In this document: positions 1 to 64,000 of the stretch, one piece after another
Layout of the letters: every line of letters starts with the position of its first letter
How positions within the stretch are numbered: position 1 is the stretch's first letter
DNA from: Alphaproteobacteria bacterium
GTDB taxonomy: Bacteria; Pseudomonadota; Alphaproteobacteria; Micropepsales; Micropepsaceae
Assembly: GCA_016124635.1 (NCBI GenBank)
Contig: WGNJ01000013.1
Span: 1-64,000, forward strand
DNA: 64,000 nucleotides
Reading direction: 5' to 3'
Position numbers and translations under genes: made by a program
The notes under the pieces: generated by a model
What the model saw: only the letters and a program-made list of their open reading frames with translations
What the model was told of the DNA's origin: nothing
The model's database searches: none

Positions 1-1467
<1,467 letters not shown>

Positions 1468-1485
1468 GACAGCAGGGCGGGTGCG

Positions 1486-2061
1486 CTACGGCGCGTCCGC
1501 CCGCATCACCAACACCTTCGTCTGCCCATAGTCGCGCTCGTCGAGCAAAGCGAAACCAGAGGGCGCGATGAAGTTCTCGTCCTCCGCCATCTCGGCGACG
1601 ATGAGCGCCGTGTCGGTGAGCCACTTGCCCGCGCGCGCGATCGCCATCGCCTTGCGCACGAGGTCCTTGCGATAGGGCGGATCGAGGAACACGAGATCGA
1701 ACGGCCCGCCGGCGTTCGGCGGCATCTCGCCCAAGCCCGTCGCATCGCGCCGCCAGATCTTCGTGGCGCCCGTCGCGTTCATCGCTTCGACGTTGCGCCT
1801 GACCAGCCCGCGGCTCTCAGCGTGATCGTCGACGAAGAGCACGTACTTCGCGCCACGCGACAGCGCCTCGAGCCCGAGCGCGCCGGTGCCCGAAAACAGA
1901 TCGAGCACGCGCGCGCCCTCGATGCGAAAGCCGGTGCCGAAATCGTTGTGCGCCAGAATGTTGAACAGCGCCTCGCGCACGCGGTCGGACGTCGGCCGCA
2001 CGCGATCGTCCTTCGGCGCCGCCAGCGTGAGGCCGCGAAACTTGCCGCCGACGATCCTCAC
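1486..2061 (-). CDS. rsmD: 16S rRNA (guanine(966)-N(2))-methyltransferase RsmD
   Basis: SAM-dependent methyltransferase that modifies G966 of 16S rRNA. The 191-aa protein begins VRIVGGKFRG, the usual N-terminus of RsmD, followed by RPTSDRVREALFNIL, the SAM-binding LDLFSGTGALGLEALSRGA and the catalytic DPPY motif typical of N2/N6 amino methylases. I chose the GTG start at 2061. It overlaps the stop codon of rluB by 4 nt (GTGA), implying translational coupling. A longer frame continues upstream only through rluB in another frame and is not credible. The length is normal for the family. Confidence 0.95.
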   Translation of the reverse strand: MRIVGGKFRGLTLAAPKDDRVRPTSDRVREALFNILAHNDFGTGFRIEGARVLDLFSGTGALGLEALSRGAKYVLFVDDHAESRGLVRRNVEAMNATGATKIWRRDATGLGEMPPNAGGPFDLVFLDPPYRKDLVRKAMAIARAGKWLTDTALIVAEMAEDENFIAPSGFALLDERDYGQTKVLVMRADAP

Positions 2062-2804
2062 GCTTTTTTCGATCCCAGCTGTTCGCGCAAGACTTTGGCC
2101 GGGATCTCGTCGACCTCGCCCTCCTTCAGTTGGCCCAAATGGAACGGCCCGAACGAGATGCGGATCAGCCGGTTCACCTTGACGCCGAGATGCTCCATCA
2201 CCCGGCGCACCTCGCGGTTCTTGCCTTCCTTCAACGTCAGCGTCGCCCACGTATTGCCGCCTTGCACGCGGTCGAGCTTCGCCTCGATCCCCGCATAGCG
2301 GACGCCGTCGATCTCGACGCCCTTCGCCAATCGGTCGAGATCGTCTTGGCCCAGCTTGCCGAACGCCCGCACGCGATACTTGCGCAGCCATCCGTGCGCC
2401 GGCAGTTCCAATCGCCGCGCCACCTCACCGTCATTGGTGAGCAGCAGCAGACCTTCCGAGTTGTAGTCGAGCCGCCCGATCGAGATGACGCGCGGCAATC
2501 CCGGCTGCAGATTGTCGAACACGGTGGGCCGGCCCTTCTCGTCCTTGTGAGTCGTGACGAGCCCCTTGGGCTTGTGATAGCGCCATAGCCGCGCGCGCTC
2601 CGGCTCGCCGATCAGGCGGCCGTCCACAGCAATCTTTGCGCCGGGCGGCACCTTGAACGCGGGCGTCGTCAGCACCGTGCCGTTCACCGCGACGCGTCCC
2701 GCCTCGATCATCTTCTCGGCGTCGCGCCGCGAGGCCACGCCCGCCCGCGCCAAGACCTTGGCGATGCGCTCGCCTTCCGCGCTATGCTGCATCTCATCAC
2801 TCAT
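2058..2804 (-). CDS. rluB: 23S rRNA pseudouridine synthase RluB/RsuA family
   Basis: Converts a specific uridine of rRNA to pseudouridine; RluB acts at U2605 of 23S rRNA. The 248-aa protein has an N-terminal S4 RNA-binding domain (about residues 12-60: RIAKVLARAGVASRRDAE). The RsuA/RluB catalytic domain follows, with the nucleophilic Asp in GRLDYNSEGLLLLTNDG (D113) and the late motif EGKNREVRRVMEHLG. I chose the ATG at 2804; the 100 residues upstream in the same frame look non-coding and overlap the divergent gene. First gene of the rluB-rsmD operon. The exact target (RluB or RsuA/RluE) is inferred from context. Confidence 0.93.
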   Translation of the reverse strand: MSDEMQHSAEGERIAKVLARAGVASRRDAEKMIEAGRVAVNGTVLTTPAFKVPPGAKIAVDGRLIGEPERARLWRYHKPKGLVTTHKDEKGRPTVFDNLQPGLPRVISIGRLDYNSEGLLLLTNDGEVARRLELPAHGWLRKYRVRAFGKLGQDDLDRLAKGVEIDGVRYAGIEAKLDRVQGGNTWATLTLKEGKNREVRRVMEHLGVKVNRLIRISFGPFHLGQLKEGEVDEIPAKVLREQLGSKKA

Positions 2805-2843
2805 GGGCCGCGTTCTAGCAGAGCGAGCGGCACGGAGGCAGCA

Positions 2844-3161
2844 ATGTTCATCGCGGTTTATCGCTGGACGGTAAAGAAGGGCATGGAGGATCAGTTTCGC
2901 GAAGGCTGGCGCAGAGGCACGGTGGCGATCCGCCGCAAGCACGCGAGCTTCGGCTCGCGCCTCCACCGCACCATAGACGGCGACTTCGTCGGCTACGCCC
3001 AATGGCCAAGCCGAGAGAAGTGGCAGGCGGTGTTCGATTCCGGCTTCCCGCACGATGACAGGGAGGCCTCGGCGATGTTTCGCGACGCCGTCGACGTCAG
3101 CCATGGCGTCGAGCTTCTGATGGAGGTCACCGACGACCTCTTGGACCTCGTGCGCGCATGA
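2844..3161 (+). CDS. ABM-superfamily (dimeric alpha-beta barrel) protein
   Basis: A 105-aa protein beginning MFIAVYRWTVKKGMEDQFREGW. This is the strand-helix opening of antibiotic biosynthesis monooxygenase-like ferredoxin-fold proteins, which often act as small oxygenases or stress proteins. No catalytic residue can be assigned. A clear Shine-Dalgarno sequence (ACGGAGG, about 2832) precedes the ATG at 2844, so I rejected the frame's earlier start, which overlaps the divergent rluB. The stop overlaps the tadA start by 4 nt (ATGA), so the two are probably co-translated. Substrate unknown. Confidence 0.82.
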   Translation: MFIAVYRWTVKKGMEDQFREGWRRGTVAIRRKHASFGSRLHRTIDGDFVGYAQWPSREKWQAVFDSGFPHDDREASAMFRDAVDVSHGVELLMEVTDDLLDLVRA

Positions 3162-3619
3162 ACGCGGAAGACGCGCGCTGGATCGATCTCGCTTTGGCGG
3201 AGGCCCAGAACGCCGCCGACAACGGCGAGGTTCCGGTCGGTGCAGTCATCATCGGTCCCAACAGTCAGTTGTTGGCGGCCGCAGGCAACAAGATCGTCGA
3301 GTTGCACGATCCGACGGCGCACGCCGAGATGCTGGTGATGCGCTCCGCCGCAACGCACCTCGGCAACGAGCGGCTGATCGGCACGACGCTCTACGTGACG
3401 CTCGAGCCTTGCGCCATGTGCGTCGGCGCCATGTCGCTCGCCCGCATCAAGCGTTTGGTCTACGCCGCGCCCGATCCGAAGGGCGGCGCCGTCGCCCACG
3501 GGCCGCGCTTCTTCGAGCAGCCGACCTGCCACCATCGTCCTGAAGCCGTGCATCTGGGCGGCGAGGCGGAGGCCAAATCCGCCGAGCTGCTCCGCAGGTT
3601 CTTCAAAGCCCGCCGCTAG
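3158..3619 (+). CDS. tadA: tRNA-specific adenosine deaminase TadA
   Basis: Deaminates adenosine 34 of tRNA-Arg(ACG) to inosine, an essential wobble modification. The 153-aa protein has the cytidine/deoxycytidylate deaminase zinc signature: H55-A-E57 in PTAHAEML and C85/C88 in EPCAMC. The N-terminal ALAEAQNAADNGEVPVGAVI is typical of TadA. It lies opposite the divergent rluB-rsmD pair, an arrangement known in Hyphomicrobiales. The stop codon sits inside a segment (CTAGGCCGCGCC...) that is repeated about 320 bp downstream, so the repeat array begins right at the end of this gene. Confidence 0.96.
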   Translation: MNAEDARWIDLALAEAQNAADNGEVPVGAVIIGPNSQLLAAAGNKIVELHDPTAHAEMLVMRSAATHLGNERLIGTTLYVTLEPCAMCVGAMSLARIKRLVYAAPDPKGGAVAHGPRFFEQPTCHHRPEAVHLGGEAEAKSAELLRRFFKARR

Positions 3620-3652
3620 GCCGCGCCACCAATCCCGCACCGCTGAGTCTTT

Positions 3653-3865
3653 CCTCCCCTGCATGCGGAACGCATGCGGGCGGAGGTGGATCGCCGCGGA
3701 ACGCGGCGAGACGGAGGGGGTGCGGCTGAAGCGCCGAGCATTCACTGCGTGCAAGTCTCGCGCGCGGCGAGCCACCCCCTCCGTCTCGCCACCGTCGCTC
3801 TGCGATTACGTCGACGCAATGCGGGCTCGCCACCTCCGCCCGCCCGCATTCGCGTGCAGGGGAGG
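3653..3865. repeat. Nested palindromic element, copy 1
   Basis: The outer arms 3653-3689 (CCTCCCCTGCATGCGG...GGAGGTGG) and 3830-3865 (CCACCTCCGCCCG...GCAGGGGAGG) are imperfect inverted repeats. Inside them, 3705-3722 (GGCGAGACGGAGGGGGTG) is perfectly complementary to 3773-3790, an 18-bp stem. A further small hairpin, GCCGCGGAACGCGGC, lies at about 3692-3706. RNA or single-stranded DNA could fold into a branched structure. There is no transposase and no clear target-site duplication. Confidence 0.75.
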
Positions 3866-3979
3866 AACAGTTGCTTTCAAAGCGCATCGCCGAATCCTCT
3901 TTCCTCCCCTGCGCGCGGGCTGTATGCGCGCTTGGTGCTAGGCCGCGCCGCCAATCCCGCGCCACCGCAATTTCGTTTT

Positions 3980-4204
3980 CCTCCCCTGCCGCGCGGAACG
4001 CGCGCGCGGGCGGAGGTGGATCGCCGCGGAACGCGGCGAGACGGAGGGGGTGTGGCTGAAGCGCCGAGCGTTCAATGCATGCGGCTAGCGCGCGGTGAGC
4101 CCCCCCGGCTCGCCCCCCCCCGGCTCGCCACCGTCGCTCTGCGATCACGTCGACGCAATACGGGCTCGCCACCTCCGCCCGCACGCATTCGCGTGCAGGG
4201 GGGA
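3980..4204. repeat. Nested palindromic element, copy 2
   Basis: A diverged copy of the element at 3653-3865. The left arm (CCTCCCCTGCCGCGCGG...GGAGGTGG) and right arm (CCACCTCCGCCCGCACG...GCAGGGG) are retained. The inner 18-bp stem seen in copy 1 is destroyed on its right side, replaced by a C-rich run with a short internal duplication of CCCCCCGGCTCGCC near 4100-4128. This pattern suggests copy 2 is decaying or arose by slippage. Confidence 0.7.
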
Positions 4205-4268
4205 AAGAGTCCCTTCGATATCCGCACGCTAACGTCATGCGCACAGGAGGAACGTCAGGCTCCGAAAA

Positions 4269-5762
4269 TCACCCCGCGGCGCCTGCGATCGCCGCGTCGA
4301 GAAAATTGCCGACGTTTTCGGCGACGTCGCGCTGATTCGCCAGAACGGCAAAGCGCCATCCGGCGGGTTTTCTGTAGGCGCGCACGACGGCGCCCACGCC
4401 GTTGAAGTAGCCGCCGTGGCCGTACCATTCGCCGTTCTGGCCGAGCTGGAAACCATAGCCGTAGGGTGGTGTGCCTTCGGGCGTCCGCTTCGACGTGAAC
4501 GTCGCAACGGCCTCGGCGGGCGCGAATGTGCCGCCCTCGAGAAGGTCGAAGAAGCGCATCATGTCCGCCGTGGTCGAATAGCAGCCGCCCGCCGAAACGC
4601 ACCGCCTCGGCAGAAAGGGCGCGTTGCTCAAAAACGCAGGCCCGGAATCGGTCTGCGTCCGGTCATAACCGATCGCCAGATTCGCAACCTCGCCCACGGC
4701 GAAGCAACCGGAGTCCTTCATCCTGGCTGGCGCAAACACGAACTTCGCGATGTAATCGAAATAGGACATGCCGCTCACCCGCTCGATGATCTTTCCGAGA
4801 ACCAGGAAGCCGGCGTTCGAGTAGCTGTAGTCGGAGCCGGGTTTGAACGCGGTCTCCAAAGGCACGGCCACCTTGAGAAAGTCATCGATGGTGTTGAGGG
4901 ACGCCTTGTCGGCCGCGTCGTATTTCGCTCCGAAGTAATTGCCGAGCCCGGATGTGTGCGACAGAAGCTGCGCGATCGTGATGTCGTTTGCGTTCGAGGG
5001 CGCGGGCACGCCGAGATCGAATTCCGACAAGGGGCTGTCGAGCCTCAAGCGGCCGTCCTTGATCAACTTCATGATCGCGGCCGCCGTCCACATCTTGGAG
5101 GCCGAGCCGAGATTGAATTTCGTGTTGCGGTCGTTTGCGGCCTTGCTGTCGAGATCCGCGTACCCCCATGCCTGGTCGACGATCGCCTTGCCGGCCCGCT
5201 CCAGCCGAACGGCGCCCGAAAAGAGGTGCTGCTTCTCGAGCGTGGCGACATAACGCGCAACGGCCTCGCTTAGCCCCGTTGCCGACGAATTCGAAAGATA
5301 CTCCGTAACAGTACGCGGCCAGTCGAAGCCGACGGCAATGCGTTTGATGCGCGCGTGCGGTCCCGTCTCCGTCGTCAGCTCGATCGTCCGCCATTCGCGC
5401 GTTAGCGCGTGTCGCGCGCGCAGGCGCAGCGTGTTGCCCTCGTTGGCCAACAGCTCGCCCGCTTCGAGCGCGCCGCGCGCCCGCGCATCGAGAAAGAGCT
5501 GAATGCGCACTTCGGTGGGAACGGCGCTCTTGTAATCGTCCGTGTAGGCACGCTCGATGAAGGCGCGAATGCCCGCCGTATCCGCCTTTCCGAAGGTGCC
5601 CAAGAAGTCTTGCAGGCGCGCGCCCGCTTCCGTCCGCGGCAGCGGCGCGCCCTCGGCCGCGACGGCGCAATCCGCGCCCGCCAATGCGATCGCCGCGATG
5701 GCGATCATCACCGCCACCACCACATTCGCCGGACGGGCAAACGAGACGTCGAAACGTGTCAT
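4269..5762 (-). CDS. Exported serine hydrolase, class C beta-lactamase / CubicO-like fold
   Basis: A 497-aa protein with an N-terminal signal peptide (hydrophobic VVVAVMIAIAAIALAG, cleavage near AVAAEG, residue 37), so periplasmic or secreted. An N-terminal region (about 45-150) precedes a beta-lactamase-related domain (about 165-495). That domain carries S220-x-x-K223 in NLGSASK, Y314-S-N316 in DYSYSNAG, and a C-terminal HGG motif (WYGHGGYFNG), the three active-site motifs of penicillin-recognising serine enzymes. Such proteins are usually esterases or D-Ala-D-Ala peptidases rather than true beta-lactamases. I chose the ATG at 5762 because it starts a proper signal peptide; the frame's earlier starts overlap the upstream island gene. 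Substrate unknown. Confidence 0.87.
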   Translation of the reverse strand: MTRFDVSFARPANVVVAVMIAIAAIALAGADCAVAAEGAPLPRTEAGARLQDFLGTFGKADTAGIRAFIERAYTDDYKSAVPTEVRIQLFLDARARGALEAGELLANEGNTLRLRARHALTREWRTIELTTETGPHARIKRIAVGFDWPRTVTEYLSNSSATGLSEAVARYVATLEKQHLFSGAVRLERAGKAIVDQAWGYADLDSKAANDRNTKFNLGSASKMWTAAAIMKLIKDGRLRLDSPLSEFDLGVPAPSNANDITIAQLLSHTSGLGNYFGAKYDAADKASLNTIDDFLKVAVPLETAFKPGSDYSYSNAGFLVLGKIIERVSGMSYFDYIAKFVFAPARMKDSGCFAVGEVANLAIGYDRTQTDSGPAFLSNAPFLPRRCVSAGGCYSTTADMMRFFDLLEGGTFAPAEAVATFTSKRTPEGTPPYGYGFQLGQNGEWYGHGGYFNGVGAVVRAYRKPAGWRFAVLANQRDVAENVGNFLDAAIAGAAG

Positions 5763-5958
5763 CGATCCTGCCTCCCGCCGGCTGCCTCGACAGCGGATGC
5801 CGTTCGCCGGTCGCCCGAGAGCGTTTCTAAGTGAGCGAGGCGAGTCCGAAAACACACGATATCGGGAGTTGTCCGCAGCTTGGACGAGCCGGCAGACGCT
5901 TATCTTTGGAAGCATGCCGTCCGTCGTCCCGCGCCGTCGACGGCGTGGAGCCAGGCGA

Positions 5959-7089
5959 TCAAACCGAGAAGAATTGCGAGAGAGGGCATGCGTCGGCTGC
6001 AAGAGATACCGACCAAGTGTCAAAGCCCCGAGCGCCCAAATTCCGCAGCCGAACGATGCCCGGTACTTCGCCAGCAGGCTCAATTGTAATGTCGGCTTCC
6101 CTGAGCGTGCGCTCAGTAGCTTTGTCCAACGGATGAGTCACTCGTTTCCTTCGCTGAAACGGCGCACTTGAGAAAGCTTTGTCCGTCAGGTCCAGAATGC
6201 GAGAGACATCAGATCGTGACGGCCTTTTGTGATTGCCACGGTTGTAGGGGCATAGAATGGCGAATGGAGAAGGAAGGAGCATTTCCTTCCACACTTCATC
6301 GTTGTGAGCGTTTTGTGCTCCGTGATGCGCTACCTTGTACACAGCCGCCTTCCCCGCCGGCCGCTCGGTCGATCGGACTATTACTTGCCAGCCGGTATTC
6401 GGGTCACCAGTTTCTTCAAGGTCGCCTCCGAGCAAAATCGAAATTGGTCCCACCTCGATCCAGGACGCGACAGACAGTTGGTTCGGCATGAGTGCAGGAA
6501 ATCGCTTGAATCTAGTCTGCTCGTCGAGGAGCGACGCTACAGCTCGCAGAAAAGTTTCAAACCGTTCGTCGGCGGGCGAGAGCGACCAAACTCTCGCTTG
6601 ATGTCCATGCGCAGCGTCTTTGGCTTGAAGCGTGTACAGCGCCCGATTTGGCGCTGCACGCAAAACCGTACGCCTCCGTTTGCTTAGGATACCGATCACC
6701 TCGTAGATTTCTGCCACTCCGGAAGAAACCTTACCAAGGTGAGCTCCGTTGTAAGCTTTGGCCGTCGCAAGAAACTCTTCCTTACCAAGAGCGCCAGCCG
6801 CACAGAAACTTGCTCGGTCACAGCTGCTAACGAGCTGCGCCAGGCCTTTGATGTGATCATCATGCCAATGCGATGCAATTATTAGCGAGACAGATTTCGG
6901 GGTGATACCTATGGCTTTCAGGTAGGCGAGTGCAGCGGGCTCACCGGAGTTCGAATCGACGCAGCTATCGGATATGAGCCAGTGGTCGCTACCAAGGTGA
7001 ATGAGAACGCATTCGCCGAATCCAGGACCGATGAGCGTGACTTCAAGCTGATCCGCTGCCGGTGGATTCCAGTCGAAATCCTGGATCAT
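5959..7089 (-). CDS. ComEC/Rec2-like metallo-beta-lactamase-fold hydrolase (third gene of island cassette)
   Basis: A 376-aa soluble MBL-fold hydrolase. It shows the metal-binding motif SHWHDDH (H74, H76, D78, H79), a later ILLGGDLEE (D223) and KVAHHGAQN (H255-H256). This motif order (HxHxDH, GD, HHG) matches the C-terminal hydrolase domain of ComEC/Rec2 DNA-uptake proteins and stand-alone relatives, thought to be phosphodiesterases or nucleases. No membrane segment is visible, so it acts in the cytoplasm. I chose the ATG at 7089, which overlaps the upstream stop by 4 nt (ATGA), over a GTG two codons earlier. It is the last gene of a three-gene operon. Base composition is visibly AT-richer than the neighbouring core genes. 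Substrate and role unknown. Confidence 0.8.
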   Translation of the reverse strand: MIQDFDWNPPAADQLEVTLIGPGFGECVLIHLGSDHWLISDSCVDSNSGEPAALAYLKAIGITPKSVSLIIASHWHDDHIKGLAQLVSSCDRASFCAAGALGKEEFLATAKAYNGAHLGKVSSGVAEIYEVIGILSKRRRTVLRAAPNRALYTLQAKDAAHGHQARVWSLSPADERFETFLRAVASLLDEQTRFKRFPALMPNQLSVASWIEVGPISILLGGDLEETGDPNTGWQVIVRSTERPAGKAAVYKVAHHGAQNAHNDEVWKEMLLPSPFAILCPYNRGNHKRPSRSDVSRILDLTDKAFSSAPFQRRKRVTHPLDKATERTLREADITIEPAGEVPGIVRLRNLGARGFDTWSVSLAADACPLSQFFSV

Positions 7090-7673
7090 TCCCACTTCAG
7101 AGACGCAGCTGTTGTTCGAGCCTCCGATTGAGCGCTCTTGATTTCATTCTTGGTCCATCGGGGAAGACGACGGATGAGGATAATGGACGCCCGCTTTTTT
7201 TGACCCGATCGAGTGATTTCATATCCCACAACCCACCTCAACACCTGTCCGATGGCCAATCGCTTTCGGGCATCCTCGTCGAGTTCCTCGATCGGAATTT
7301 CTGCCTTTATCCGGCCGCCGGTTGGATCTCGAAGATCGACGAGTTCAACCTCAAAGGTTGTCTCCCCAATTGCCGAAACGTAGCCATCCCATTCATTCGA
7401 CGCTTGGAAACCAGCCACGTATGGATCACGCGATGCCAACCGCGCTGGAAGATCGTTCGGCAACGCATCTGGGTCTGTGATCGGCTGCCCGCTACTGCTG
7501 CCATTTGCAATCGGCGTTGCCGCGCTTTCCGATGGCGCAGGAAGAACGCCAGGGTGGGGCGTGCGCGAAGAGTAATATTGCTCCCAGAGTTCGGCCGCTT
7601 TTGCAGGTTGGGCACGCGTTTGTGTCCCAACCTCTGGCGCACCGCGCGTGGAATACTGGTCGCGTTTGCTCAT
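7086..7673 (-). CDS. Unrecognised 195-aa protein, disordered N-terminus plus beta-rich domain (second gene of island cassette)
   Basis: No family recognised. Residues 1 to about 85 are rich in Ser, Pro, Ala, Gln and Thr and look disordered. Residues about 90-175 alternate short charged and hydrophobic strands (WDGYVSAIGETTFEVELVDL, then a charged helix-like EIPIEELDEDARKRLAIG, then QVLRWVVGYE and RASIILIRRL). The pattern suggests a compact beta-barrel (SH3- or OB-like) domain. The C-terminus is Lys/Glu-rich. It is linked to the genes on both sides by 4-nt ATGA overlaps, so stoichiometric production or a complex with them is plausible. An adaptor or nucleic-acid-binding role is inference only. 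Confidence 0.75.
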   Translation of the reverse strand: MSKRDQYSTRGAPEVGTQTRAQPAKAAELWEQYYSSRTPHPGVLPAPSESAATPIANGSSSGQPITDPDALPNDLPARLASRDPYVAGFQASNEWDGYVSAIGETTFEVELVDLRDPTGGRIKAEIPIEELDEDARKRLAIGQVLRWVVGYEITRSGQKKRASIILIRRLPRWTKNEIKSAQSEARTTAASLKWE

Positions 7674-8458
7674 GGCTTTAGTGCCATCACCTGGTCAATG
7701 ATCTGCTCCGATCGCAGCACTGAGTCATCAAATCGGGAGTCCAGGAGACCAACTATCTCTAGGCTACCTTCAAGGTTGTCCTGGGACTTAAGTTCAAAGT
7801 GATCGTTAATTTCGACGAAGACCCCAGAATTTGCCTCGATCTTTGAGGATGGTTGCACGATCGCTTGAATGTACCCGCGCGGTCGATCATCGGTGTCACG
7901 TTGTTGCATTACGAGGGTCATCATACCGCCGTGCCGATCGGCATCGCCGGCTCGGATTTTGGTTGCCCAGGCTCCCCAGGCTTCTGGTGGGGCGAGCTTG
8001 TAGCCGATCTGATCGCGATTTGCTTGCGATCCCACGCCAAAGTGAACGCTGAGGTTAATTCCCATTTTCCCGATCGGGGTATGGGGCAGGACTTCTTTGA
8101 ACGTGCGCACTACCAGGTCCTTTAGCCTGACGAATGGCTTGGAGCTCGTCTGAGCTGTAAATCTCTCCGGCTGAACCTCAATCCTGAAGAGATCAAAACC
8201 GATCTTCGTAATCTGCTGATGAACAATCTCGACCTCCGCCTCGTTGGCTTCAGCTGGCGCCAACAGGTCATTCCGCACAAACCAATCCGGATTGAATATG
8301 CGCGGGTTGAAGCTCCCAACGAGCACGATCGCGATCTGACTATATTGTGGCTCTATTCTCACGAACCGATGCCCCCTGCGATTGAGGGAATCATTCGCTC
8401 CTGACTCGGTCAATTGGGCCATGCTAGGTGTTATCATTTTCCGCATTTCCGTGTTCAT
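7670..8458 (-). CDS. Unrecognised 262-aa protein (first gene of island cassette)
   Basis: No family recognised with confidence. After a polar N-terminus comes a conserved-looking segment (about residues 38-60: YSQIAIVLVGSFNPRIF then NPDWF), then alternating strands and helices. No signal peptide, membrane span, Walker motif or metal-binding cluster is visible. The start is uncertain: the ATG at 8458 is the longest, and the ATG at 8422 (MAQLTESG) is also possible. It heads a three-gene operon, and its stop overlaps the next start by 4 nt. Immediately upstream (to the right) is a phage-type helicase operon on the same strand. Recruitment of the MBL enzyme to a target is one possible role, but is inference. 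Confidence 0.72.
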   Translation of the reverse strand: MNTEMRKMITPSMAQLTESGANDSLNRRGHRFVRIEPQYSQIAIVLVGSFNPRIFNPDWFVRNDLLAPAEANEAEVEIVHQQITKIGFDLFRIEVQPERFTAQTSSKPFVRLKDLVVRTFKEVLPHTPIGKMGINLSVHFGVGSQANRDQIGYKLAPPEAWGAWATKIRAGDADRHGGMMTLVMQQRDTDDRPRGYIQAIVQPSSKIEANSGVFVEINDHFELKSQDNLEGSLEIVGLLDSRFDDSVLRSEQIIDQVMALKP

Positions 8459-8512
8459 CGTGCAACGGTCTCAGGTTCACTTTGTTCAGATTTGGGGCGC
8501 GCTTTGCCGAGT

Positions 8513-9604
8513 TCACCGCTCCATCAGCCAAATGTGCGGCGCGCTGACGGCGATGAGCTTCGCGACGGTCAGGTGCGTAATCGCCCGCGCGATGGCGCGG
8601 CGCACCGCGTCGTCGGTGGTTTCGGTCGTGCGCTTCTTGCCGACGAAGATCCATTTGTCCTTCGTGATCACGCGCACCATCGGTAGGCCCGCCGGCGCCG
8701 GCTCGCCGTACTCGGCGATGGCTTCGCGCAACCAGTCGAGCGCCTGCAGCGTGCCTTTCGACAGGCGCGCCTCCGGCCCCTCGTTCTCCGCTCCAGCGTC
8801 GCATTCCTCCACGACGCAGGTCGTGATCGCGTCGCCGTCGGCGTCGGTGCCGAGGTCGATGACCTTGAGCCTGAAGCCGTGCGAATGCCCGTCGCTATCG
8901 TCGCGCGCTTTGACGACGCGAAGCGATCGCGCGCCGCCGATCGCGCGTTTGACTTCGACCTCGACGTCGGCGGCCCCTTTGAGGCTCGTGTGCCCGCGCC
9001 CGCCGCGATCAATATCCTTGCCGGTGTGATGGATCACCATGACGTGAGCGCTGGTCTCGGCACGGATACGATCGAAGATGCCGATCATCTGCGTCATATC
9101 GTCGGGCGCATTTTCGTTGCCGCCGCTCATGCTGCGCGAGAGCGTATCGACGACCAGAAGCTCGATGCTCCGTTCGCGCACCGCGTCGATGACGCCGGCG
9201 ATGGCCGCCCCGTCCGAGAACAGATTGAGCGGCTGGGCGTAGAAAAAGAGGTTCGGCGCTTCGCCGCCGACTTGCGTCAGCGCCGCCATGCGCTTGCGAA
9301 ATCCGCTTTCACCTTCAAGCGCGAGATAGAGCGTCGAGGCGCGCGACACGCGCCTGCCGAACACCGCGCGGCCGCGCTCGATCGAATGGGCGATGTATTG
9401 CGCAAGAAAGGTCTTGCCGCAGCCGGGCGGTCCGTACCACACGCTGAGCTCGGCGGGATAAATCAGACCCTTGAGCAGATAGCGCCGCTCGCGGTCGAGG
9501 CGGCAGAGCGACGAGCTATGCACCATGAGCGCCGCGGCGCGGCGGTTCGCACGCTGACGCCGCTCTTGTGCTTCGGCGACAGCAAGAGGAATGGGCTCGC
9601 TCAT
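8513..9604 (-). CDS. RepA-like hexameric AAA/RecA-fold helicase-type ATPase of a mobile element
   Basis: A 363-aa ATPase of the plasmid RSF1010 RepA / AAA_25 type, which act as replicative helicases on phage and plasmid elements. Walker A is GPPGCGKT (G58-T65), Walker B is ELLVVDTLS (D153), and the later HVMVIHHTGKD is typical of RepA/DnaB-like RecA folds. The C-terminal part (about 280-363) is basic and could be a winged-helix domain. The ATG at 9604 overlaps the stop of the preceding gene by 4 nt. Unlike the cassette to its left it is GC-rich. It probably belongs to a prophage or integrative-element remnant, since no integrase or capsid gene is present. Confidence 0.85.
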   Translation of the reverse strand: MSEPIPLAVAEAQERRQRANRRAAALMVHSSSLCRLDRERRYLLKGLIYPAELSVWYGPPGCGKTFLAQYIAHSIERGRAVFGRRVSRASTLYLALEGESGFRKRMAALTQVGGEAPNLFFYAQPLNLFSDGAAIAGVIDAVRERSIELLVVDTLSRSMSGGNENAPDDMTQMIGIFDRIRAETSAHVMVIHHTGKDIDRGGRGHTSLKGAADVEVEVKRAIGGARSLRVVKARDDSDGHSHGFRLKVIDLGTDADGDAITTCVVEECDAGAENEGPEARLSKGTLQALDWLREAIAEYGEPAPAGLPMVRVITKDKWIFVGKKRTTETTDDAVRRAIARAITHLTVAKLIAVSAPHIWLMER

Positions 9605-10194
9605 GCCGCCGCCTCCGCGTCGGCGATGAACACCGGCGGCGCCGCGAGCGCAATTTGCAGGCGCCGCTCGATCATCCGCCCGCTTCGGATGTCGGGCGCG
9701 ATGATGCCGTCGACACGGCGTTGCAGGAGGTAACGCGCGAACGCCCGCCAATAGACCGGCAGCACGCCGCAACATTCAGCCTTCAACCACGACCACATGT
9801 TGAGGTGCACGCGCGGCCGAAACGCCGTCTCGCCGATCCAGCACTGCGCAAGCTCTTCGAGCCCCGCCGCGCATCCGTCCAAGTTCAGTGTCGCGACACG
9901 CGGGCCCTCCGGATCGAACGCAGCAATGGTCACGATCCAACCGGTCTCATCGGTCATCGGTATCAGCACGGACCAAATGCCCTCCTCGTCGAGATGAAAG
10001 AGCCGCGCCCCGAAATGGACCGGCGCGACCGACACATGCGCCTCGACAAGGATGCGATCAGACGCAAGCGCCAGGAGCCGCCGACGCAGCGGCATCGCCC
10101 GCCCCTGAAGATCGTGCAGAGCGGTCTGCCACAAGCAGTCCATCACCGAATCTCCGGCGCGCAAGGTCTCCAATTCATCCCTGTCAAAGTTCAT
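9601..10194 (-). CDS. Hypothetical protein encoded before the RepA-like helicase
   Basis: A 197-aa protein of unknown function, translationally coupled (ATGA) to the helicase gene. It is an alpha/beta soluble protein with many Arg, Trp and Cys residues (DCLWQTALHDLQGRA, then LNMWSWLKAECCGVLPVYW) and no recognisable catalytic motif. I prefer the ATG at 10194 (MNFDRDEL) to the earlier frame start at 10230, because the earlier start would place a palindromic operator-like box (10213-10225) inside the coding region. Its position suggests a replication accessory or loader, but that is inference. Confidence 0.7.
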   Translation of the reverse strand: MNFDRDELETLRAGDSVMDCLWQTALHDLQGRAMPLRRRLLALASDRILVEAHVSVAPVHFGARLFHLDEEGIWSVLIPMTDETGWIVTIAAFDPEGPRVATLNLDGCAAGLEELAQCWIGETAFRPRVHLNMWSWLKAECCGVLPVYWRAFARYLLQRRVDGIIAPDIRSGRMIERRLQIALAAPPVFIADAEAAA

Positions 10195-10212
10195 GCTTTG
10201 GCGGCTAGCAGG

Positions 10213-10246
10213 ATATTGCGAATATATCAATACGGTATTTGCGATA
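10213..10246. promoter_or_regulatory. Operator-like boxes upstream of the helicase operon
   Basis: A 13-bp interrupted palindrome ATATT-GCG-AATAT lies at 10213-10225. A related sequence TATTTGCGATA follows about 24 bp away (about 10236-10246). They sit in a short AT-rich patch directly upstream of the chosen start of the helicase operon, where reverse-strand TATATT could serve as a -10 box. This is the usual geometry of a repressor-controlled promoter. No repressor gene is in the window. Confidence 0.5.
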
Positions 10247-10296
10247 AAAGAAAATAGCCGTTTTGAATCAAGGGGCGGACTTGGTGGACGAGCGTC

Positions 10297-10436
10297 ACGG
10301 ACAAGACAGACAGGACACCCCTAAGGAGGGATGTCTTGTCCGTCTCGTCGTTCCGGAGGCGCTGAGCGCGCGAAGCAACGGCAAGACAGACGCGGCACGC
10401 ATATAATCAGATGTCCTGTCCGCCCCGTCGGTCCCG
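10297..10436. repeat. Two inverted-repeat units spaced exactly 80 bp, possible iterons or operators
   Basis: Unit A has perfect 12-bp arms, ACGGACAAGACA (10297-10308) and TGTCTTGTCCGT (10332-10343). Unit B starts exactly 80 bp later with CAAGACAGAC (10382-10391) and the one-mismatch right arm TGTCCTGTCC (10412-10421), followed in both units by CCGTCG or TCGTCG. The gene-free stretch 10195-10516 therefore holds duplicated dyad elements upstream of a replication-type operon. This fits an origin (iterons) or regulator-binding sites. Confidence 0.65.
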
Positions 10437-10516
10437 AAGAGCGGGTTGTGCATCTGCGGATTGGAAGCGGTCTGACGGGCTGGGAATTGCAGAGGCCGTC
10501 ACTCGACGCGGCGGTG

Positions 10517-11176
10517 CTAATTCACGCGAGACAGCCAATCCATCCAGTAGGTCGGCATACGGAACAGCGCGAGATATCGTTGCCTGTTCGCCTTGCTCAT
10601 GGCCGAGTACCATTTGATCCACTCTTCCATATAGTCTTGGCCAAAACCCATCCTCCATCCGAGATCGCTTGGCTCCGCGAATTGTGGATGTTCGATCCAG
10701 GGCGGGGCGGGCACGCACGACACTAGGTCGCCCAGCGCTCCGGCAGCTAACTCACTTCTGATCTCCATCAAGATTAGACCGAGCATGTTCTTGCCGGTTC
10801 CGTCTCCGCCGTCCGCCCAGTAGGAGTCGTTTTTCGTATGCTCAACGATTGCGGCGTCGCCAGTTGATTGCAGTGCTTCGCGGACATCTGAGTGCTGCGC
10901 AGCCTTCATGCGGACGGCGAAGCGCATGATATCGTCTTTGACTTTTTCCCAGTCGTCCCGAATGCGATTGTTCCGACTTCGGCCCAGCTGAGCCGCAAGC
11001 GCTGGTGTTCCAGCACTCCGTATTTTTTGGCGCGCTTCGAGTGTCAGAAATTTTTGGGCCTGGAAATAGTGTTCGCTCGTTGGCCAGGCTTTGCCTTCGA
11101 CAAAAATCGGGTGCGCGGAGAAATTCGAAAAGCAACCGAACGGATCGACCGTCCTGTAGAAATGGATCACTGCCAT
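10517..11176 (-). CDS. NADAR-family (YbiA/RibX-like) protein with C-terminal extension
   Basis: A 219-aa protein. The first 145 residues match the NADAR (NAD- and ADP-ribose-associated) fold of E. coli YbiA: FGCFSNFSAHPIF, W31-PTSEHYFQAQKF (E35), and SYWADGGDGTGKNMLGLILMEIR. Known members are N-glycosidases acting on riboflavin-pathway intermediates, and some remove ADP-ribose from guanine in nucleic acids. Residues about 150-219 form a Trp/Tyr-rich extension (WIKWYSAMSKANRQRYLALF) not seen in short YbiA proteins. The gene is AT-richer than its GC-rich neighbour and lies inside the accessory island, so transfer is likely. Its substrate here is unknown. Confidence 0.86.
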   Translation of the reverse strand: MAVIHFYRTVDPFGCFSNFSAHPIFVEGKAWPTSEHYFQAQKFLTLEARQKIRSAGTPALAAQLGRSRNNRIRDDWEKVKDDIMRFAVRMKAAQHSDVREALQSTGDAAIVEHTKNDSYWADGGDGTGKNMLGLILMEIRSELAAGALGDLVSCVPAPPWIEHPQFAEPSDLGWRMGFGQDYMEEWIKWYSAMSKANRQRYLALFRMPTYWMDWLSRVN

Positions 11177-11467
11177 GTGGTTCTACCTCGTCGGGTCAGA
11201 ATGCCGTTCATCGAACGTCCGAATTGGTCAACAACTGTCTTCATAGCTTTCCATACATACGGGCATCCGACGAAAGAGGGTCAAACGTTTCATGCCGACA
11301 AAGCGGCAGGGCGGACATGACATCTCTTAACGCGATGACTCGTACCGTCGCCTCGGCGCTTGAATGTAGCGACAAATGCAACGATAATTGCGCTTCAAAA
11401 TCGTAGGCTGGCGCGGCCCGTATTCTCGGGTGCCGGCGCAATCCCTCCCCAATCCGAAAGCAAATCC
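11177..11467. other. Non-coding gap between the NADAR and terminase-like genes
   Basis: These 291 bases hold the divergent upstream regions of the two flanking genes. I see no convincing gene, hairpin or repeat. The sequence is AT-richer on the NADAR side and turns GC-rich toward 11420, consistent with a junction between two pieces of different origin. Confidence 0.5.
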
Positions 11468-11965
11468 ATGTCTGCCAAACCGAGGCGCTCGCCGGCGGGC
11501 GATGCGCGTTTTCTTGTGGCGCTCGAGAACGGGCACGCCGTGGCGGCCGCGTGCCAGGCGGCCGGCTATGCGCGCGCCAGCGTCTATGCCTGGCGGCGGG
11601 AGGATCCGGCCTTCGCGGCCGCGTGGGACGCGGCGGCGCAAGTTGCCAGCGACCTCCTCGAAGAGGAAGCCGACCGGCGCGGGCGCGACGGCTATGACGA
11701 GGCCGTCTTTTATCGCGGCGAAGAGGCGGGCACGCGGCGCAAATATTCCGACGGCTTGCTGCTCGCGCGGCTGAAGGCGCTCAAGCCGCAAGACTATCGC
11801 GAGAACATGCCGCTCGCGGTCGACCAGAAGCTCAGCGTGCTCATCCGCGACGTCGACGCGGAGGCGGCGTTGCGCAAGCTGATCGACGAGAACCGCCTCT
11901 CACCCGACGAGCTCGAAGAGACCTTGCGCAATCGGGTGATGGGCGCCTGCGAAAGGCAAGGCTGA
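11468..11965 (+). CDS. Phage terminase small subunit-like protein (orphan)
   Basis: A 165-aa protein with an N-terminal helix-turn-helix (about residues 10-45: ARFLVALENGHAVAAACQAAGYARASVYAWRREDPAF). The middle motif YSDGLLLARLKALKPQDYRE is typical of small terminase subunits that bind pac/cos DNA. I chose the ATG at 11468 because the longer frame start has no conserved sequence. No large terminase, portal or capsid gene follows; an ordinary acyl-CoA dehydrogenase comes next. So this is a prophage remnant, or a domesticated DNA-binding protein. A shared ancestor with other HTH proteins cannot be excluded. Confidence 0.72.
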   Translation: MSAKPRRSPAGDARFLVALENGHAVAAACQAAGYARASVYAWRREDPAFAAAWDAAAQVASDLLEEEADRRGRDGYDEAVFYRGEEAGTRRKYSDGLLLARLKALKPQDYRENMPLAVDQKLSVLIRDVDAEAALRKLIDENRLSPDELEETLRNRVMGACERQG

Positions 11966-12022
11966 GGCATCGGCACCTTGGAGGTTGCGCGACGCCATTC
12001 AAGCCAACCGAGAAACGCATGC

Positions 12023-12035
12023 GAGACAGTGTCTC
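12023..12035. promoter_or_regulatory. GAGACA-G-TGTCTC palindrome upstream of acyl-CoA dehydrogenase
   Basis: A 13-bp palindrome with 6-bp arms in the 245-bp gap between the terminase-like gene and the dehydrogenase. It is flanked by a looser outer pair, GCATGCG (about 12018) and CGCATGC (about 12042). The nested symmetry suits a dimeric repressor site, for example a fatty-acid-responsive TetR-type protein, or a remnant of the element's edge. No further evidence is available. Confidence 0.4.
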
Positions 12036-12210
12036 ATATCGCGCATGCGGCGGATTTGCGCGCGAAAACGCGCTCCGCGAGACGCCATCCGATACACCCG
12101 ACCCTTGTCTCGGTTGTCCCGTTTCCGCCGGCCGGTTCCTCTAGGCCGCGCCGTCTTCTAGCGCTACAGTCCGCCCCATCGCAATTGAAGGAACGAGGGA
12201 GCGAACAACG

Positions 12211-13452
12211 ATGGATTTCGATTACACGCCCAAGATGAAGGAGTGGATCCGCCGCGTCGGCGACTTCATGGATCGCCACGTCTATCCGGCGGAGAAGATC
12301 TACAACGACCAGATGCTCGAAGCGCGCACCAAGGGCAATCCCTGGATCGTCGTGCCGGTCGTCGAGGAGCTGAAGGCCAAGGCGAAGTCGCAAGGCCTCT
12401 GGAACATGTTCCTGAACGAGAGCGAGCATGGCGCGGGCCTGACCAATCTCGAATACGCGCCGCTGGCCGAGATGATGGGCCGCGTCGGTTTCGCCTCGGA
12501 AGTGTTCAACTGCTCGGCGCCAGATACCGGCAACATGGAAGTGCTCGAACGCTACGGCAACGACCACCAAAAGAAGAAGTGGCTGAAGCCGCTTCTCGAG
12601 GGCGAGATCCGCTCGGCCTTCATCATGACCGAGCCGGAGGTTGCCTCCTCCGACGCTTCGAACATCCGCACCCGCATCGAGCGCCAGGGCGATCACTACG
12701 TCATCAACGGCCGGAAATGGTGGTCGTCGGGCATGGGCGATCCGCGCGCCAAGATCATGATCGTGATGGGCAAGACCGATCCCGGCGCCGACAAATATCG
12801 CCAGCAATCGCAAATCTTGGTCGAAACGAACGCGCCCGGCGTCAAGATCGTGCGCATGCTGCCGGTCTTCGGCTTCGACGACGCGCCGCACGGCCACGCC
12901 GAGCTCTTGTTCGAGAACGTGAAGGTGCCGGCCGAGAACATCGTTCTGGGTGAAGGCCGCGGCTTCGAGATCGCCCAAGGCCGCCTGGGCCCCGGCCGCA
13001 TCCATCACTGCATGCGTACCATCGGCTCGGCCGAGCGCGCTTTGGAGTCGATGTGCAAGCGCTTGATGACGCGTGAGGCCTTCGGCAAGAAAATCTCCGA
13101 GCATTCGGTTTGGGAGCAGCGCGTCGCCGAAGCGCGCACCAACATCGACATGTGCCGCCTGCTCACGCTCAAGGCCGCCGACATGATGGACAAGGTCGGC
13201 AACAAGGTCGCCCGCACCGAGATCGCGATGATCAAGGTCGCGGCGCCGCGCATGGCGTTGAAGGTGATCGACGACGCGATCCAAGCTTGGGGCGGCGCCG
13301 GCGTGACGACCGATGCGGGCCTCGCTCGCGCCTACGCGAGCCAGCGCACGCTACGCCTCGCCGACGGTCCGGACGAGGTGCACAACCGCACCATCGCGCG
13401 CCTCGAATTCGGCAAGCACTCGAACAAGATCCGGATGGAAGCCGCGCAGTAG
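12211..13452 (+). CDS. Acyl-CoA dehydrogenase, ACAD10/11-like
   Basis: FAD-dependent alpha,beta-dehydrogenation of an acyl-CoA. The 413-aa protein starts [20 protein letters not shown] and has the FAD/substrate motif [16 protein letters not shown] (about residue 135). The C-terminal [32 protein letters not shown] is characteristic of the ACAD10/ACAD11 and bacterial LvaC-type subfamily. A purine-rich Shine-Dalgarno sequence (GGAACGAGGGAG) precedes the ATG, and a strong terminator follows. Two APH-type kinases of the partner family lie 2 kb downstream on the other strand, so a role with phosphorylated 4-hydroxyacyl-CoA intermediates is possible. The exact substrate is inferred, not shown. Confidence 0.93.
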
Positions 13453-13471
13453 CGCTTTCGCTCCGAACGAC

Positions 13472-13502
13472 AAAGGCGCGCTTGTAAGGCGCGCCTTTTC
13501 TT
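13472..13502 (+). terminator. Rho-independent terminator after acyl-CoA dehydrogenase
   Basis: A perfect 10-bp stem AAAGGCGCGC (13472-13481) / GCGCGCCTTT (13489-13498) with a 7-nt loop, followed by a T-rich tail. The A-run on the other side means it may also serve the convergent histidine kinase gene. Confidence 0.85.
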
Positions 13503-13520
13503 TTGAGCTCGCAAAAGAAG

Positions 13521-15095
13521 CTAGGCGACGCGGGTCGCCGCGACCTTCGGCTCAGAGGGGAGCGTCGCGGTCACTTCCGTGCCGCGGCCTTCTTCGCTGG
13601 TGATCCGCAAATCGCCGCCGTGCAGGCGCGTGAGCGACTTCACGAGAGCAAGGCCGAGGCCCGACCCGCCGTGCATGCGCGAGGCATCGCTCGATGCTTG
13701 CTCGAACGGCTGCGCCAGCCGCGGCAGAACGTCGGCCGGAATGCCGACGCCCGTATCGCGAACGACGATCGATACGGTTGTGCCGCTTTGGCGGATAATG
13801 GCGTCGACCGCGCCGCCGCTATTGGTGAATTTGACGGCGTTGGACAGCAAGTTGAGGAGGATTTGTTTTACCGCGCGTTGATCCGCGTGGACGAAGAGGT
13901 TCTCCGGCTCGACGGTCGATCGCATTGTGACGCCTTTTTCTTCGGCGCGCTTTTCGATCAGCCGAACACAGCTCGACAAAGCCTCGCCTGCGCTGAACGT
14001 CTCGTAGTGCAGCTCGAACTTGCCGGCTTCGATCTTCGACATGTCGAGCAGATCGTTGATCAGATCGAGCAGCATCGTGCCCGACTCGTTGATCAGGCGC
14101 GAGTACTCCTGATAGCGCTCGCTGCCCATCGGCCCGAACATCTCGCGTGCCAGGATGTCGGAGAAGCCGATGATTGCGTTCAGCGGCGTCCGAAGCTCGT
14201 GGCTCATATTCGCGAGGAAGCGCGACTTCGTATGGCTGGCGGCTTCGGCGCGCTCGCGGGCGCGCGTCAGCTCGTCCTCGACCTGCTTGCGCTCGGTGAT
14301 GTCGCGCGTGACCGAGATGGCGCCGTCGAATGTGCCGGTCTGCGGATTGCGCACGAAGCGCAAGTGCGTTTCGAGCCACACCGTGTGGCCGTCGCGATGA
14401 TAGACGCGATACGTATAGTTTGCGGTACCGGTCGTGCGGCGCGCTTGCTGCAGCGCGTCTTTGACCGCGTCGATGTCGTCCGGGTGGGCGCCGTCGTACG
14501 GTCCGCGCTTCAACATTTCGCTGGGTTCGAACCCCAAGATGCGCCGCACGGCGGGCGAGATGAAGGTCAATCGCCCGTCCGGTCCGTGACGCGCAATGAT
14601 GTCGGAGGCTTCCTCCGCCATGAAGCGATAGGCCGCTTCGCTGTCCCTGAGCGCGTTCTCGGCGGCGACCTTCGCCGTGACGTCCTGAACGACGCCCAGC
14701 ACCGCAACGATGCTGCCGTCAGGGCCACGCTCGACGTCACCGTAGGTATCGTAGAGGTGAATGTCGCCGTTCGGCTTGAAGCCGCGGGTGCGATAGTAGA
14801 ATGGCGTGCCCTGGGTCATCGCCGCCGTCACGGCCGCGGTAACGGCCGGCCGGTCGTCCGGATGCATGCGATCGAGCAGCCATTTCGGCGACGGCCGCAC
14901 GTCTTTCGGATCGATCTCGAGCAGCGTGAAGAAGCCGGGAGACCAGGTGGGGTATTTCGCCGTGATCTCGTGACGCCAATAGCCGATGCGCGCGGTACGC
15001 TCCGCGAGCGCGAAATGCGCCTCCAGCTGCTTCAGGCGCGTTTCCGCGCTCTGGTTCGCCGGCGCCGGATCGAACTTGATCTCCCCGTCACTCAT
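13521..15095 (-). CDS. Cytoplasmic PAS-domain hybrid-less sensor histidine kinase
   Basis: A 524-aa kinase with two PAS/PAC sensor domains (about residues 30-150 and 155-280; PAC end DGAISVTRDITERK). A HisKA dimerisation domain follows, with the phospho-accepting His in NMSHELRTPLNAIIGFSDIL. The HATPase domain has N-box LLNLLSNAVKFT, G1 DTGVGIP and G2 GGSGLGLAL. No membrane span is visible, so it senses something inside the cell, perhaps redox state, light or a ligand bound by PAS. No response regulator is adjacent; a lone receiver lies at 54000. I chose the ATG at 15095 because the preceding 24 residues of the frame look non-conserved. Confidence 0.92.
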   Translation of the reverse strand: MSDGEIKFDPAPANQSAETRLKQLEAHFALAERTARIGYWRHEITAKYPTWSPGFFTLLEIDPKDVRPSPKWLLDRMHPDDRPAVTAAVTAAMTQGTPFYYRTRGFKPNGDIHLYDTYGDVERGPDGSIVAVLGVVQDVTAKVAAENALRDSEAAYRFMAEEASDIIARHGPDGRLTFISPAVRRILGFEPSEMLKRGPYDGAHPDDIDAVKDALQQARRTTGTANYTYRVYHRDGHTVWLETHLRFVRNPQTGTFDGAISVTRDITERKQVEDELTRARERAEAASHTKSRFLANMSHELRTPLNAIIGFSDILAREMFGPMGSERYQEYSRLINESGTMLLDLINDLLDMSKIEAGKFELHYETFSAGEALSSCVRLIEKRAEEKGVTMRSTVEPENLFVHADQRAVKQILLNLLSNAVKFTNSGGAVDAIIRQSGTTVSIVVRDTGVGIPADVLPRLAQPFEQASSDASRMHGGSGLGLALVKSLTRLHGGDLRITSEEGRGTEVTATLPSEPKVAATRVA

Positions 15096-15254
15096 CGCTT
15101 CTGCGGTACCGCCGCTCGTTCGCGAGCGCAAAGACGTTGCTGCCCCAAGCTGCAAACTATGTCTCACCGCATGTAAATATCGGCTGAAGCGAAGGAATCT
15201 CGCAGCGTTAAGCCCGAGTTAAAATCGTCCGTAAGCGGATGAAAAACTGCGCAC

Positions 15255-16298
15255 TCAGAGCCGCGTGTTGGCGAGGCGCCAAGCGTTCTCGGCAAGGAAT
15301 CGGCAATAATTGCCAAGCTGAGCCGCAGTCTCCGAGCTCGCATTGCCGTCGAGCCCGCGCTTGTAGACGCCTTGCGCGATCGACGCCAAGCGAAACACCG
15401 AGAAGCTCACATAGAAGGACCAATTGTCGATCCCGTCGCGCCCGACGCGACGGCAATAGGCGGCGATGTAGTCGCTCTCCGACGGGATCCCGGTTGCCTT
15501 GAAGTCGACTCCGACAAGCCCGCCTTGCCGCGGGTTCATCACGTGATAGCCCATGCAATTGTAGGCGAGGTCGGCCAACGGATGGCCGATGGTGCAGAGC
15601 TCCCAATCGAGTACCGCGATCATGCGCGGCTCGCTCGGATGATAGATCGAGTTCTCGAGCCGGTAGTCGCCATGCGCAATCGTGACCGAAGCGTCGGACG
15701 GAACGTGCTTCGGCATCCACTCGATGAGTTTTTCCATCTCCAGCACGTCGTCGGTCTGCGCCGCGCGATACTGCGTGATCCAACGCGCGATCTGGCGCTC
15801 GAAATAGTTGCCGGGCTTGCCGAAGTCGGTGAGGCCGGTCTTGACCAGATCGACCTTGTGTAGCCGGGCCAAGACGTCGTTCATACTGTCGTAGATCGCC
15901 GCGCGATCGCTTGGCGACACGTCCGGCAGCTGCGGGTCGCGGAAGATGCGCCCGTCCAAATATTCCATCACGTAGAACGCTGTGCCGATGATGCTGTCGT
16001 CTTGGCAGAGCACATACATCTTCGGCACCGGCACGTCGGTCGCGGCCAGCGCCTTCATGACGCGGAATTCGCGGTCGACTTGGTGCGCACTTTTGAGCAG
16101 CGTACCCGGCGGCTTCTTGCGCATCACATAGCGCTTGCCGTCCGCGGTGAGCAGAAACGTCGGGTTCGATTGACCGCCGGCGAATTGCCTGACGTCGAGC
16201 GGCCCGGCGAAGCCCTTGATCTCTTTGGCGAGATAGCGTTCCAGCGACGCTTCGTCGAAACGATGCGCGGCGCGCACCGCGGTTGGCTCACCGCTCAT
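15255..16298 (-). CDS. APH-family phosphotransferase (ACAD10/11 kinase-like), copy 2
   Basis: A 347-aa kinase-fold protein of the aminoglycoside-phosphotransferase superfamily. Features in order are VRQFAGGQSNPTFLL (nucleotide loop), YVMRKKPPG (conserved Lys), catalytic TIAHGDYRLEN and metal-binding VLDWELCTIGHPLADLAY. These match the kinase domain of ACAD10/11 and Pseudomonas LvaA, which phosphorylate 4-hydroxyacyl-CoA, rather than antibiotic-resistance kinases. It lies 2 bp after the paralogous kinase gene at 16301 and is surely in the same transcript. The long frame extending to 17030 reads through that gene out of frame and is rejected. Confidence 0.9.
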   Translation of the reverse strand: MSGEPTAVRAAHRFDEASLERYLAKEIKGFAGPLDVRQFAGGQSNPTFLLTADGKRYVMRKKPPGTLLKSAHQVDREFRVMKALAATDVPVPKMYVLCQDDSIIGTAFYVMEYLDGRIFRDPQLPDVSPSDRAAIYDSMNDVLARLHKVDLVKTGLTDFGKPGNYFERQIARWITQYRAAQTDDVLEMEKLIEWMPKHVPSDASVTIAHGDYRLENSIYHPSEPRMIAVLDWELCTIGHPLADLAYNCMGYHVMNPRQGGLVGVDFKATGIPSESDYIAAYCRRVGRDGIDNWSFYVSFSVFRLASIAQGVYKRGLDGNASSETAAQLGNYCRFLAENAWRLANTRL

Positions 16299-16300
16299 CG

Positions 16301-17395
16301 TCAGTCTTTCGCGCCCGCGCGCTTGGCGTATTCCCAGCCAAGCTCGGCGAGCGGCCGCACGTTCGAGGCCGTCTGCGCCGCATGCGCCGAGGCCGCTGTG
16401 CCGTCGCGCACGCGCCCGGCGATGCCCTGCAAGATGCCGGCGATGCGGAAGAAGTTGTAGGCGAAATAGAAGTCGAGGTTCTCGATCCCCGGCCGCCCCG
16501 TTCGCTTGCAATACATCGCGATGTATTCGCTCTCGCTCGGAATGCCCAGCGACTGCAAGTCCGCGCCCGACAGCGATCCGGTGCCGCCGCCTGTGCCGCC
16601 TGAGGGCATGCGCCATTGCATAATGTGATAGGTGAAGTCGGCGAGGGGATCGCCGATCGTCGAGATTTCCCAGTCGAGCACCGCGAGAACGCGCGGCTCG
16701 GTCGGATGAAGGATCATGTTGTCGAGGCGATAGTCGCCGTGCACGATCGAATTGCGCTCGCCCGGCGGAATGTGCTGCGGCAGCCACTCCATCAGCTTGT
16801 TCATGGCCGGAATGCTCTCGGTCTCCGAGGCGACATACTGCTTGCCCCAACGCGAGATCTGGCGCGCAAAGTAATTGCCGGGCTTGCCGAAGTCCTCGAG
16901 CCCCAGCTTCATGTAGTCGGTCTGGTGCAGCTTCGCGAGCGTCTCGTTCATCGCGTCGTAGATCGCGAAGCGCTGCTTTGCGTCGATGCCCGGAACCAGC
17001 GGTTCCCAGATCACGCGGCCTTCGACGCACTCCATCACATAGAACATCGTGCCGGCGATGCTTTCGTCAGTGCACAGCGCATAGGGCTTCGGGACCGGAA
17101 AGCCCGTCGGATAGAGCGCCGAGATGATCCGAAACTCGCGATCGACGGCGTGAGCGGACGGGAGCAGCTTGCCCGGCGGCTTGCGGCGCAAAACGTATTT
17201 CCGCTTGGGCGTGACGAGCTGATAGGTGGGGTTCGATTGCCCACCCTTGAATTGGCGCAGCGTCAGCGGGCCCTCAAACCCCTCGACATTCTCGTTCAGA
17301 TATTTCTCGAGCTTGGCGACGTCGAGCATGTGCTGCGGGGTCACGTCCTTGGTGCCGCTGAACTGCTCTTGGCGTGAAGGGGCTGGCTGCGACAT
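16301..17395 (-). CDS. APH-family phosphotransferase (ACAD10/11 kinase-like), copy 1
   Basis: A 364-aa paralogue of the next gene with the same motif series: LRQFKGGQSNPTYQL, YVLRRKPPGKLL, catalytic SIVHGDYRLDNM, and VLDWEISTIGDPLADFTYH. The two are a tandem duplicate pair that has diverged substantially, suggesting different substrates or a heteromer. A Gly-rich insert (GGTGGGTGSL) lies near residue 290. I chose the ATG at 17395 (MSQPAPSRQ); an in-frame ATG at 17467 would add 24 poorly conserved basic residues. Together with the acyl-CoA dehydrogenase at 12211 it may process hydroxylated fatty acids. Confidence 0.9.
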   Translation of the reverse strand: MSQPAPSRQEQFSGTKDVTPQHMLDVAKLEKYLNENVEGFEGPLTLRQFKGGQSNPTYQLVTPKRKYVLRRKPPGKLLPSAHAVDREFRIISALYPTGFPVPKPYALCTDESIAGTMFYVMECVEGRVIWEPLVPGIDAKQRFAIYDAMNETLAKLHQTDYMKLGLEDFGKPGNYFARQISRWGKQYVASETESIPAMNKLMEWLPQHIPPGERNSIVHGDYRLDNMILHPTEPRVLAVLDWEISTIGDPLADFTYHIMQWRMPSGGTGGGTGSLSGADLQSLGIPSESEYIAMYCKRTGRPGIENLDFYFAYNFFRIAGILQGIAGRVRDGTAASAHAAQTASNVRPLAELGWEYAKRAGAKD

Positions 17396-17528
17396 GAGGT
17401 CGGTCTTTCGTTTGCTACGCAGCCAAGTTTTAGCCGACTTTTCCTCCGAAGAAAGGTGGTTCGTCACGTCCAGCCTGGCGCTGTCTCCGGGGCAGCGCTA
17501 GGGTTTTAAGGCGCTCAGGAGACACCAG

Positions 17529-18014
17529 ATGAGCATGAACGCCGATCTTGTCGCGCTTGGCGAAGCGGATGTGCGGGCGCTTCGCGCCGATCCGGAGCAG
17601 ATAGCGCAATGGATGCATGCGGTGGGGACGCCTGGCTCCCTGAGCTTGCAGAAGATGTGGCATGCACTCCATTACTTGCTCACAGGTACAGCGTGGAACA
17701 ATCAAGGACCGTTGGGACAGGCGTTGCTCGGCGGAGAGGACATCGGGCCTGATATCGGATACGGCCCAGCGCGAATTCTGATCGCTTCTCAAGTCAAAGA
17801 AACATCCCGCGCACTACTGGCGCTTTCCGCTGCCGACATCAGGCAAAGATTCGCACCGGAAGTGATGGAAGCCGAGGATATTTACCCCTCACGAATTTGG
17901 GTCAGGGAGAAAGACACGATACTTGATGAACTCGTACCATTGTTCGAAGAGCTCGTGGAATTCTACGAAAGCGCTGCCACAAAAGACCAATCAATATTGC
18001 TCTTCATGACCTAG
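17529..18014 (+). CDS. DUF1877 (YfbM-like) protein
   Basis: A 161-aa protein of the DUF1877 family, typified by E. coli YfbM, whose function is unknown. The family pattern is visible: [23 protein letters not shown], and the acidic C-terminal [16 protein letters not shown]. The start is well supported by AGGAG about 8 nt before the ATG. The gene is noticeably AT-richer than purD and the kinase genes around it and overlaps the convergent purD stop by 4 nt, so it may be a recent insertion. Confidence 0.85.
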
Positions 18015-19294
18015 TGCTTGTGCTCTTTCGCCACGGCGCGCCAGCCGATATCGCGGCGGCAGAAACCGCCGGGCCAGTCGATCTCGTCGACCGCGCGGTA
18101 TGCGCGCGCCTGCGCGTCGGCCACCGTACGTCCGATTGCGGTAACGTTCAGGACGCGCCCGCCATTTGCGATCAGAGCGCCGTCTTGGCGCCGCGCCGTA
18201 CCCGCATGGAACACTTGCACGCCGTCGAGCTGTGCCGCCTTGTCGAGCCGCTTGATCTCCGTTCCCTTTTCGGGCTTCTCAGGATAGCCCCGCGCGGCCA
18301 TCACGACTGTCAGCGCCGTGTGTTCGTGCCAGCGCGCGTCGACCGTCTTCAGCGCGCCGTCGGCGGCGGCCAGCAGCAACGGCACGATGTCCGACTTCAG
18401 CCTAACCATCAGCACCTGAGTCTCCGGATCGCCGAAGCGCGCATTGTATTCGATCAGCTTCGGCCCGTCCTTGGTCAGCATCAGTCCGGCGAACAGCGCG
18501 CCCTTGAACGGTCGCCCGCGCTTTGCCATGCCGCGGATCGTCGGTCGCACAATCTGATCGAGCACTTGATTCTCGAGATACGGCGTCAACGCGGCCGCGG
18601 GAGAATAGGCGCCCATGCCGCCGGTGTTCGGTCCCATATCGCCGTCGCCGACACGCTTGTGATCTTGCGCGCTGCCAAACGGCAAAACGGTCTCACCATC
18701 GCTCAAGACGAAATAGCTGACCTCTTCGCCTTCGAGAAACTCCTCGATGACCACTTCATGCCCGCCTTTGCCGAAGGAGCCGGCGAACATACCGTCGATG
18801 GCGGCGGACGCTTCCGCGCGGGTCGCGGCGATCACCACGCCTTTGCCGAGCGCAAGTCCGTCGGCTTTGACCACCACCGGCAACGGGTGATCGGCGGCGT
18901 AGGCTTTCGCATCGTCCGCGTTGCGGAAGCGGCGATAGCGTCCCGTCGGGATGTTTTCGTCGGCGCAAAAGTCCTTGGTGAAGCCCTTCGACCATTCGAG
19001 CTCAGACGCCGCCTTGCTCGGTCCGAAGGCCTTGATGCCGGCTTCGGCGAAGCGATCCGCCAAGCCGCCGGCGATTGGGTCGTCGGGCCCGATGACGACG
19101 AAGTCGATCGCCTTCTCTTGGGCAAATGCGATCAGGCGATTGAAATCCATCGCGGTGATGGGAACACATTCGGCGACGTCCGCTATGCCGGCATTGCCAG
19201 GCGCGCAATAAAGCTTATCTGTCAACGGCGACGCCGCGATCGCCCAGCACAGGGCGTGCTCGCGCCCGCCGCCGCCGATAACCAGGATTTTCAT
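18011..19294 (-). CDS. purD: Phosphoribosylamine-glycine ligase PurD
   Basis: Catalyses ATP-dependent joining of glycine to 5-phosphoribosylamine, step 2 of purine synthesis. The 427-aa length is normal. It starts [18 protein letters not shown], has the ATP-grasp segment [17 protein letters not shown], the [12 protein letters not shown] loop and [15 protein letters not shown] near the metal-binding site. It is transcribed divergently from xseA across 65 bp, which must hold both promoters. I see no PurR box or riboswitch there. Confidence 0.97.
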
Positions 19295-19359
19295 CGGGTG
19301 TGGACGCTCCGAAGGAGTGGCTGACTTTCAGGTGTTGGGCCTTGTAACATGCGTATCCC

Positions 19360-20805
19360 ATGAGTGAAACGGATTCGGTTTCCCTGTTTTCGGGCGGCGA
19401 ACCACGCCAGGCCAACGTCGTTGAATTCAGCGTCAGCGAGATCTCCAACGCCATCAAGCGGATGGTGGAGGACGGTTTCGCTTACGTGCGCGTGCGCGGC
19501 GAGCTCTCCGGCGTCAAACGTCACTCAAGCGGCCATATCTATCTCGATCTGAAAGACGATAAGGCGTCGCTTGCGGGCGTCATCTGGAGCCGCACGGCGC
19601 GCGCGCTCCGCGTCCAGCCTGAGAACGGGATCGAGGTTATCGCCACCGGCCGCATTACGACCTATCCGGGACAGTCCAAATATCAGATCGTCATCGATCA
19701 GCTGCAGCTCGCGGGCCTCGGCGCGCTGATGCAGCAGCTCGAACTGCGCCGCAAAGCGTTCGCGGCCGAAGGCCTGTTCGACGAAGCGCACAAGAAGCCG
19801 CTTCCGTTTCTGCCCGAAGTGATCGGGGTCATCACCTCGCCGACCGGCGCCGTCATTCGCGACATTCTCCATCGCCTCGGCGATCGCTTCCCGCGCCGCG
19901 TCCTTGTCTGGCCGGTTGCCGTGCAGGGTGAAAAATCTGCGGCAGAAGTCGCGGCCGCGATCGAAGGCTTCAACGCGCTGCCTGCCGAAGGTCAAATTCG
20001 CCGCCCCGACGTGTTGATCGTCGCGCGCGGCGGCGGCTCGATCGAAGACCTGTGGTCCTTCAACGAAGAGATCGTCGTGCGCGCGGCCTTTGCGAGCACC
20101 ATCCCGTTGATCTCCGCCGTCGGTCACGAAACGGACACGACGCTCATCGATCACGTTTCGGATCGCCGCGCACCAACGCCGACCGCAGCGGCGGAGATGG
20201 CCGTGCCCGTGCGCGCCGATCTCATGCGTCACGTTCAGCGCGACGGCGACCGCCTGGAGGCGGCGCGCGAGCGGCTCTTCCAATTGGCGCGCCAGCGCTT
20301 CACCGATCTGGCGCGCGCTCTACCGCGCCGCGACGCGATCCTCGCCATTCCTCGTCAGCGCTTCGATCTCGCCGCGTCGAAACTCGCGAGCGCATTGGTG
20401 ATCATGGTGCAACGCCAGCACACGCGCTTCGAGCGCGCGGCTGCAGCACTGACGGTGACGCCACTGCAACAAGCGGCAAGACGCCACCAGGAGCGCGTTC
20501 GCGAAGTATCGGATCGCATGGGCCTGGCGGTGCGTCGCCACCTTGGCGATCTCACCCAAACTCTGAGCGCTCAGGGCAAACTCCTTGAGACGCTGAGCTA
20601 CAAGACGACCTTGTCACGCGGCTACGCGTTTGTCGCCGGCTTGAAGGATCGCCTGATCCGCCGGGCCGCCGATATCACCCCAGGCGAGCATCTGACGTTA
20701 ACATTCGCCGACGGAAATGCGTCCGTGACGGCGGATGGAGACGCACCGGACACCAAGAAACCGCGCTCCAAGGGTAAACCGGTGGGACAAGGCGATCTCT
20801 TCTAA
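19360..20805 (+). CDS. xseA: Exodeoxyribonuclease VII large subunit XseA
   Basis: Large subunit of the ATP-independent single-strand exonuclease VII. The 481-aa protein has an N-terminal OB-fold (about 20-115: VRVRGELSGVKRHSSGHIYLD...) and the catalytic domain with LPFLPEVIGVITSPTGAVIRD, VARGGGSIEDLWSFNEE and SAVGHETDTTLIDHVSD. A long Arg-rich coiled-coil region (about 280-400) follows, with a C-terminal LSRGYAFV...DGNASV segment. The small subunit xseB is not in the window. DUF2093 follows immediately, as is common in Hyphomicrobiales. Confidence 0.97.
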   Translation: MSETDSVSLFSGGEPRQANVVEFSVSEISNAIKRMVEDGFAYVRVRGELSGVKRHSSGHIYLDLKDDKASLAGVIWSRTARALRVQPENGIEVIATGRITTYPGQSKYQIVIDQLQLAGLGALMQQLELRRKAFAAEGLFDEAHKKPLPFLPEVIGVITSPTGAVIRDILHRLGDRFPRRVLVWPVAVQGEKSAAEVAAAIEGFNALPAEGQIRRPDVLIVARGGGSIEDLWSFNEEIVVRAAFASTIPLISAVGHETDTTLIDHVSDRRAPTPTAAAEMAVPVRADLMRHVQRDGDRLEAARERLFQLARQRFTDLARALPRRDAILAIPRQRFDLAASKLASALVIMVQRQHTRFERAAAALTVTPLQQAARRHQERVREVSDRMGLAVRRHLGDLTQTLSAQGKLLETLSYKTTLSRGYAFVAGLKDRLIRRAADITPGEHLTLTFADGNASVTADGDAPDTKKPRSKGKPVGQGDLF

Positions 20806-20857
20806 CTGGAGCATCTGGGCGCTATCTTCGCCGGCAAATCGAAGTGGGAATGGTTCA

Positions 20858-21079
20858 ATGAATATGATGGAACGCGGCGCGCACGGTCTTGCGGTGCTGC
20901 GCTATCTCGACGGTGAATATCAAGTGGTGACGCCGGGCGTTTTCGTGATTTGCGCCGTCACCGGTAAGCGCATTCCGCTCGAGGATCTGCGCTATTGGAA
21001 CGTCGACCTGCAGGAAGCCTATGTGGACGCCACCGCCGCGCACCAGCGCTATGTCGAATTGACGGAGTCCAAACGCTAG
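20858..21079 (+). CDS. DUF2093 small protein
   Basis: A 73-aa protein: FVICAVTGKRIPLEDLRYWNVDLQEAY is the core of DUF2093, a small family confined to alphaproteobacteria and found next to xseA or lpxK. Function unknown; the strand-rich first half and the Cys-Val-Thr-Gly-Lys motif suggest a compact fold. The ATG at 20858 was chosen over upstream in-frame starts that would run into xseA. It is probably co-transcribed with xseA and the M23 peptidase. Confidence 0.88.
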   Translation: MNMMERGAHGLAVLRYLDGEYQVVTPGVFVICAVTGKRIPLEDLRYWNVDLQEAYVDATAAHQRYVELTESKR

Positions 21080-21089
21080 GGAGTAAGGG

Positions 21090-21923
21090 ATGCAGAGGAT
21101 CGGCCGACGCGACGTTCTTCTCGGCGGCATGAGCCTGGCGGTATTGGTTGCGTCCGGCGGTTCGGCGCGCGCCGAAGCGGACCTGCGCGGCGATCTTGTT
21201 CAAGGGTCGCTGATCCGCGGCCGCACCGCGCCGGGCTCGAAGGTCACGATCGACGGCAAGTTGCTCAGCCTCTCGTCGAAAGGCGATTTTGCCTTCGGCT
21301 TCGCCTATGATCGCACCAAGCCGGCGAAGCTGCGCATCAAGACGCCCGACGGCCAAACGGAATCCAAAACGCTCGAGATCGCCAAGCGCGAGTACAAGAT
21401 TCAGCGCCTCAACGGTCTGCCGAGCGGCATGGTCGAACCGCCCGCGTCCGTCCTGAGACGCATCGCGCACGACAATCATTTGATCGGCGCCGCCCGGGCG
21501 CGCGACACGGATGAGGATTGGTTCGCCGACGATTTCGCCTGGCCGGTCAAGGGCCCGATCACGGGCGTCTACGGCAGCCAGCGCATCCTGAACGGTGTGC
21601 CCAAGCGCCCGCATTTCGGTGTCGACATTGCCGCGGGCGAGGGCAAGCCCATTCACGCACCCTTAGGCTCGATCGTGTCGATGTCCGAGAAGGATATGTA
21701 CTACTCCGGCGGCACCGTCATCCTCGATCACGGCCATGGTGTCTCGACGTGCTATCTGCATATGTCGCGCGTCGATGTGAAGGTCGGAGATCGCCTGGCC
21801 AAAGGCGATCCGGTGGGCTTGATCGGTCACACCGGCCGCGCCACCGGCCCGCATCTGTGCTGGCGCCTCAACTGGTTTCAAGAGCGTCTCGACGCGGCGC
21901 TCGTCGTTCCACCGATGGCCTGA
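21090..21923 (+). CDS. Exported M23-family (LytM-type) peptidase with Cys in the zinc site
   Basis: A 277-aa periplasmic cell-wall peptidase or regulator. The N-terminus has a twin-arginine-like signal (RRDVLLGG, hydrophobic stretch, cleavage near residue 29). The LytM domain (about 150-265) shows H175-F-G-V-D179, H224 in CYLHMS, and H255 in GPHLCW. The usual HxH motif is H-L-C here, so the second zinc ligand would be C257. Cys can bind zinc, so activity is possible but not assured. Good Shine-Dalgarno sequence (AGGGAG). It lies 10 bp after DUF2093. Confidence 0.9.
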   Translation: MQRIGRRDVLLGGMSLAVLVASGGSARAEADLRGDLVQGSLIRGRTAPGSKVTIDGKLLSLSSKGDFAFGFAYDRTKPAKLRIKTPDGQTESKTLEIAKREYKIQRLNGLPSGMVEPPASVLRRIAHDNHLIGAARARDTDEDWFADDFAWPVKGPITGVYGSQRILNGVPKRPHFGVDIAAGEGKPIHAPLGSIVSMSEKDMYYSGGTVILDHGHGVSTCYLHMSRVDVKVGDRLAKGDPVGLIGHTGRATGPHLCWRLNWFQERLDAALVVPPMA

Positions 21924-22035
21924 GCGGTCTTCGCGATTACCCTTCCTCGCAGCAAGGAACTTTACGAAAGCGTAAGACGAACGGCCGATGCGGCCGCGCT
22001 AGCTTGCAGTTCCAATCGTTCGGAAGGATCTGCAA

Positions 22036-22554
22036 GTGTGGCGTCGGCCTTGGCCTCTCGTACTTCTGACTTCAGTTCTCCTCCAGGGTTGTCAGACGCT
22101 CGGCCTCGAGAGTGATCACGAGGGCGGCGGGCATCGATACGCATCTCAGGGGTCGAACGCGGATTGCCAGCGCCTCGCACCATACGTCGTCAACAGCGAC
22201 GGCAGCCTCTCACGATCCGATCTGACCGCCGGTCTCAAGGTTGAGTACAAGAAGTGGGACACCAACGGCGACGGAGAGCTGAGCCCCGCCGAAGCCGAGC
22301 CGCTCAACGATCATCTGCGCGCGTTGAATGTGAACGCCTCGCCCGTCCTCGATTGGAACGGCGACGGCAAGATCACCTTCGAGGAGTTCGCCAGCGGCTG
22401 GGGAACGATGTTTGACCTTTGCGCCGACGACGGCGGCGATGTCGTGACAAAGGCCGATCTACAACGCAGCCCCGTCGCCCCGCCGCCCAAGAAAACCGAC
22501 GACGACAAACCTCCCGAAGGCGCCAGCACGCCCAATCCCGGGGGCGGGTACTAG
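22036..22554 (+). CDS. EF-hand lipoprotein
   Basis: A 172-aa secreted lipoprotein. The signal peptide ends in the lipobox LLQGC (Cys19). Two EF-hand calcium loops follow, DTNGDGELSPAE (about 75) and DWNGDGKITFEE (about 106), with acidic residues in all coordinating positions. A third, degenerate loop near DDGGDVVTKADL and a Pro/Lys/Asp-rich C-terminal tail follow. The GTG start is supported by GGAAGGA 9 nt upstream. It probably senses or buffers periplasmic calcium; the partner is unknown. Confidence 0.85.
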   Translation: MWRRPWPLVLLTSVLLQGCQTLGLESDHEGGGHRYASQGSNADCQRLAPYVVNSDGSLSRSDLTAGLKVEYKKWDTNGDGELSPAEAEPLNDHLRALNVNASPVLDWNGDGKITFEEFASGWGTMFDLCADDGGDVVTKADLQRSPVAPPPKKTDDDKPPEGASTPNPGGGY

Positions 22555-22567
22555 CTTCTGCCTGTGT

Positions 22568-23509
22568 CTAGTTCTTCGGCCAGCGATTGTGCAGCCAGAG
22601 CCAATTCCAAGGCTCGCGGCGAATGTGAGCTTCGAGCGTCTGATTGAGCTTGAGCGTCAGATCGTAAACGTCCTTGACGTGATTGCCCGTCGGCTGCGGC
22701 TCGAAGATCTCATCGACGCTGACACGGAAGCGGCAATCCGCAAGGCGCGTGCACCAGCCGAAAATGATCGGTGCGCCGTGGCGCAATGAAAGGTGTGCGG
22801 CCGCCGGCGCGGTCATTGCGTCACGTCCGAAGAACGGCACGGCGATGCCGTCGTTCAGCTTCTGATCGATCAGCATCGCCAAAAGCCGGCCTTGTTTCAG
22901 CGTCTTCAAGATCATGCGTGCCCCGTCGGCGCCTTTGGCGGCGACGATCGGCAGCCGCGACTGGCGCCGCGCCGAGATCCAGCGATCGACGTACGGGTTG
23001 TTCGGCGCGCGATAGACGAGGGTGCCCTTGAGCCCATAGTCGGCGATGACACCGGGCATCGTTTCCCAATTGCCGCAATGACCCGAGACGAAGATCGCAC
23101 CCTTGCCCTTTGCGACTTCGGCTGCCGCGCGCTCGAGCCCGGCGATTTCGATCCGCGCGCCGGGCTTGATGCCCCAAATCTTTTCTAGATGCGGATACTC
23201 GGCAAATGTGCGCCCGAGGTTCTCCCACATGTCCGCGATCGCGCGCTCGCGCGCCGCCTCGTCGAGCTCGGGCAGAGCGCGCGCCATGTTGCGTCGCGCC
23301 CGCCGCGTGACCGGGATCTTCGGCCCGAACGTGCGCGCGATCCAGCCGCCGAATTTCGAGCCGACCTCAAGGCCCAGAATCCAGAACAAACCCATCACCG
23401 CTCGAAACAGCGCGTACTCGACCAAGAAGAGCGCGCGCTGCGCCAAGTTCGGCAGACGCGCCTCGCGGCGCAACGCCGGCGTTCGATTTACGCTTGGGGC
23501 TTCAGACAT
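22568..23509 (-). CDS. Lysophospholipid/lipid A lauroyl (LpxL/HtrB-like) acyltransferase
   Basis: An inner-membrane acyltransferase adding a secondary acyl chain to Kdo-lipid A. The 313-aa protein has an N-terminal membrane helix (ALFRAVMGLFWILGL, about 33-47). The HxxxxE catalytic motif is SGHCGNWE, followed by LVYRAPNNPYVDRWI and a MLIDQKLNDGIAVPFFG segment, typical of LpxL/LpxM. It is the last gene of the lipid A block and overlaps lpxK by 22 bp. Whether it transfers lauroyl or a longer chain cannot be told. Confidence 0.92.
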   Translation of the reverse strand: MSEAPSVNRTPALRREARLPNLAQRALFLVEYALFRAVMGLFWILGLEVGSKFGGWIARTFGPKIPVTRRARRNMARALPELDEAARERAIADMWENLGRTFAEYPHLEKIWGIKPGARIEIAGLERAAAEVAKGKGAIFVSGHCGNWETMPGVIADYGLKGTLVYRAPNNPYVDRWISARRQSRLPIVAAKGADGARMILKTLKQGRLLAMLIDQKLNDGIAVPFFGRDAMTAPAAAHLSLRHGAPIIFGWCTRLADCRFRVSVDEIFEPQPTGNHVKDVYDLTLKLNQTLEAHIRREPWNWLWLHNRWPKN

Positions 23510-24465
23510 TTCGAGATGAGTGTGTCCAGAAGAGGGGCGCTAGCCCTATCGAACTGAACCCGCACGCGCAATGCGCGGATCCTGTCGCGGAAAGCCGGGC
23601 TGATGCGCACCCAGTCCTTTTCGGTCGTAATGAGCTGGGCGTTGGCAGCGGTAGCCGCGTTCAGCAGGTCGATGAGCTCATCGTCCTTGTACGGATGGTG
23701 ATCCGGAAACGGTCTGGCGATGGCGAGCGTTGCGCCGAGATTGGCCAGCGTCGCGAAGAATTTGTCGGGCATTCCGATCCCGGCAAAGGCGGCGACGCGC
23801 TGGTTGCGCACAAGAGCCGCGTCCTCGTCGAGCGGAACGAGCTTGGCGCGGAACACGGGCAGCGGCACCGGCAGGTCGACTTCGCCTTCGCCCATCAGTA
23901 CGACGCCCTGCGCGCGGGCAAGTCCGTCGGCGACGCGCTCGCGCAGCGGTCCCGCAGGGATCACCTCGCCGTTTCCGAAGCCGCGCTCCGCATCGACCAC
24001 GATGAGCGAAAGATCCTTCTGCAATCTCGGGTTCTGAAAGCCGTCATCCATGATGATCGCTTGCACGCGTTTGCTCACCAACAGCCGCGCGCCGGCGGGC
24101 CGGTCGGGCGAGCACACTGTCACCGCGTGCGCCGCGAGCAACAGCGGCTCATCGCTCACCGTCGTTGCGTCGTCGAGTGTGGGATCGACCGCCATCGGCC
24201 CCTTGATGTGGGCGCCGTAAGCGCGCGTGAGAAAACCCGGTTTCATGCCGAGCGCTTCGACGCGCTTGGCGATCGCAATCGCGACAGGTGTCTTCCCCGT
24301 GCCGCCGACCGTTAGATTGCCGATGCAGATAACCGGCACGCTGGCTTTCGAGGGCGTCGCCATCGCACGGCGCATACGTCCGGCGGCGGCGTAAAGCCAG
24401 CCGAGCGGCGAGAGCAATTGGGCTTCCGTATCGCGCGGGCGATACCAAAAATCAGGGGCCCGCAT
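23488..24465 (-). CDS. lpxK: Tetraacyldisaccharide 4'-kinase LpxK
   Basis: Phosphorylates the 4' position of the lipid A precursor at the inner membrane. The 325-aa protein has the membrane-associated N-terminus (APDFWYRP...SPLGWLYAAAGRMR), the P-loop CIGNLTVGGTGKTPVAIA, LTRAYGA, SDEPLLLA and IIMDDGFQNPRL, all LpxK signatures. The start lies 14 bp inside the end of waaA, so the genes are coupled. Confidence 0.97.
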   Translation of the reverse strand: MRAPDFWYRPRDTEAQLLSPLGWLYAAAGRMRRAMATPSKASVPVICIGNLTVGGTGKTPVAIAIAKRVEALGMKPGFLTRAYGAHIKGPMAVDPTLDDATTVSDEPLLLAAHAVTVCSPDRPAGARLLVSKRVQAIIMDDGFQNPRLQKDLSLIVVDAERGFGNGEVIPAGPLRERVADGLARAQGVVLMGEGEVDLPVPLPVFRAKLVPLDEDAALVRNQRVAAFAGIGMPDKFFATLANLGATLAIARPFPDHHPYKDDELIDLLNAATAANAQLITTEKDWVRISPAFRDRIRALRVRVQFDRASAPLLDTLISKCLKPQA

Positions 24466-25750
24466 CGACGCGCAAGCTCAACAGATAAGGCTCGATTGCA
24501 TCCATCGTGCAAATCAGCGGTTCACGTCGGCCCGCGGCGCGCATTGCCGCCGCGCCGCGCGATGCCATCGCCTCCGGATTCGACAGCAGCTTGGCCAGCC
24601 GTGGCGCCAGCTCGTTGTGGGACGGCAGAACCTCGGCGCCGCCGGCATTGATCAGCATGCGATAGATTTCTTTGAAATTGCCGACATGCGGTCCCGACAA
24701 AACTGGAACGCCGATCCGCGCCGGTTCGAGCGGATTTTGCCCGCCATGAGGGATGAAGCTGCCGCCCATCACCGCGACCGGCGCGAGGCGATAGAACACG
24801 CCGAGTTCGCCGAGCGTATCGGCGATATAGATTTCGGTATCCAGCGCCGGCAACTCGCCCTTCGAGCGCCGCCGCACTTTGAAATTGGCCGACAACTTTT
24901 CGGCGATCTCGGCGCCGCGCTGCGGATGCCGCGGCACGATGACGGTCAGCAACAGCGGCAGATCCTTGGCGATGTGGCGATGTACGTTCGCCGCCACCTC
25001 TTCCTCGCCTTGATGGCTCGACGCCATGAGCCAAATCGGCCGGTCCATCGTTGCGAGCCGCAGATCGCCGAGCACGCCCGCGTCGTGCGGCAACGGATCG
25101 CCGACCAGCTTGAGATTGCCGGGCACGAGCACGCGCGACGCACCCAACCGCTTCAGCTTTTGTGCAACGCCTTCGTCCTGTGCGAGACAGAGATCGAACG
25201 TGCCGATCAGCTCGCGCGCCGCGCCGCTCGCCCGTCGCCAGCCGCGGAACGAGCGATCCGACATCCGCGCATTGACCAGGATGATCGGAATGCGCCGCGC
25301 GTAGGTCGCCGTCAGCATGTTAGGCCAAAGCTCGGACTCGACCCAAAGCGCGAGATCCGGGCGCCAATGATCGAGGAACGCCTTGACCGCGCTCGGCGTG
25401 TCGACCGGCACGAATTGGTGAAACGCAAATCCCGGCAAGCGCTCGCCCATCACCCGGCCGGAGGTCACCGTTCCCGTCGTCACCAAAATGGAGACGTCGC
25501 TGCGCACGCGCCCGATTTCACGGATCAGCGGCAGGACGGAGAGCGACTCGCCGACGCTGGCCGCATGAACCCAGATCAACGCGCCGCGCGGGCGCACGCG
25601 CCCCGGTCGGCCGAGGCGCTCCGGCATGCGGTCGGGATCTTCCTTGCCGCGCGCCAAGCGTCGCCGCAGCAGTCGCGTCGCTAGCGGCTCCGCAAAACCC
25701 GTGAGCGCGCGGTAGGCTGCGAGCAGTGTTGATGAGCGCGCGGCCGACAT
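24452..25750 (-). CDS. waaA: 3-deoxy-D-manno-octulosonic acid (Kdo) transferase WaaA
   Basis: GT-B glycosyltransferase that adds Kdo to lipid IVA. The 432-aa protein has an N-terminal membrane-near segment and IWVHAASVGES (with the catalytic Glu), WVESELWPNM, FDLCLAQDEGVAQKLKRLGA, and the C-terminal donor site YRLAPVAVMGGSF followed by HGGQNPLEPA. I chose the ATG at 25750, which overlaps the preceding stop by one base (TGATG), over a GTG one codon earlier. Whether it adds one or two Kdo residues is unknown. Confidence 0.96.
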   Translation of the reverse strand: MSAARSSTLLAAYRALTGFAEPLATRLLRRRLARGKEDPDRMPERLGRPGRVRPRGALIWVHAASVGESLSVLPLIREIGRVRSDVSILVTTGTVTSGRVMGERLPGFAFHQFVPVDTPSAVKAFLDHWRPDLALWVESELWPNMLTATYARRIPIILVNARMSDRSFRGWRRASGAARELIGTFDLCLAQDEGVAQKLKRLGASRVLVPGNLKLVGDPLPHDAGVLGDLRLATMDRPIWLMASSHQGEEEVAANVHRHIAKDLPLLLTVIVPRHPQRGAEIAEKLSANFKVRRRSKGELPALDTEIYIADTLGELGVFYRLAPVAVMGGSFIPHGGQNPLEPARIGVPVLSGPHVGNFKEIYRMLINAGGAEVLPSHNELAPRLAKLLSNPEAMASRGAAAMRAAGRREPLICTMDAIEPYLLSLRVDAGP

Positions 25751-26505
25751 CACGTTGCAGCCGCCTCTGCGGGTACGGCGCGTGGCGGCGCAGGTTCGAC
25801 CTTGTCGACGCCCATCTCCTCATCGGCGGTATTGGCGACGGTGTTCAGCGCGGCTTCGACCTTAAGACGTGCGGTCTCCAGCTCGGCCGGGCTCGCGTCG
25901 CGCGGCACGAAGAGCGGTTCGCCCCAGACGATGACGCCGCGGGTGAACGGCATCGGAATGATGAAGCGATCCCAGGAGCCCAACACCCAACGCCGCTTCG
26001 CGCCGAACGCGCAGGGAATGATCGGCGCGCCGGAAACCTTGGCGACCGTGACGATGCCGTCGCTCGCGCGCATGCGCGGCCCGCGCGGACCGTCCGGCGT
26101 GATGCCGACATATTCGCCCGCCTTCAATGCCTTCAGCATCGTGCGCAGCGCCGCAAGCCCACCTTTGTCTTTGTCGGAGCCCGCCTTCGGTGAAGAGCCG
26201 CGCACCGTACCGTGTCCGAAATAGGCGATCGCATTGGCGATCAGTTCGCCGTCGCGATGCATTGAAATGAGCATGTGGATCTTGGCGCTTCTCGGCCACA
26301 GCGCCGGCAGCACCAGCATGCGCCCGTGCCAGAACGACATGATGAAGGGTTTGCGCTCCGCCCAGAATGCTTGCGCGACGCCTTGATTGCGAACCTCCCA
26401 ATGCCCTGTCGCCCACACGAGCCGGATGTACTGTGCAATCAGCCAGCATCCGGCATCGCGCACCCACTGCGCTCGCCTCAATCTGCGCCAAGCATCCTTC
26501 AACAT
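25750..26505 (-). CDS. DUF374 lysophospholipid acyltransferase-family protein
   Basis: A 251-aa member of DUF374, an acyltransferase-like family that regularly precedes waaA in alphaproteobacteria. It shows FIMSFWHGRMLVLPALW (His-containing motif I), GSSPKAGSDKDKGGLAALRTML and GITPDGPRGPRM (substrate phosphate site). A Pro/Ala/Glu-rich tail of about 30 residues is unstructured. The exact lipid modified is unknown; a role in lipid A assembly is inferred from its position between msbA and waaA. Confidence 0.88.
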   Translation of the reverse strand: MLKDAWRRLRRAQWVRDAGCWLIAQYIRLVWATGHWEVRNQGVAQAFWAERKPFIMSFWHGRMLVLPALWPRSAKIHMLISMHRDGELIANAIAYFGHGTVRGSSPKAGSDKDKGGLAALRTMLKALKAGEYVGITPDGPRGPRMRASDGIVTVAKVSGAPIIPCAFGAKRRWVLGSWDRFIIPMPFTRGVIVWGEPLFVPRDASPAELETARLKVEAALNTVANTADEEMGVDKVEPAPPRAVPAEAAAT

Positions 26506-26511
26506 CGCAGT

Positions 26512-28353
26512 CTACTCCGCGACGGCGGCGGGAGGTTCCGCCTCGTCTGCGAATTGCGTGCGATAGAGCCGCGCGTATAACCCGCCGCGCGCCAGGAGCT
26601 CGCCGTGCGTGCCCTGCTCGACGACGCGCCCATGGTCGAGCACGACGATGCGATCGGCGCCGGCGACCGTCGACAGCCGGTGCGCGATGACGAGCGTCGT
26701 GCGGTCTTTCATCAAGCGGGCCAGTGCGGCCTGGACGGCGCGCTCGCTCTCGGTATCGAGAGACGAGGTGGCCTCATCAAGCAGCAGGATCGGTGCGTTG
26801 CGCAGGATGGCGCGCGCGATCGCGATGCGTTGGCGTTGCCCGCCGGACAGCCGCACGCCCGCTTCGCCGGTCACGGTGTCATAACCTTCCGGCAGCTTGA
26901 GGATGAACTCGTGCGCCGCGGCCGCGCGCGCGGCGGCTTCGATCTCGGCTTGCGTCGCGCTGGGCTTGCCGCAACCGATATTCGCGCTGATCGTATCGTC
27001 GAACATGAACGGTTCTTGGGTGACCAACGCCGTTTGATCGCGCAAGCTCGCGATGGTGACGCCGCGTAGATCCTGCCCGTCGATTTCGATCGCACCGCCC
27101 GTCACGTCGTAGAAGCGCAAGATCAAGTTCAGCGCGGTGCTCTTGCCGGCGCCTGACGGCCCGACCAGGGCGATCGTCTTCCCGGCCGGCACGTCGAACG
27201 TAACACTGTGCAAAGCGGCGTTGCTCTCGGCCGAATATTCGAACGTCACATTCGCGAACCGGATGGCGCCGTGCGGGCGCGCATCGGCGAGCACCAACGG
27301 CTTCGCATCGATCGCGTCGTTGATCTCGATCGGCGCGTCGAGCAGTTCGAAGGCGCGTGCCGCCGCCGCCGAACCGTCGCTCATCGCGGTGTAGAAACTC
27401 GAGAGATTGCGGATCGATTGATAGGACAACATCATCGCCGCAAGGAACGCCATGAAGTTGTTGATCTCCATCGTTCCGTGAATGCCCATATAGGCGCCGT
27501 AGAACACGACGGCGGCGACCCCGACGCCCGCCAGCGCCTCCGCCGACGGCGTTGCCGCCGCCCTCGCCCGTGCGCCCCTCATCAGGTGCTTCATGCGCTC
27601 GGCTAAGATGCGGGTGGCCCGCTCGATCGAGCGCTCCTCCATCCTGTAGGCCTTCACGACCCGTCGCCCGTCGAGCACTTCGGAAAGATGCGTCGCGAGG
27701 TCGCCGGTCGACATCATCGAGCGCCGTGCCGCCTTTGCGGATTTTCTGCCGAGGGTCAGCGTATAAAGCGCGACCACCGGCAGCGCCGACGTGATGATCA
27801 GGGCAAGCCGCCAATCTTCGTAGAACATGACGACGCTGAGCGCGATCAGGGTCAAGAGGTCGCGAACTGCGCCCTGCATGCCTTTTGTGACGCTCTCGCG
27901 CACCAGCGTCGCATCGTTGAGGAAGCGCGCCGCAAAATGCCCGGAGTGCATTGCGTTCAGCTGCTTCAGGTCGTAGTGCGTGACCTTGTTGAACATTGCG
28001 CCCTGAAGGTCGGTGACGACGCCCTGGCCCACGCGCGCAAGCGTGACGTTGCTGCCGTACGACACGGCCGCCTTGACGATCATGACTCCCATCAATGCGA
28101 ACGGCAGGATGAAGAGCATGGTCGCGTCTTTGTCGCGAAAGAGGCTCTTGATCACCGGATCGAGCAGGTAGGCGAGGCTGCCCTGGAGCGTCGCCTCCAT
28201 CACCATCAGGACGGCAGCCACGGCGAGGAGCACGCGGTAAGGCCACGCGAATTCGCGCGCCAGCCGTAGATACGGCCCGACCAGAATCTTTCGGGAAGGC
28301 TTTTGACCGCTCAAATCGGGGGTTGTCCGCTGGTGCTGTGCAAAAACTATCAT
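26512..28353 (-). CDS. msbA: MsbA-type lipid A / lipid exporter, ABC transporter
   Basis: A 613-aa half-transporter with an N-terminal six-helix membrane domain (about 30-330) and a C-terminal ATPase. The ATPase has Walker A VGPSGAGKST, signature VRLSGGQRQRI, Walker B ILLLDEATSSLD and H-loop VIAHRLST. Such transporters flip core-lipid A across the inner membrane; its location in the lipid A block supports this. It is 6 bp upstream of the DUF374 gene. Start at ATG 28353; an internal start is possible, as the first 25 residues are polar. Confidence 0.93.
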   Translation of the reverse strand: MIVFAQHQRTTPDLSGQKPSRKILVGPYLRLAREFAWPYRVLLAVAAVLMVMEATLQGSLAYLLDPVIKSLFRDKDATMLFILPFALMGVMIVKAAVSYGSNVTLARVGQGVVTDLQGAMFNKVTHYDLKQLNAMHSGHFAARFLNDATLVRESVTKGMQGAVRDLLTLIALSVVMFYEDWRLALIITSALPVVALYTLTLGRKSAKAARRSMMSTGDLATHLSEVLDGRRVVKAYRMEERSIERATRILAERMKHLMRGARARAAATPSAEALAGVGVAAVVFYGAYMGIHGTMEINNFMAFLAAMMLSYQSIRNLSSFYTAMSDGSAAAARAFELLDAPIEINDAIDAKPLVLADARPHGAIRFANVTFEYSAESNAALHSVTFDVPAGKTIALVGPSGAGKSTALNLILRFYDVTGGAIEIDGQDLRGVTIASLRDQTALVTQEPFMFDDTISANIGCGKPSATQAEIEAAARAAAAHEFILKLPEGYDTVTGEAGVRLSGGQRQRIAIARAILRNAPILLLDEATSSLDTESERAVQAALARLMKDRTTLVIAHRLSTVAGADRIVVLDHGRVVEQGTHGELLARGGLYARLYRTQFADEAEPPAAVAE

Positions 28354-28412
28354 GGAATCCGAGGGTTAACTACCCGACCGAAATCCCATGGTTACCCCAC
28401 GGCTTGACCAGG

Positions 28413-29252
28413 CTAACCGCCCGGTCCGTCCAGGAAATGGCGCAGGACCGGCGTGATCTGCTTCAGGCGCGAGACGATGAACAAATGCCCGCCGCCTTTG
28501 ACGATGTGCAGCTTCGCGTTCGGCATGAATGTATGGATGATGCGTCCGTTGATCAGCGGCACGATGCGGTCGCGATCGCCCATCATGATCAGCGTCGGCT
28601 TGTTGACGAACGGCAGGAACGGCAGGCTCGACCAACCCCACATCGCCATCAGCTGAAAGAGATAGCCCCGCATCGTCGGCGCCGAGATCTTCGAGACGTG
28701 CTCGTGGCTGGGCCCTGGGTCTTCGCTGTAGAGCCGCTGAAAATTTTCTTTCATGAAATTCGGATCGGTGTAGCGCTGCGGCGTCGCCATCCGCGTTAGC
28801 GCGTCGATGTTACCGGGTACCATAGTCATGCCGGACGATGTCGCCGCCAGCACCATCTTGTTGACGCGCGCGCGGTGCTGGAATGCGAATTGCTGCGCCG
28901 CGCCGCCGCCCCACGACACGCCGATCACATCGACCTTGTCGTAGCCGAGCCGCTTCAGAATCGTGCTCGCCGCATAAGCGACCCACCAGGGGCGATAAGG
29001 GATGACCGGCGAGGGCGACTTGCCGACGCCGGGCAGATCGAAGGTGATGATGTCGCGATCGGGTAGGGCGTGTGCGAGCGGCGCGATCAGCTCGAGGTTC
29101 GCGCCGATGCCGTTGAAGAACAGGATCGCCCGCTTGTCGCCGTTGCCGGGCCAAACGGCGGTGCGCAGCTTCTGCCGCCCGATCTGCTGAAACGAGATGA
29201 CGGGCTTGGCCGGCTCAGAATCATTGCCGCTCTTCGCGTTCGCTTCAGCCAT
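28413..29252 (-). CDS. phaZ: Intracellular polyhydroxyalkanoate depolymerase PhaZ (mcl-type)
   Basis: An alpha/beta-hydrolase of 279 aa resembling Pseudomonas PhaZ (TIGR02240), which mobilises medium-chain PHA granules. Characteristic segments are FFNGIGANLELIAPL, FDLPGVGKS, the nucleophile box GVSWGG (S113), VLAATSSGMTMVPG and the late GDRDRIVP and GGGHLF with the Asp and His of the triad. The ATG overlaps the phaC stop by 8 bp, so synthase and depolymerase are translated from one message. Confidence 0.88.
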   Translation of the reverse strand: MAEANAKSGNDSEPAKPVISFQQIGRQKLRTAVWPGNGDKRAILFFNGIGANLELIAPLAHALPDRDIITFDLPGVGKSPSPVIPYRPWWVAYAASTILKRLGYDKVDVIGVSWGGGAAQQFAFQHRARVNKMVLAATSSGMTMVPGNIDALTRMATPQRYTDPNFMKENFQRLYSEDPGPSHEHVSKISAPTMRGYLFQLMAMWGWSSLPFLPFVNKPTLIMMGDRDRIVPLINGRIIHTFMPNAKLHIVKGGGHLFIVSRLKQITPVLRHFLDGPGG

Positions 29253-30927
29253 GCACGTAGGTTCCTGGCGCCGGTCCGAGCGGCTTGTAGGTTGGCGTGC
29301 CGAGCTTCTTCGGTGCGGGCTTCTGCTCGCCCGATCGCTCCTGCAGCCAGGCAGCCCAAGTGTCCCACCACGAGCCCTTCGTCTCGCTCGCGCCTTGCAC
29401 CCATTCGTCGGGCGTCGGCGGCAGCGCCTTGTTGGTGAAGAAACGCGCCTTCGGATTGCCCGGCGGGTTGATGAGCGACTGGATGTGCCCGCTCGACGAC
29501 AAGATGAAGTCGATGTTCTTCGAGCCCAAAAGCTGCGTCGTGCGATAGACGGCGCGCCACGGCGTGATGTGATCTGTCACGCCCGCGACGATGAAGGTGT
29601 CGTGATCCACCTTGGACATGTCGATCTTGTGGCCCATGAACTCGACCGTGCCCGGGTTCGACATCGGATGCTTCTCGTACATGTCGAGATAATCCGAGTG
29701 CAGCTGCGCCGGCAGGTTCGTCGAATCGTTGTTCCAATAGAGAATGTCGAACGGCGGCGGATCTTCGCCGAGCAGGTAATTGTTGATCACGTAGTTCCAG
29801 ATCAGGTCGTTCGGTCTGAGCCACGCGAAGGTGCGCGACAGATCTTGGCCCGTCAGCACGCCCTTGGCCTTCGAGCGCGAGCGCGCGAACGCGATCGTAC
29901 GCGGGCTGACGAACGCGCCGATATCGGAATCTTCGCTGCGCGGGTCGAGCACGCAGACTTGGAACGTGACCGAATTGATGCGCTTGTCCTTCCGCGCCGC
30001 CAGCAGGGAGAGCATCATCGCCAGCGTAATGCCGCCCGAGCAGGCGCCTGAGACGTTGATCGACTTCTGCTTCGTGATCTTGCGGATCACGTCGCTCGCC
30101 TTGATGATTTCCTCGACGTACTTCGCAAGCCCCCAATCCGCATGCTGCTTGCCGGGGTTGCGCCACGAGATCGCGAACAGCTGAACGCCCTTCGACAGGA
30201 TGTACCGAAACATGCTCTTTTGCGGCGTCAGGTCCGAGGCGTAGTACTTGTTGATCTGCGGCGGCACGACGAGCAGCGGCTTCTCGTAGACCGTCTCCGT
30301 CGTCGGCTTGAACTGCAAAAGCTCCAGCATCTCGGTCCGGTAGACGACCTGGCCTTCGGTCGTCGCCAGATTTTCGCCGACCTTGAAGGGACGCTTGTCG
30401 ACTTGGCTCGGCATGCCGCCGTTCGTCGTCCAGTCGCTGTAGAGATTGCGCAGGCCTTTGACGATCGATTGGCCGCGCGTGTCGTACGCCTTCTTCAGCG
30501 CCATCGGGTTGCCGATCAACGTGTTCGTCGGCGCAACCGCATCGGTCAGGATGTCCAATATGAACGTCGCCCGCGTCTTGTCGTTCGGATCGAAGTCGAC
30601 ATCGTCGACCCAGTTCATCAGATTCTTCTTCAACGCCAAGAACGATTGCATGCCGCGGTTGTAGACCGGGTTCTGCGCCCAGAATTTGTCGGCGAAGCGC
30701 TTGTCCTTCGGATCCGGGACGTATTTGGATTGCCCGCGCAGGATGTTGACGAGATCGGTCCCATAGGCGCCTGCGTGCTTGGTGAAGAGCATCGGTTGCC
30801 GCAACGCCTCGATCGCCACCAACCCCAGCGCCCGCAACAGCTCCTCGCGGTTCAGGCCAACGATTGGATTGAGCGCGACCGTCGAGTGCGCCGCCTGTTC
30901 GCTGAGGGTCTCCTTGGCGTCGGTCAT
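29245..30927 (-). CDS. phaC: Polyhydroxyalkanoate synthase PhaC, class II-like
   Basis: Polymerises hydroxyacyl-CoA into PHA on granules. The 560-aa protein has the active-site Cys in GACSGG (C296), the Asp in VAGVTDHITPW and the His in SSSGHIQSLINPPGNPKARF. The GACSGG box and the last segment match the Pseudomonas class II (medium-chain) synthases, not the usual alphaproteobacterial class I enzymes. I chose the ATG at 30927, with a GGGGAGAGA Shine-Dalgarno sequence; the frame's earlier start lacks one. It begins a phaC-phaZ operon sitting between DUF4170 and msbA. Confidence 0.92.
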   Translation of the reverse strand: MTDAKETLSEQAAHSTVALNPIVGLNREELLRALGLVAIEALRQPMLFTKHAGAYGTDLVNILRGQSKYVPDPKDKRFADKFWAQNPVYNRGMQSFLALKKNLMNWVDDVDFDPNDKTRATFILDILTDAVAPTNTLIGNPMALKKAYDTRGQSIVKGLRNLYSDWTTNGGMPSQVDKRPFKVGENLATTEGQVVYRTEMLELLQFKPTTETVYEKPLLVVPPQINKYYASDLTPQKSMFRYILSKGVQLFAISWRNPGKQHADWGLAKYVEEIIKASDVIRKITKQKSINVSGACSGGITLAMMLSLLAARKDKRINSVTFQVCVLDPRSEDSDIGAFVSPRTIAFARSRSKAKGVLTGQDLSRTFAWLRPNDLIWNYVINNYLLGEDPPPFDILYWNNDSTNLPAQLHSDYLDMYEKHPMSNPGTVEFMGHKIDMSKVDHDTFIVAGVTDHITPWRAVYRTTQLLGSKNIDFILSSSGHIQSLINPPGNPKARFFTNKALPPTPDEWVQGASETKGSWWDTWAAWLQERSGEQKPAPKKLGTPTYKPLGPAPGTYVHG

Positions 30928-31027
30928 AGTTCTCTCCCCATCAGGGCGCATTTTAGGGCCGCGCCTCTTGGTTGCCGGCGATCATAGCCGCCGCCGGAGC
31001 GCTCTTGTACTGCCTACCACACCATGG

Positions 31028-31297
31028 TTAGCGCTTGGTCTTCGCGCCCCGCTTTTTCGCGGCCGTTGCGCGCTTTGGGGCGGTCTCCGGCTCGAGCAGC
31101 CGGTGCAAATGGACCACGAAATAGCGCATGTGCGCATTGTCGACGGTCGCCTGGGCCTTGGCTTTCCAGGCGTTGTACGCCGCCTTGTAGTTCGGAAAGA
31201 CGCCGACGATGTCGACCTTCGAGAGGTCGCGAAATTCGGCGCTCTTGAGGTTCTTGAGCTCACCGCCGAAGACGAGATGCAACAGCTGCTTGGTCAT
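31028..31297 (-). CDS. DUF4170 small protein
   Basis: An 89-aa protein with the DUF4170 core (LVFGGELKNLKSAEFRDLSKVDIVGVFPNYKAAYNAWKA), known from alphaproteobacteria next to lipid A genes. The YFVVHLHRLLEP motif follows, and the tail is rich in Lys, Ala and Arg, possibly nucleic-acid- or membrane-contacting. Function unknown. Third gene of the pmbA-cysQ-DUF4170 set. Confidence 0.87.
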   Translation of the reverse strand: MTKQLLHLVFGGELKNLKSAEFRDLSKVDIVGVFPNYKAAYNAWKAKAQATVDNAHMRYFVVHLHRLLEPETAPKRATAAKKRGAKTKR

Positions 31298-31309
31298 GGG
31301 TCCTTCGCG

Positions 31310-32107
31310 TTAGGGAAGCTTGATGTCGCGCGTGCGCTCGAGGATGGCCTCGTGCATAGCCGGTCCGGCGCAAATGACGCTGCGTAGGTGGGGTATCGGC
31401 TGATTGTAGCGTAGCTCGGCGCCGGTATGGCTGGTGACGAGGCCGCCGGCCTCGCGCACGATCAAGTCGCCGGCGACGATGTCCCATTCGTGTTTGGAGG
31501 AGAACGACAACATGCTGTCGAACGTGCCGCACGCGACCAGCGCCATGCGGTATGCGATCGACGCACGGTTTTCGACCGTCATCTCGGGCCACGGCCTTGG
31601 CCACGCCGGATGGCGGATCACGTCCTTCGCCACCAGCGTGCGCGCACCTTCGAGCTTCGCGGTCGAGCTGACGGAGATGGGCTTGCCGTTGAGCGTGGCG
31701 CGGGCCCCCTGGACCGCAGCGAACAACTCGTCGGTCATCGGATTGAAGATCACCGCCGCGACCGGCCGGCCGTTGTCGACGACTGCCGCGCATACCGTAA
31801 ACTCAGGTTTGTTCTTGATGAAAGCGAGCGTGCCGTCGATCGGATCGATCACGAAGACGCGTTGCTTGCTCAACCGGTTCGGATCGTCGGCCGACTCTTC
31901 CGACAACCAGCCGTAATCGTTGCGCGCGCCGAGCAGCAACTCGTGCAGTTTCAGATTCACGGCGAGGTCGACTTCGGTGACCGGATTGCCTTTCGACTTC
32001 TCCCACGTCTTGGGCTTCGAGCCGAACGCGGCTTTGGCGATCGCGCCCGCCTCGCGCGCGGCACGCGTGAGCAGATCGAGATCGGCGCTGTTCTCAGCTG
32101 CCGGCAA
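31310..32107 (-). CDS. cysQ: Inositol monophosphatase-family phosphatase, CysQ-like
   Basis: A 265-aa Mg-dependent phosphatase, probably 3'(2'),5'-bisphosphate nucleotidase. It has the metal motif LSEES, VIDPIDGTLAFIKNKPEF and KHEWDIVAGDLIVREAGG, the standard IMPase/CysQ signatures. The start is a TTG at 32107: an in-frame TGA lies two codons upstream and no ATG or GTG is available nearby. It overlaps the end of pmbA by 14 bp, so its translation likely depends on pmbA. CysQ versus inositol phosphatase activity cannot be settled. Confidence 0.88.
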   Translation of the reverse strand: MPAAENSADLDLLTRAAREAGAIAKAAFGSKPKTWEKSKGNPVTEVDLAVNLKLHELLLGARNDYGWLSEESADDPNRLSKQRVFVIDPIDGTLAFIKNKPEFTVCAAVVDNGRPVAAVIFNPMTDELFAAVQGARATLNGKPISVSSTAKLEGARTLVAKDVIRHPAWPRPWPEMTVENRASIAYRMALVACGTFDSMLSFSSKHEWDIVAGDLIVREAGGLVTSHTGAELRYNQPIPHLRSVICAGPAMHEAILERTRDIKLP

Positions 32108-33443
32108 TCGTCATCCCCTCGACCAACGTCGTCGGCGCATTCGTGCCGTATTTGAACTTCAAGTCGTTCGCCGGCGTGAGATGCATGAACATGTCTTTGA
32201 GATTGCCGGCGATCGTGATCTCGCTGACCGGATAGCTGATCTTGCCGTTCTCGATCCAAAAGCCCGCGGCACCGCGGCTGTAGTCGCCCGTGATGCCGTT
32301 GACCCCCATGCCGATCAACTCGGTGACGTAGAAGCCTTCCTTGATGCCGCTCATCAACTCGTCCGGCGTCTGCTTTCCGGGCGCCAGATAGAGGTTCGTG
32401 ACCGAGGGCGACGGCGGACCGCCCGTTCCGCGCGCCGCGTGGCCCGTCGTCTGCAGACCGAGCTGACGCGCCGAAGCCGAATCGAGCAGCCAGGTTTTCA
32501 ACTCGCCGTCTTCGATCAGTATCCACTTGCGGTTCACGACGCCTTCGCCGTCGAACGGCTTCGACCTCATGCCGCGTTTGATGTGCGGATCGTCGACGAT
32601 GTTGATGCCCGCACCGAACACCTTCTGACCCATCTTGTCTTTGAGGAAGCTCGTGCCGCGCGCGATCGAAACGCCGTTGATCGCACCGGCGAGATGGCCG
32701 ATGAGCGAATTCGCCACCTGCGGATCGTAGACAACCGGCACACTCTGGCTCTTCACCTTCCGCGGATTCAGCCGGCGCAGCGTTCGTTCCGCCGCGCTCT
32801 TACCAACCTTCACCGGATCGTCGAGATCGCTCAAGAAATGCGCGGAGGTGAAGTCGTAATCGCGCTCCATACCGGTGCCTTCACCGGCGAGCACGCTTGT
32901 CGAGATTGAGGCGCTGGTCGAGGCATAAGCGCCGGCAAAACCTTCGCTCGTGACCAGCGCGACTCCGCCTTTGCCCCACCCAGCGCTCGCACCTTCGCTG
33001 TTGGTGATGCCCGGGACTTCGAGAGCCGAGGCCTCGCAAGCGCGCGCCCATTCGACCAGGCGCTCCGACGTCGGCTCGTTGCTGTCGACGAGGTCGAGCT
33101 CAGGCCATGTCTTTGCCAGCAGCTCCCGCGGGGCCAGGCCACAATATTTGTCTTCCGGCGTTGTCTTCGCCATTGCCACAGCGCGTTCGGCGAGCGAGTC
33201 CAATGCACGAGCACTGAGGTCGTTCGATGCAACCGCCGCTTGGTGTTTGCCGATAAAGACCCGCAAGCCGAGGTCATGCGACTCCGAGCGTTCGACATCC
33301 TCGAGTTTGCCCAGACGATAGGACACGCCCATCGAAGCCGAGTTGAACACGACCGCATCCGCGGCGTCGGCGCCCAAGCGCTTTGCCTTGGCGATCAGAT
33401 CTTGCAGCAAATTCAATTGGTCGGTGCTGGTGCGGTCGGGCAT
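32094..33443 (-). CDS. pmbA: TldE/PmbA, partner of TldD metallopeptidase
   Basis: The 449-aa non-catalytic or accessory half of the TldD/TldE protease, which processes peptides such as modified microcins and the CcdA antitoxin. Family motifs include SASMGVSYRLGKLEDVERSES, VVYDPQVANSLIGHLAGAINGVSIARG, DDPHIKRGMRSKPFDGEG, TNLYLAPG and GITGDYSRGAAGFWIENG. It lacks the HExxxH motif found in its partner TldD, encoded at 59271. It begins the pmbA-cysQ-DUF4170 operon. Confidence 0.95.
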   Translation of the reverse strand: MPDRTSTDQLNLLQDLIAKAKRLGADAADAVVFNSASMGVSYRLGKLEDVERSESHDLGLRVFIGKHQAAVASNDLSARALDSLAERAVAMAKTTPEDKYCGLAPRELLAKTWPELDLVDSNEPTSERLVEWARACEASALEVPGITNSEGASAGWGKGGVALVTSEGFAGAYASTSASISTSVLAGEGTGMERDYDFTSAHFLSDLDDPVKVGKSAAERTLRRLNPRKVKSQSVPVVYDPQVANSLIGHLAGAINGVSIARGTSFLKDKMGQKVFGAGINIVDDPHIKRGMRSKPFDGEGVVNRKWILIEDGELKTWLLDSASARQLGLQTTGHAARGTGGPPSPSVTNLYLAPGKQTPDELMSGIKEGFYVTELIGMGVNGITGDYSRGAAGFWIENGKISYPVSEITIAGNLKDMFMHLTPANDLKFKYGTNAPTTLVEGMTIAGS

Positions 33444-33669
33444 GGGGAGCTTTCCGGCGGGACGTCGACTGAAGCGGGCGCGCGGTACCGGGTCAAGGCG
33501 CCCGCGCGTGCGAGTGAATTAGGCACTCTGGCCGCAAATGGCTAGCCCCGAAGGAGGGGCGAAAACCGTGGCTGAGTGGCGCGCCGGTGTCTTCTAATTC
33601 GCCGAACTTGTCGCTTCAAATACCGCGCGCGCAGGCGATTCTGCGCGAAGCACGGACCCGGAGATCGCA

Positions 33670-34230
33670 ATGTCGGAAGGCCTGGAGCTGGAATTCAATG
33701 AGAAGACCAAGCGCATCGGCATCTTGATCGCGGTCATGGCTGCGGTCTTGGCATTCTCGGAGGCGGCAGGGCAGGACGCGCAAGCCGATGCGATCCGCGA
33801 GACCGTCGAAACCTCCGACCTCTGGGCCTTCTATCAGGCCAAGACCATCCGCATGACGACATTGGAGTCGGATGCCGCAATGCTTGAGCTGCTCGCGGCG
33901 AACGCGAAGGGCGAACAGGCGCAGCAAGCCGCCGCAATCGTCAAGCAGTGGCGTGATGCGGCCAAACGATATGAGTCCGAGCCCGACAAGAAAGAAGGCC
34001 GCAAGGAACTCGCCGAACGCGCTCAGGAAAAACAAGTCGAGCGCGACCGGGCGAACGCCGTCAATCACACGTTTGATTTGACCTCAGGCGCGCTTGAGAT
34101 AGGAATCCTCCTCGCATCGACTGCGGTCGTAACCGACATCCTTGCTTTCGCCTTCGCGGGTGGCGCGTTTGGCGTGATCGGCCTCGCCCTCGCCGGCTTC
34201 GCCCTGTGGGCGCCCACCGTTTTCGGTTGA
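33670..34230 (+). CDS. DUF4337 membrane protein
   Basis: A 186-aa protein with one membrane helix near the N-terminus (IGILIAVMAAVLAFSEAAG) and two toward the C-terminus (LEIGILLASTAVVTDILAFAF and the stretch ending ALAGFALWAPTVFG). Between them is a charged helical region beginning SDLWAFYQAKTIRMT, typical of DUF4337. Function unknown. It stands alone; 226 bp separate it from divergent pmbA and 54 bp from convergent ubiD. Confidence 0.85.
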   Translation: MSEGLELEFNEKTKRIGILIAVMAAVLAFSEAAGQDAQADAIRETVETSDLWAFYQAKTIRMTTLESDAAMLELLAANAKGEQAQQAAAIVKQWRDAAKRYESEPDKKEGRKELAERAQEKQVERDRANAVNHTFDLTSGALEIGILLASTAVVTDILAFAFAGGAFGVIGLALAGFALWAPTVFG

Positions 34231-34284
34231 ATCAACCAAGAAAGGCGTCGACTAGAATACTGGTGAGCGCTGGTACAAGGAAAT

Positions 34285-35823
34285 TCACTTCCAGATCGGC
34301 TTGCCCGAACCCGGCAACCCGAGTCGCGACCACTTCTCCGTCACGCGCTCTATCACGTCCTTGTCCATCGCGATGAGACGCCCCCAGTCACGCTTGGTTT
34401 CCGGCGGTATTTTGTTTGTCGCGTCCAGCCCGATCTTGCCGCCGAGGCCCGACTCCGGCGAAGCGAAGTCGAGATAGTCGATCGGTGTATTTTCGATCAG
34501 CGTCACGTCGCGCACCGGATCCATGCGCGTCGAGATCGCCCACATCACGTCTTTCCAATTGCGGGCGTCGATATCCTCGTCCACCACGATCAGCCATTTC
34601 GTGTACATGAATTGGCGCAAGTAGGACCACGCGCCCATCATCACGCGTTTCGCATGGCCGGCATAAGCCTTGCGCATCCGGATCACGGCGATGCGATAGG
34701 AGCACCCCTCCGGCGGCAGCCAGAAATCGAAGATCTCCGGAAACTGCTGCTGCAGCAAAGGAATGAAAACCTCGTTCAGCGCTTCCCCGAGCACGCTGGG
34801 CTCGTCGGGAGGACGCCCGGTGAACGTCGATAGATAGATCGGCTCGCGCCGCATCGTGATCGCTGTGACGTTGAACACCGGGAATTGCTCGACGGAATTG
34901 TAGTAGCCGGTGTGATCGCCGTACGGCCCTTCGTCCCGGTAATCCTCGAGCGACACGAGTCCCTCGATCACGATCTCGGCTTCGGCCGGCACTTTAAGTG
35001 GGACCGTTTTGCAATCGACCAGCTCGACGCGTTGCCCCCGCAAGAGGCCGGCGAATTGATATTCACTCAAGGTGTCCGGCACCGGCGTGACCGCCGCGAG
35101 GATCGTGCCCGGATCGGCGCCGAGCACCGCGGCCGCCGGCAGCGGCTCCTGCTTCTCCTTCTTCCAGCGCGCGTGATGCTGAGCACCGCCGCGATGCTTG
35201 AGCCAGCGCATGATCGTTTGATTGCGCGCTGTCACCTGCATGCGATAGATGCCGAGATTGAAGTTGTCTTCGCGCGCGTCGCCCGGTCCCTTCGTGACGA
35301 CCAACGGCCAGGTGATCAGAGGCGCAGGCTCACCGGGCCAACAGGTCTGGATCGGCAGCGCATTCAAGTCGATGTCCGAACCCTGAAGCACAATCTCCTG
35401 GCAGGGCGCCGTGCCGAAGAAGCCACCGCCCGCCTTCGGCTTCATCGCCATAACCGTACGTGCGAGCGGCAGCAATTCGAACGCCTCGCCGAACGAGCGG
35501 GGCGGCTCTGGCTGACGCAGGAACGCGAGCATCTCGCCAACCTCGCGCAACGACCCGGCGTCACGCCGCTCCTTGCCGTCCATCGTCACGGCCATCGCAA
35601 CGCGTTTCACGGTCCCGAACAGGTTGACGAGAACGGGATGGGGAGAGGGCTTTCCGTCCGCGCGCACGGCGTTCTCGAAGATCACCGCCGGTCCGCCCTC
35701 AGCGAGCAAACGTGTCTGGATCTCCGTCATCTCGAGCACTGTGGAGACGGGCTCGCTGACGCGCACGAGTTCGCCCTCAGCTTCGAGCTTGGCGATGAAC
35801 TCGCGTAGTGACTTGTAAGGCAT
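34285..35823 (-). CDS. ubiD: UbiD-family prenylated-FMN decarboxylase
   Basis: Decarboxylates 4-hydroxy-3-polyprenylbenzoate in ubiquinone synthesis using prenylated FMN. The 512-aa protein has the UbiD series: [64 protein letters not shown], the acidic active-site region [19 protein letters not shown], and [17 protein letters not shown]. ubiA lies 5 kb away. The flavin prenyltransferase ubiX is not in the window. A related arene decarboxylase role is possible but less likely. Confidence 0.92.
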
Positions 35824-35876
35824 CGGCGCACGTTAGCCGGTCGAGCCGTGCCCGTCATGCGCGGCAATGTCGCGAA

Positions 35877-35904
35877 CGCTCGACGGGGGATGCCCCGTTG
35901 AGCG
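35877..35904 (-). terminator. Stem-loop between the citrate synthase and ubiD genes
   Basis: Arms CGCTCGACGGGG (35877-35888) and CCCCGTTGAGCG (35893-35904) pair over 12 bp (one G-T) around a 4-nt loop. It lies just downstream of the citrate synthase stop and upstream of ubiD on the same strand. There is no T-run, so it may be a weak terminator, a processing site or an attenuating hairpin. Confidence 0.5.
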
Positions 35905-35914
35905 ACCGCTAACC

Positions 35915-37012
35915 TTAGGCGCCGGGCATCGCGCCAATATAGACCGAGCTTGGCCGTAGCAATCGTCCGCGCCGCACCTGTTCTTCGATGTGTGCCGTCC
36001 ATCCGGCCATGCGCGAGACCGCGAAGGTGGGCGTGAACGCTGCGCGCGGTATCTCGAGCGCGTCGAGAAGCAAAGCCGTGTAGAATTCGACATTGGTGTC
36101 GAGCGGCCTCTTCGGATAGCGAACGGCAAGCGCCGCGCGCGCCGCGGCTTCGACCTCGAGTGCGAAAGCCATCCGCGCGTTCTTCGGATTGAAGCGCTCG
36201 AGTGCCGCTTTCAACACATCCGCCCGTGGATCGCGCACGCGGTAGACCCGGTGGCCGAATCCCATCAGCCGTTCACCTTTGTCGAGTTCGTTCTCGATCC
36301 AGGGCTTGATGCGTTCGCGCGTACCGATCGCATCGAGCATATCGAGCACCGGCTCCGGCGCGCCGCCGTGCAGTGGCCCGGTCAACGCGCAATAGGCTGC
36401 CGTGACTGCCGCGAACAGATCCGCATGTGTCGAGGCCACGACGCGTGCCGTGAAGGTCGAAGCGTTGAGACCGTGGTCGCTGGCGGTGACGAGATAAGCA
36501 TCCATCGCCGCGGCTTCTTTGTCCGACGGCGCATTGTTGCCCCACATCATCTGGAGGTAGTCGGCTGCATGTGAAAGCGCGGCGTTGGGCGCCACGGGCG
36601 CGAGGTTGCGCGTGCGCCGCACGAGCGCCGCGCCGATCACCGCCGCGGCTCCGGTCGCCAAAGCGCGCGGCGCGATTCCGTCGTGTGCGTGCAAAGCGGC
36701 AAGCGCCGCCCGGAACGCGGACACAGTGTCCATGCCGTCGGTCCCGGCCAGCAATCGTTTGATGTCGGCGAATGCCGCGACGCGAGCCTCTCCGAGCGCT
36801 CTTTGAGTTTCCTCGGCGCTGATCGGTCTGCCTGAAGCCGATGACCAGAGCAGGGCGGTCGCATGTTCGAAGCCGCCCTCGGCGACCAAATCGCCGACAC
36901 GTCGCCCGGCGATGATCAGCTCGCCGCGCTCACCGTCGACATGGCTCAGCGCGGTCTCGGCGGCCGGAACGTTGTCGAGGCCGATGGCGGGCTTCGGTGC
37001 ATGGATGCTCAT
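35915..37012 (-). CDS. Citrate synthase / 2-methylcitrate synthase-family enzyme
   Basis: Condenses an acyl-CoA with oxaloacetate. The 365-aa short-form protein has both catalytic His regions (ASDHGLNASTFTARV and MGFGHRVYRVRDPRAD) and CALTGPLHGGAPEPV. The usual catalytic Asp of NVDFY is Glu here (NVEFYTALLL), a variant I associate with actinobacterial-type citrate/methylcitrate synthases. The gene is divergent from an HTH-citrate synthase fusion, with a perfect palindrome between them, so it is probably regulated by that protein. Whether it uses acetyl- or propionyl-CoA is unknown. Confidence 0.9.
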   Translation of the reverse strand: MSIHAPKPAIGLDNVPAAETALSHVDGERGELIIAGRRVGDLVAEGGFEHATALLWSSASGRPISAEETQRALGEARVAAFADIKRLLAGTDGMDTVSAFRAALAALHAHDGIAPRALATGAAAVIGAALVRRTRNLAPVAPNAALSHAADYLQMMWGNNAPSDKEAAAMDAYLVTASDHGLNASTFTARVVASTHADLFAAVTAAYCALTGPLHGGAPEPVLDMLDAIGTRERIKPWIENELDKGERLMGFGHRVYRVRDPRADVLKAALERFNPKNARMAFALEVEAAARAALAVRYPKRPLDTNVEFYTALLLDALEIPRAAFTPTFAVSRMAGWTAHIEEQVRRGRLLRPSSVYIGAMPGA

Positions 37013-37053
37013 GGCAATGCCTCCGTGGTTCCGTCATATGTGTGCGTTCTTGA

Positions 37054-37069
37054 AATATTGATCAATATT
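37054..37069. promoter_or_regulatory. Perfect 16-bp palindrome AATATTGATCAATATT, likely operator
   Basis: A perfect palindrome in the 73-bp gap between the divergent citrate synthase (start 37012) and HTH-citrate synthase (start 37086). The TATTGAT half-site is repeated once more to the right (ATATTGATT, ending at 37072), giving three half-sites at about 10-bp spacing. The AT-rich site stands out in GC-rich DNA. The most likely binder is the HTH fusion protein itself. Confidence 0.7.
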
Positions 37070-37085
37070 GATTAAGCTCATCAAC

Positions 37086-38324
37086 ATGAAGAAAAATGCG
37101 AATGCGAACCCGCTCTTCCTGTCGGCCAAGGAGGCAGCGGCGGAGCTGTCGATCTCGCTCCCGACGCTCTATGCCTATGTCAGCCGCGGCTTCATCCGCT
37201 CGGAGGCTGCAGGCGAGGCACGCACCCGCCGCTACCGCGCGGACGACGTACGCGCCCTAAAATCACGCCGCGCGCCGCCAGCTGAAGAGCAAGGCATGAA
37301 CGAGAAGGCGCTCGACTGGGGCGTGCCGGTGCTCGAGTCGGCAATCACCGCAATCGACGACATGGGCACGATCTACCGCGGCGTGCCCGCGCTTGCGCTC
37401 GCCGAGAGTGCGTCCTTCGAAAATGTCGCCACGCTCCTTTGGGAAGCGGAAAGCGATCCGTTCGCGGCACCGCCGCCCGGCGTGAGCAAGGACATCGCCG
37501 ACGTCATGCGAAAGATGCAGGCGGGTCCCGCGATCGAACGAGCGATTGTGATGCTGGCGATGGCAAACGGTTGCGATGCCGCCGCCTTCAACCGCAGTAA
37601 GGAAGGCCGCCTGTCGACCGGCGCACGCGTCGTCCGCCTGGTCACCGCCGCGATCGTCGGCGCCGGCGTATCGGCCGCGCCTATTCACCGCCAGATCGCC
37701 GACGCGTGGCTACCTGGCCTGAGCGGCGCCAAGAAGGATGCCGGCGCCGATCTCATTCGCCGCGCGATCGTTCTGCTTGCCGATCACGAGCTCAACGCAT
37801 CGACGTTCACCGTGCGCGTCGCCGCCTCGACTGGAGTCAATCTCTACGACGCGGTGATCGCAGGCCTATGTGCCGTGAAGGGCCCGCGCCACGGCGGTGT
37901 CGGCATCAGCGCCGCGCGCCTCGTCGACCAACTTGCCGAGCGCGATCCGGTTCAGGTCGTGCGCGAACGCTTGGAGATGGGCGAGCGGCTGCCGGGCTTC
38001 GGTCATCAGCTTTATCGCGCTTCGGGCGATCCGCGCGCGAAGTCGCTGCTTGGCGCGCTGAAGCAAGCTCCGCCGCGCTTGCTGCAGGAGGCGCCGGACG
38101 CCGTCTACGCCGCGACCGGCCAGTGGCCCAACATAGACTATGCGCTGGCCGTCATGTGCCGGACATTGGGTCTGCCGGCGGGCTCCGAGCTGACGCTATT
38201 TGCTCTCGGCCGCACCGCGGGTTGGATTGCGCACGCCATCGAGCAATACGAACAAGGCGGTCTCATCCGCCCGCGCGCCCGCTACATCGGCCCGGCACCG
38301 CGTGTTGGCGCGGAAACGCGGTAG
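37086..38324 (+). CDS. Helix-turn-helix domain fused to a citrate synthase-like domain
   Basis: A 412-aa protein. Residues about 10-62 form a MerR/excisionase-type winged HTH (LFLSAKEAAAELSISLPTLYAYVSRGFIRSE..RTRRYRADDV). Residues about 75-405 form a full citrate synthase fold with retained active-site regions: LADHELNASTFTVRVA, GPRHGGVGIS, PGFGHQLYRA and an Asp in WPNIDYALA. So it could be a metabolite-sensing regulator, a DNA-bound enzyme or both. I chose the ATG at 37086; a TTG at 37068 would fall inside the palindrome. It overlaps the convergent methyltransferase by 43 bp. Confidence 0.9.
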   Translation: MKKNANANPLFLSAKEAAAELSISLPTLYAYVSRGFIRSEAAGEARTRRYRADDVRALKSRRAPPAEEQGMNEKALDWGVPVLESAITAIDDMGTIYRGVPALALAESASFENVATLLWEAESDPFAAPPPGVSKDIADVMRKMQAGPAIERAIVMLAMANGCDAAAFNRSKEGRLSTGARVVRLVTAAIVGAGVSAAPIHRQIADAWLPGLSGAKKDAGADLIRRAIVLLADHELNASTFTVRVAASTGVNLYDAVIAGLCAVKGPRHGGVGISAARLVDQLAERDPVQVVRERLEMGERLPGFGHQLYRASGDPRAKSLLGALKQAPPRLLQEAPDAVYAATGQWPNIDYALAVMCRTLGLPAGSELTLFALGRTAGWIAHAIEQYEQGGLIRPRARYIGPAPRVGAETR

Positions 38325-38950
38325 ACGGTCGTGCGGCGAATCTCGCGGTCTTCGAGTTCGCGCGTGGTTTGCACCTCGTAGGTCTGCAACGGCTCGAGCC
38401 GTTCTTTCGGCAGATAGTTCCGGCCCGGATCGCCGATGAACACCGCCGCACCGCGCGTCGCCAGCGCGCTCAGCCAGTCGAAGACGCGCACCGACATCTC
38501 ACGCTCGTAGCAAACGTCGCCGGCAAGAACCACGTCCCATCCGTCGTCGCGCCCGACGACGTCGTCATGAGTTGCATCGACGGCGACGCCGTTGGCGCCG
38601 GCATTGAGAAGCGTCGCTGCGATCGCGAAATCATCGATCTCGACGGCGGTAACGGAAGCAGCGCCCGCTTTCATCACGGCGATCGCGACGATGCCGGAGC
38701 CCGTTGCGAAATCGAGCACGCGCTTGCCGCGCACGAGCGCCGCGTTGTCGAGCATGTAGCGAGCCAGCGCCTGACCGCCCGCCCACGCAAACGCCCAAAA
38801 CGGCGGTGGCACGCCTTGCGCGGCCAATTCCTCCTCCGTCGACTTCCAGATCGGTACGATCTCGGTCGCGAGATGAAGCTTGAGTTCGGGCGTGAGCGGC
38901 GGCGCAATGAGCGCCGTGTTGGCGCGAATGAAGGCGGTACGATCGTTCAA
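38282..38950 (-). CDS. Class I SAM methyltransferase, ETF-beta lysine methyltransferase-like
   Basis: A 222-aa methyltransferase. Its order PPFWAFAWAGGQALARYMLD, then VLDFATGSGIVAIAVMKAGA (SAM-binding) and VVLAGDVCYE matches the METTL20/EtfB-lysine and PrmA-related family. The protein substrate is probable but unproven. The TTG start at 38950 overlaps the desaturase stop by 4 nt (TTGA), which supports this unusual start. Confidence 0.85.
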   Translation of the reverse strand: MNDRTAFIRANTALIAPPLTPELKLHLATEIVPIWKSTEEELAAQGVPPPFWAFAWAGGQALARYMLDNAALVRGKRVLDFATGSGIVAIAVMKAGAASVTAVEIDDFAIAATLLNAGANGVAVDATHDDVVGRDDGWDVVLAGDVCYEREMSVRVFDWLSALATRGAAVFIGDPGRNYLPKERLEPLQTYEVQTTRELEDREIRRTTVYRVSAPTRGAGPM

Positions 38951-39981
38951 CCTTGCGCCGCGCTCAGCATGTCGGTCCGCTGCGAGACGTTGAAGGCGAG
39001 ACCGGCGCCATGATTATTGACCGCCTCCGGCGTCGCGATCTCGGCTTCCGTCGAGCCGGGCTTCTTCGATGTGGCAAGTTTCAGCACCGCCCAATAGTCG
39101 GGCTGAAGCTCCATCTTCGGCCCGTAGCCCTTCGCGATCAGCATCGAATGGAACTTGGGCAGGTTGTAGCAGGGCACGTACATCAGAAGATGGTGCTCGA
39201 CGTGATAGTTCACCCAATAAGGCGCGAGCACCGCACGCATGAACCAGTCGGCCCTCGTCGTGCGCGCGTTGCGGAACGGATCGTCGTTGTCCGGCACCAC
39301 GGCGTGCTCGGCGATATTGCGGATGCGCGTGATCATTGGAAACCAGGTGAAGAACGGCACGACCCACAGCATCAGATAAAGGTAACCGTAGCCCGTCGCG
39401 AGCAGTCCGCCGAGCAGCAGGCCGTTCATCAAAATCGGCCCGCCGAGGCGGCGCACGAAATTCCGCGCCCGGTCTTGGAGCGGCTGGCCGGGCTTACCCA
39501 TCGCCGAGCGAAATTGCGCCACGCGCTGCTTGAATGTCGTCTGGCCCGAGAGATCGCGCACGACCTTGCGCTGCAGACTCTGTGGCGTGATCGGGAAGGG
39601 CGCCGACAGGCTCAAATCCGGATCGTTGGGCTGCTGCGTCCAGCGGTGATGCTGCAGATGGTAGGTGCGATAGAGGTAGAGGTCGGTGATCACCGGCCAC
39701 GCGCAGATCACCTGGCCCAGAAAATCGTTGAGCTTCTTGTTCTTCGTCAACACGCCGTGGGCTGCGTCATGCATCAGCACCGCGAGGCCGAGCTGCCGCG
39801 CGCCGATCAGCACAATACCGATCGCCCACGTCAGCGGGTGAGGCACGGTCGCGTAGAGCACCATACATCCGAAGATCACGGCGTAAGCGTGTACAACGTA
39901 CAAGACGCCGCGCACGTCAGAGCGCTCTCGTACCTGCACGAGTTCTTCAGCGGTTAATAGGCTCGTCGCTGCAATCGTCAT
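38947..39981 (-). CDS. Membrane fatty acid desaturase
   Basis: A 344-aa di-iron integral-membrane enzyme. Its three histidine clusters are HDAAHG (about 91), HLQHHRWTQQ (about 128) and HVEHHLLM (about 262), separated by hydrophobic segments (LTWAIGIVLIGARQLGLAVL and others). It introduces a double bond in acyl lipids or a related substrate such as a carotenoid or sphingolipid. The gene is followed by the coupled methyltransferase. The specific lipid is unknown. Confidence 0.9.
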   Translation of the reverse strand: MTIAATSLLTAEELVQVRERSDVRGVLYVVHAYAVIFGCMVLYATVPHPLTWAIGIVLIGARQLGLAVLMHDAAHGVLTKNKKLNDFLGQVICAWPVITDLYLYRTYHLQHHRWTQQPNDPDLSLSAPFPITPQSLQRKVVRDLSGQTTFKQRVAQFRSAMGKPGQPLQDRARNFVRRLGGPILMNGLLLGGLLATGYGYLYLMLWVVPFFTWFPMITRIRNIAEHAVVPDNDDPFRNARTTRADWFMRAVLAPYWVNYHVEHHLLMYVPCYNLPKFHSMLIAKGYGPKMELQPDYWAVLKLATSKKPGSTEAEIATPEAVNNHGAGLAFNVSQRTDMLSAAQG

Positions 39982-40054
39982 TCGTCGATCTACCTGCTGA
40001 CCAGAACATAGGCCGGAGCACCCACATCGACAATCGCCGATCCGGCCGAAATGG

Positions 40055-40504
40055 TCACATCAGAAAGGGCACGCCCGCCGCTTTTCCGACCACGACGGCG
40101 AGGATGAACATCGAGATGAGCTGCACGCCGTAGGCAAGAAAACGTAGCGTCACGGCCACCGCCGATCCCGACGCGATGTGAATCAGCGACTGCGCCACGC
40201 GCGCATAGAGGATGAGGCTCGGCAGGATCTGAAGCCAAGTGTCCTGGACCTGAAGATAGAAGCCGCTCAAGACCAGCGCGCCGAAGATCGGCAAATTCTC
40301 GACCGCGTTCATGTGCGCGCGGTTGAGACGCCAGTAGCGATCTCCGCCGTGCTGCGTTCCCGATGGGAAGCTGTTTGCTTGCGCATTGCCGGTGAACACC
40401 AAAACGGTGCGCCAGATGCCGACCGAAACGACCAAGATCATCGCCCACACGGCGAACAGAACCAATGCCGCGAGCGGCGGCATCACCGGGAGGTAGGTTT
40501 CCAT
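40055..40504 (-). CDS. MAPEG-family membrane protein (first)
   Basis: A 149-aa four-helix membrane protein of the MAPEG superfamily (microsomal glutathione transferase and eicosanoid-related). It has a long first helix (AALVLFAVWAMILVVSVGIW), the motif RAHMNAVENLPIFGALVL conserved in MAPEG and two further hydrophobic stretches. It may use glutathione, which the nearby gshA provides, but the activity is unproven. It lies 18 bp after ubiA on the same strand. Confidence 0.85.
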   Translation of the reverse strand: METYLPVMPPLAALVLFAVWAMILVVSVGIWRTVLVFTGNAQANSFPSGTQHGGDRYWRLNRAHMNAVENLPIFGALVLSGFYLQVQDTWLQILPSLILYARVAQSLIHIASGSAVAVTLRFLAYGVQLISMFILAVVVGKAAGVPFLM

Positions 40505-40522
40505 GAGGCTCCCCTCTGTTAG

Positions 40523-41452
40523 CTAGAACAGATTCCCTGCCAGGATAGCTGCAAACATCAGGAGCCCCAACTCGCGGTTGGATTTGAAAACGGCGAGGCA
40601 ATTTGCCGGGTCGTTAATCTTGAGACGCGCGATTTGCCAGCCGAAATGCGCCGACACGAGAATCAGTACGCCGATGCCCGTGAAGCTCGTCCCCGCCCAG
40701 ATCATGCCGAACAACCACGCGGTCAACGCCGCCTGATAGAACATCACGAGATAGATCTTCGTCCGCTCGCCGAACATCAACGCTGTCGAGCGCACGCCGA
40801 CGATTGCGTCGTCCTCTTTGTCTTGATGCGCGTAGATCGTGTCGTAGCCGAGCGTCCAGCAGATCGCACCCAGATACAGGAGCGCCGGCTGCCATGCCAG
40901 GCTGCCCGTCACCGCCGACCAGCCGAGCAGCGCCCCCCAATTGAACGTCAAGCCCAGCCAAGCTTGCGGCCAATCGGTGATCCGCTTCATGAAGGGATAG
41001 ATCGCGATCGGCACCAGCGAGGCGGCGCCAAGCGCGACCGAGAACCAGTTCAGCTGCAACAAAACAATCAATCCGACGACGAGTTGCGCGATCAGAAAGA
41101 CCACGGCGTTGCGAACGCTGACTTGGCCGGAGGGAATCGGACGCCCGGCCGTGCGCGCCACCTTCGCGTCGAAGTCGCGATCGACGATATCGTTGAAGGT
41201 GCAACCCGCGCCGCGCATCGCCGCAGCACCGATCGCGAAGAGGATGAGAAGACGAATGTCGGGGTAGGGCGATCCGCTTCGCGGCGCTGCCAACGCGATG
41301 CCCCACCATCCTGGCAGCAGCAACAGCCAGATGCCGATGGGCCGGTCCGCACGCGCGAGGCGCAGATAAGGCCGCGCGAACGCAGGCGCAAAGCGATCGA
41401 CCCAGCTCACTGGCGGGGCGTCGGCGGGCCGCAAATGATCGCTCACGCTCAT
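40523..41452 (-). CDS. ubiA: 4-hydroxybenzoate polyprenyltransferase UbiA
   Basis: Attaches the polyprenyl tail to 4-hydroxybenzoate in the inner membrane, the first membrane step of ubiquinone synthesis. The 309-aa multi-helix protein has both Asp-rich motifs, [23 protein letters not shown] and [14 protein letters not shown], with [18 protein letters not shown] upstream. The ATG at 41452 was chosen; the longer frame overlaps the promoter of divergent rsmE. Its position beside rsmE-gshA is typical of Hyphomicrobiales. Confidence 0.96.
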
Positions 41453-41499
41453 GGCGCTCCTGTGTAAAGTGCGCGGCATCAGGTGCTCAAGAGTATGCC

Positions 41500-42249
41500 A
41501 TGTCGCAAGACTTGACCGAACCCGGCGGACTGACACGGCTTTTCGTCGAACAAGCGTTAACCGCAGGGGCCGAACTCGTGCTCGACGAGGACCAAAGTCA
41601 TTTCCTCGCCAACGTTCTGCGCGCGAAGGCTGGTGACGCGGTGCGCCTTTTCAACGGACGGGACGGTGAATGGCGCGGAACGATCTCGGCGTTGCGCAAG
41701 CGTGCCGTGTTGTTGCAGATCGAGAAGCAAACGACGGCGCAGTCGGGTGTGCCCGACCTCTGGCTCTGTCTCGCACCGATCAAACGAACGCCGCTCGACT
41801 ACGTCACGCAGAAAGCGACGGAGCTGGGCGTCTCGCGCGTCCAGCCCGTGCTGACGCGCCGGACAATCGTCGAGCGCATCAATCTCGACCGCATGAGAGC
41901 GAACGCGGTTGAAGCGGCCGAACAAAGCGGCCGCCTGACCGTGCCTGAAATCGCCGAACCGGTTTCGCTCGATAAGATGCTTAGGGATTGGCAGAGCGAC
42001 AGGCGTCTTGTTTTTTGCGACGAAGCAGGTGACGCGCCGCCGGCGGCGCAAGCCATGCGCGCTTCAGGACGAGGCCCATGGGCGATCGTCATCGGACCGG
42101 AAGGCGGCTTCACGCCGGAGGAGCGCGCCGGTTTGCGTCAGCAGCCTTTCGTTGTCCCCGTTTCGCTGGGGCCGCGCATCATGCGCGCAGATACTGCGGC
42201 TCTTGCTGCACTTGCGCTGTGGCAATCCACGTTGGGCGATTGGGGTTAG
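41500..42249 (+). CDS. rsmE: 16S rRNA (uracil(1498)-N(3))-methyltransferase RsmE
   Basis: A SPOUT-fold methyltransferase for U1498 of 16S rRNA. The 249-aa protein has a PUA-like N-terminus ([34 protein letters not shown]), then [35 protein letters not shown] and the knot [17 protein letters not shown]. Divergent from ubiA; gshA follows 70 bp later on the same strand. Confidence 0.96.
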
Positions 42250-42319
42250 TAAGTCTAACCACCTTGCACAGACACACGGGGCAAGCCTACATGAGCCGAA
42301 CAGATATTTGAGGCCTTGA

Positions 42320-43681
42320 ATGTCAATTCCGCAGGCTGCCGGCGGACCGATCAACTCGAAGGACGACTTGATCGCCTTTCTCGCAACCGGGGCAAAGCCT
42401 CAGGGCGAGTGGCGCATCGGCACTGAGCACGAGAAATTCGGCTACGACCTTAAGACTCTGCAGCCGATGCCGTACCAAGGGACGACGGGCATTCGCGCCA
42501 TGCTCGAAGGCATGAAGCGCTTCGGCTGGGAAGGCGTGTACGAGGGCGCCAATATCATCGGCCTAAAGCAGGCCGGTGCGGCCATAAGCCTGGAGCCCGG
42601 CGGCCAACTAGAACTGTCTGGCGCGCCGTTGCAGTCGGTGCACGAGACCTGCAACGAAGTGAACACGCACCTCGACCAAGTGCGCGAGGTCGCGACCGAG
42701 ATCGGTGCCGGGTTCCTCGGCATGGGCTTTCATCCGACGGCGGCGCTCGCTGACGTGCCGGTGATGCCCAAGGGTCGCTACGCGATCATGCGCAGCTACA
42801 TGCCCAAAGTCGGCAGCATGGGCCTCGAGATGATGTTCCGGACCTGCACGATCCAGGTGAATCTCGACTTCGCGTCCGAAGCCGACATGGTGAAGAAGTT
42901 TCGCGTCGGCCTCGCACTGCAGCCGATTGCGACCGCGATGTTCGCGGCTTCGCCGTTTCGCGAAGGCAAACCGATCGAATTCCAATCCTATCGCAGCCAC
43001 GTCTGGACCGACGTCGACAACGACCGCGCCGGAATGCTGCCGTGGGTGTTCGACAGCGGAATGAGTTTCGAGCGCTACGTCGACTATGCCCTCGATGTAC
43101 CGATGTATTTCGTCTATCGCGACGGCAAGTATCACGACGTATCCGGCAAATCGTTCCGCGATTTCATGGCGCACAAGATTCCGGGTCTTGAGAAGATCGA
43201 TCCGACAATCTCCGACTGGGCCGATCACCTGACGACGATCTTCCCTGAAGTGCGTCTGAAGAAATTCTTGGAGATGCGGGGTGCGGACGGCGGCTTGTGG
43301 CGCCGCATCTGCGCATTGCCGGCCCTTTGGGTCGGCATTTGCTACGATGCAACAGCGCTCGATGCAGCTTGGGATATGGTGAAGGACTGGACCGCCGACG
43401 AACGTTCGGCGCTCCGCGAGGCGGTTCCGAAGCTCGGCCTGCGCACGCCCTTCCGCAACACCAACGTGCAGGCGTTGGCGCGGCGCATGCTCGACATCTC
43501 CAGCGCGGGCCTTCAGGCGCGGGCCGCTCACGATTCAATGGGCGGCAACGAAGCAGGCTTCATGGAGCCGCTTCAACAAATCGTCACGAGCGGCAAAACG
43601 CGCGCTGACGAGCTTCTTGAGCGCTATCGCGGCGCGTGGAACGGCGATGTGAGACACATCTACGCCGAATACTCGTATTGA
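42320..43681 (+). CDS. gshA: Glutamate-cysteine ligase GshA (alphaproteobacterial/plant type)
   Basis: The first step of glutathione synthesis. The 453-aa GCS2-type enzyme has WRIGTEHEKFGYD (ATP/metal site), GANIIGLKQAGAAISLEPGGQLELSGAPL, TCTIQVNLDFASEADM and the C-terminal MSFERYVDYALDVPMYFVYRDG...GVRLKKFLEMRGADGG-type segment (here EVRLKKFLEMR). The length matches plant and alphaproteobacterial enzymes rather than E. coli GshA. Confidence 0.95.
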   Translation: MSIPQAAGGPINSKDDLIAFLATGAKPQGEWRIGTEHEKFGYDLKTLQPMPYQGTTGIRAMLEGMKRFGWEGVYEGANIIGLKQAGAAISLEPGGQLELSGAPLQSVHETCNEVNTHLDQVREVATEIGAGFLGMGFHPTAALADVPVMPKGRYAIMRSYMPKVGSMGLEMMFRTCTIQVNLDFASEADMVKKFRVGLALQPIATAMFAASPFREGKPIEFQSYRSHVWTDVDNDRAGMLPWVFDSGMSFERYVDYALDVPMYFVYRDGKYHDVSGKSFRDFMAHKIPGLEKIDPTISDWADHLTTIFPEVRLKKFLEMRGADGGLWRRICALPALWVGICYDATALDAAWDMVKDWTADERSALREAVPKLGLRTPFRNTNVQALARRMLDISSAGLQARAAHDSMGGNEAGFMEPLQQIVTSGKTRADELLERYRGAWNGDVRHIYAEYSY

Positions 43682-43796
43682 AATCATAGTTAAGCTGCTG
43701 ATTGTATGACGCTTTAGCGCGTGACGTGCCCATGGGCTTTGCGGAATAATCGCGGCCGCGCCCGCATGGGGCAGGGTAAGGCGCAATCCGTTGTCC

Positions 43797-44915
43797 ATGA
43801 GCGAAGCGAAGGACCTGGTCGTTGTTGAGCAGCCGCCGGCGGAGGAGCAGCCGGCGCCGCCGCGTCCTGCGCCGCGCGCTCCCGAGCCCAGCGTCGTCGA
43901 GCGCGTCTTGCTCTTCGTAGAGCTGGCGCCGTGGACAACCGCACTGATCATCTTCGGTGTGCTGACCTTACTTCACGTCACGATCTTGAATATCGCCGGC
44001 GTTGCTGAGGGCCTCTACGTCGGGAACGACTTTCTTTTGTTCTCTCCGCCGAACTCCGTCACGATCATGCTGCTGGCGTTTGTCGCCTACAACATCGTGC
44101 TCCCGACGCTTCTGAGCCATGGATGCATTCGCGCCTACGACACGCTGCGTCCCTCGCTGATGCTCGATGACAGGGGGTACGGCGAGACGCGCGCGGGAAT
44201 TGTCGATCCCTTCGTCGGCTGGCGCTTTTGGTGCGCCCTCGCATTCGCCGTGATCTTGACGCCGAGTTTCGGTGAAATCTGGCGGCAGCAGCTGCCTGGT
44301 GATGGTTCGGGTTACGCGCTGCAGGCGATCTGGCTCTACCTTCGTATCGCCGCCATCTTTGGGCTGATCGGATCGAGCCTCGCCTATGTCATTCGCCTGC
44401 ATCGCGCTTTTCGCGCCGTCACGGCCGAGCATTTGCGTGTCGACCTCTTTGACCTGGCGCCGCTACGCCCGATCCCCCGGTATGCAAAGCTCGCGGCGTT
44501 CTATTTGATTATCCCTATGGCGTTGCTCGGCCCAGCCATCGTCGAGCCGGACGCCATGGTCCAGGGAATCGTTGTGTTTGCAGTAGGGCTTTTGCTGGTC
44601 GCGCTGGGTGTGGTGGCGGCGTTGCTCGGTGCGCGCCACTCGATCCGTTCTGCGAAGAAAACCGCCGTTGGCGAAATCTCGGCCTATGCGCGCGAGCTGT
44701 GGCGCCGCGCCTATGTCGGCCAACGTATTGTCGAAGCGGTGGCCGTCCCGGCGCTGGGAGCGATGATCACAACACGCGCCGAGATTAGGCGGGTGTCGGA
44801 ATGGCCCGGCGGTTTGGGCGTCGCCGGTCGCTTCGTTGTCGTCGCGCTCATCCCGGTCATCACCTGGTTCGGCGCGCCGATCGTGGCGAGCGTCACGGCG
44901 TTGTTGGCGCGCTAG
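43797..44915 (+). CDS. Hypothetical multi-pass membrane protein
   Basis: Unrecognised 372-aa protein. A Pro/Glu/Ala-rich cytoplasmic N-terminus (about 1-38) precedes about seven hydrophobic segments (for example WTTALIIFGVLTLLHVTILNIA, SVTIMLLAFVAYNIVLPTLL, and IVVFAVGLLLVALGVVAALLGA). No transporter signature or catalytic residue is visible. It follows gshA by 115 bp. The ATG at 43797 was chosen over an in-frame TTG two codons earlier. Its end overlaps the convergent CVNH gene by 23 bp. Confidence 0.75.
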   Translation: MSEAKDLVVVEQPPAEEQPAPPRPAPRAPEPSVVERVLLFVELAPWTTALIIFGVLTLLHVTILNIAGVAEGLYVGNDFLLFSPPNSVTIMLLAFVAYNIVLPTLLSHGCIRAYDTLRPSLMLDDRGYGETRAGIVDPFVGWRFWCALAFAVILTPSFGEIWRQQLPGDGSGYALQAIWLYLRIAAIFGLIGSSLAYVIRLHRAFRAVTAEHLRVDLFDLAPLRPIPRYAKLAAFYLIIPMALLGPAIVEPDAMVQGIVVFAVGLLLVALGVVAALLGARHSIRSAKKTAVGEISAYARELWRRAYVGQRIVEAVAVPALGAMITTRAEIRRVSEWPGGLGVAGRFVVVALIPVITWFGAPIVASVTALLAR

Positions 44916-46185
44916 GCTCGCGCAGTCGGCGTACCGAATTGATCCGATTGCTGAGTCCGATATCGGCGAGATCGGGCGCGTCTTCGACGACGCGTTCGCA
45001 ATGGCCTTGGTAGTTCGCTTGGTCGCAGACTTCCCAGGCGCCGCCCTTCACTTGCAGCGATGAAGCGAGATTCCGCCATCCAATCGGCGACAGGTCCGGG
45101 ATGTCGCCGGATACCGTCTTACTCGCACCCTCGAACCCTTCGCCGTCGTACAGCGTGAGCGATTGCGTTGGCGCAGTCCGCGGCGGCGCTTGCGCCGTGT
45201 TGCTCGAAGGGCCGGGCACCGCAGCCTGAGGTGCGGCCGCGCCGTTCTGCTGCGCGGATGCAGGCGGTGCGGGAGGCGCGGGCGCGCGACAGATGAGCTC
45301 GGCGTCTTCGTTGACGATTTCGTCGCCGTCTTCGCAAGGACGCATGTCCAGCACGGCACGCATCCAGGTTCCGGTTGCATCTTTGCAATCCGCGCGCACG
45401 AAGCGCCCGTCGAAGGTCACATCCCTGCAAGTCGCCTGATAGGCGCCGGCTGGCGGTGTTTGACCGGGCCGATGGGTACACACCAGTTCGCCGTCGTCGT
45501 TCCCGATCACCTGGTCGCGCGCGCAGCTCTGCGTATCGAGGCTGGTGTCTTGCCAGCGGCCGCGATCGTCGGAGCACTGGCCGCTGAGATAGCGCCCGTC
45601 GAACGCGATATCTCTGCATTTGTCTTGGTAGGGCCCGGTGGGCGGCGGCAGGGAAGGCGCCGCTGGCTCGTCTGCCGTATCGTCGTCATCCGCCACTTCC
45701 GCCGGCGGCGGCAACGTTGAGCGCGGCGCGGCGGGCGAGGGCACTTCGACGACCTTCGGTTTCTTGCAGCCAAGGCGTCCGCGCACATTTGTGACTCCCG
45801 TACCGCACTTGGCGAGTGGGATCACGGAGGCGGCCCACCCTCGGCGCCCCGATTTGCACACCGCAGCGAACATGCCGGGCGCCGATAGGTGCGGATTGAT
45901 GCATGTATCCCTCCAATCGCCGCGCGGCAGGTCGCCTCTGCGCAAGCAGATGAGCTTTCCTTGATGGTTCAGCACGTCACCGACGCAGGTCGACACCCTC
46001 TCAAGCCGCGCCCACACCCGGTGATGTCGTGACCGCAGGCAATGAGCCCGCAAGGTATCGTGGCGCACGCTCACCGAGCGGCAGCTGTCTCGATAGGCTC
46101 CGCTCGGCAATTTCGCAGCTTGCGCGGCGCCAAGTCCGACAATCCAAAACGCAATGAAGGCTAACGCGACACAACGCGACGACAT
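44893..46185 (-). CDS. Secreted protein with four CVNH-type modules and a beta-gamma-crystallin domain
   Basis: A 430-aa protein with a signal peptide (CVALAFIAFWIVGLGAAQAA, residues 5-24). Four cysteine-bearing modules of about 50 residues follow, at 29-80, 88-140, 185-236 and 248-299. The latter two read GPYQDKCRDIAFDGRYLSGQ and GAYQATCRDVTFDGRFVRAD, closely resembling cyanovirin-N homology (CVNH) lectin repeats; the first two are more diverged. Pro/Ala-rich linkers lie at 141-184 and 300-340. Residues 341-421 form a beta-gamma-crystallin-like double Greek key (LTLYDGEGFEGASKTV, then WEVCDQANYQGHCERVV). It probably binds glycans or calcium outside the cell or in the periplasm; the target is unknown. 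Confidence 0.82.
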   Translation of the reverse strand: MSSRCVALAFIAFWIVGLGAAQAAKLPSGAYRDSCRSVSVRHDTLRAHCLRSRHHRVWARLERVSTCVGDVLNHQGKLICLRRGDLPRGDWRDTCINPHLSAPGMFAAVCKSGRRGWAASVIPLAKCGTGVTNVRGRLGCKKPKVVEVPSPAAPRSTLPPPAEVADDDDTADEPAAPSLPPPTGPYQDKCRDIAFDGRYLSGQCSDDRGRWQDTSLDTQSCARDQVIGNDDGELVCTHRPGQTPPAGAYQATCRDVTFDGRFVRADCKDATGTWMRAVLDMRPCEDGDEIVNEDAELICRAPAPPAPPASAQQNGAAAPQAAVPGPSSNTAQAPPRTAPTQSLTLYDGEGFEGASKTVSGDIPDLSPIGWRNLASSLQVKGGAWEVCDQANYQGHCERVVEDAPDLADIGLSNRINSVRRLREPSAPTTP

Positions 46186-46204
46186 AAGAACAACCTCGAT
46201 CAAC

Positions 46205-47233
46205 TCAACGCAGCGCTTGTCCGACCGCGCCTTGAAACCAGGCGACACCCGCCTCGTGCCGCGGCGATAGCGCACCCTGCTCGTAGATGCCCGCGGAAAT
46301 ATTCGTCTGCACGCGCTCGCAGATCCATTTGTCTTCCGCCGTCACCTCGCGCGACATCGCGAAGATGCGTTCCTTCTCGGGCTCTGACGTCGCGACCTCG
46401 GGCGCGAGGTAGTAGTCGTAGATGAGCCGCGTCGCGCCGATCCCGGTCGGGATCATCCGTTCCAACATAAAACCGTGACCGTAGACGTTGATGCCGAGAT
46501 TGGGCCACAGGAACGCCCACAGCCCGTCATAGACGGCGTCGTCGGTAGCGGCGTTTCGAAGCGGCGCCGAGTGAAAGCAAACATGTCCCGACACGCTCAC
46601 CTCGTACTTCGCGGAGTCGATCTCGGCGTCGAGCCCGCGATGCACGACCGGGATGTGATACCCTTCGAGATAATTCTCGGCGTAGATCTTCCAGTTGCAA
46701 CCGATATCGTGCGTTTTGCGCGCTGCGTGGACGAGCGTTGAGACGTCGCGGCCGCCCATTCGCGCCTCGAGAGGTTGGATCCATTCGCTGAGCGGCGGTG
46801 CAGCCTCGTTCAGATTGACGAACAGAAAGTCGCGCCAGGACTCGACCTGGGCCGTAAACAGCGAGAAGTTGCGCGGATCGAAACCGTCAGCGGCGCCGAA
46901 ATCGCGCGCGGACCGCAATCGTCCATCCAGCGCATAGCTCCAACCGTGATACTTGCAGGTCAGCATGGCGCCGCAATTGCCGCGCTCGCCGTCGAAAAGC
47001 GGCCCAGCGCGGTGGCGGCAAACATTGTGGAACGCCTTGATACCGTCGCTCGATCGCACGGCAATCACGGGAAATCCGGCAAAGGTCGCAGCGATGATAT
47101 CGCCCGCTTGCGCAAGCTCGCTGCTGTGCCCGATAAACTGCCAGGAGCGACCGAACACCAGCTTGCGTTCGTCTTCATAGGTCTCCGGATCGCGATAGAC
47201 CTCGGCCGGCGGCGTCAGGTGGAGCTTGGTCAT
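46205..47233 (-). CDS. Rieske aromatic-ring-hydroxylating/choline-type oxygenase alpha subunit
   Basis: A 342-aa Rieske non-heme iron oxygenase. The [2Fe-2S] ligands are C72-x-H74 (NVCRHRAGPLF) and C93-x2-H96 (LTCKYHGWSY). The catalytic iron ligands H193 and H198 lie in NYLEGYHIPVVH. The short length and this motif resemble betaine/choline or carnitine oxygenases (GbcA/CntA-like). No reductase gene is adjacent. Substrate unknown. Confidence 0.88.
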   Translation of the reverse strand: MTKLHLTPPAEVYRDPETYEDERKLVFGRSWQFIGHSSELAQAGDIIAATFAGFPVIAVRSSDGIKAFHNVCRHRAGPLFDGERGNCGAMLTCKYHGWSYALDGRLRSARDFGAADGFDPRNFSLFTAQVESWRDFLFVNLNEAAPPLSEWIQPLEARMGGRDVSTLVHAARKTHDIGCNWKIYAENYLEGYHIPVVHRGLDAEIDSAKYEVSVSGHVCFHSAPLRNAATDDAVYDGLWAFLWPNLGINVYGHGFMLERMIPTGIGATRLIYDYYLAPEVATSEPEKERIFAMSREVTAEDKWICERVQTNISAGIYEQGALSPRHEAGVAWFQGAVGQALR

Positions 47234-47335
47234 CGGCGCGAGAATAGCCTCGGCTTTGCGCCAGCGTCGAGCCGACCGGCGTCTTGGTTTTGCCGCAGTC
47301 GGCTGCTAGGTCTACCAAAATAAGGGGATGCGCAT

Positions 47336-47827
47336 ATGGCAAGGCAATCGGGCGGCGGCGGCGGCAGTTTCATCCTGGGCGTCATTGTTGGCGCCGCGGG
47401 CCTGTATTACGGACCTGGCCTCTATCAGAAGTATGTGAAGCAGGAGCCCGAGCACGTCCGCGTCGAGATGGCGAGCGATCATGTTCCGGGCGTGTGGCGT
47501 CGCACCGCGCGCTTCGATATCGAGTTCAGTCGCAAGCGCGCCGACGGCAAGGATTGGGACTGGCCCTTCACCGATCCTGAGCTTCAGCTCTGCATCCGTG
47601 AAGGGTCGGAGTATCGCCGTTGCCTCGGACCGAAAGATCCGGAGCTTGCGTCCTGTCAGGAGAAATTCCAGTGCACGACAGGCGCCATCAAGGTGCCCGA
47701 CGGTCCCTTCACGGTCGAGCTCAATGAATGGGACGACTACAATCCGCCCGATCCGATCGGCACGGTAGATTGCGACATCGGCCAGACCTGCACCTTTCAG
47801 CTCGGCCGCGTGACGGTGCATCCCTAA
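47336..47827 (+). CDS. Hypothetical membrane-anchored protein
   Basis: Unrecognised 163-aa protein. A Gly-rich N-terminus and one hydrophobic helix (FILGVIVGAAGLYYGPGLY) anchor it, and the rest is strand-rich, with six Cys and periodic acidic residues (WDWPFTDPELQLCIREGSEYRRCLG). It looks like an anchored C2- or Ig-like beta sandwich in the periplasm. AAGGGG 10 nt upstream supports the ATG. Conserved function unknown. Confidence 0.7.
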   Translation: MARQSGGGGGSFILGVIVGAAGLYYGPGLYQKYVKQEPEHVRVEMASDHVPGVWRRTARFDIEFSRKRADGKDWDWPFTDPELQLCIREGSEYRRCLGPKDPELASCQEKFQCTTGAIKVPDGPFTVELNEWDDYNPPDPIGTVDCDIGQTCTFQLGRVTVHP

Positions 47828-47882
47828 AGCAAGTCGCATCTCCAAATTGAGATCGACATCTCCGCTCGAATAGCAGCGGGAG

Positions 47883-48506
47883 ATGGACGCACGCGTACCG
47901 GTGTTCGAGAAATGGGCCAACGTTATGACTCAGGAATCCGACTACGATCCACAGCGCGTGATCGAGGCGCGCGATCGTTTCTTTCTCATCTCCGGCTGCT
48001 CGGGTTCGGGCAAATCGTCTTTGCTGAACGAACTCGCACGCCGCGGATACCGCACGGTCGAAGAGCCCGGCCGGCAGATCGTCAAAGAGCAGCTATCGAT
48101 CGGCGGTGACGCCCTCCCATGGAGCAATGTGGAAGGATTTATCGATCAAGTGATCGTGCGTGTGATGCATCAAATGATCATGGCCGCGCGCTCGGACACG
48201 ATCGCATTCTTCGATCGCGGGATCGTCGATGCGGTCAGCGCACTCGAGCGTGTGCAGCTGGCGATTCCGCCATGCTACTCGCGGGCGCTGGAAGTCTATC
48301 GCTACAACCGCAAGGTCTTCCTCTCGCCGCCGTGGCCTGAAATCTATCGCACCGATAGCGAGCGCCGGCATTCCTTCGAGGATGCGGCGAAGGAATACGC
48401 TGCGCTTGAGGAAGCCTATCCGCGCTACGGCTATGAGATCGTCGTACTGCCGAAGCTCGACGTTGCGGCGCGCGTCGATTTTGTGATGTCGGCTATCGGG
48501 GCGTAG
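47883..48506 (+). CDS. AAA_28-type P-loop NTPase/kinase-like protein
   Basis: A 207-aa P-loop protein with Walker A FLISGCSGSGKSSLL and the Asp of TIAFFDRGIVDAVS as a Walker B-like motif. It belongs to the AAA_28 group, which looks like small-molecule or nucleotide kinases of unknown substrate. The ATG at 47883 is used, with a Shine-Dalgarno sequence that is too close; the ATG at 47925 (MTQESDYD) may be the real start. It lies 55 bp after the anchored protein, possibly one operon. Confidence 0.82.
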   Translation: MDARVPVFEKWANVMTQESDYDPQRVIEARDRFFLISGCSGSGKSSLLNELARRGYRTVEEPGRQIVKEQLSIGGDALPWSNVEGFIDQVIVRVMHQMIMAARSDTIAFFDRGIVDAVSALERVQLAIPPCYSRALEVYRYNRKVFLSPPWPEIYRTDSERRHSFEDAAKEYAALEEAYPRYGYEIVVLPKLDVAARVDFVMSAIGA

Positions 48507-48541
48507 ATTGATTCGCGCGCCGCAGCGAGCAGCTCGAACAA

Positions 48542-48958
48542 ATGACCGCCAACAAAGCCTATTTCCGCATACGCCAGAGCGCCATCGATGAGAGCTATCT
48601 CACGAGGCTGGCGAAGGCGGGTGTCGGCGGCGGTCTGAAGAACGTCGAGAAAAAGTCGGCGGCCTCTGCCGTTCCTGCGCCACTCCGCCGCCTAGGGCCC
48701 TATTGGGAGTCTCCAGTCGTCGAGTGGCACGCCATCTTTGACGAGGCGCCGTTGCGCGCAATAGCGCAGAACTTGGCGGACGTAACGCGCCGCATCGGCC
48801 GGCCCGACGACTTGCACGTCGCGCTTCACATCGAGGTCCATGTCGATTGGGACCTGCCGCACACCGGCGTTCCGATGTCGGCGAGCACGATGCGCCTTCT
48901 TGCAGACCTCGACGCCTCCGTCGACATCGATATCGTGCCCAACCTATCGCCGCCGTAG
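48542..48958 (+). CDS. Hypothetical protein
   Basis: Unrecognised 138-aa soluble protein, continuing the short plus-strand run after the AAA_28 gene (35-bp gap). It has an alternating strand/helix pattern (LHVALHIEVHVDWDLPHTGVP, then LADLDASVDIDIVPNL) but no motif I can assign. Codon usage fits the neighbours. Confidence 0.6.
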   Translation: MTANKAYFRIRQSAIDESYLTRLAKAGVGGGLKNVEKKSAASAVPAPLRRLGPYWESPVVEWHAIFDEAPLRAIAQNLADVTRRIGRPDDLHVALHIEVHVDWDLPHTGVPMSASTMRLLADLDASVDIDIVPNLSPP

Positions 48959-49298
48959 GTCGGCAGCAAATCTAGCCTTCTGAAAATAAATCGCCGGTCT
49001 AAGACGCCCTGGTTGCGTCTCGCAGCGATCCCTCGCGCAGTGGTTCTGATTCGCTGGTTCGCAGGCGCGGCTACAAAGGTGTCGCAATCCCTGAAATTGG
49101 CCGGAAAGTGAGTGGTAGAACGCATTTCGAATCACCCTGTGTCTACCATCGATTCGTCAAGCGCCGAACGTTGCACAAAAGTGAGTCGCTCTGTCGCGTT
49201 ACACTTGGGTGGCACCCGGATTGTCGACTCCTTCTTCCTCCGTACACTGACACAACGCGAATCAATCGCGCCTTTCACGGGTACCAGGGGAGTTGGAT
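48959..49298. other. Non-coding 340-bp region upstream of the outer-membrane barrel gene
   Basis: I see no gene here. It is AT-richer than the flanks and carries the promoter region of the barrel gene at 49299, ending in the Shine-Dalgarno sequence AGGGGAG. No convincing -35/-10 pair at the standard spacing and no hairpin or repeat stood out. Confidence 0.5.
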
Positions 49299-50030
49299 AT
49301 GAGCTTGTTTCGAATGTTTGCTGCGGCCGGCATAGCCGCATTGACGATGATAAGTGCAGCAGGACCTTCGATCGCCGGTCCGGCGAGCGGTGGCTACAAC
49401 TGGTCCGGCTTCTACGTCGGCGCAGTTGGCAGCGCCGGCATGTTCACGGTGAACGAAGAAGATTATTGGTGCTTCAACGCATGTAATGCCCCGACATTAC
49501 AAGATTGGGATGCATCGATCGGCGCTCAAGCTGGCATAAATTGGCAGAACGGCAATCTGGTCATCGGACTCGTCGGCGACTTCAACACTGGGTTTTCTCA
49601 AGAGGAGCGCGTACTGTTCAACACTGACCCCGATGGCGTAATTTGGAAAGGTGAGTGGAATTGGTACGCCACCGTTCGCGCCAAGGCTGGCATGGCGGTC
49701 GGTAATGCGCTTGTCTTCGCGACGGGCGGCATCGCCATCGTTGACGTTGATTACAGTGCACGAAATTTCAATAACGGCTCGCCGCCTTGCTCGCTCGTCG
49801 GCGACGACTGCGCCTCCGTCAGTGACACAAAAGTCGGCGCGGCGCTTGGCGCCGGCGCCGAGTTCCCGCTCAGCGACAGCATCACCGCCTCGTTCGAGTA
49901 CCTCTACATTGGGCTGCCGTGGGACAAGGACAGATATAGCACCTCTACCTCGACTGGTACGGACGACTACGTCTCGTGGACGACTGATGCACATCTGGCG
50001 CGGATCGCGCTCGACTGGCACTTCCACTGA
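49299..50030 (+). CDS. Outer-membrane beta-barrel (porin-like/OmpW-Hbp family) protein
   Basis: A 243-aa protein with a signal peptide ending SIAGP. Aromatic-rich amphipathic strands follow, including YNWSGFYVGAVGS, a typical start of the rhizobial heme-binding/surface barrel family, and WNWYATVRAKAGMAVGNALVF. The C-terminus ALDWHFH has the terminal aromatic used by BamA. Three acidic loops contain Cys pairs (CFNAC; CSLVGDDC). The ATG at 49299 follows GGGGAG; a TTG two codons earlier is less likely. A strong terminator follows. Confidence 0.86.
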   Translation: MSLFRMFAAAGIAALTMISAAGPSIAGPASGGYNWSGFYVGAVGSAGMFTVNEEDYWCFNACNAPTLQDWDASIGAQAGINWQNGNLVIGLVGDFNTGFSQEERVLFNTDPDGVIWKGEWNWYATVRAKAGMAVGNALVFATGGIAIVDVDYSARNFNNGSPPCSLVGDDCASVSDTKVGAALGAGAEFPLSDSITASFEYLYIGLPWDKDRYSTSTSTGTDDYVSWTTDAHLARIALDWHFH

Positions 50031-50050
50031 AGAAGCCTCTTTGAAAACGG

Positions 50051-50080
50051 AAAGGGCGGCTTCGGCCGCCCTTTTTGTTT
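50051..50080 (+). terminator. Rho-independent terminator with UUCG tetraloop
   Basis: Stem AAGGGCGGC (50052-50060) / GCCGCCCTT (50065-50073) around a TTCG tetraloop, followed by TTTTGTTT. It serves the barrel gene, and possibly the converging ABC permease gene. Confidence 0.88.
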
Positions 50081-50107
50081 GCCCGTGCGCGGACGGCCGC
50101 TCTGGCG

Positions 50108-50883
50108 TCAGCTCTTTAGCCGGTAGCCCGTCTTGAAGATCCAGCTCACGACCAAGAGGCACGCGAGGAAGAACCCGAGAGTCGCCGCCAAGCTAATCTC
50201 AACGGCAACATCCGCTGTCTCGTAGAAGCTCCAACGGAAGCCCGAGATTAGATAGACGACCGGGTTGAACAGCGCGATCGTCCGCCACGGCGCCGGCAAC
50301 ATGTCGATCGAATAGAACGAGCCGCCGAGGAACGTCAGCGGCGTTATGATCAGCATTGGGATCATCTGCAGCTGTTCGAACCCTTGCGCCCAAACGCCCA
50401 GGATGAAGCCGAAAAGGCTGAACGTCGTCGCGATCAAGACTAGGAAGGCGATCATGAACCCGGGGTGCAATATCTTGATCGGCACGAAGAACGACGCGGT
50501 AATCAGGATCAAAAGGCCTAGGATAATCGACTTTGTTGCCGCCGCGCCGACGTAAGCAATGACGATCTCGAGATAAGAGATCGGTGCCGAGAGCAGCTCG
50601 TAGATCGTGCCGACGAATTTCGGGAAGTAGATGCCGAACGAGCCGTTGAAGATGCTCTGTGTGAACAGCGAAAGCATGATCAGTCCGGGCACGATGAACG
50701 CCCCGTAGGGCACTCCGTCGATCTCCTTCATGCGCGAGCCGATCGCCGAGCCGAACACCACGAAGTAGAGCGACGTCGTGATCACGGGGGTCACGATGCT
50801 TTGCGTCAGCGTGCGCCAGGCGCGCGCCATCTCGAACTTGTAGATCGCCCAGATGCTGTGGCGATTGAACGCGATCCACTCGC

Positions 50884-50887
<4 letters not shown>
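50108..50887 (-). CDS. ABC-2 type transporter permease
   Basis: A 259-aa membrane subunit with six predicted helices. [25 protein letters not shown] and [37 protein letters not shown] are characteristic of ABC-2 exporters (DrrB/NodJ family). Its start overlaps the stop of the ATPase gene by 4 nt (ATGA), so the two form a heteromeric efflux pump. The substrate is unknown; family relatives export drugs, lipids or polysaccharides. Confidence 0.92.
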
Positions 50888-51825
<938 letters not shown>

Positions 51826-51915
51826 GCGAATGGGACAACCTGACGAAAACGGGTGCGGGGCGACATAAGGTCGACCCGGCCCAAAGGCCAGTGCAAAAAA
51901 GCTTCAGCGGGCGGC

Positions 51916-52380
51916 TTATGCACCGCCCACGAAAAGCGCGGAGATGACCAGCAATAGCCCGATGATGCTGACAAGCCACGTCAGTGTGCGGATGACCGGC
52001 ACGCCGGCAGTATACAGCGGCCAATAGATCACGCGGGCGATCAGATAAACTTGGGAGCCGATAAGGGTAAGGTCGGAGAACCGGTTGGTCGCGTGCGCCG
52101 CGAGGATTGCGGCGGCAAAGAACGGGAACGTCTCCATGAAGTTGCGGTACGCGCGCTCCATGCGTGCGGCCACGGCGCTGACCGGCGGCGGCGGTTGATC
52201 CCGCGGCCCGACGTTCCAGGCGATGCCGCGCTGCGAATTACCTGTGCGCGCCGCGACAAGCAGCTGAAAGAGCCCGAGGATGATGGCGAAGGCCAGCATC
52301 GTGAACTCGGTCGGCAGTCCGGCAAATGTGAACCCGGGCAGCGCTTTGTGCACCGCCTCGATCCAGGCGTCGAAGTCCAT
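51916..52380 (-). CDS. MAPEG-family membrane protein (second)
   Basis: A 154-aa four-helix MAPEG protein, distinct from the one at 40055. It has TEFTMLAFAIILGLFQLLVAA, RMERAYRNFMETFPFFAAAILAAHATNRF (the family's central motif) and IARVIYWPLYTAGVPVIRTLTW. The ATG at 52380 is used. Possibly glutathione-dependent; function unproven. Confidence 0.86.
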   Translation of the reverse strand: MDFDAWIEAVHKALPGFTFAGLPTEFTMLAFAIILGLFQLLVAARTGNSQRGIAWNVGPRDQPPPPVSAVAARMERAYRNFMETFPFFAAAILAAHATNRFSDLTLIGSQVYLIARVIYWPLYTAGVPVIRTLTWLVSIIGLLLVISALFVGGA

Positions 52381-52481
52381 GGCGTTCCCCCTCAACGACC
52401 GAAGCATAAGTCTCTCTGGCCACCTCTGTCACCTGCCCCAGCGAGCGAGACGGCCGCGCCAGCACATTGGTAAGATGTCTA

Positions 52482-52997
52482 ATGTTGTTCGTCCTGTGTT
52501 ATCCCCGCCTTGGGACACACGAAGAAGCGGCACTCGAAGCATTTCGCCGCAAACACGAGCCAATGCGCGCCAACATGGTGCGGGCGCATGTCACCCTCGT
52601 GTTCGGGGTGCGCCATGTCTCTCCGGACACCTTGACCAGGCTTGCCGAGGCGATTGCCTCGAAGACCGCACCGCTCGAGTTCAGCATCGACAAGGTCGAG
52701 GTCAAGGCTCACGAGCAAGGGGATCACAACCTCTTTCTCAAGATCGACAAAGGTCGCGATGCATTGATAGCGCTCAACCGCGCCTTCTATGCCGGTGAGC
52801 TTTCACCCGAGCGCGGTGGCATCGAATTCGATCCGCACATCACCATCGCGAGCAACGCCGATTTGACGGCCGTCGCGAAAGCGGCGTCCGAGGCGCAGCC
52901 GCTGAGCGCGATGGTCGGCCGTCTCGACGCATTCGACATCGTCGCCCGCGACGGTCACACGCTGACGGAGATCGCGACCGTTCCGCTGGTTGGCTAG
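52482..52997 (+). CDS. 2'-5' RNA ligase-like 2H phosphoesterase
   Basis: A 171-aa protein with two HxT motifs, H36-V-T in MVRAHVTLVFG and a second in FDPHITIAS (about 118), about 80 residues apart. They define the 2H phosphoesterase fold (LigT/ThpR/CPDase). Such enzymes hydrolyse cyclic phosphodiesters or act on RNA ends. The ATG at 52482 gives the natural N-terminus. It sits divergent from the MAPEG gene. Confidence 0.83.
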   Translation: MLFVLCYPRLGTHEEAALEAFRRKHEPMRANMVRAHVTLVFGVRHVSPDTLTRLAEAIASKTAPLEFSIDKVEVKAHEQGDHNLFLKIDKGRDALIALNRAFYAGELSPERGGIEFDPHITIASNADLTAVAKAASEAQPLSAMVGRLDAFDIVARDGHTLTEIATVPLVG

Positions 52998-53001
52998 CCT
53001 G

Positions 53002-53913
53002 CTACTTCCCCGGCTTCGACATTTCGTTGCCGGTCAGCACGGCGTTGCGCAGTTCGCCGGCGATGTCGCTGAGTGCGCCCGGCGAATGCGGTGTCAGGAT
53101 CACTTTGCTGCCGGCCGACACGCCGATGTCCTTGAGCGTGTCGAAGTATTGCGTCAGCAAGACGAGATTGAGCACGTCGGCCGCGGACAGTCCCTCGATC
53201 CGCTCTTTGAACGCATCGACCGAGTCCCGCAGCCCGTCGATGATCGCGCGCCGCTGCTTGGCGATACCCTCGCCTTGCAGCCGCTTCGACTCGGCCTCTG
53301 CCTCCGCGTTCTTGACGACCAAGACCTTGTTCGCTTCGCCCTTGGCGTTCGCCGCAACCTGCAGACGCTGCTGGGCCTGGATCTCGTTCATCGCCTGCTT
53401 CACCTTTTCGTCGGGATCGATATCGGTGACCAGAGCGTTTGGAATCTCGAATCCGTAACCGCGCATCGAAGCGTCGAGCTCCGACTTCACCGACAGGCCG
53501 ACGTCGTCTTTTTTCTCGAACACCTCGTCGAGATCCATTCTCGGAACCTTGGCGCGCACGACGTCGAGGACGTAGGATTTGATCTGCTCCACGTGGTCTT
53601 GCAGCTTGTAGTAGGAGTCCGCCTCGGAGCCTTGAAGCACGCGAAATTGCACGGCGATGAGGATTTTGACGAAGACGTTGTCCTTGGTCTTGGTGTCGAC
53701 CTCGACGATCAGCTGCTGCACGCGGAGCGAAACCCGCATCACGATGCGATCGATGAATGGGATCTTCATGTTGAGACCGGGTGACGCGGTGCGCACGTAG
53801 CGCCCGAACCGTTCGATGATCGCGCGCGTCTGCTGCTTCACCGTAAAGAACGATGCCAGCAGTAAGATGACGATGATGAAGGTGATGACGGTGTAGAACG
53901 TCGCCTCGTCCAT
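53002..53913 (-). CDS. SPFH/band-7 (stomatin-like) membrane protein
   Basis: A 303-aa protein with an N-terminal membrane helix (FYTVITFIIVILLLASFF) and an SPFH domain (about 25-185: VKQQTRAIIERFGRYVRTASPGLNMKIPFID...). A coiled-coil region rich in Ala, Glu and Lys (about 190-240) follows, then a C-terminal region ending in a disordered tail. Resembles QmcA/HflK-type scaffolds organising membrane microdomains or proteolysis. No NfeD partner is adjacent. Confidence 0.93.
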   Translation of the reverse strand: MDEATFYTVITFIIVILLLASFFTVKQQTRAIIERFGRYVRTASPGLNMKIPFIDRIVMRVSLRVQQLIVEVDTKTKDNVFVKILIAVQFRVLQGSEADSYYKLQDHVEQIKSYVLDVVRAKVPRMDLDEVFEKKDDVGLSVKSELDASMRGYGFEIPNALVTDIDPDEKVKQAMNEIQAQQRLQVAANAKGEANKVLVVKNAEAEAESKRLQGEGIAKQRRAIIDGLRDSVDAFKERIEGLSAADVLNLVLLTQYFDTLKDIGVSAGSKVILTPHSPGALSDIAGELRNAVLTGNEMSKPGK

Positions 53914-53999
53914 GTGAGGTCCCCGCGAATCACAAAGTGAAAGTCACGAGCGGACCTTATCCGATCGGGCGGATGCTAAATATGGCAACGAAGCGACGG

Positions 54000-54410
54000 T
54001 CAGCCGGCGACGGAAGCGCCGGTCTTTCCTTTGCGCGAGTCAATCGTGCGTTCGACCGTCGAGACGAAATCGAACACTTCGAACGGTTTTTTGACGACCG
54101 CGTCGGCGCCGGCGAGCTGCGCCATCTTCAAGATGTCGACATGAATCGGCTTCCCGTTCGCCTTGCCGCCGGATATTGCGACGATGGCGAGATCAGGCGC
54201 GCTGTGGCGCGTGTCACGAATCACCTGCAGTCCCGATTGATTCGGCAGCACGAGGTCGCAGACGAGGGCGTCGAACTCGAGTTTTGCGAAGAGCTCGGTC
54301 GCTTTGGCGGCGTCCGTCGCCGTAACGACGTCATGGCGCGCGTCTTCGAGCGACCGGCTCATGATCGCCAAGAAGAGAGGATCGTCGTCAACGACCAGAA
54401 TGCGGGCCAT
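54000..54410 (-). CDS. Single-domain response regulator (receiver only)
   Basis: A 136-aa CheY-like receiver with D8-D9-D10 in VVDDDPLF, phospho-acceptor D52 in VCDLVLP, and the Lys in VVKKPFEVFD (about 104). It has no output domain, so it works by protein contact. The frame's upstream start at 54455 is rejected; the ATG at 54410 (MARILVV) is normal. No histidine kinase is adjacent; the orphan kinase at 13521 is a candidate partner but there is no proof. Confidence 0.9.
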   Translation of the reverse strand: MARILVVDDDPLFLAIMSRSLEDARHDVVTATDAAKATELFAKLEFDALVCDLVLPNQSGLQVIRDTRHSAPDLAIVAISGGKANGKPIHVDILKMAQLAGADAVVKKPFEVFDFVSTVERTIDSRKGKTGASVAG

Positions 54411-54476
54411 AGCGCCCCCCAACCGCGCACGGGAGCCGAAGGGTCGCATGCCCATCCTTAAGAGGTCGTAAAGCTT

Positions 54477-55316
54477 CTAGGATTGGGCGCCGCCGCAGCT
54501 CTTCGCATCGAGCGCGCTTTTGAATTGTTTCCCAAAACTGCGGCTCATCCGCAGGCGGGTGCCGTCTTCGAGATGGACGAGGGCGTCGCCGTTGCCCAAC
54601 GCATGTACATCGCGAACCCGGTCGATGGCGACGAGCGTGCGCCTGTGAATGCGCGCGAAGGCGCCGGGGTCGATCTGACTTTCGAAGCGGGTCAATGTCT
54701 CGCGTATCAAATGCGTGCCGGTTGTCGTGTGAAGGGCAAGATAGTTGCCTTGCGTCTCGACCCAGGCGACGTCACGCAGCGAAAGCATTCGCGCCGCGCC
54801 CGACGTTTTTACTTCGACGCGCTCAAGGAAGCTGACGGTGGGAGGGGATGGCGTCGTGCCCGGCTCTTTGTCGCGCGCGACCAACCATGGACGCTGCGCC
54901 AATCCCTCGAACGCCAAGATGCAACAAGCGAGCAACAGCCAATTGGCCTGCAGCTGCGTCGGCAGCGCGGTGAGAAACGGGCGCGTATCGCCAACGCCGA
55001 GAATTGGCGCAAGCGCGCAGGAGATTGCGATGAGTAGGAACGACAGCGCTGCGGCGCTGGCAACGTGGATCGCTATATACGCCGCCAATGGCGAGCCGCG
55101 CTCGAGTGGAAAGCGGCGCGCCAATGCCAGCGCGGGAGGCGCCGATAGCGCGCCAAGCCCTGCGGCGCCGCCAATCCGCAACATCTCGTTGCCGAGCGCA
55201 AATCCGTCTGCCGCCTTCAGGAGATTTCCGGGCTCGAGCGCGACGAGAAACGTGAGCCAATAGAGAAAGCCGAGCGCGACTTCCCGGCTGCGATCGCGAG
55301 CGATGGTTTTTGTCAT
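54477..55316 (-). CDS. Membrane-bound LytTR-family transcriptional regulator
   Basis: A 279-aa protein with three to four N-terminal membrane segments (ALGFLYWLTFLVALEPG, AAYIAIHVASAAALSFLLIAI, LQANWLLLACCILAFEGL). A LytTR DNA-binding domain follows (about 175-272: LRDVAWVETQGNYLALHTTTGTHLIRETL...FARIHRRTLVAIDRVRDV). This 'membrane LytTR' architecture lacks a receiver, so it probably senses a membrane signal directly. Divergent from the carboxylesterase gene across 190 bp. The ATG at 55316 is used. Confidence 0.9.
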   Translation of the reverse strand: MTKTIARDRSREVALGFLYWLTFLVALEPGNLLKAADGFALGNEMLRIGGAAGLGALSAPPALALARRFPLERGSPLAAYIAIHVASAAALSFLLIAISCALAPILGVGDTRPFLTALPTQLQANWLLLACCILAFEGLAQRPWLVARDKEPGTTPSPPTVSFLERVEVKTSGAARMLSLRDVAWVETQGNYLALHTTTGTHLIRETLTRFESQIDPGAFARIHRRTLVAIDRVRDVHALGNGDALVHLEDGTRLRMSRSFGKQFKSALDAKSCGGAQS

Positions 55317-55335
55317 GACGGCTGAATTGTGCGGC

Positions 55336-55366
55336 TGTCCCAGCGTACGTGTCCAGCCGCTTGTCC
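55336..55366. promoter_or_regulatory. TGTCC triple repeat between LytTR and carboxylesterase genes
   Basis: Three TGTCC half-sites lie at 55336, 55350 and 55362, with starts 14 and 12 bp apart, just upstream of the LytTR gene's start. Two inverse GGGAC sites lie at 55392 and 55409. Near-helical spacing fits a LytTR-type direct repeat operator, though the sequence differs from the known consensus. Confidence 0.4.
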
Positions 55367-55506
55367 CTTTGTGACGAGGCGACGCCGTTTTGGGACGAGA
55401 CGCTGGCCGGGACACTCCTAAAGCCTTTGCTCAAGCCCCACCTTCGGGCGTCGTTGCCGCGTCTCTCGGATCGACTTCGGCAATTCACATCAAGGAAGGT
55501 TGAACG

Positions 55507-57054
55507 ATGCGTGTTGCTCTCTGGTTGCTTTTCACCCTGTCGCTGACGGTCGTGACGGCTCGTGCCGAGCCGGTTGCCGTCGAGGGCGGCTTGATTGAAG
55601 GCGCGAACGACGGCGGGTTGACCGCCTACAAAGGTGTGCCGTTCGCCGCCCCGCCGGTCGGAGACTTGCGCTGGCGCGAGCCGCAGCCGGTTGTGCCTTG
55701 GTCTGGTGTTCGCCCTGCGAAGCAATTTGCGCCGGCCTGCATGCAGCGCGGAGTCTCCATGCCCGGCGAAGCGCCGCCGGCGATCAGCGAAGACTGTCTC
55801 TACGTCAACATCTGGGCGCCCGCTCACTCATCGGCCGCACGCCTTCCAGTGCTGGTGTGGATCTACGGTGGCGGCTTCAGCAACGGCTCCGCGTCCATGC
55901 CGCTCTATTGGGGGGACAAGCTCGCGCGCAAGGGCATCGTCGTCGTGACTGTCGCCTATCGCGTGGGCGCGTTTGGTTTCCTGGCCCATCCCGAGCTTAC
56001 GCACGAGTCGCCGCATGCGACGTCCGGAAACTACGGTCTCTTGGATCAGATCGCGGCGCTTCGCTGGGTGAAGAACAACATCGCGGCCGTGGGTGGCGAT
56101 CCCACGCGCGTCACCATCGCCGGACAGTCGGCCGGCTCGACTTCGGTTTGCATATTGGCGGCGTCGCCCCTCGCGCGCGGCTTGTTCGAAGGCGTCATTG
56201 GCGAGAGCGGCGGTTTCTTCGAACCGGTTCAGATTGCGCCAGGTTACATTCTGGCAAATGCGGAGCGTGAAGGTGCCGCCTTTGCGCAGTCGCTAGGCGC
56301 GAGTTCGATTGCGGCGCTGCGATCGCTGCCCGCGGCGAAGGTGCTCGAGGGCAAGATGCCGTCCGGCGCACATCCGGTGATCGACCCGTACGTGCTGCCC
56401 GCGACGCCCTACGATGCGTTTGCGACAGGAAGGCAGAGCGACGTCCCGACACTCATCGGCGCCAACGCCGAAGAGGCGCGTGCGTTCCTCGATGTCAGCA
56501 GTATTCACGCCGCGACCTACGGCGCCGATATCGAAAAGATGTTCGGCAAGCTGCCGCCCCAGCTTTACGAGCAATATCCGCACACAACAGATGCCGATGC
56601 GCGGCAGTCGCGGATCGAATTCGAGACCGATCTGCGCTTTCGTTGGAACATGTGGACGTGGGCGCGCCTGCAATCGGCGACCGGCAAGAGCAAGGTCTTC
56701 TTCTATAGTTTCGACCATGCGCCGCCGTTCCCCTCGAACTCGGTTCGCGCGGGATGGGGCGCAAGTCACTTTGCCGAACTTTGGTACGTCTTCGATCACC
56801 TCGATCAAGAGCCGTACCGTTGGACCCAAGCCGATCGCCGCCTGGCGGACGCGATGTCGTCCTACTGGGTGAACTTCGTGAGAACGGGCAATCCGAATGG
56901 AAACGGGCTAGCGCAATGGCCTGAGTTCAAGACAGAGGACGGCCCAGGCCTTGAGCTTGGTGACCAAATCGGCTCGGCCGCCGTCGCACGAACCGGCAAT
57001 CTCCGTGTCTTCAGCGCGATCTATGATCAACTGCGAGGCGCCTCACATCCTTGA
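55507..57054 (+). CDS. Exported type-B carboxylesterase
   Basis: A 515-aa secreted esterase with a signal peptide (VALWLLFTLSLTVVTARA). It has the oxyanion region VLVWIYGGGFSNGS, nucleophile box IAGQSAGST (S208), a Glu near GANAEEARAFL and a His in WGASHFAELWYVF, the catalytic triad of carboxylesterase/cholinesterase family enzymes. Possibly controlled by the divergent LytTR regulator. Substrate unknown. Confidence 0.93.
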   Translation: MRVALWLLFTLSLTVVTARAEPVAVEGGLIEGANDGGLTAYKGVPFAAPPVGDLRWREPQPVVPWSGVRPAKQFAPACMQRGVSMPGEAPPAISEDCLYVNIWAPAHSSAARLPVLVWIYGGGFSNGSASMPLYWGDKLARKGIVVVTVAYRVGAFGFLAHPELTHESPHATSGNYGLLDQIAALRWVKNNIAAVGGDPTRVTIAGQSAGSTSVCILAASPLARGLFEGVIGESGGFFEPVQIAPGYILANAEREGAAFAQSLGASSIAALRSLPAAKVLEGKMPSGAHPVIDPYVLPATPYDAFATGRQSDVPTLIGANAEEARAFLDVSSIHAATYGADIEKMFGKLPPQLYEQYPHTTDADARQSRIEFETDLRFRWNMWTWARLQSATGKSKVFFYSFDHAPPFPSNSVRAGWGASHFAELWYVFDHLDQEPYRWTQADRRLADAMSSYWVNFVRTGNPNGNGLAQWPEFKTEDGPGLELGDQIGSAAVARTGNLRVFSAIYDQLRGASHP

Positions 57055-57072
57055 AATGAGCTAGGATGATGC

Positions 57073-57561
57073 ATGCCGAGCGAAGTCGTTGGCACCGGTG
57101 CGCTTTGGGTCGGATTGGTGATCGCCACGATCACCGCCCTGGCACAACGTCCGCCCGCCGCAACGTTAAGGGCCGCGGCTATGCCCGCGGCCATCACCTT
57201 GCTCGTTCAAGCAGCGCACTTTGGCGAGGAGTACGCGACTGAGTTCTACCGATTGTTTCCGGAACGCCTCGGCCTCGCATCTTGGTCGGCACAGTTCTTC
57301 GTGATCTTCAATCTGATCTGGTTGTCGCTTTGGCTGGGCGCAATTGCCGCCGCCTACGTGGGGCGCGCGCGGCTCTACTCGGCAATTGTTTTGTGGTTTC
57401 TCGCGATCGCAGCAATCGGCAACGGCATTGCGCATCCTCTCTTTGCTATCAGCGCTCGCGGATACTTTCCTGGACTGATCACGGCGCCGCTCCTCGGTAT
57501 CGCCGGTCTCTTCTTGGCGCGTAGCTTGCTCTCGCCGCGACTGCGTTCGCCTGTGCGTTAG
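57073..57561 (+). CDS. HXXEE-domain membrane protein
   Basis: A 162-aa protein with about five hydrophobic segments and the HXXEE family motif AAHFGEEYATEFY (about residue 48), plus a second conserved His in GNGIAHPLFAI. The HXXEE motif (PF13787) is a putative metal-binding site with unknown function. It lies 18 bp after the carboxylesterase gene and may be co-transcribed with it. Confidence 0.85.
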   Translation: MPSEVVGTGALWVGLVIATITALAQRPPAATLRAAAMPAAITLLVQAAHFGEEYATEFYRLFPERLGLASWSAQFFVIFNLIWLSLWLGAIAAAYVGRARLYSAIVLWFLAIAAIGNGIAHPLFAISARGYFPGLITAPLLGIAGLFLARSLLSPRLRSPVR

Positions 57562-57639
57562 AGCCGCTGCGCCCGGCCTGGACAATTCAGCACAATCGGG
57601 TGATTGCTCAGTCAGCGGATTCTTCGGGGAGGTTGAGCC

Positions 57640-59274
57640 GTGACACCCGTACGCTGGCTCTTATTGCAAGTCGTGGTCGTGATTGCTGTTGCGGCCGGCG
57701 CGATGATGTGGGCGAGCGCGTTGATGGGTTCGTTCGACACCTATCGCTCGCCGTTTCACGGCCATTCCGTCGCGCCCGGCGATCCGATCGACACGCCGCT
57801 CACGCACCATCTCGTCTTCGTCTATGTCGATGGATTGCGGATCGATACGGCGGCCAATGCACAGGTGATGCCCTATCTGAACGAGCTGAGGGCGAACGCG
57901 GCATCCGCGATCTCGCGAAGCCGCCAACCCTCCTACTCGATACCGGGCTACACGACGATGATGAGCGGCGCTTGGCCCGAGTTCAACGACGGCCCGCTTC
58001 TCAATCCCGACGCGGAGCACGCCGTCACGTGGCCTCAAGACAATCTCTTTCGCGCGGCCAAGCGGGCAGGGCTCAAGATCGGTCTCGCCGATCACTACTC
58101 GTCCGAAAAGATCATTCCTCAGGACACGCTTGCCGATCATGTCTACGTTCACGGCGAGGCCGACGCCGACGATCGCGCCGTGACCGAAGCAGCCGTTCGG
58201 TGGCTCAAAGACGGCTCGTATCCGTTCATCGTCGTGCACTACGATCAGGTCGACGACACGGGGCATCGCTTCGGCCCGCGTTCGCCCAAGTGGAACGAGG
58301 CTGCGCACAATGTCGACGTGCTGTTGCGCGAACTCGGCGGCGCGCTCAATTTGAGCCGCGACACCATATTCATCACGTCCGATCACGGGCACATCGATCA
58401 GGGCGGCCACGGCGGCCACGAGCAGATCGTGCGCCGCGAACCATGGGTTCTCGCGGGCGCAGGCGTGAAGCCGGGCCGATATCCGGACACGCGCATGATC
58501 GACATTGCCCCGACGATGGCGGCGCTGTTAGGCGCCGGCATTCCCGCGCTGTCGCAAGGTCGAGTGCGCTTCGACATGCTCCAGACGACTGCGGAACAGA
58601 AGGCAGCGATCGACGCAGCCTACGCGAAGCAACAAACCGCATGGCTTGCGGCCTACAATGGCGCGACCGGTGAAGCGATCGCGATGCCCGCGAGCGGCCC
58701 GGACGCAATTCAGGCGACGGTCAACAAAGCGCGTGCAGAGAGAGCCGCAAGCGAGCGCATATCGCGCATTGTGATCGCATTGATTCCCCTCGTGATCATT
58801 CTGATCGCAGCCTGGTTTGCACGCGGCACGCTACTGTTGTGGCAAGTACTCGGCGCACTCGTCTACTTCGCACTGTTCCATGCCGCCTACTATTTGATCG
58901 AGGAGCGAACCTATTCGCTGAGCTCGGTGCTGAGCGCCGCCGACATCCTGAAAGTCGGAATCGGCACGGCGGCAATCGCCTTTGCGATCGCCGGTGCTTT
59001 CATTGCGTGGCAGAGCGGCTGGCTGAAGCGTGGTCCCGTCGAAGCGGCAAGCGCGGCGATGGGGCTGGCGCTGACCACGATCGCGCTCGCAGCGATCCCG
59101 GCGCTCGTTGGTTATGCGATCAACGGCCCGACCATCACCTGGACGATGCCCGACTTCGCGCTGCTGTTCTTCACGTTCCTGACGCTTTTGCAGATCGCGG
59201 GCATCGCTGTCGCTTCCAGCGTGATCGCTACGATCTCGGCGCTCGCCGCCTGGCGCATGGCGCCCAAAGCCTAG
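57640..59274 (+). CDS. Membrane alkaline-phosphatase-superfamily phosphodiesterase/transferase
   Basis: A 544-aa protein. After an N-terminal signal anchor (LLLQVVVVIAVAAGAMMWASA) comes a type-I phosphodiesterase/AP-superfamily catalytic domain (about 55-310) with metal motifs VYVDGLRID (D64), PSYSIPGYTTMMSG, HYDQVDDTGHRFG and FITSDHGHIDQGG. Five or six membrane helices follow (about 375-540). Domain order is like PIG-N/PIG-O-type phosphoethanolamine enzymes, but the length is shorter. A GTG start with GGGGAGG is used. It ends 4 bp into the convergent tldD. Substrate unknown. Confidence 0.87.
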   Translation: MTPVRWLLLQVVVVIAVAAGAMMWASALMGSFDTYRSPFHGHSVAPGDPIDTPLTHHLVFVYVDGLRIDTAANAQVMPYLNELRANAASAISRSRQPSYSIPGYTTMMSGAWPEFNDGPLLNPDAEHAVTWPQDNLFRAAKRAGLKIGLADHYSSEKIIPQDTLADHVYVHGEADADDRAVTEAAVRWLKDGSYPFIVVHYDQVDDTGHRFGPRSPKWNEAAHNVDVLLRELGGALNLSRDTIFITSDHGHIDQGGHGGHEQIVRREPWVLAGAGVKPGRYPDTRMIDIAPTMAALLGAGIPALSQGRVRFDMLQTTAEQKAAIDAAYAKQQTAWLAAYNGATGEAIAMPASGPDAIQATVNKARAERAASERISRIVIALIPLVIILIAAWFARGTLLLWQVLGALVYFALFHAAYYLIEERTYSLSSVLSAADILKVGIGTAAIAFAIAGAFIAWQSGWLKRGPVEAASAAMGLALTTIALAAIPALVGYAINGPTITWTMPDFALLFFTFLTLLQIAGIAVASSVIATISALAAWRMAPKA

Positions 59275-60701
59275 GCCGCAGCGGCGGTGCCGCCGACCGT
59301 GAGGCCTTCGATCAACAATGTCGGTTGACCGACGCCGACCGGCACGCCTTGACCTTGCTTGCCGCAGGTGCCGATGCCGGCGTCGAGCTTCAGATCGTTG
59401 CCGATCATCTTCACTTGCGTGAGCGCGCTCGGTCCGTTGCCGATCAACGTAGCGCCTTTGACCGATGCGCCGACTTTGCCGTCTTCGATGCGATAAGCTT
59501 CGGTGCACGAGAACACGAACTTGCCGCTCGTGATGTCGACCTGGCCGCCGCCGAAGTTCACGGCATAGATACCGTTCTTCACGCTCGCCAAGATCTCGGC
59601 CGGGTCGCTGTTGCCCGCCATCATGTACGTGTTGGTCATGCGCGGCAGGATCGGCGAGGCGTGAGACTGCCGCCGTCCGTTGCCCGTCGGCGCCATGCCC
59701 ATGAGCCGCGCGTTCTGACGATCCTGCATGTAGCCTTTGAGGATGCCGTCCTCGATCAACACGGTGCGCGACGTCGGCGTGCCTTCGTCGTCGACCGAGA
59801 GCGAGCCGCGCCGTGACTCGATCGTGCCGTCGTCGACGACGGTGACGCCAGGCGATGCGACGCGCTGACCGAGCAAGCCCGAAAACGCGCTCGTCTTCTT
59901 GCGATTGAAATCGCCTTCCAGCCCGTGGCCGATGGCTTCGTGCAGAAGAATGCCAGGCCAGCCAGGCCCGAGCACAACCGGCATCACCCCCGCCGGAGCG
60001 GGCACGGAGCCTAGATTGACCAGAGCCTGCCGCAACGCCTCGTCGACGGCGGCGCGCCAGGTCTCGGGCCTCATATAGAAGTCGTACGACGTGCGTCCGC
60101 CTGCACCGTAGGAGCCCGCCTCCTGCCGGTCGCCGTCGCCGACCACGATCGAGACGTTGAGCCTCACCAGCGGGCGGACGTCGCGTACCGAATGTCCGTC
60201 GGGGCGGAGAATCTCCACGGCCTGCCATTCGCCGGCGAGCGAGCACGACACCTGCCGCACCTTCGGGTCGCGTGAGCGGGCGTAGGCGTCAATGTCGGCC
60301 AAAAGCTTCACCTTCGCATCGAAGGGGATGCCGTCGATTGGATTGGCATCGGTGTAGAGCTTGACGTTGGTGCCGCGTGGGCCGGCAGCCCACTCGCCGC
60401 TGTGCCCGGTCTTGACCGCCTGGATTGCCGAAGCGGCTCGCTTGATCGCGTCCTCCGACAATTCACTCGCATGTGCATAGCCGGTGGCCTCGCCGGCCAC
60501 GGCGCGCAGGCCAAAACCTTGCGTCGTATCAAAGGACGCAGCCTTCATCCGGCCGTCGTCGAAGGCAAACGTCTCGCTGAGTCGATATTCCAAGAACAGC
60601 TCGCCGTCGTCGGCACCTTTGAGCGCGTCGGCCGCGAGACGCTCCACGCGTGCGCGATCAAGCCCGGTTTGCGAGAAAAACAGATCGCCGCTGCTGCTCA
60701 T
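59271..60701 (-). CDS. tldD: Metallopeptidase TldD
   Basis: The catalytic half of the TldD/TldE protease. The 476-aa protein has the zinc motif H254-E-A-I-G-H259 followed by GLEGDFNRKKTSAF. The C-terminal pocket region carries the conserved GTCGKQGQGVPVGVGQPTLLI; the Cys there is the usual third-ligand region of this family. The ATG at 60701 was chosen. It lies divergent from coxB, an arrangement known in Hyphomicrobiales. Its partner PmbA is at 32094. Confidence 0.96.
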   Translation of the reverse strand: MSSSGDLFFSQTGLDRARVERLAADALKGADDGELFLEYRLSETFAFDDGRMKAASFDTTQGFGLRAVAGEATGYAHASELSEDAIKRAASAIQAVKTGHSGEWAAGPRGTNVKLYTDANPIDGIPFDAKVKLLADIDAYARSRDPKVRQVSCSLAGEWQAVEILRPDGHSVRDVRPLVRLNVSIVVGDGDRQEAGSYGAGGRTSYDFYMRPETWRAAVDEALRQALVNLGSVPAPAGVMPVVLGPGWPGILLHEAIGHGLEGDFNRKKTSAFSGLLGQRVASPGVTVVDDGTIESRRGSLSVDDEGTPTSRTVLIEDGILKGYMQDRQNARLMGMAPTGNGRRQSHASPILPRMTNTYMMAGNSDPAEILASVKNGIYAVNFGGGQVDITSGKFVFSCTEAYRIEDGKVGASVKGATLIGNGPSALTQVKMIGNDLKLDAGIGTCGKQGQGVPVGVGQPTLLIEGLTVGGTAAAA

Positions 60702-60937
60702 TGATGTTGTCCTCGCGTGGGGGGTAACGCGCCGATGCAAATGTGGATGAGTGAAGGTAAGACGCTTCGTCGCGCGGTCAATCCACCTTCACCTCACGGT
60801 TGTGGCATATGGTCGCAATGACGTATGCGAGGCTCAACGGTAAACCGCGCGTGACTGAGTTTACCGCTGCTTTTGCTCTTCGGCATCGAGCCGTTGCGCG
60901 CATCTCGAGCTAGCTGGTTCAACGGGGCTGAACGCGC

Positions 60938-61942
60938 ATGAGCGCATCCATGAAGCGTGCATTGATGTTTATCGCGGTGCTGTTGGCAGCGTGGATCGCG
61001 CCGGCACTTGCTGCGGACGATCCGACGACAGCACCTGTACAGCCCACTTCGACGACCGAGTCGGCGCCCGCAGCTTCGTCGCCGGCCGATTCTGCGACAC
61101 CGCCCGCAACTGCCTCAGCGGAGTCTGTGCCGCCCGCCGCGCCCAACACGGACCCGGACACGATCGGCCGCGCGGTCGACGAAGAGATAGGATTTCAACC
61201 CGCCGCCACCGATCACGCGGAAACCATCCACGGTTTTCACAATCTCCTTCTCGTGATCATCACCGGCGTTGCCGCATTCGTGACGGTTCTGCTGCTTTGG
61301 GTGATGGTTCGCTACAACGCGCGCGTCAATCCAAAGCCATCGACCTTCTCGCACAACACGCTGATCGAGGTGATCTGGACGATCGTTCCCGTCGTGATCC
61401 TCGTCGTCATCTTCATTCCGTCGATGAACGTGCTTTATGAGGGCGACGTTGTGCCCAAGGCCGACTTGACCATTAAGGCAATTGGCCACCAGTGGAACTG
61501 GTCGTACGAGTATCCGGACAACGGCAATTTCAGTTTCCTGTCCGAGATGCTGAGCGACGACAAGGCGAAAGCAGCAGGTGAGCCTCGCTTGCTCGGTGCG
61601 ACCACGCACGTGGTCGTTCCCGTCGGCAAGGTCGTCCGCGTAATCGTGACCTCGCAAGACGTCATCCATTCTTGGGCGGTTCCGGCCTTTGGCGTGAAGA
61701 TGGACGCGGTTCCAGGTCGCTTGAACGAAACGTGGTTCAAGGCGAACCGCGAAGGCATCTTCTATGGTCAATGCTCGGAGCTTTGCGGCGTCAACCACGC
61801 CTTTATGCCGATCGAAGTCGAAGTCGTAAGCCAGGATCGCTTCGAGCAATGGCTCGCCGAGACCAAGACTAAACCTGACACCTATCAGTACAGCGAAACC
61901 GAAGTTGCGCCGGCCGCGTCCGTCGCTTCCGCTCAGCACTAA
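60938..61942 (+). CDS. ctaC: Cytochrome c oxidase subunit II (CoxB/CtaC)
   Basis: A 334-aa subunit of aa3-type oxidase. The N-terminal signal (ALMFIAVLLAAWIAPALAA) is followed by a Pro/Thr/Ala-rich linker and two membrane helices (about 105-175). A CuA domain follows, with H in DVIHSWAVPAFGVKMDA and GQCSELCGVNHAFM holding C, C, H and M ligands and the conserved Glu. It receives electrons from cytochrome c. Confidence 0.97.
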   Translation: MSASMKRALMFIAVLLAAWIAPALAADDPTTAPVQPTSTTESAPAASSPADSATPPATASAESVPPAAPNTDPDTIGRAVDEEIGFQPAATDHAETIHGFHNLLLVIITGVAAFVTVLLLWVMVRYNARVNPKPSTFSHNTLIEVIWTIVPVVILVVIFIPSMNVLYEGDVVPKADLTIKAIGHQWNWSYEYPDNGNFSFLSEMLSDDKAKAAGEPRLLGATTHVVVPVGKVVRVIVTSQDVIHSWAVPAFGVKMDAVPGRLNETWFKANREGIFYGQCSELCGVNHAFMPIEVEVVSQDRFEQWLAETKTKPDTYQYSETEVAPAASVASAQH

Positions 61943-63571
<1,629 letters not shown>

Positions 63572-63573
63572 TC

Positions 63574-64000
63574 TTGGGTTCGATCACGACCAACAACGTA
63601 AGTTCAGCCGGCTCGCTTGCTGGGCCGGCCGACTACATCGCGCTGCTGAAGCCGAGGGTGATGTCGTTGGTCGTGTTCACCGCGCTTGCGACGATCGTTG
63701 TCGCGCCGGGTGGGATGCACCCCGTGTTCGCGTTCGCCGCGATCCTCTGCATTGCGATCGGAGCAGGAGCCGCAGGCGCGCTGAACCAGTGGTACGACGC
63801 CGACATCGATGCGGTTATGAAGCGCACGAGCACGCGTCCCGTGCCGTCGGGCCGCGTCACGCCGCAGGAAGCACTCGAGTTCGGCGCGGTACTAGCTTTC
63901 GGTTCGGTCTTTTGCATGGCCTTCCTCGTCAGCTACCTGGCGGCCGCGTTACTCGCGTTCACGATCGGCTTCTATCTTTTCGTCTACACGATGTGGCTGA
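63574..64000 (+). CDS. ctaB: Protoheme IX farnesyltransferase CtaB (3' end beyond the window)
   Basis: Converts heme b to heme o for the oxidase encoded just upstream. The frame opens at a TTG (63574), 2 bp after coxA, and runs off the right edge. The translation contains [19 protein letters not shown] and the UbiA-family Asp-rich motif [19 protein letters not shown], with [12 protein letters not shown] after it, typical of CtaB/CyoE. Several membrane helices are visible. About 142 residues are present, so roughly half the protein. Confidence 0.92.

Follow-up and report, generated by a model that had tools for sequence, protein, structure and literature searches.

The DNA analysed here is a stretch of 64,000 nucleotides from a genome of the family Micropepsaceae (assembly GCA_016124635.1, contig WGNJ01000013.1), and this whole stretch is referred to as the window. 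It contains three consecutive open reading frames (ORFs) on the minus strand, which we call genes A, B, and C. Gene A (7670..8458, 262 aa) matches no family and encodes a candidate sensor or regulator. Gene B (7086..7673, 195 aa) encodes a disordered N-terminal part and an OB-like C-terminal domain (residues ∼88–168), and gene C encodes a ComEC-like MBL hydrolase. For gene C, two starts are available: an ATG (5959..7089, 376 aa) and a GTG (5959–7095, 378 aa). The methionine column of the ATG at 7089 was common to all four relatives compared first, and in this alignment the ATG is the more likely start. With this start, both junctions are 4-nt ATGA overlaps on the minus strand: A/B at 7670..7673 and B/C at 7086..7089 (counted from the conserved ATG of C). 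The three ORFs and two overlaps had been noticed in an earlier reading of the DNA made from its letters alone (the sequence-only reading), and we found them at the positions given there. The trio had a GC content of 54.6%, compared with 62.7% for the whole window, and no other 2.5-kb segment of the window was as low (1 of 615 positions). The GC3 values of A, B, and C were 0.54–0.61, versus 0.79–0.88 in four neighbouring genes. The earlier description of the trio as AT-rich is thus correct in that this is the lowest-GC stretch of the window, but the term is relative, because the trio is still 55% GC.

The trio is located in an insert of ∼8.5 kb (3620..12160) between tadA on the left and an acyl-CoA dehydrogenase gene on the right. 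The insert is missing in three genomes of the same genus, in which the distance between the two flanking genes is 73–130 bp. The left end of the insert carries a 12-nt repeat, CTAGGCCGCGCC (3616..3627, plus strand), which occurs again at the right end (12141–12152) and near the left end (3938–3949). The left end also contains a block of diverged repeats (3615–4215) with units of up to 111 nt, a start-to-start spacing of ∼320–340 nt, and several long inverted repeats. Besides the trio, the insert includes a serine β-lactamase-fold (PF00144) gene directly downstream of it (4269–5759, minus strand), whose GC3 of 0.82 is unlike that of the trio, and an AAA_25 (RepA-like) ATPase gene (8513..9604, minus strand) that lies 54 nt upstream of A in the same orientation and is not a conserved partner of the trio at other loci. 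The insert also includes a gene for a NADAR-domain protein (10517–11176, minus strand; Pfam E 1.5e-35); NADAR proteins are themselves tied to phage conflict. The sole trace of phage packaging near the right end was a protein that weakly matched the small subunit of the Sf6 terminase (11360–11965, plus strand; E 8.8e-6). Based on the empty site in the congeners, the repeated 12-mer at the ends, and the gene content, we regard the trio as cargo of the insert, which is itself probably mobile.

Judged from the sequences, C is the only product of the trio with a clear enzymatic signature. The ComEC/Rec2-type active site described in the sequence-only reading (SHWHDDH, GGDLEE, and AHHGA) is present and aligned with the invariant columns of 84 relatives: D43, H76, D80, H81, D225, K254, and H258 were identical in 84/84 members, H257 in 83/84, and H78 in 82/84. 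C has the hallmarks of the ComEC-like MBL superfamily, i.e., HxHxDH, the aspartate of GxDLE, and HHG in the ComEC register. The best PDB match of the C family profile was the MBL domain of ComEC (9ic4, E 1.4e-13), in an alignment that kept the metal-binding and KVPHHGS motifs in register, and the solved structures closest to C were ComEC 9ic4 and 30bt. The metal motif of C is the canonical HxHxDH, whereas that of the ComEC chain 9ic4 is HPDADH. Among the PADLOC models, C was closest to LmuA and RTasMBL, which represent MBL proteins of known defence systems and matched 76/84 and 70/84 members, respectively; a search for the RTasMBL family in 240 genomes of the class yielded one weak locus, too few for a comparison tree. 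A second MBL of the same genome (L002) was rejected, being a generic lactonase-type ORF without A or B. Going by established knowledge, ComEC-like MBL proteins in phage or defence settings would be DNases used in immunity, and we consider the chance that DNA is the substrate of C to be somewhat better than even. C might instead be a nucleotide or cyclic-nucleotide phosphodiesterase, in which case the operon would degrade or regulate a second messenger, either in defence signalling or as counter-defence against CBASS or Pycsar. The often prophage-borne trio would fit this explanation, and MBL-fold hydrolases are reported to include phage anti-Pycsar phosphodiesterases (PMC9117128). However, the closest relatives of C are ComEC-type nucleases and defence MBL nucleases, no cyclase was seen among the recurrent neighbours of the trio, and the broad chromosomal spread is ill-suited to pure counter-defence, so that we regard a phosphodiesterase role as improbable.

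The sequence-only reading had assigned A and B to no recognised family, and neither had a significant match in Pfam, NCBIfam, or PADLOC. On this ground a housekeeping pathway for the trio, which that reading had named as one outcome that would overturn its proposal, was ruled out. The structure model of A was confident (pLDDT 90.7) and of mixed α/β type. The matches of A in the PDB were at a level often reached by unrelated folds, and closer to it was the model of a viral protein (A0A515MGR4; E 4.5e-10, TM 0.49/0.61). AdoMetDC and McsB/arginine kinase were considered as identities of A and rejected (Foldseek TM < 0.3; VIA Z ≤ 8.6 at 4.1 Å, 11% identity). A represents a new family, and its modelled fold has no known relatives and gives no functional hint. 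In the model of B, the N-terminal half was of low confidence and was followed by a confident five-stranded domain, which supports the earlier description of a disordered N-terminus and a compact beta domain. The best structural matches of this domain were mostly OB folds: aIF5A (Z 7.8, the maximum), cold-shock domains, and SSB. Because the Foldseek matches were weak (E > 0.007), we refer to B only as "OB-like."

We searched for the three genes in other genomes. With gene A alone as the query, 80 loci were detected in genome contigs from many phyla, including Pseudomonadota, Gemmatimonadota, Acidobacteriota, Myxococcota, Bacteroidota, Verrucomicrobiota, Bacillota, a Streptomyces, and others; the chromosomal loci were mostly from MAGs. 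A, B, and C were present in this order on one strand at 74 of the 80 loci. The other six consisted of three contig ends, one locus with a degraded C, one beside an apparent transposase gene, and one unexplained case. With gene C alone as the query against viral contigs, the full trio was found at 33 of 34 loci, the remaining one being a contig end. In 398 Pseudomonadota genomes, independent searches with B and C matched the same six genomes, and in the C search the range from E 1e-88 to the limit of 1e-25 was empty. Five of the six, including the genome that contains the window, also had gene A; in the sixth, C contained a stop, and B and C were on separate contigs. Across 55 loci, pairwise distances correlated among the three genes at 0.82–0.87 (permutation maximum, 0.36), indicating that A, B, and C travel together, and their co-occurrence rules out a chance neighbourhood. 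On the C tree, the 15 phyla required 23 changes (minimum 14) and were more clustered than shuffled labels; the patchy distribution suggests that the trio was transferred between phyla. The trio was also carried by an Adhaeribacter plasmid and by a Pantoea conjugative plasmid, where two tyrosine recombinase genes flank it. The sequence-only reading had proposed asking whether the same three genes recur together in unrelated genomes and prophages, and they do so with an unchanged gene order in many phyla, whether on prophages, plasmids, or chromosomes. A-B-C is an obligate, co-inherited, mobile three-gene unit found in phage accessory sites. At one locus (L009, 8342–12821), an insertion of ∼3.4 kb divides gene C; the system is thus losing function in some of its copies, apparently through mobile DNA.

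This distribution bears on another explanation, in which C is a channel-less ComEC relative for DNA processing (uptake, conjugation, or recombination) and is not involved in conflict. The similarity of C to the ComEC nuclease domain would fit this, as would the OB-like fold of B, since ComEC also contains an OB-fold domain. However, C scored only 26 against the ComEC/Rec2 model (TIGR00361, 190 bits) and was matched over the MBL part only, and the trio differs from ComEC/Rec2 in having no membrane channel and in placing the functions on separate proteins. Competence genes do not adjoin the trio, its distribution is patchy (6/398 genomes), its composition is foreign, and it occupies phage accessory sites. 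We consider a DNA-processing role very improbable.

The phage accessory sites were of two kinds. In P2-like contigs, the trio occupied the interval bounded by gpA, which encodes the origin-nicking protein, and the portal gene, as confirmed with PHROGs; Rousset et al. (PMC9122126) describe this interval of P2-like prophages as a hotspot in which antiphage systems such as old/tin reside. In lambdoid prophages, it was located between the antiterminator Q and holin genes, with the late operon on the other strand, and annotated E. coli prophages, including that of ECOR29, showed the same Q–holin placement. Phage genome records contained no match for A or for E. coli-type C, so the virus-borne copies are prophages or metagenomic viral contigs. 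On chromosomes, many neighbours of the trio were ordinary genes, and approximately seven copies by raw neighbour count (L016, L024, L033, L064, and L086, and also L030 and L077) lay within or beside DUF499/DUF7680/DUF1156 methylase/PLD-helicase clusters. The order in these clusters was DUF499 - DUF7680 - [A-B-C] - DUF1156 methylase - PLD-helicase, and the cluster proteins matched the PADLOC HmaABC, DUF499, and PbeA models. The trio may be an effector module of this DUF499/DUF1156/PLD-helicase system.

The gene order kept across phyla, the lack of a matching housekeeping pathway, and the phage accessory sites, an antiphage hotspot among them, give good support to the central proposal of the sequence-only reading, that of a mobile module for defence or conflict, and we consider defence to be the likely function of the trio. 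The further division of the trio into a recognition protein, an adaptor, and an effector hydrolase in that reading is more conjectural, C alone having a clear enzymatic signature. Alternatively, the trio could be a toxin–antitoxin-like addiction module, in which a toxic nuclease C, restrained by A and/or B, stabilises a prophage, plasmid, or island, with defence as a by-product. The carriage on prophages and plasmids, the tight gene overlaps, and the nuclease-type active site intact in all C members are consistent with such a module. It fits less well with three conserved genes that include two large partners instead of one small labile antitoxin, with the many chromosomal copies, and with the position in the antiphage hotspot, although maintenance systems occur there too. 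We therefore regard a maintenance function as unlikely.

We compared the trio with known systems that employ a similar enzyme. The trio shares with Hachiman (HamM), AVAST type 1 (Avs1a), Lamassu, and DRT (RTasMBL) a ComEC-like MBL as the presumed effector. The MBL nucleases of bacterial immunity have so far been explained as protease-opened pro-enzymes: HamM and CanC, both related to C, are demonstrated DNases in defence, of which HamM is unlocked by a trypsin-like protease and CanC, encoded by the last of the three genes of Canu (CanABC), by a caspase complex (PMC12799240). In contrast to these gated pro-nucleases, the MBL of the trio is accompanied by two unrelated partners, A and B, and by no trypsin-like protease, STAND, helicase, SMC, or RT. 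For AVAST type 1, C was below the Avs1a cut-off (NF041809, 420 bits), with scores of 16.5 for the window, 15.5 for E. coli, and 17.4 for Pantoea; neither a STAND NTPase nor a trypsin-like protease is encoded near the trio in the window, and no protease or STAND family was among its most frequent neighbour families elsewhere. In Lamassu, Hachiman, and DRT, an SMC protein (LmuB), HamA/HamB, or a reverse transcriptase stands beside the MBL; in the window, the trio has none of these, the neighbours of C are the serine β-lactamase-like and AAA_25 genes, and neither A nor B matches a PADLOC model. Like Canu, the trio has its MBL nuclease gene in third and final place, but it is set apart by the missing caspase, as 94 A and 73 B members gave no Pfam peptidase match; CanB and CanC were compared by description. 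The E. coli and Pantoea C proteins scored 28.3 and 24.1 bits, respectively, against 6A-MBL (NF058524), a comparison of the MBL protein alone, and scores so far under the curated cut-off of 220 bits indicate that C is not a 6A-MBL member. The three-gene system active against P1 that Rousset et al. found in the P2 hotspot is described there as having genes with "no clear predicted domain," whereas C has a Pfam domain. Thus, in these sequence comparisons, the trio resembles MBL-nuclease defences, yet it lacks the defining features of AVAST type 1, Canu, Lamassu/Hachiman/DRT, and 6A-MBL that were tested.

Our preferred reading, which we hold to be fairly probable, is that A-B-C is a mobile operon directed against phages or other mobile elements, in which C would be the DNase effector, and A and B would sense nucleic acid and present it. 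C would act as a ComEC-type metal-dependent DNase; B would bind nucleic acid through its OB-like fold and then present it to C or tether C; and A would be a sensor or regulator that holds C off until infection. Since the trio contains no protease, C would be switched on by complex formation or ligand binding instead of cleavage. Gating loops may nevertheless be hidden in C, or a host protease may be encoded elsewhere. The separate roles proposed for A and B carry less weight for us than defence or the DNA substrate. More tentatively, the trio might exemplify a protease-independent form of ComEC-nuclease immunity, in which a separate OB-fold protein and a new-family sensor license a channel-less ComEC-type DNase in many phyla, also as an insert module of methylase/helicase defence clusters. 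If so, the obligate protease-less trio would represent a second way of switching on an MBL-nuclease effector, and two unannotated protein families, A and B, would gain a function.

A search of the available papers for the accessions and the description of the trio found nothing, and neither the DefensePredictor nor the Vassallo main text refers to an MBL system. The E. coli member may nonetheless have been reported already. RefSeq gives the product name "anti-phage protein" to the E. coli A homologue WP_000143147.1 in two genomes (L139, 2501–3217; L140, 2501–3217), which makes it doubtful that the system is undescribed, as the sequence-only reading had suggested. No family model lies behind this name and no basis is stated, so we treated it as a lead. 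A near-identical trio was detected in 14 of 5,426 E. coli genomes. The trio is small (∼2.4 kb) and occurs in the E. coli reference strain ECOR29, and it is therefore directly testable in K-12. The ECOR29 copy spans L128 7668–10068, and its proteins are WP_249925928, WP_001024069, and WP_001198055. The A variant of ECOR29, WP_249925928.1, is named "hypothetical" in RefSeq.
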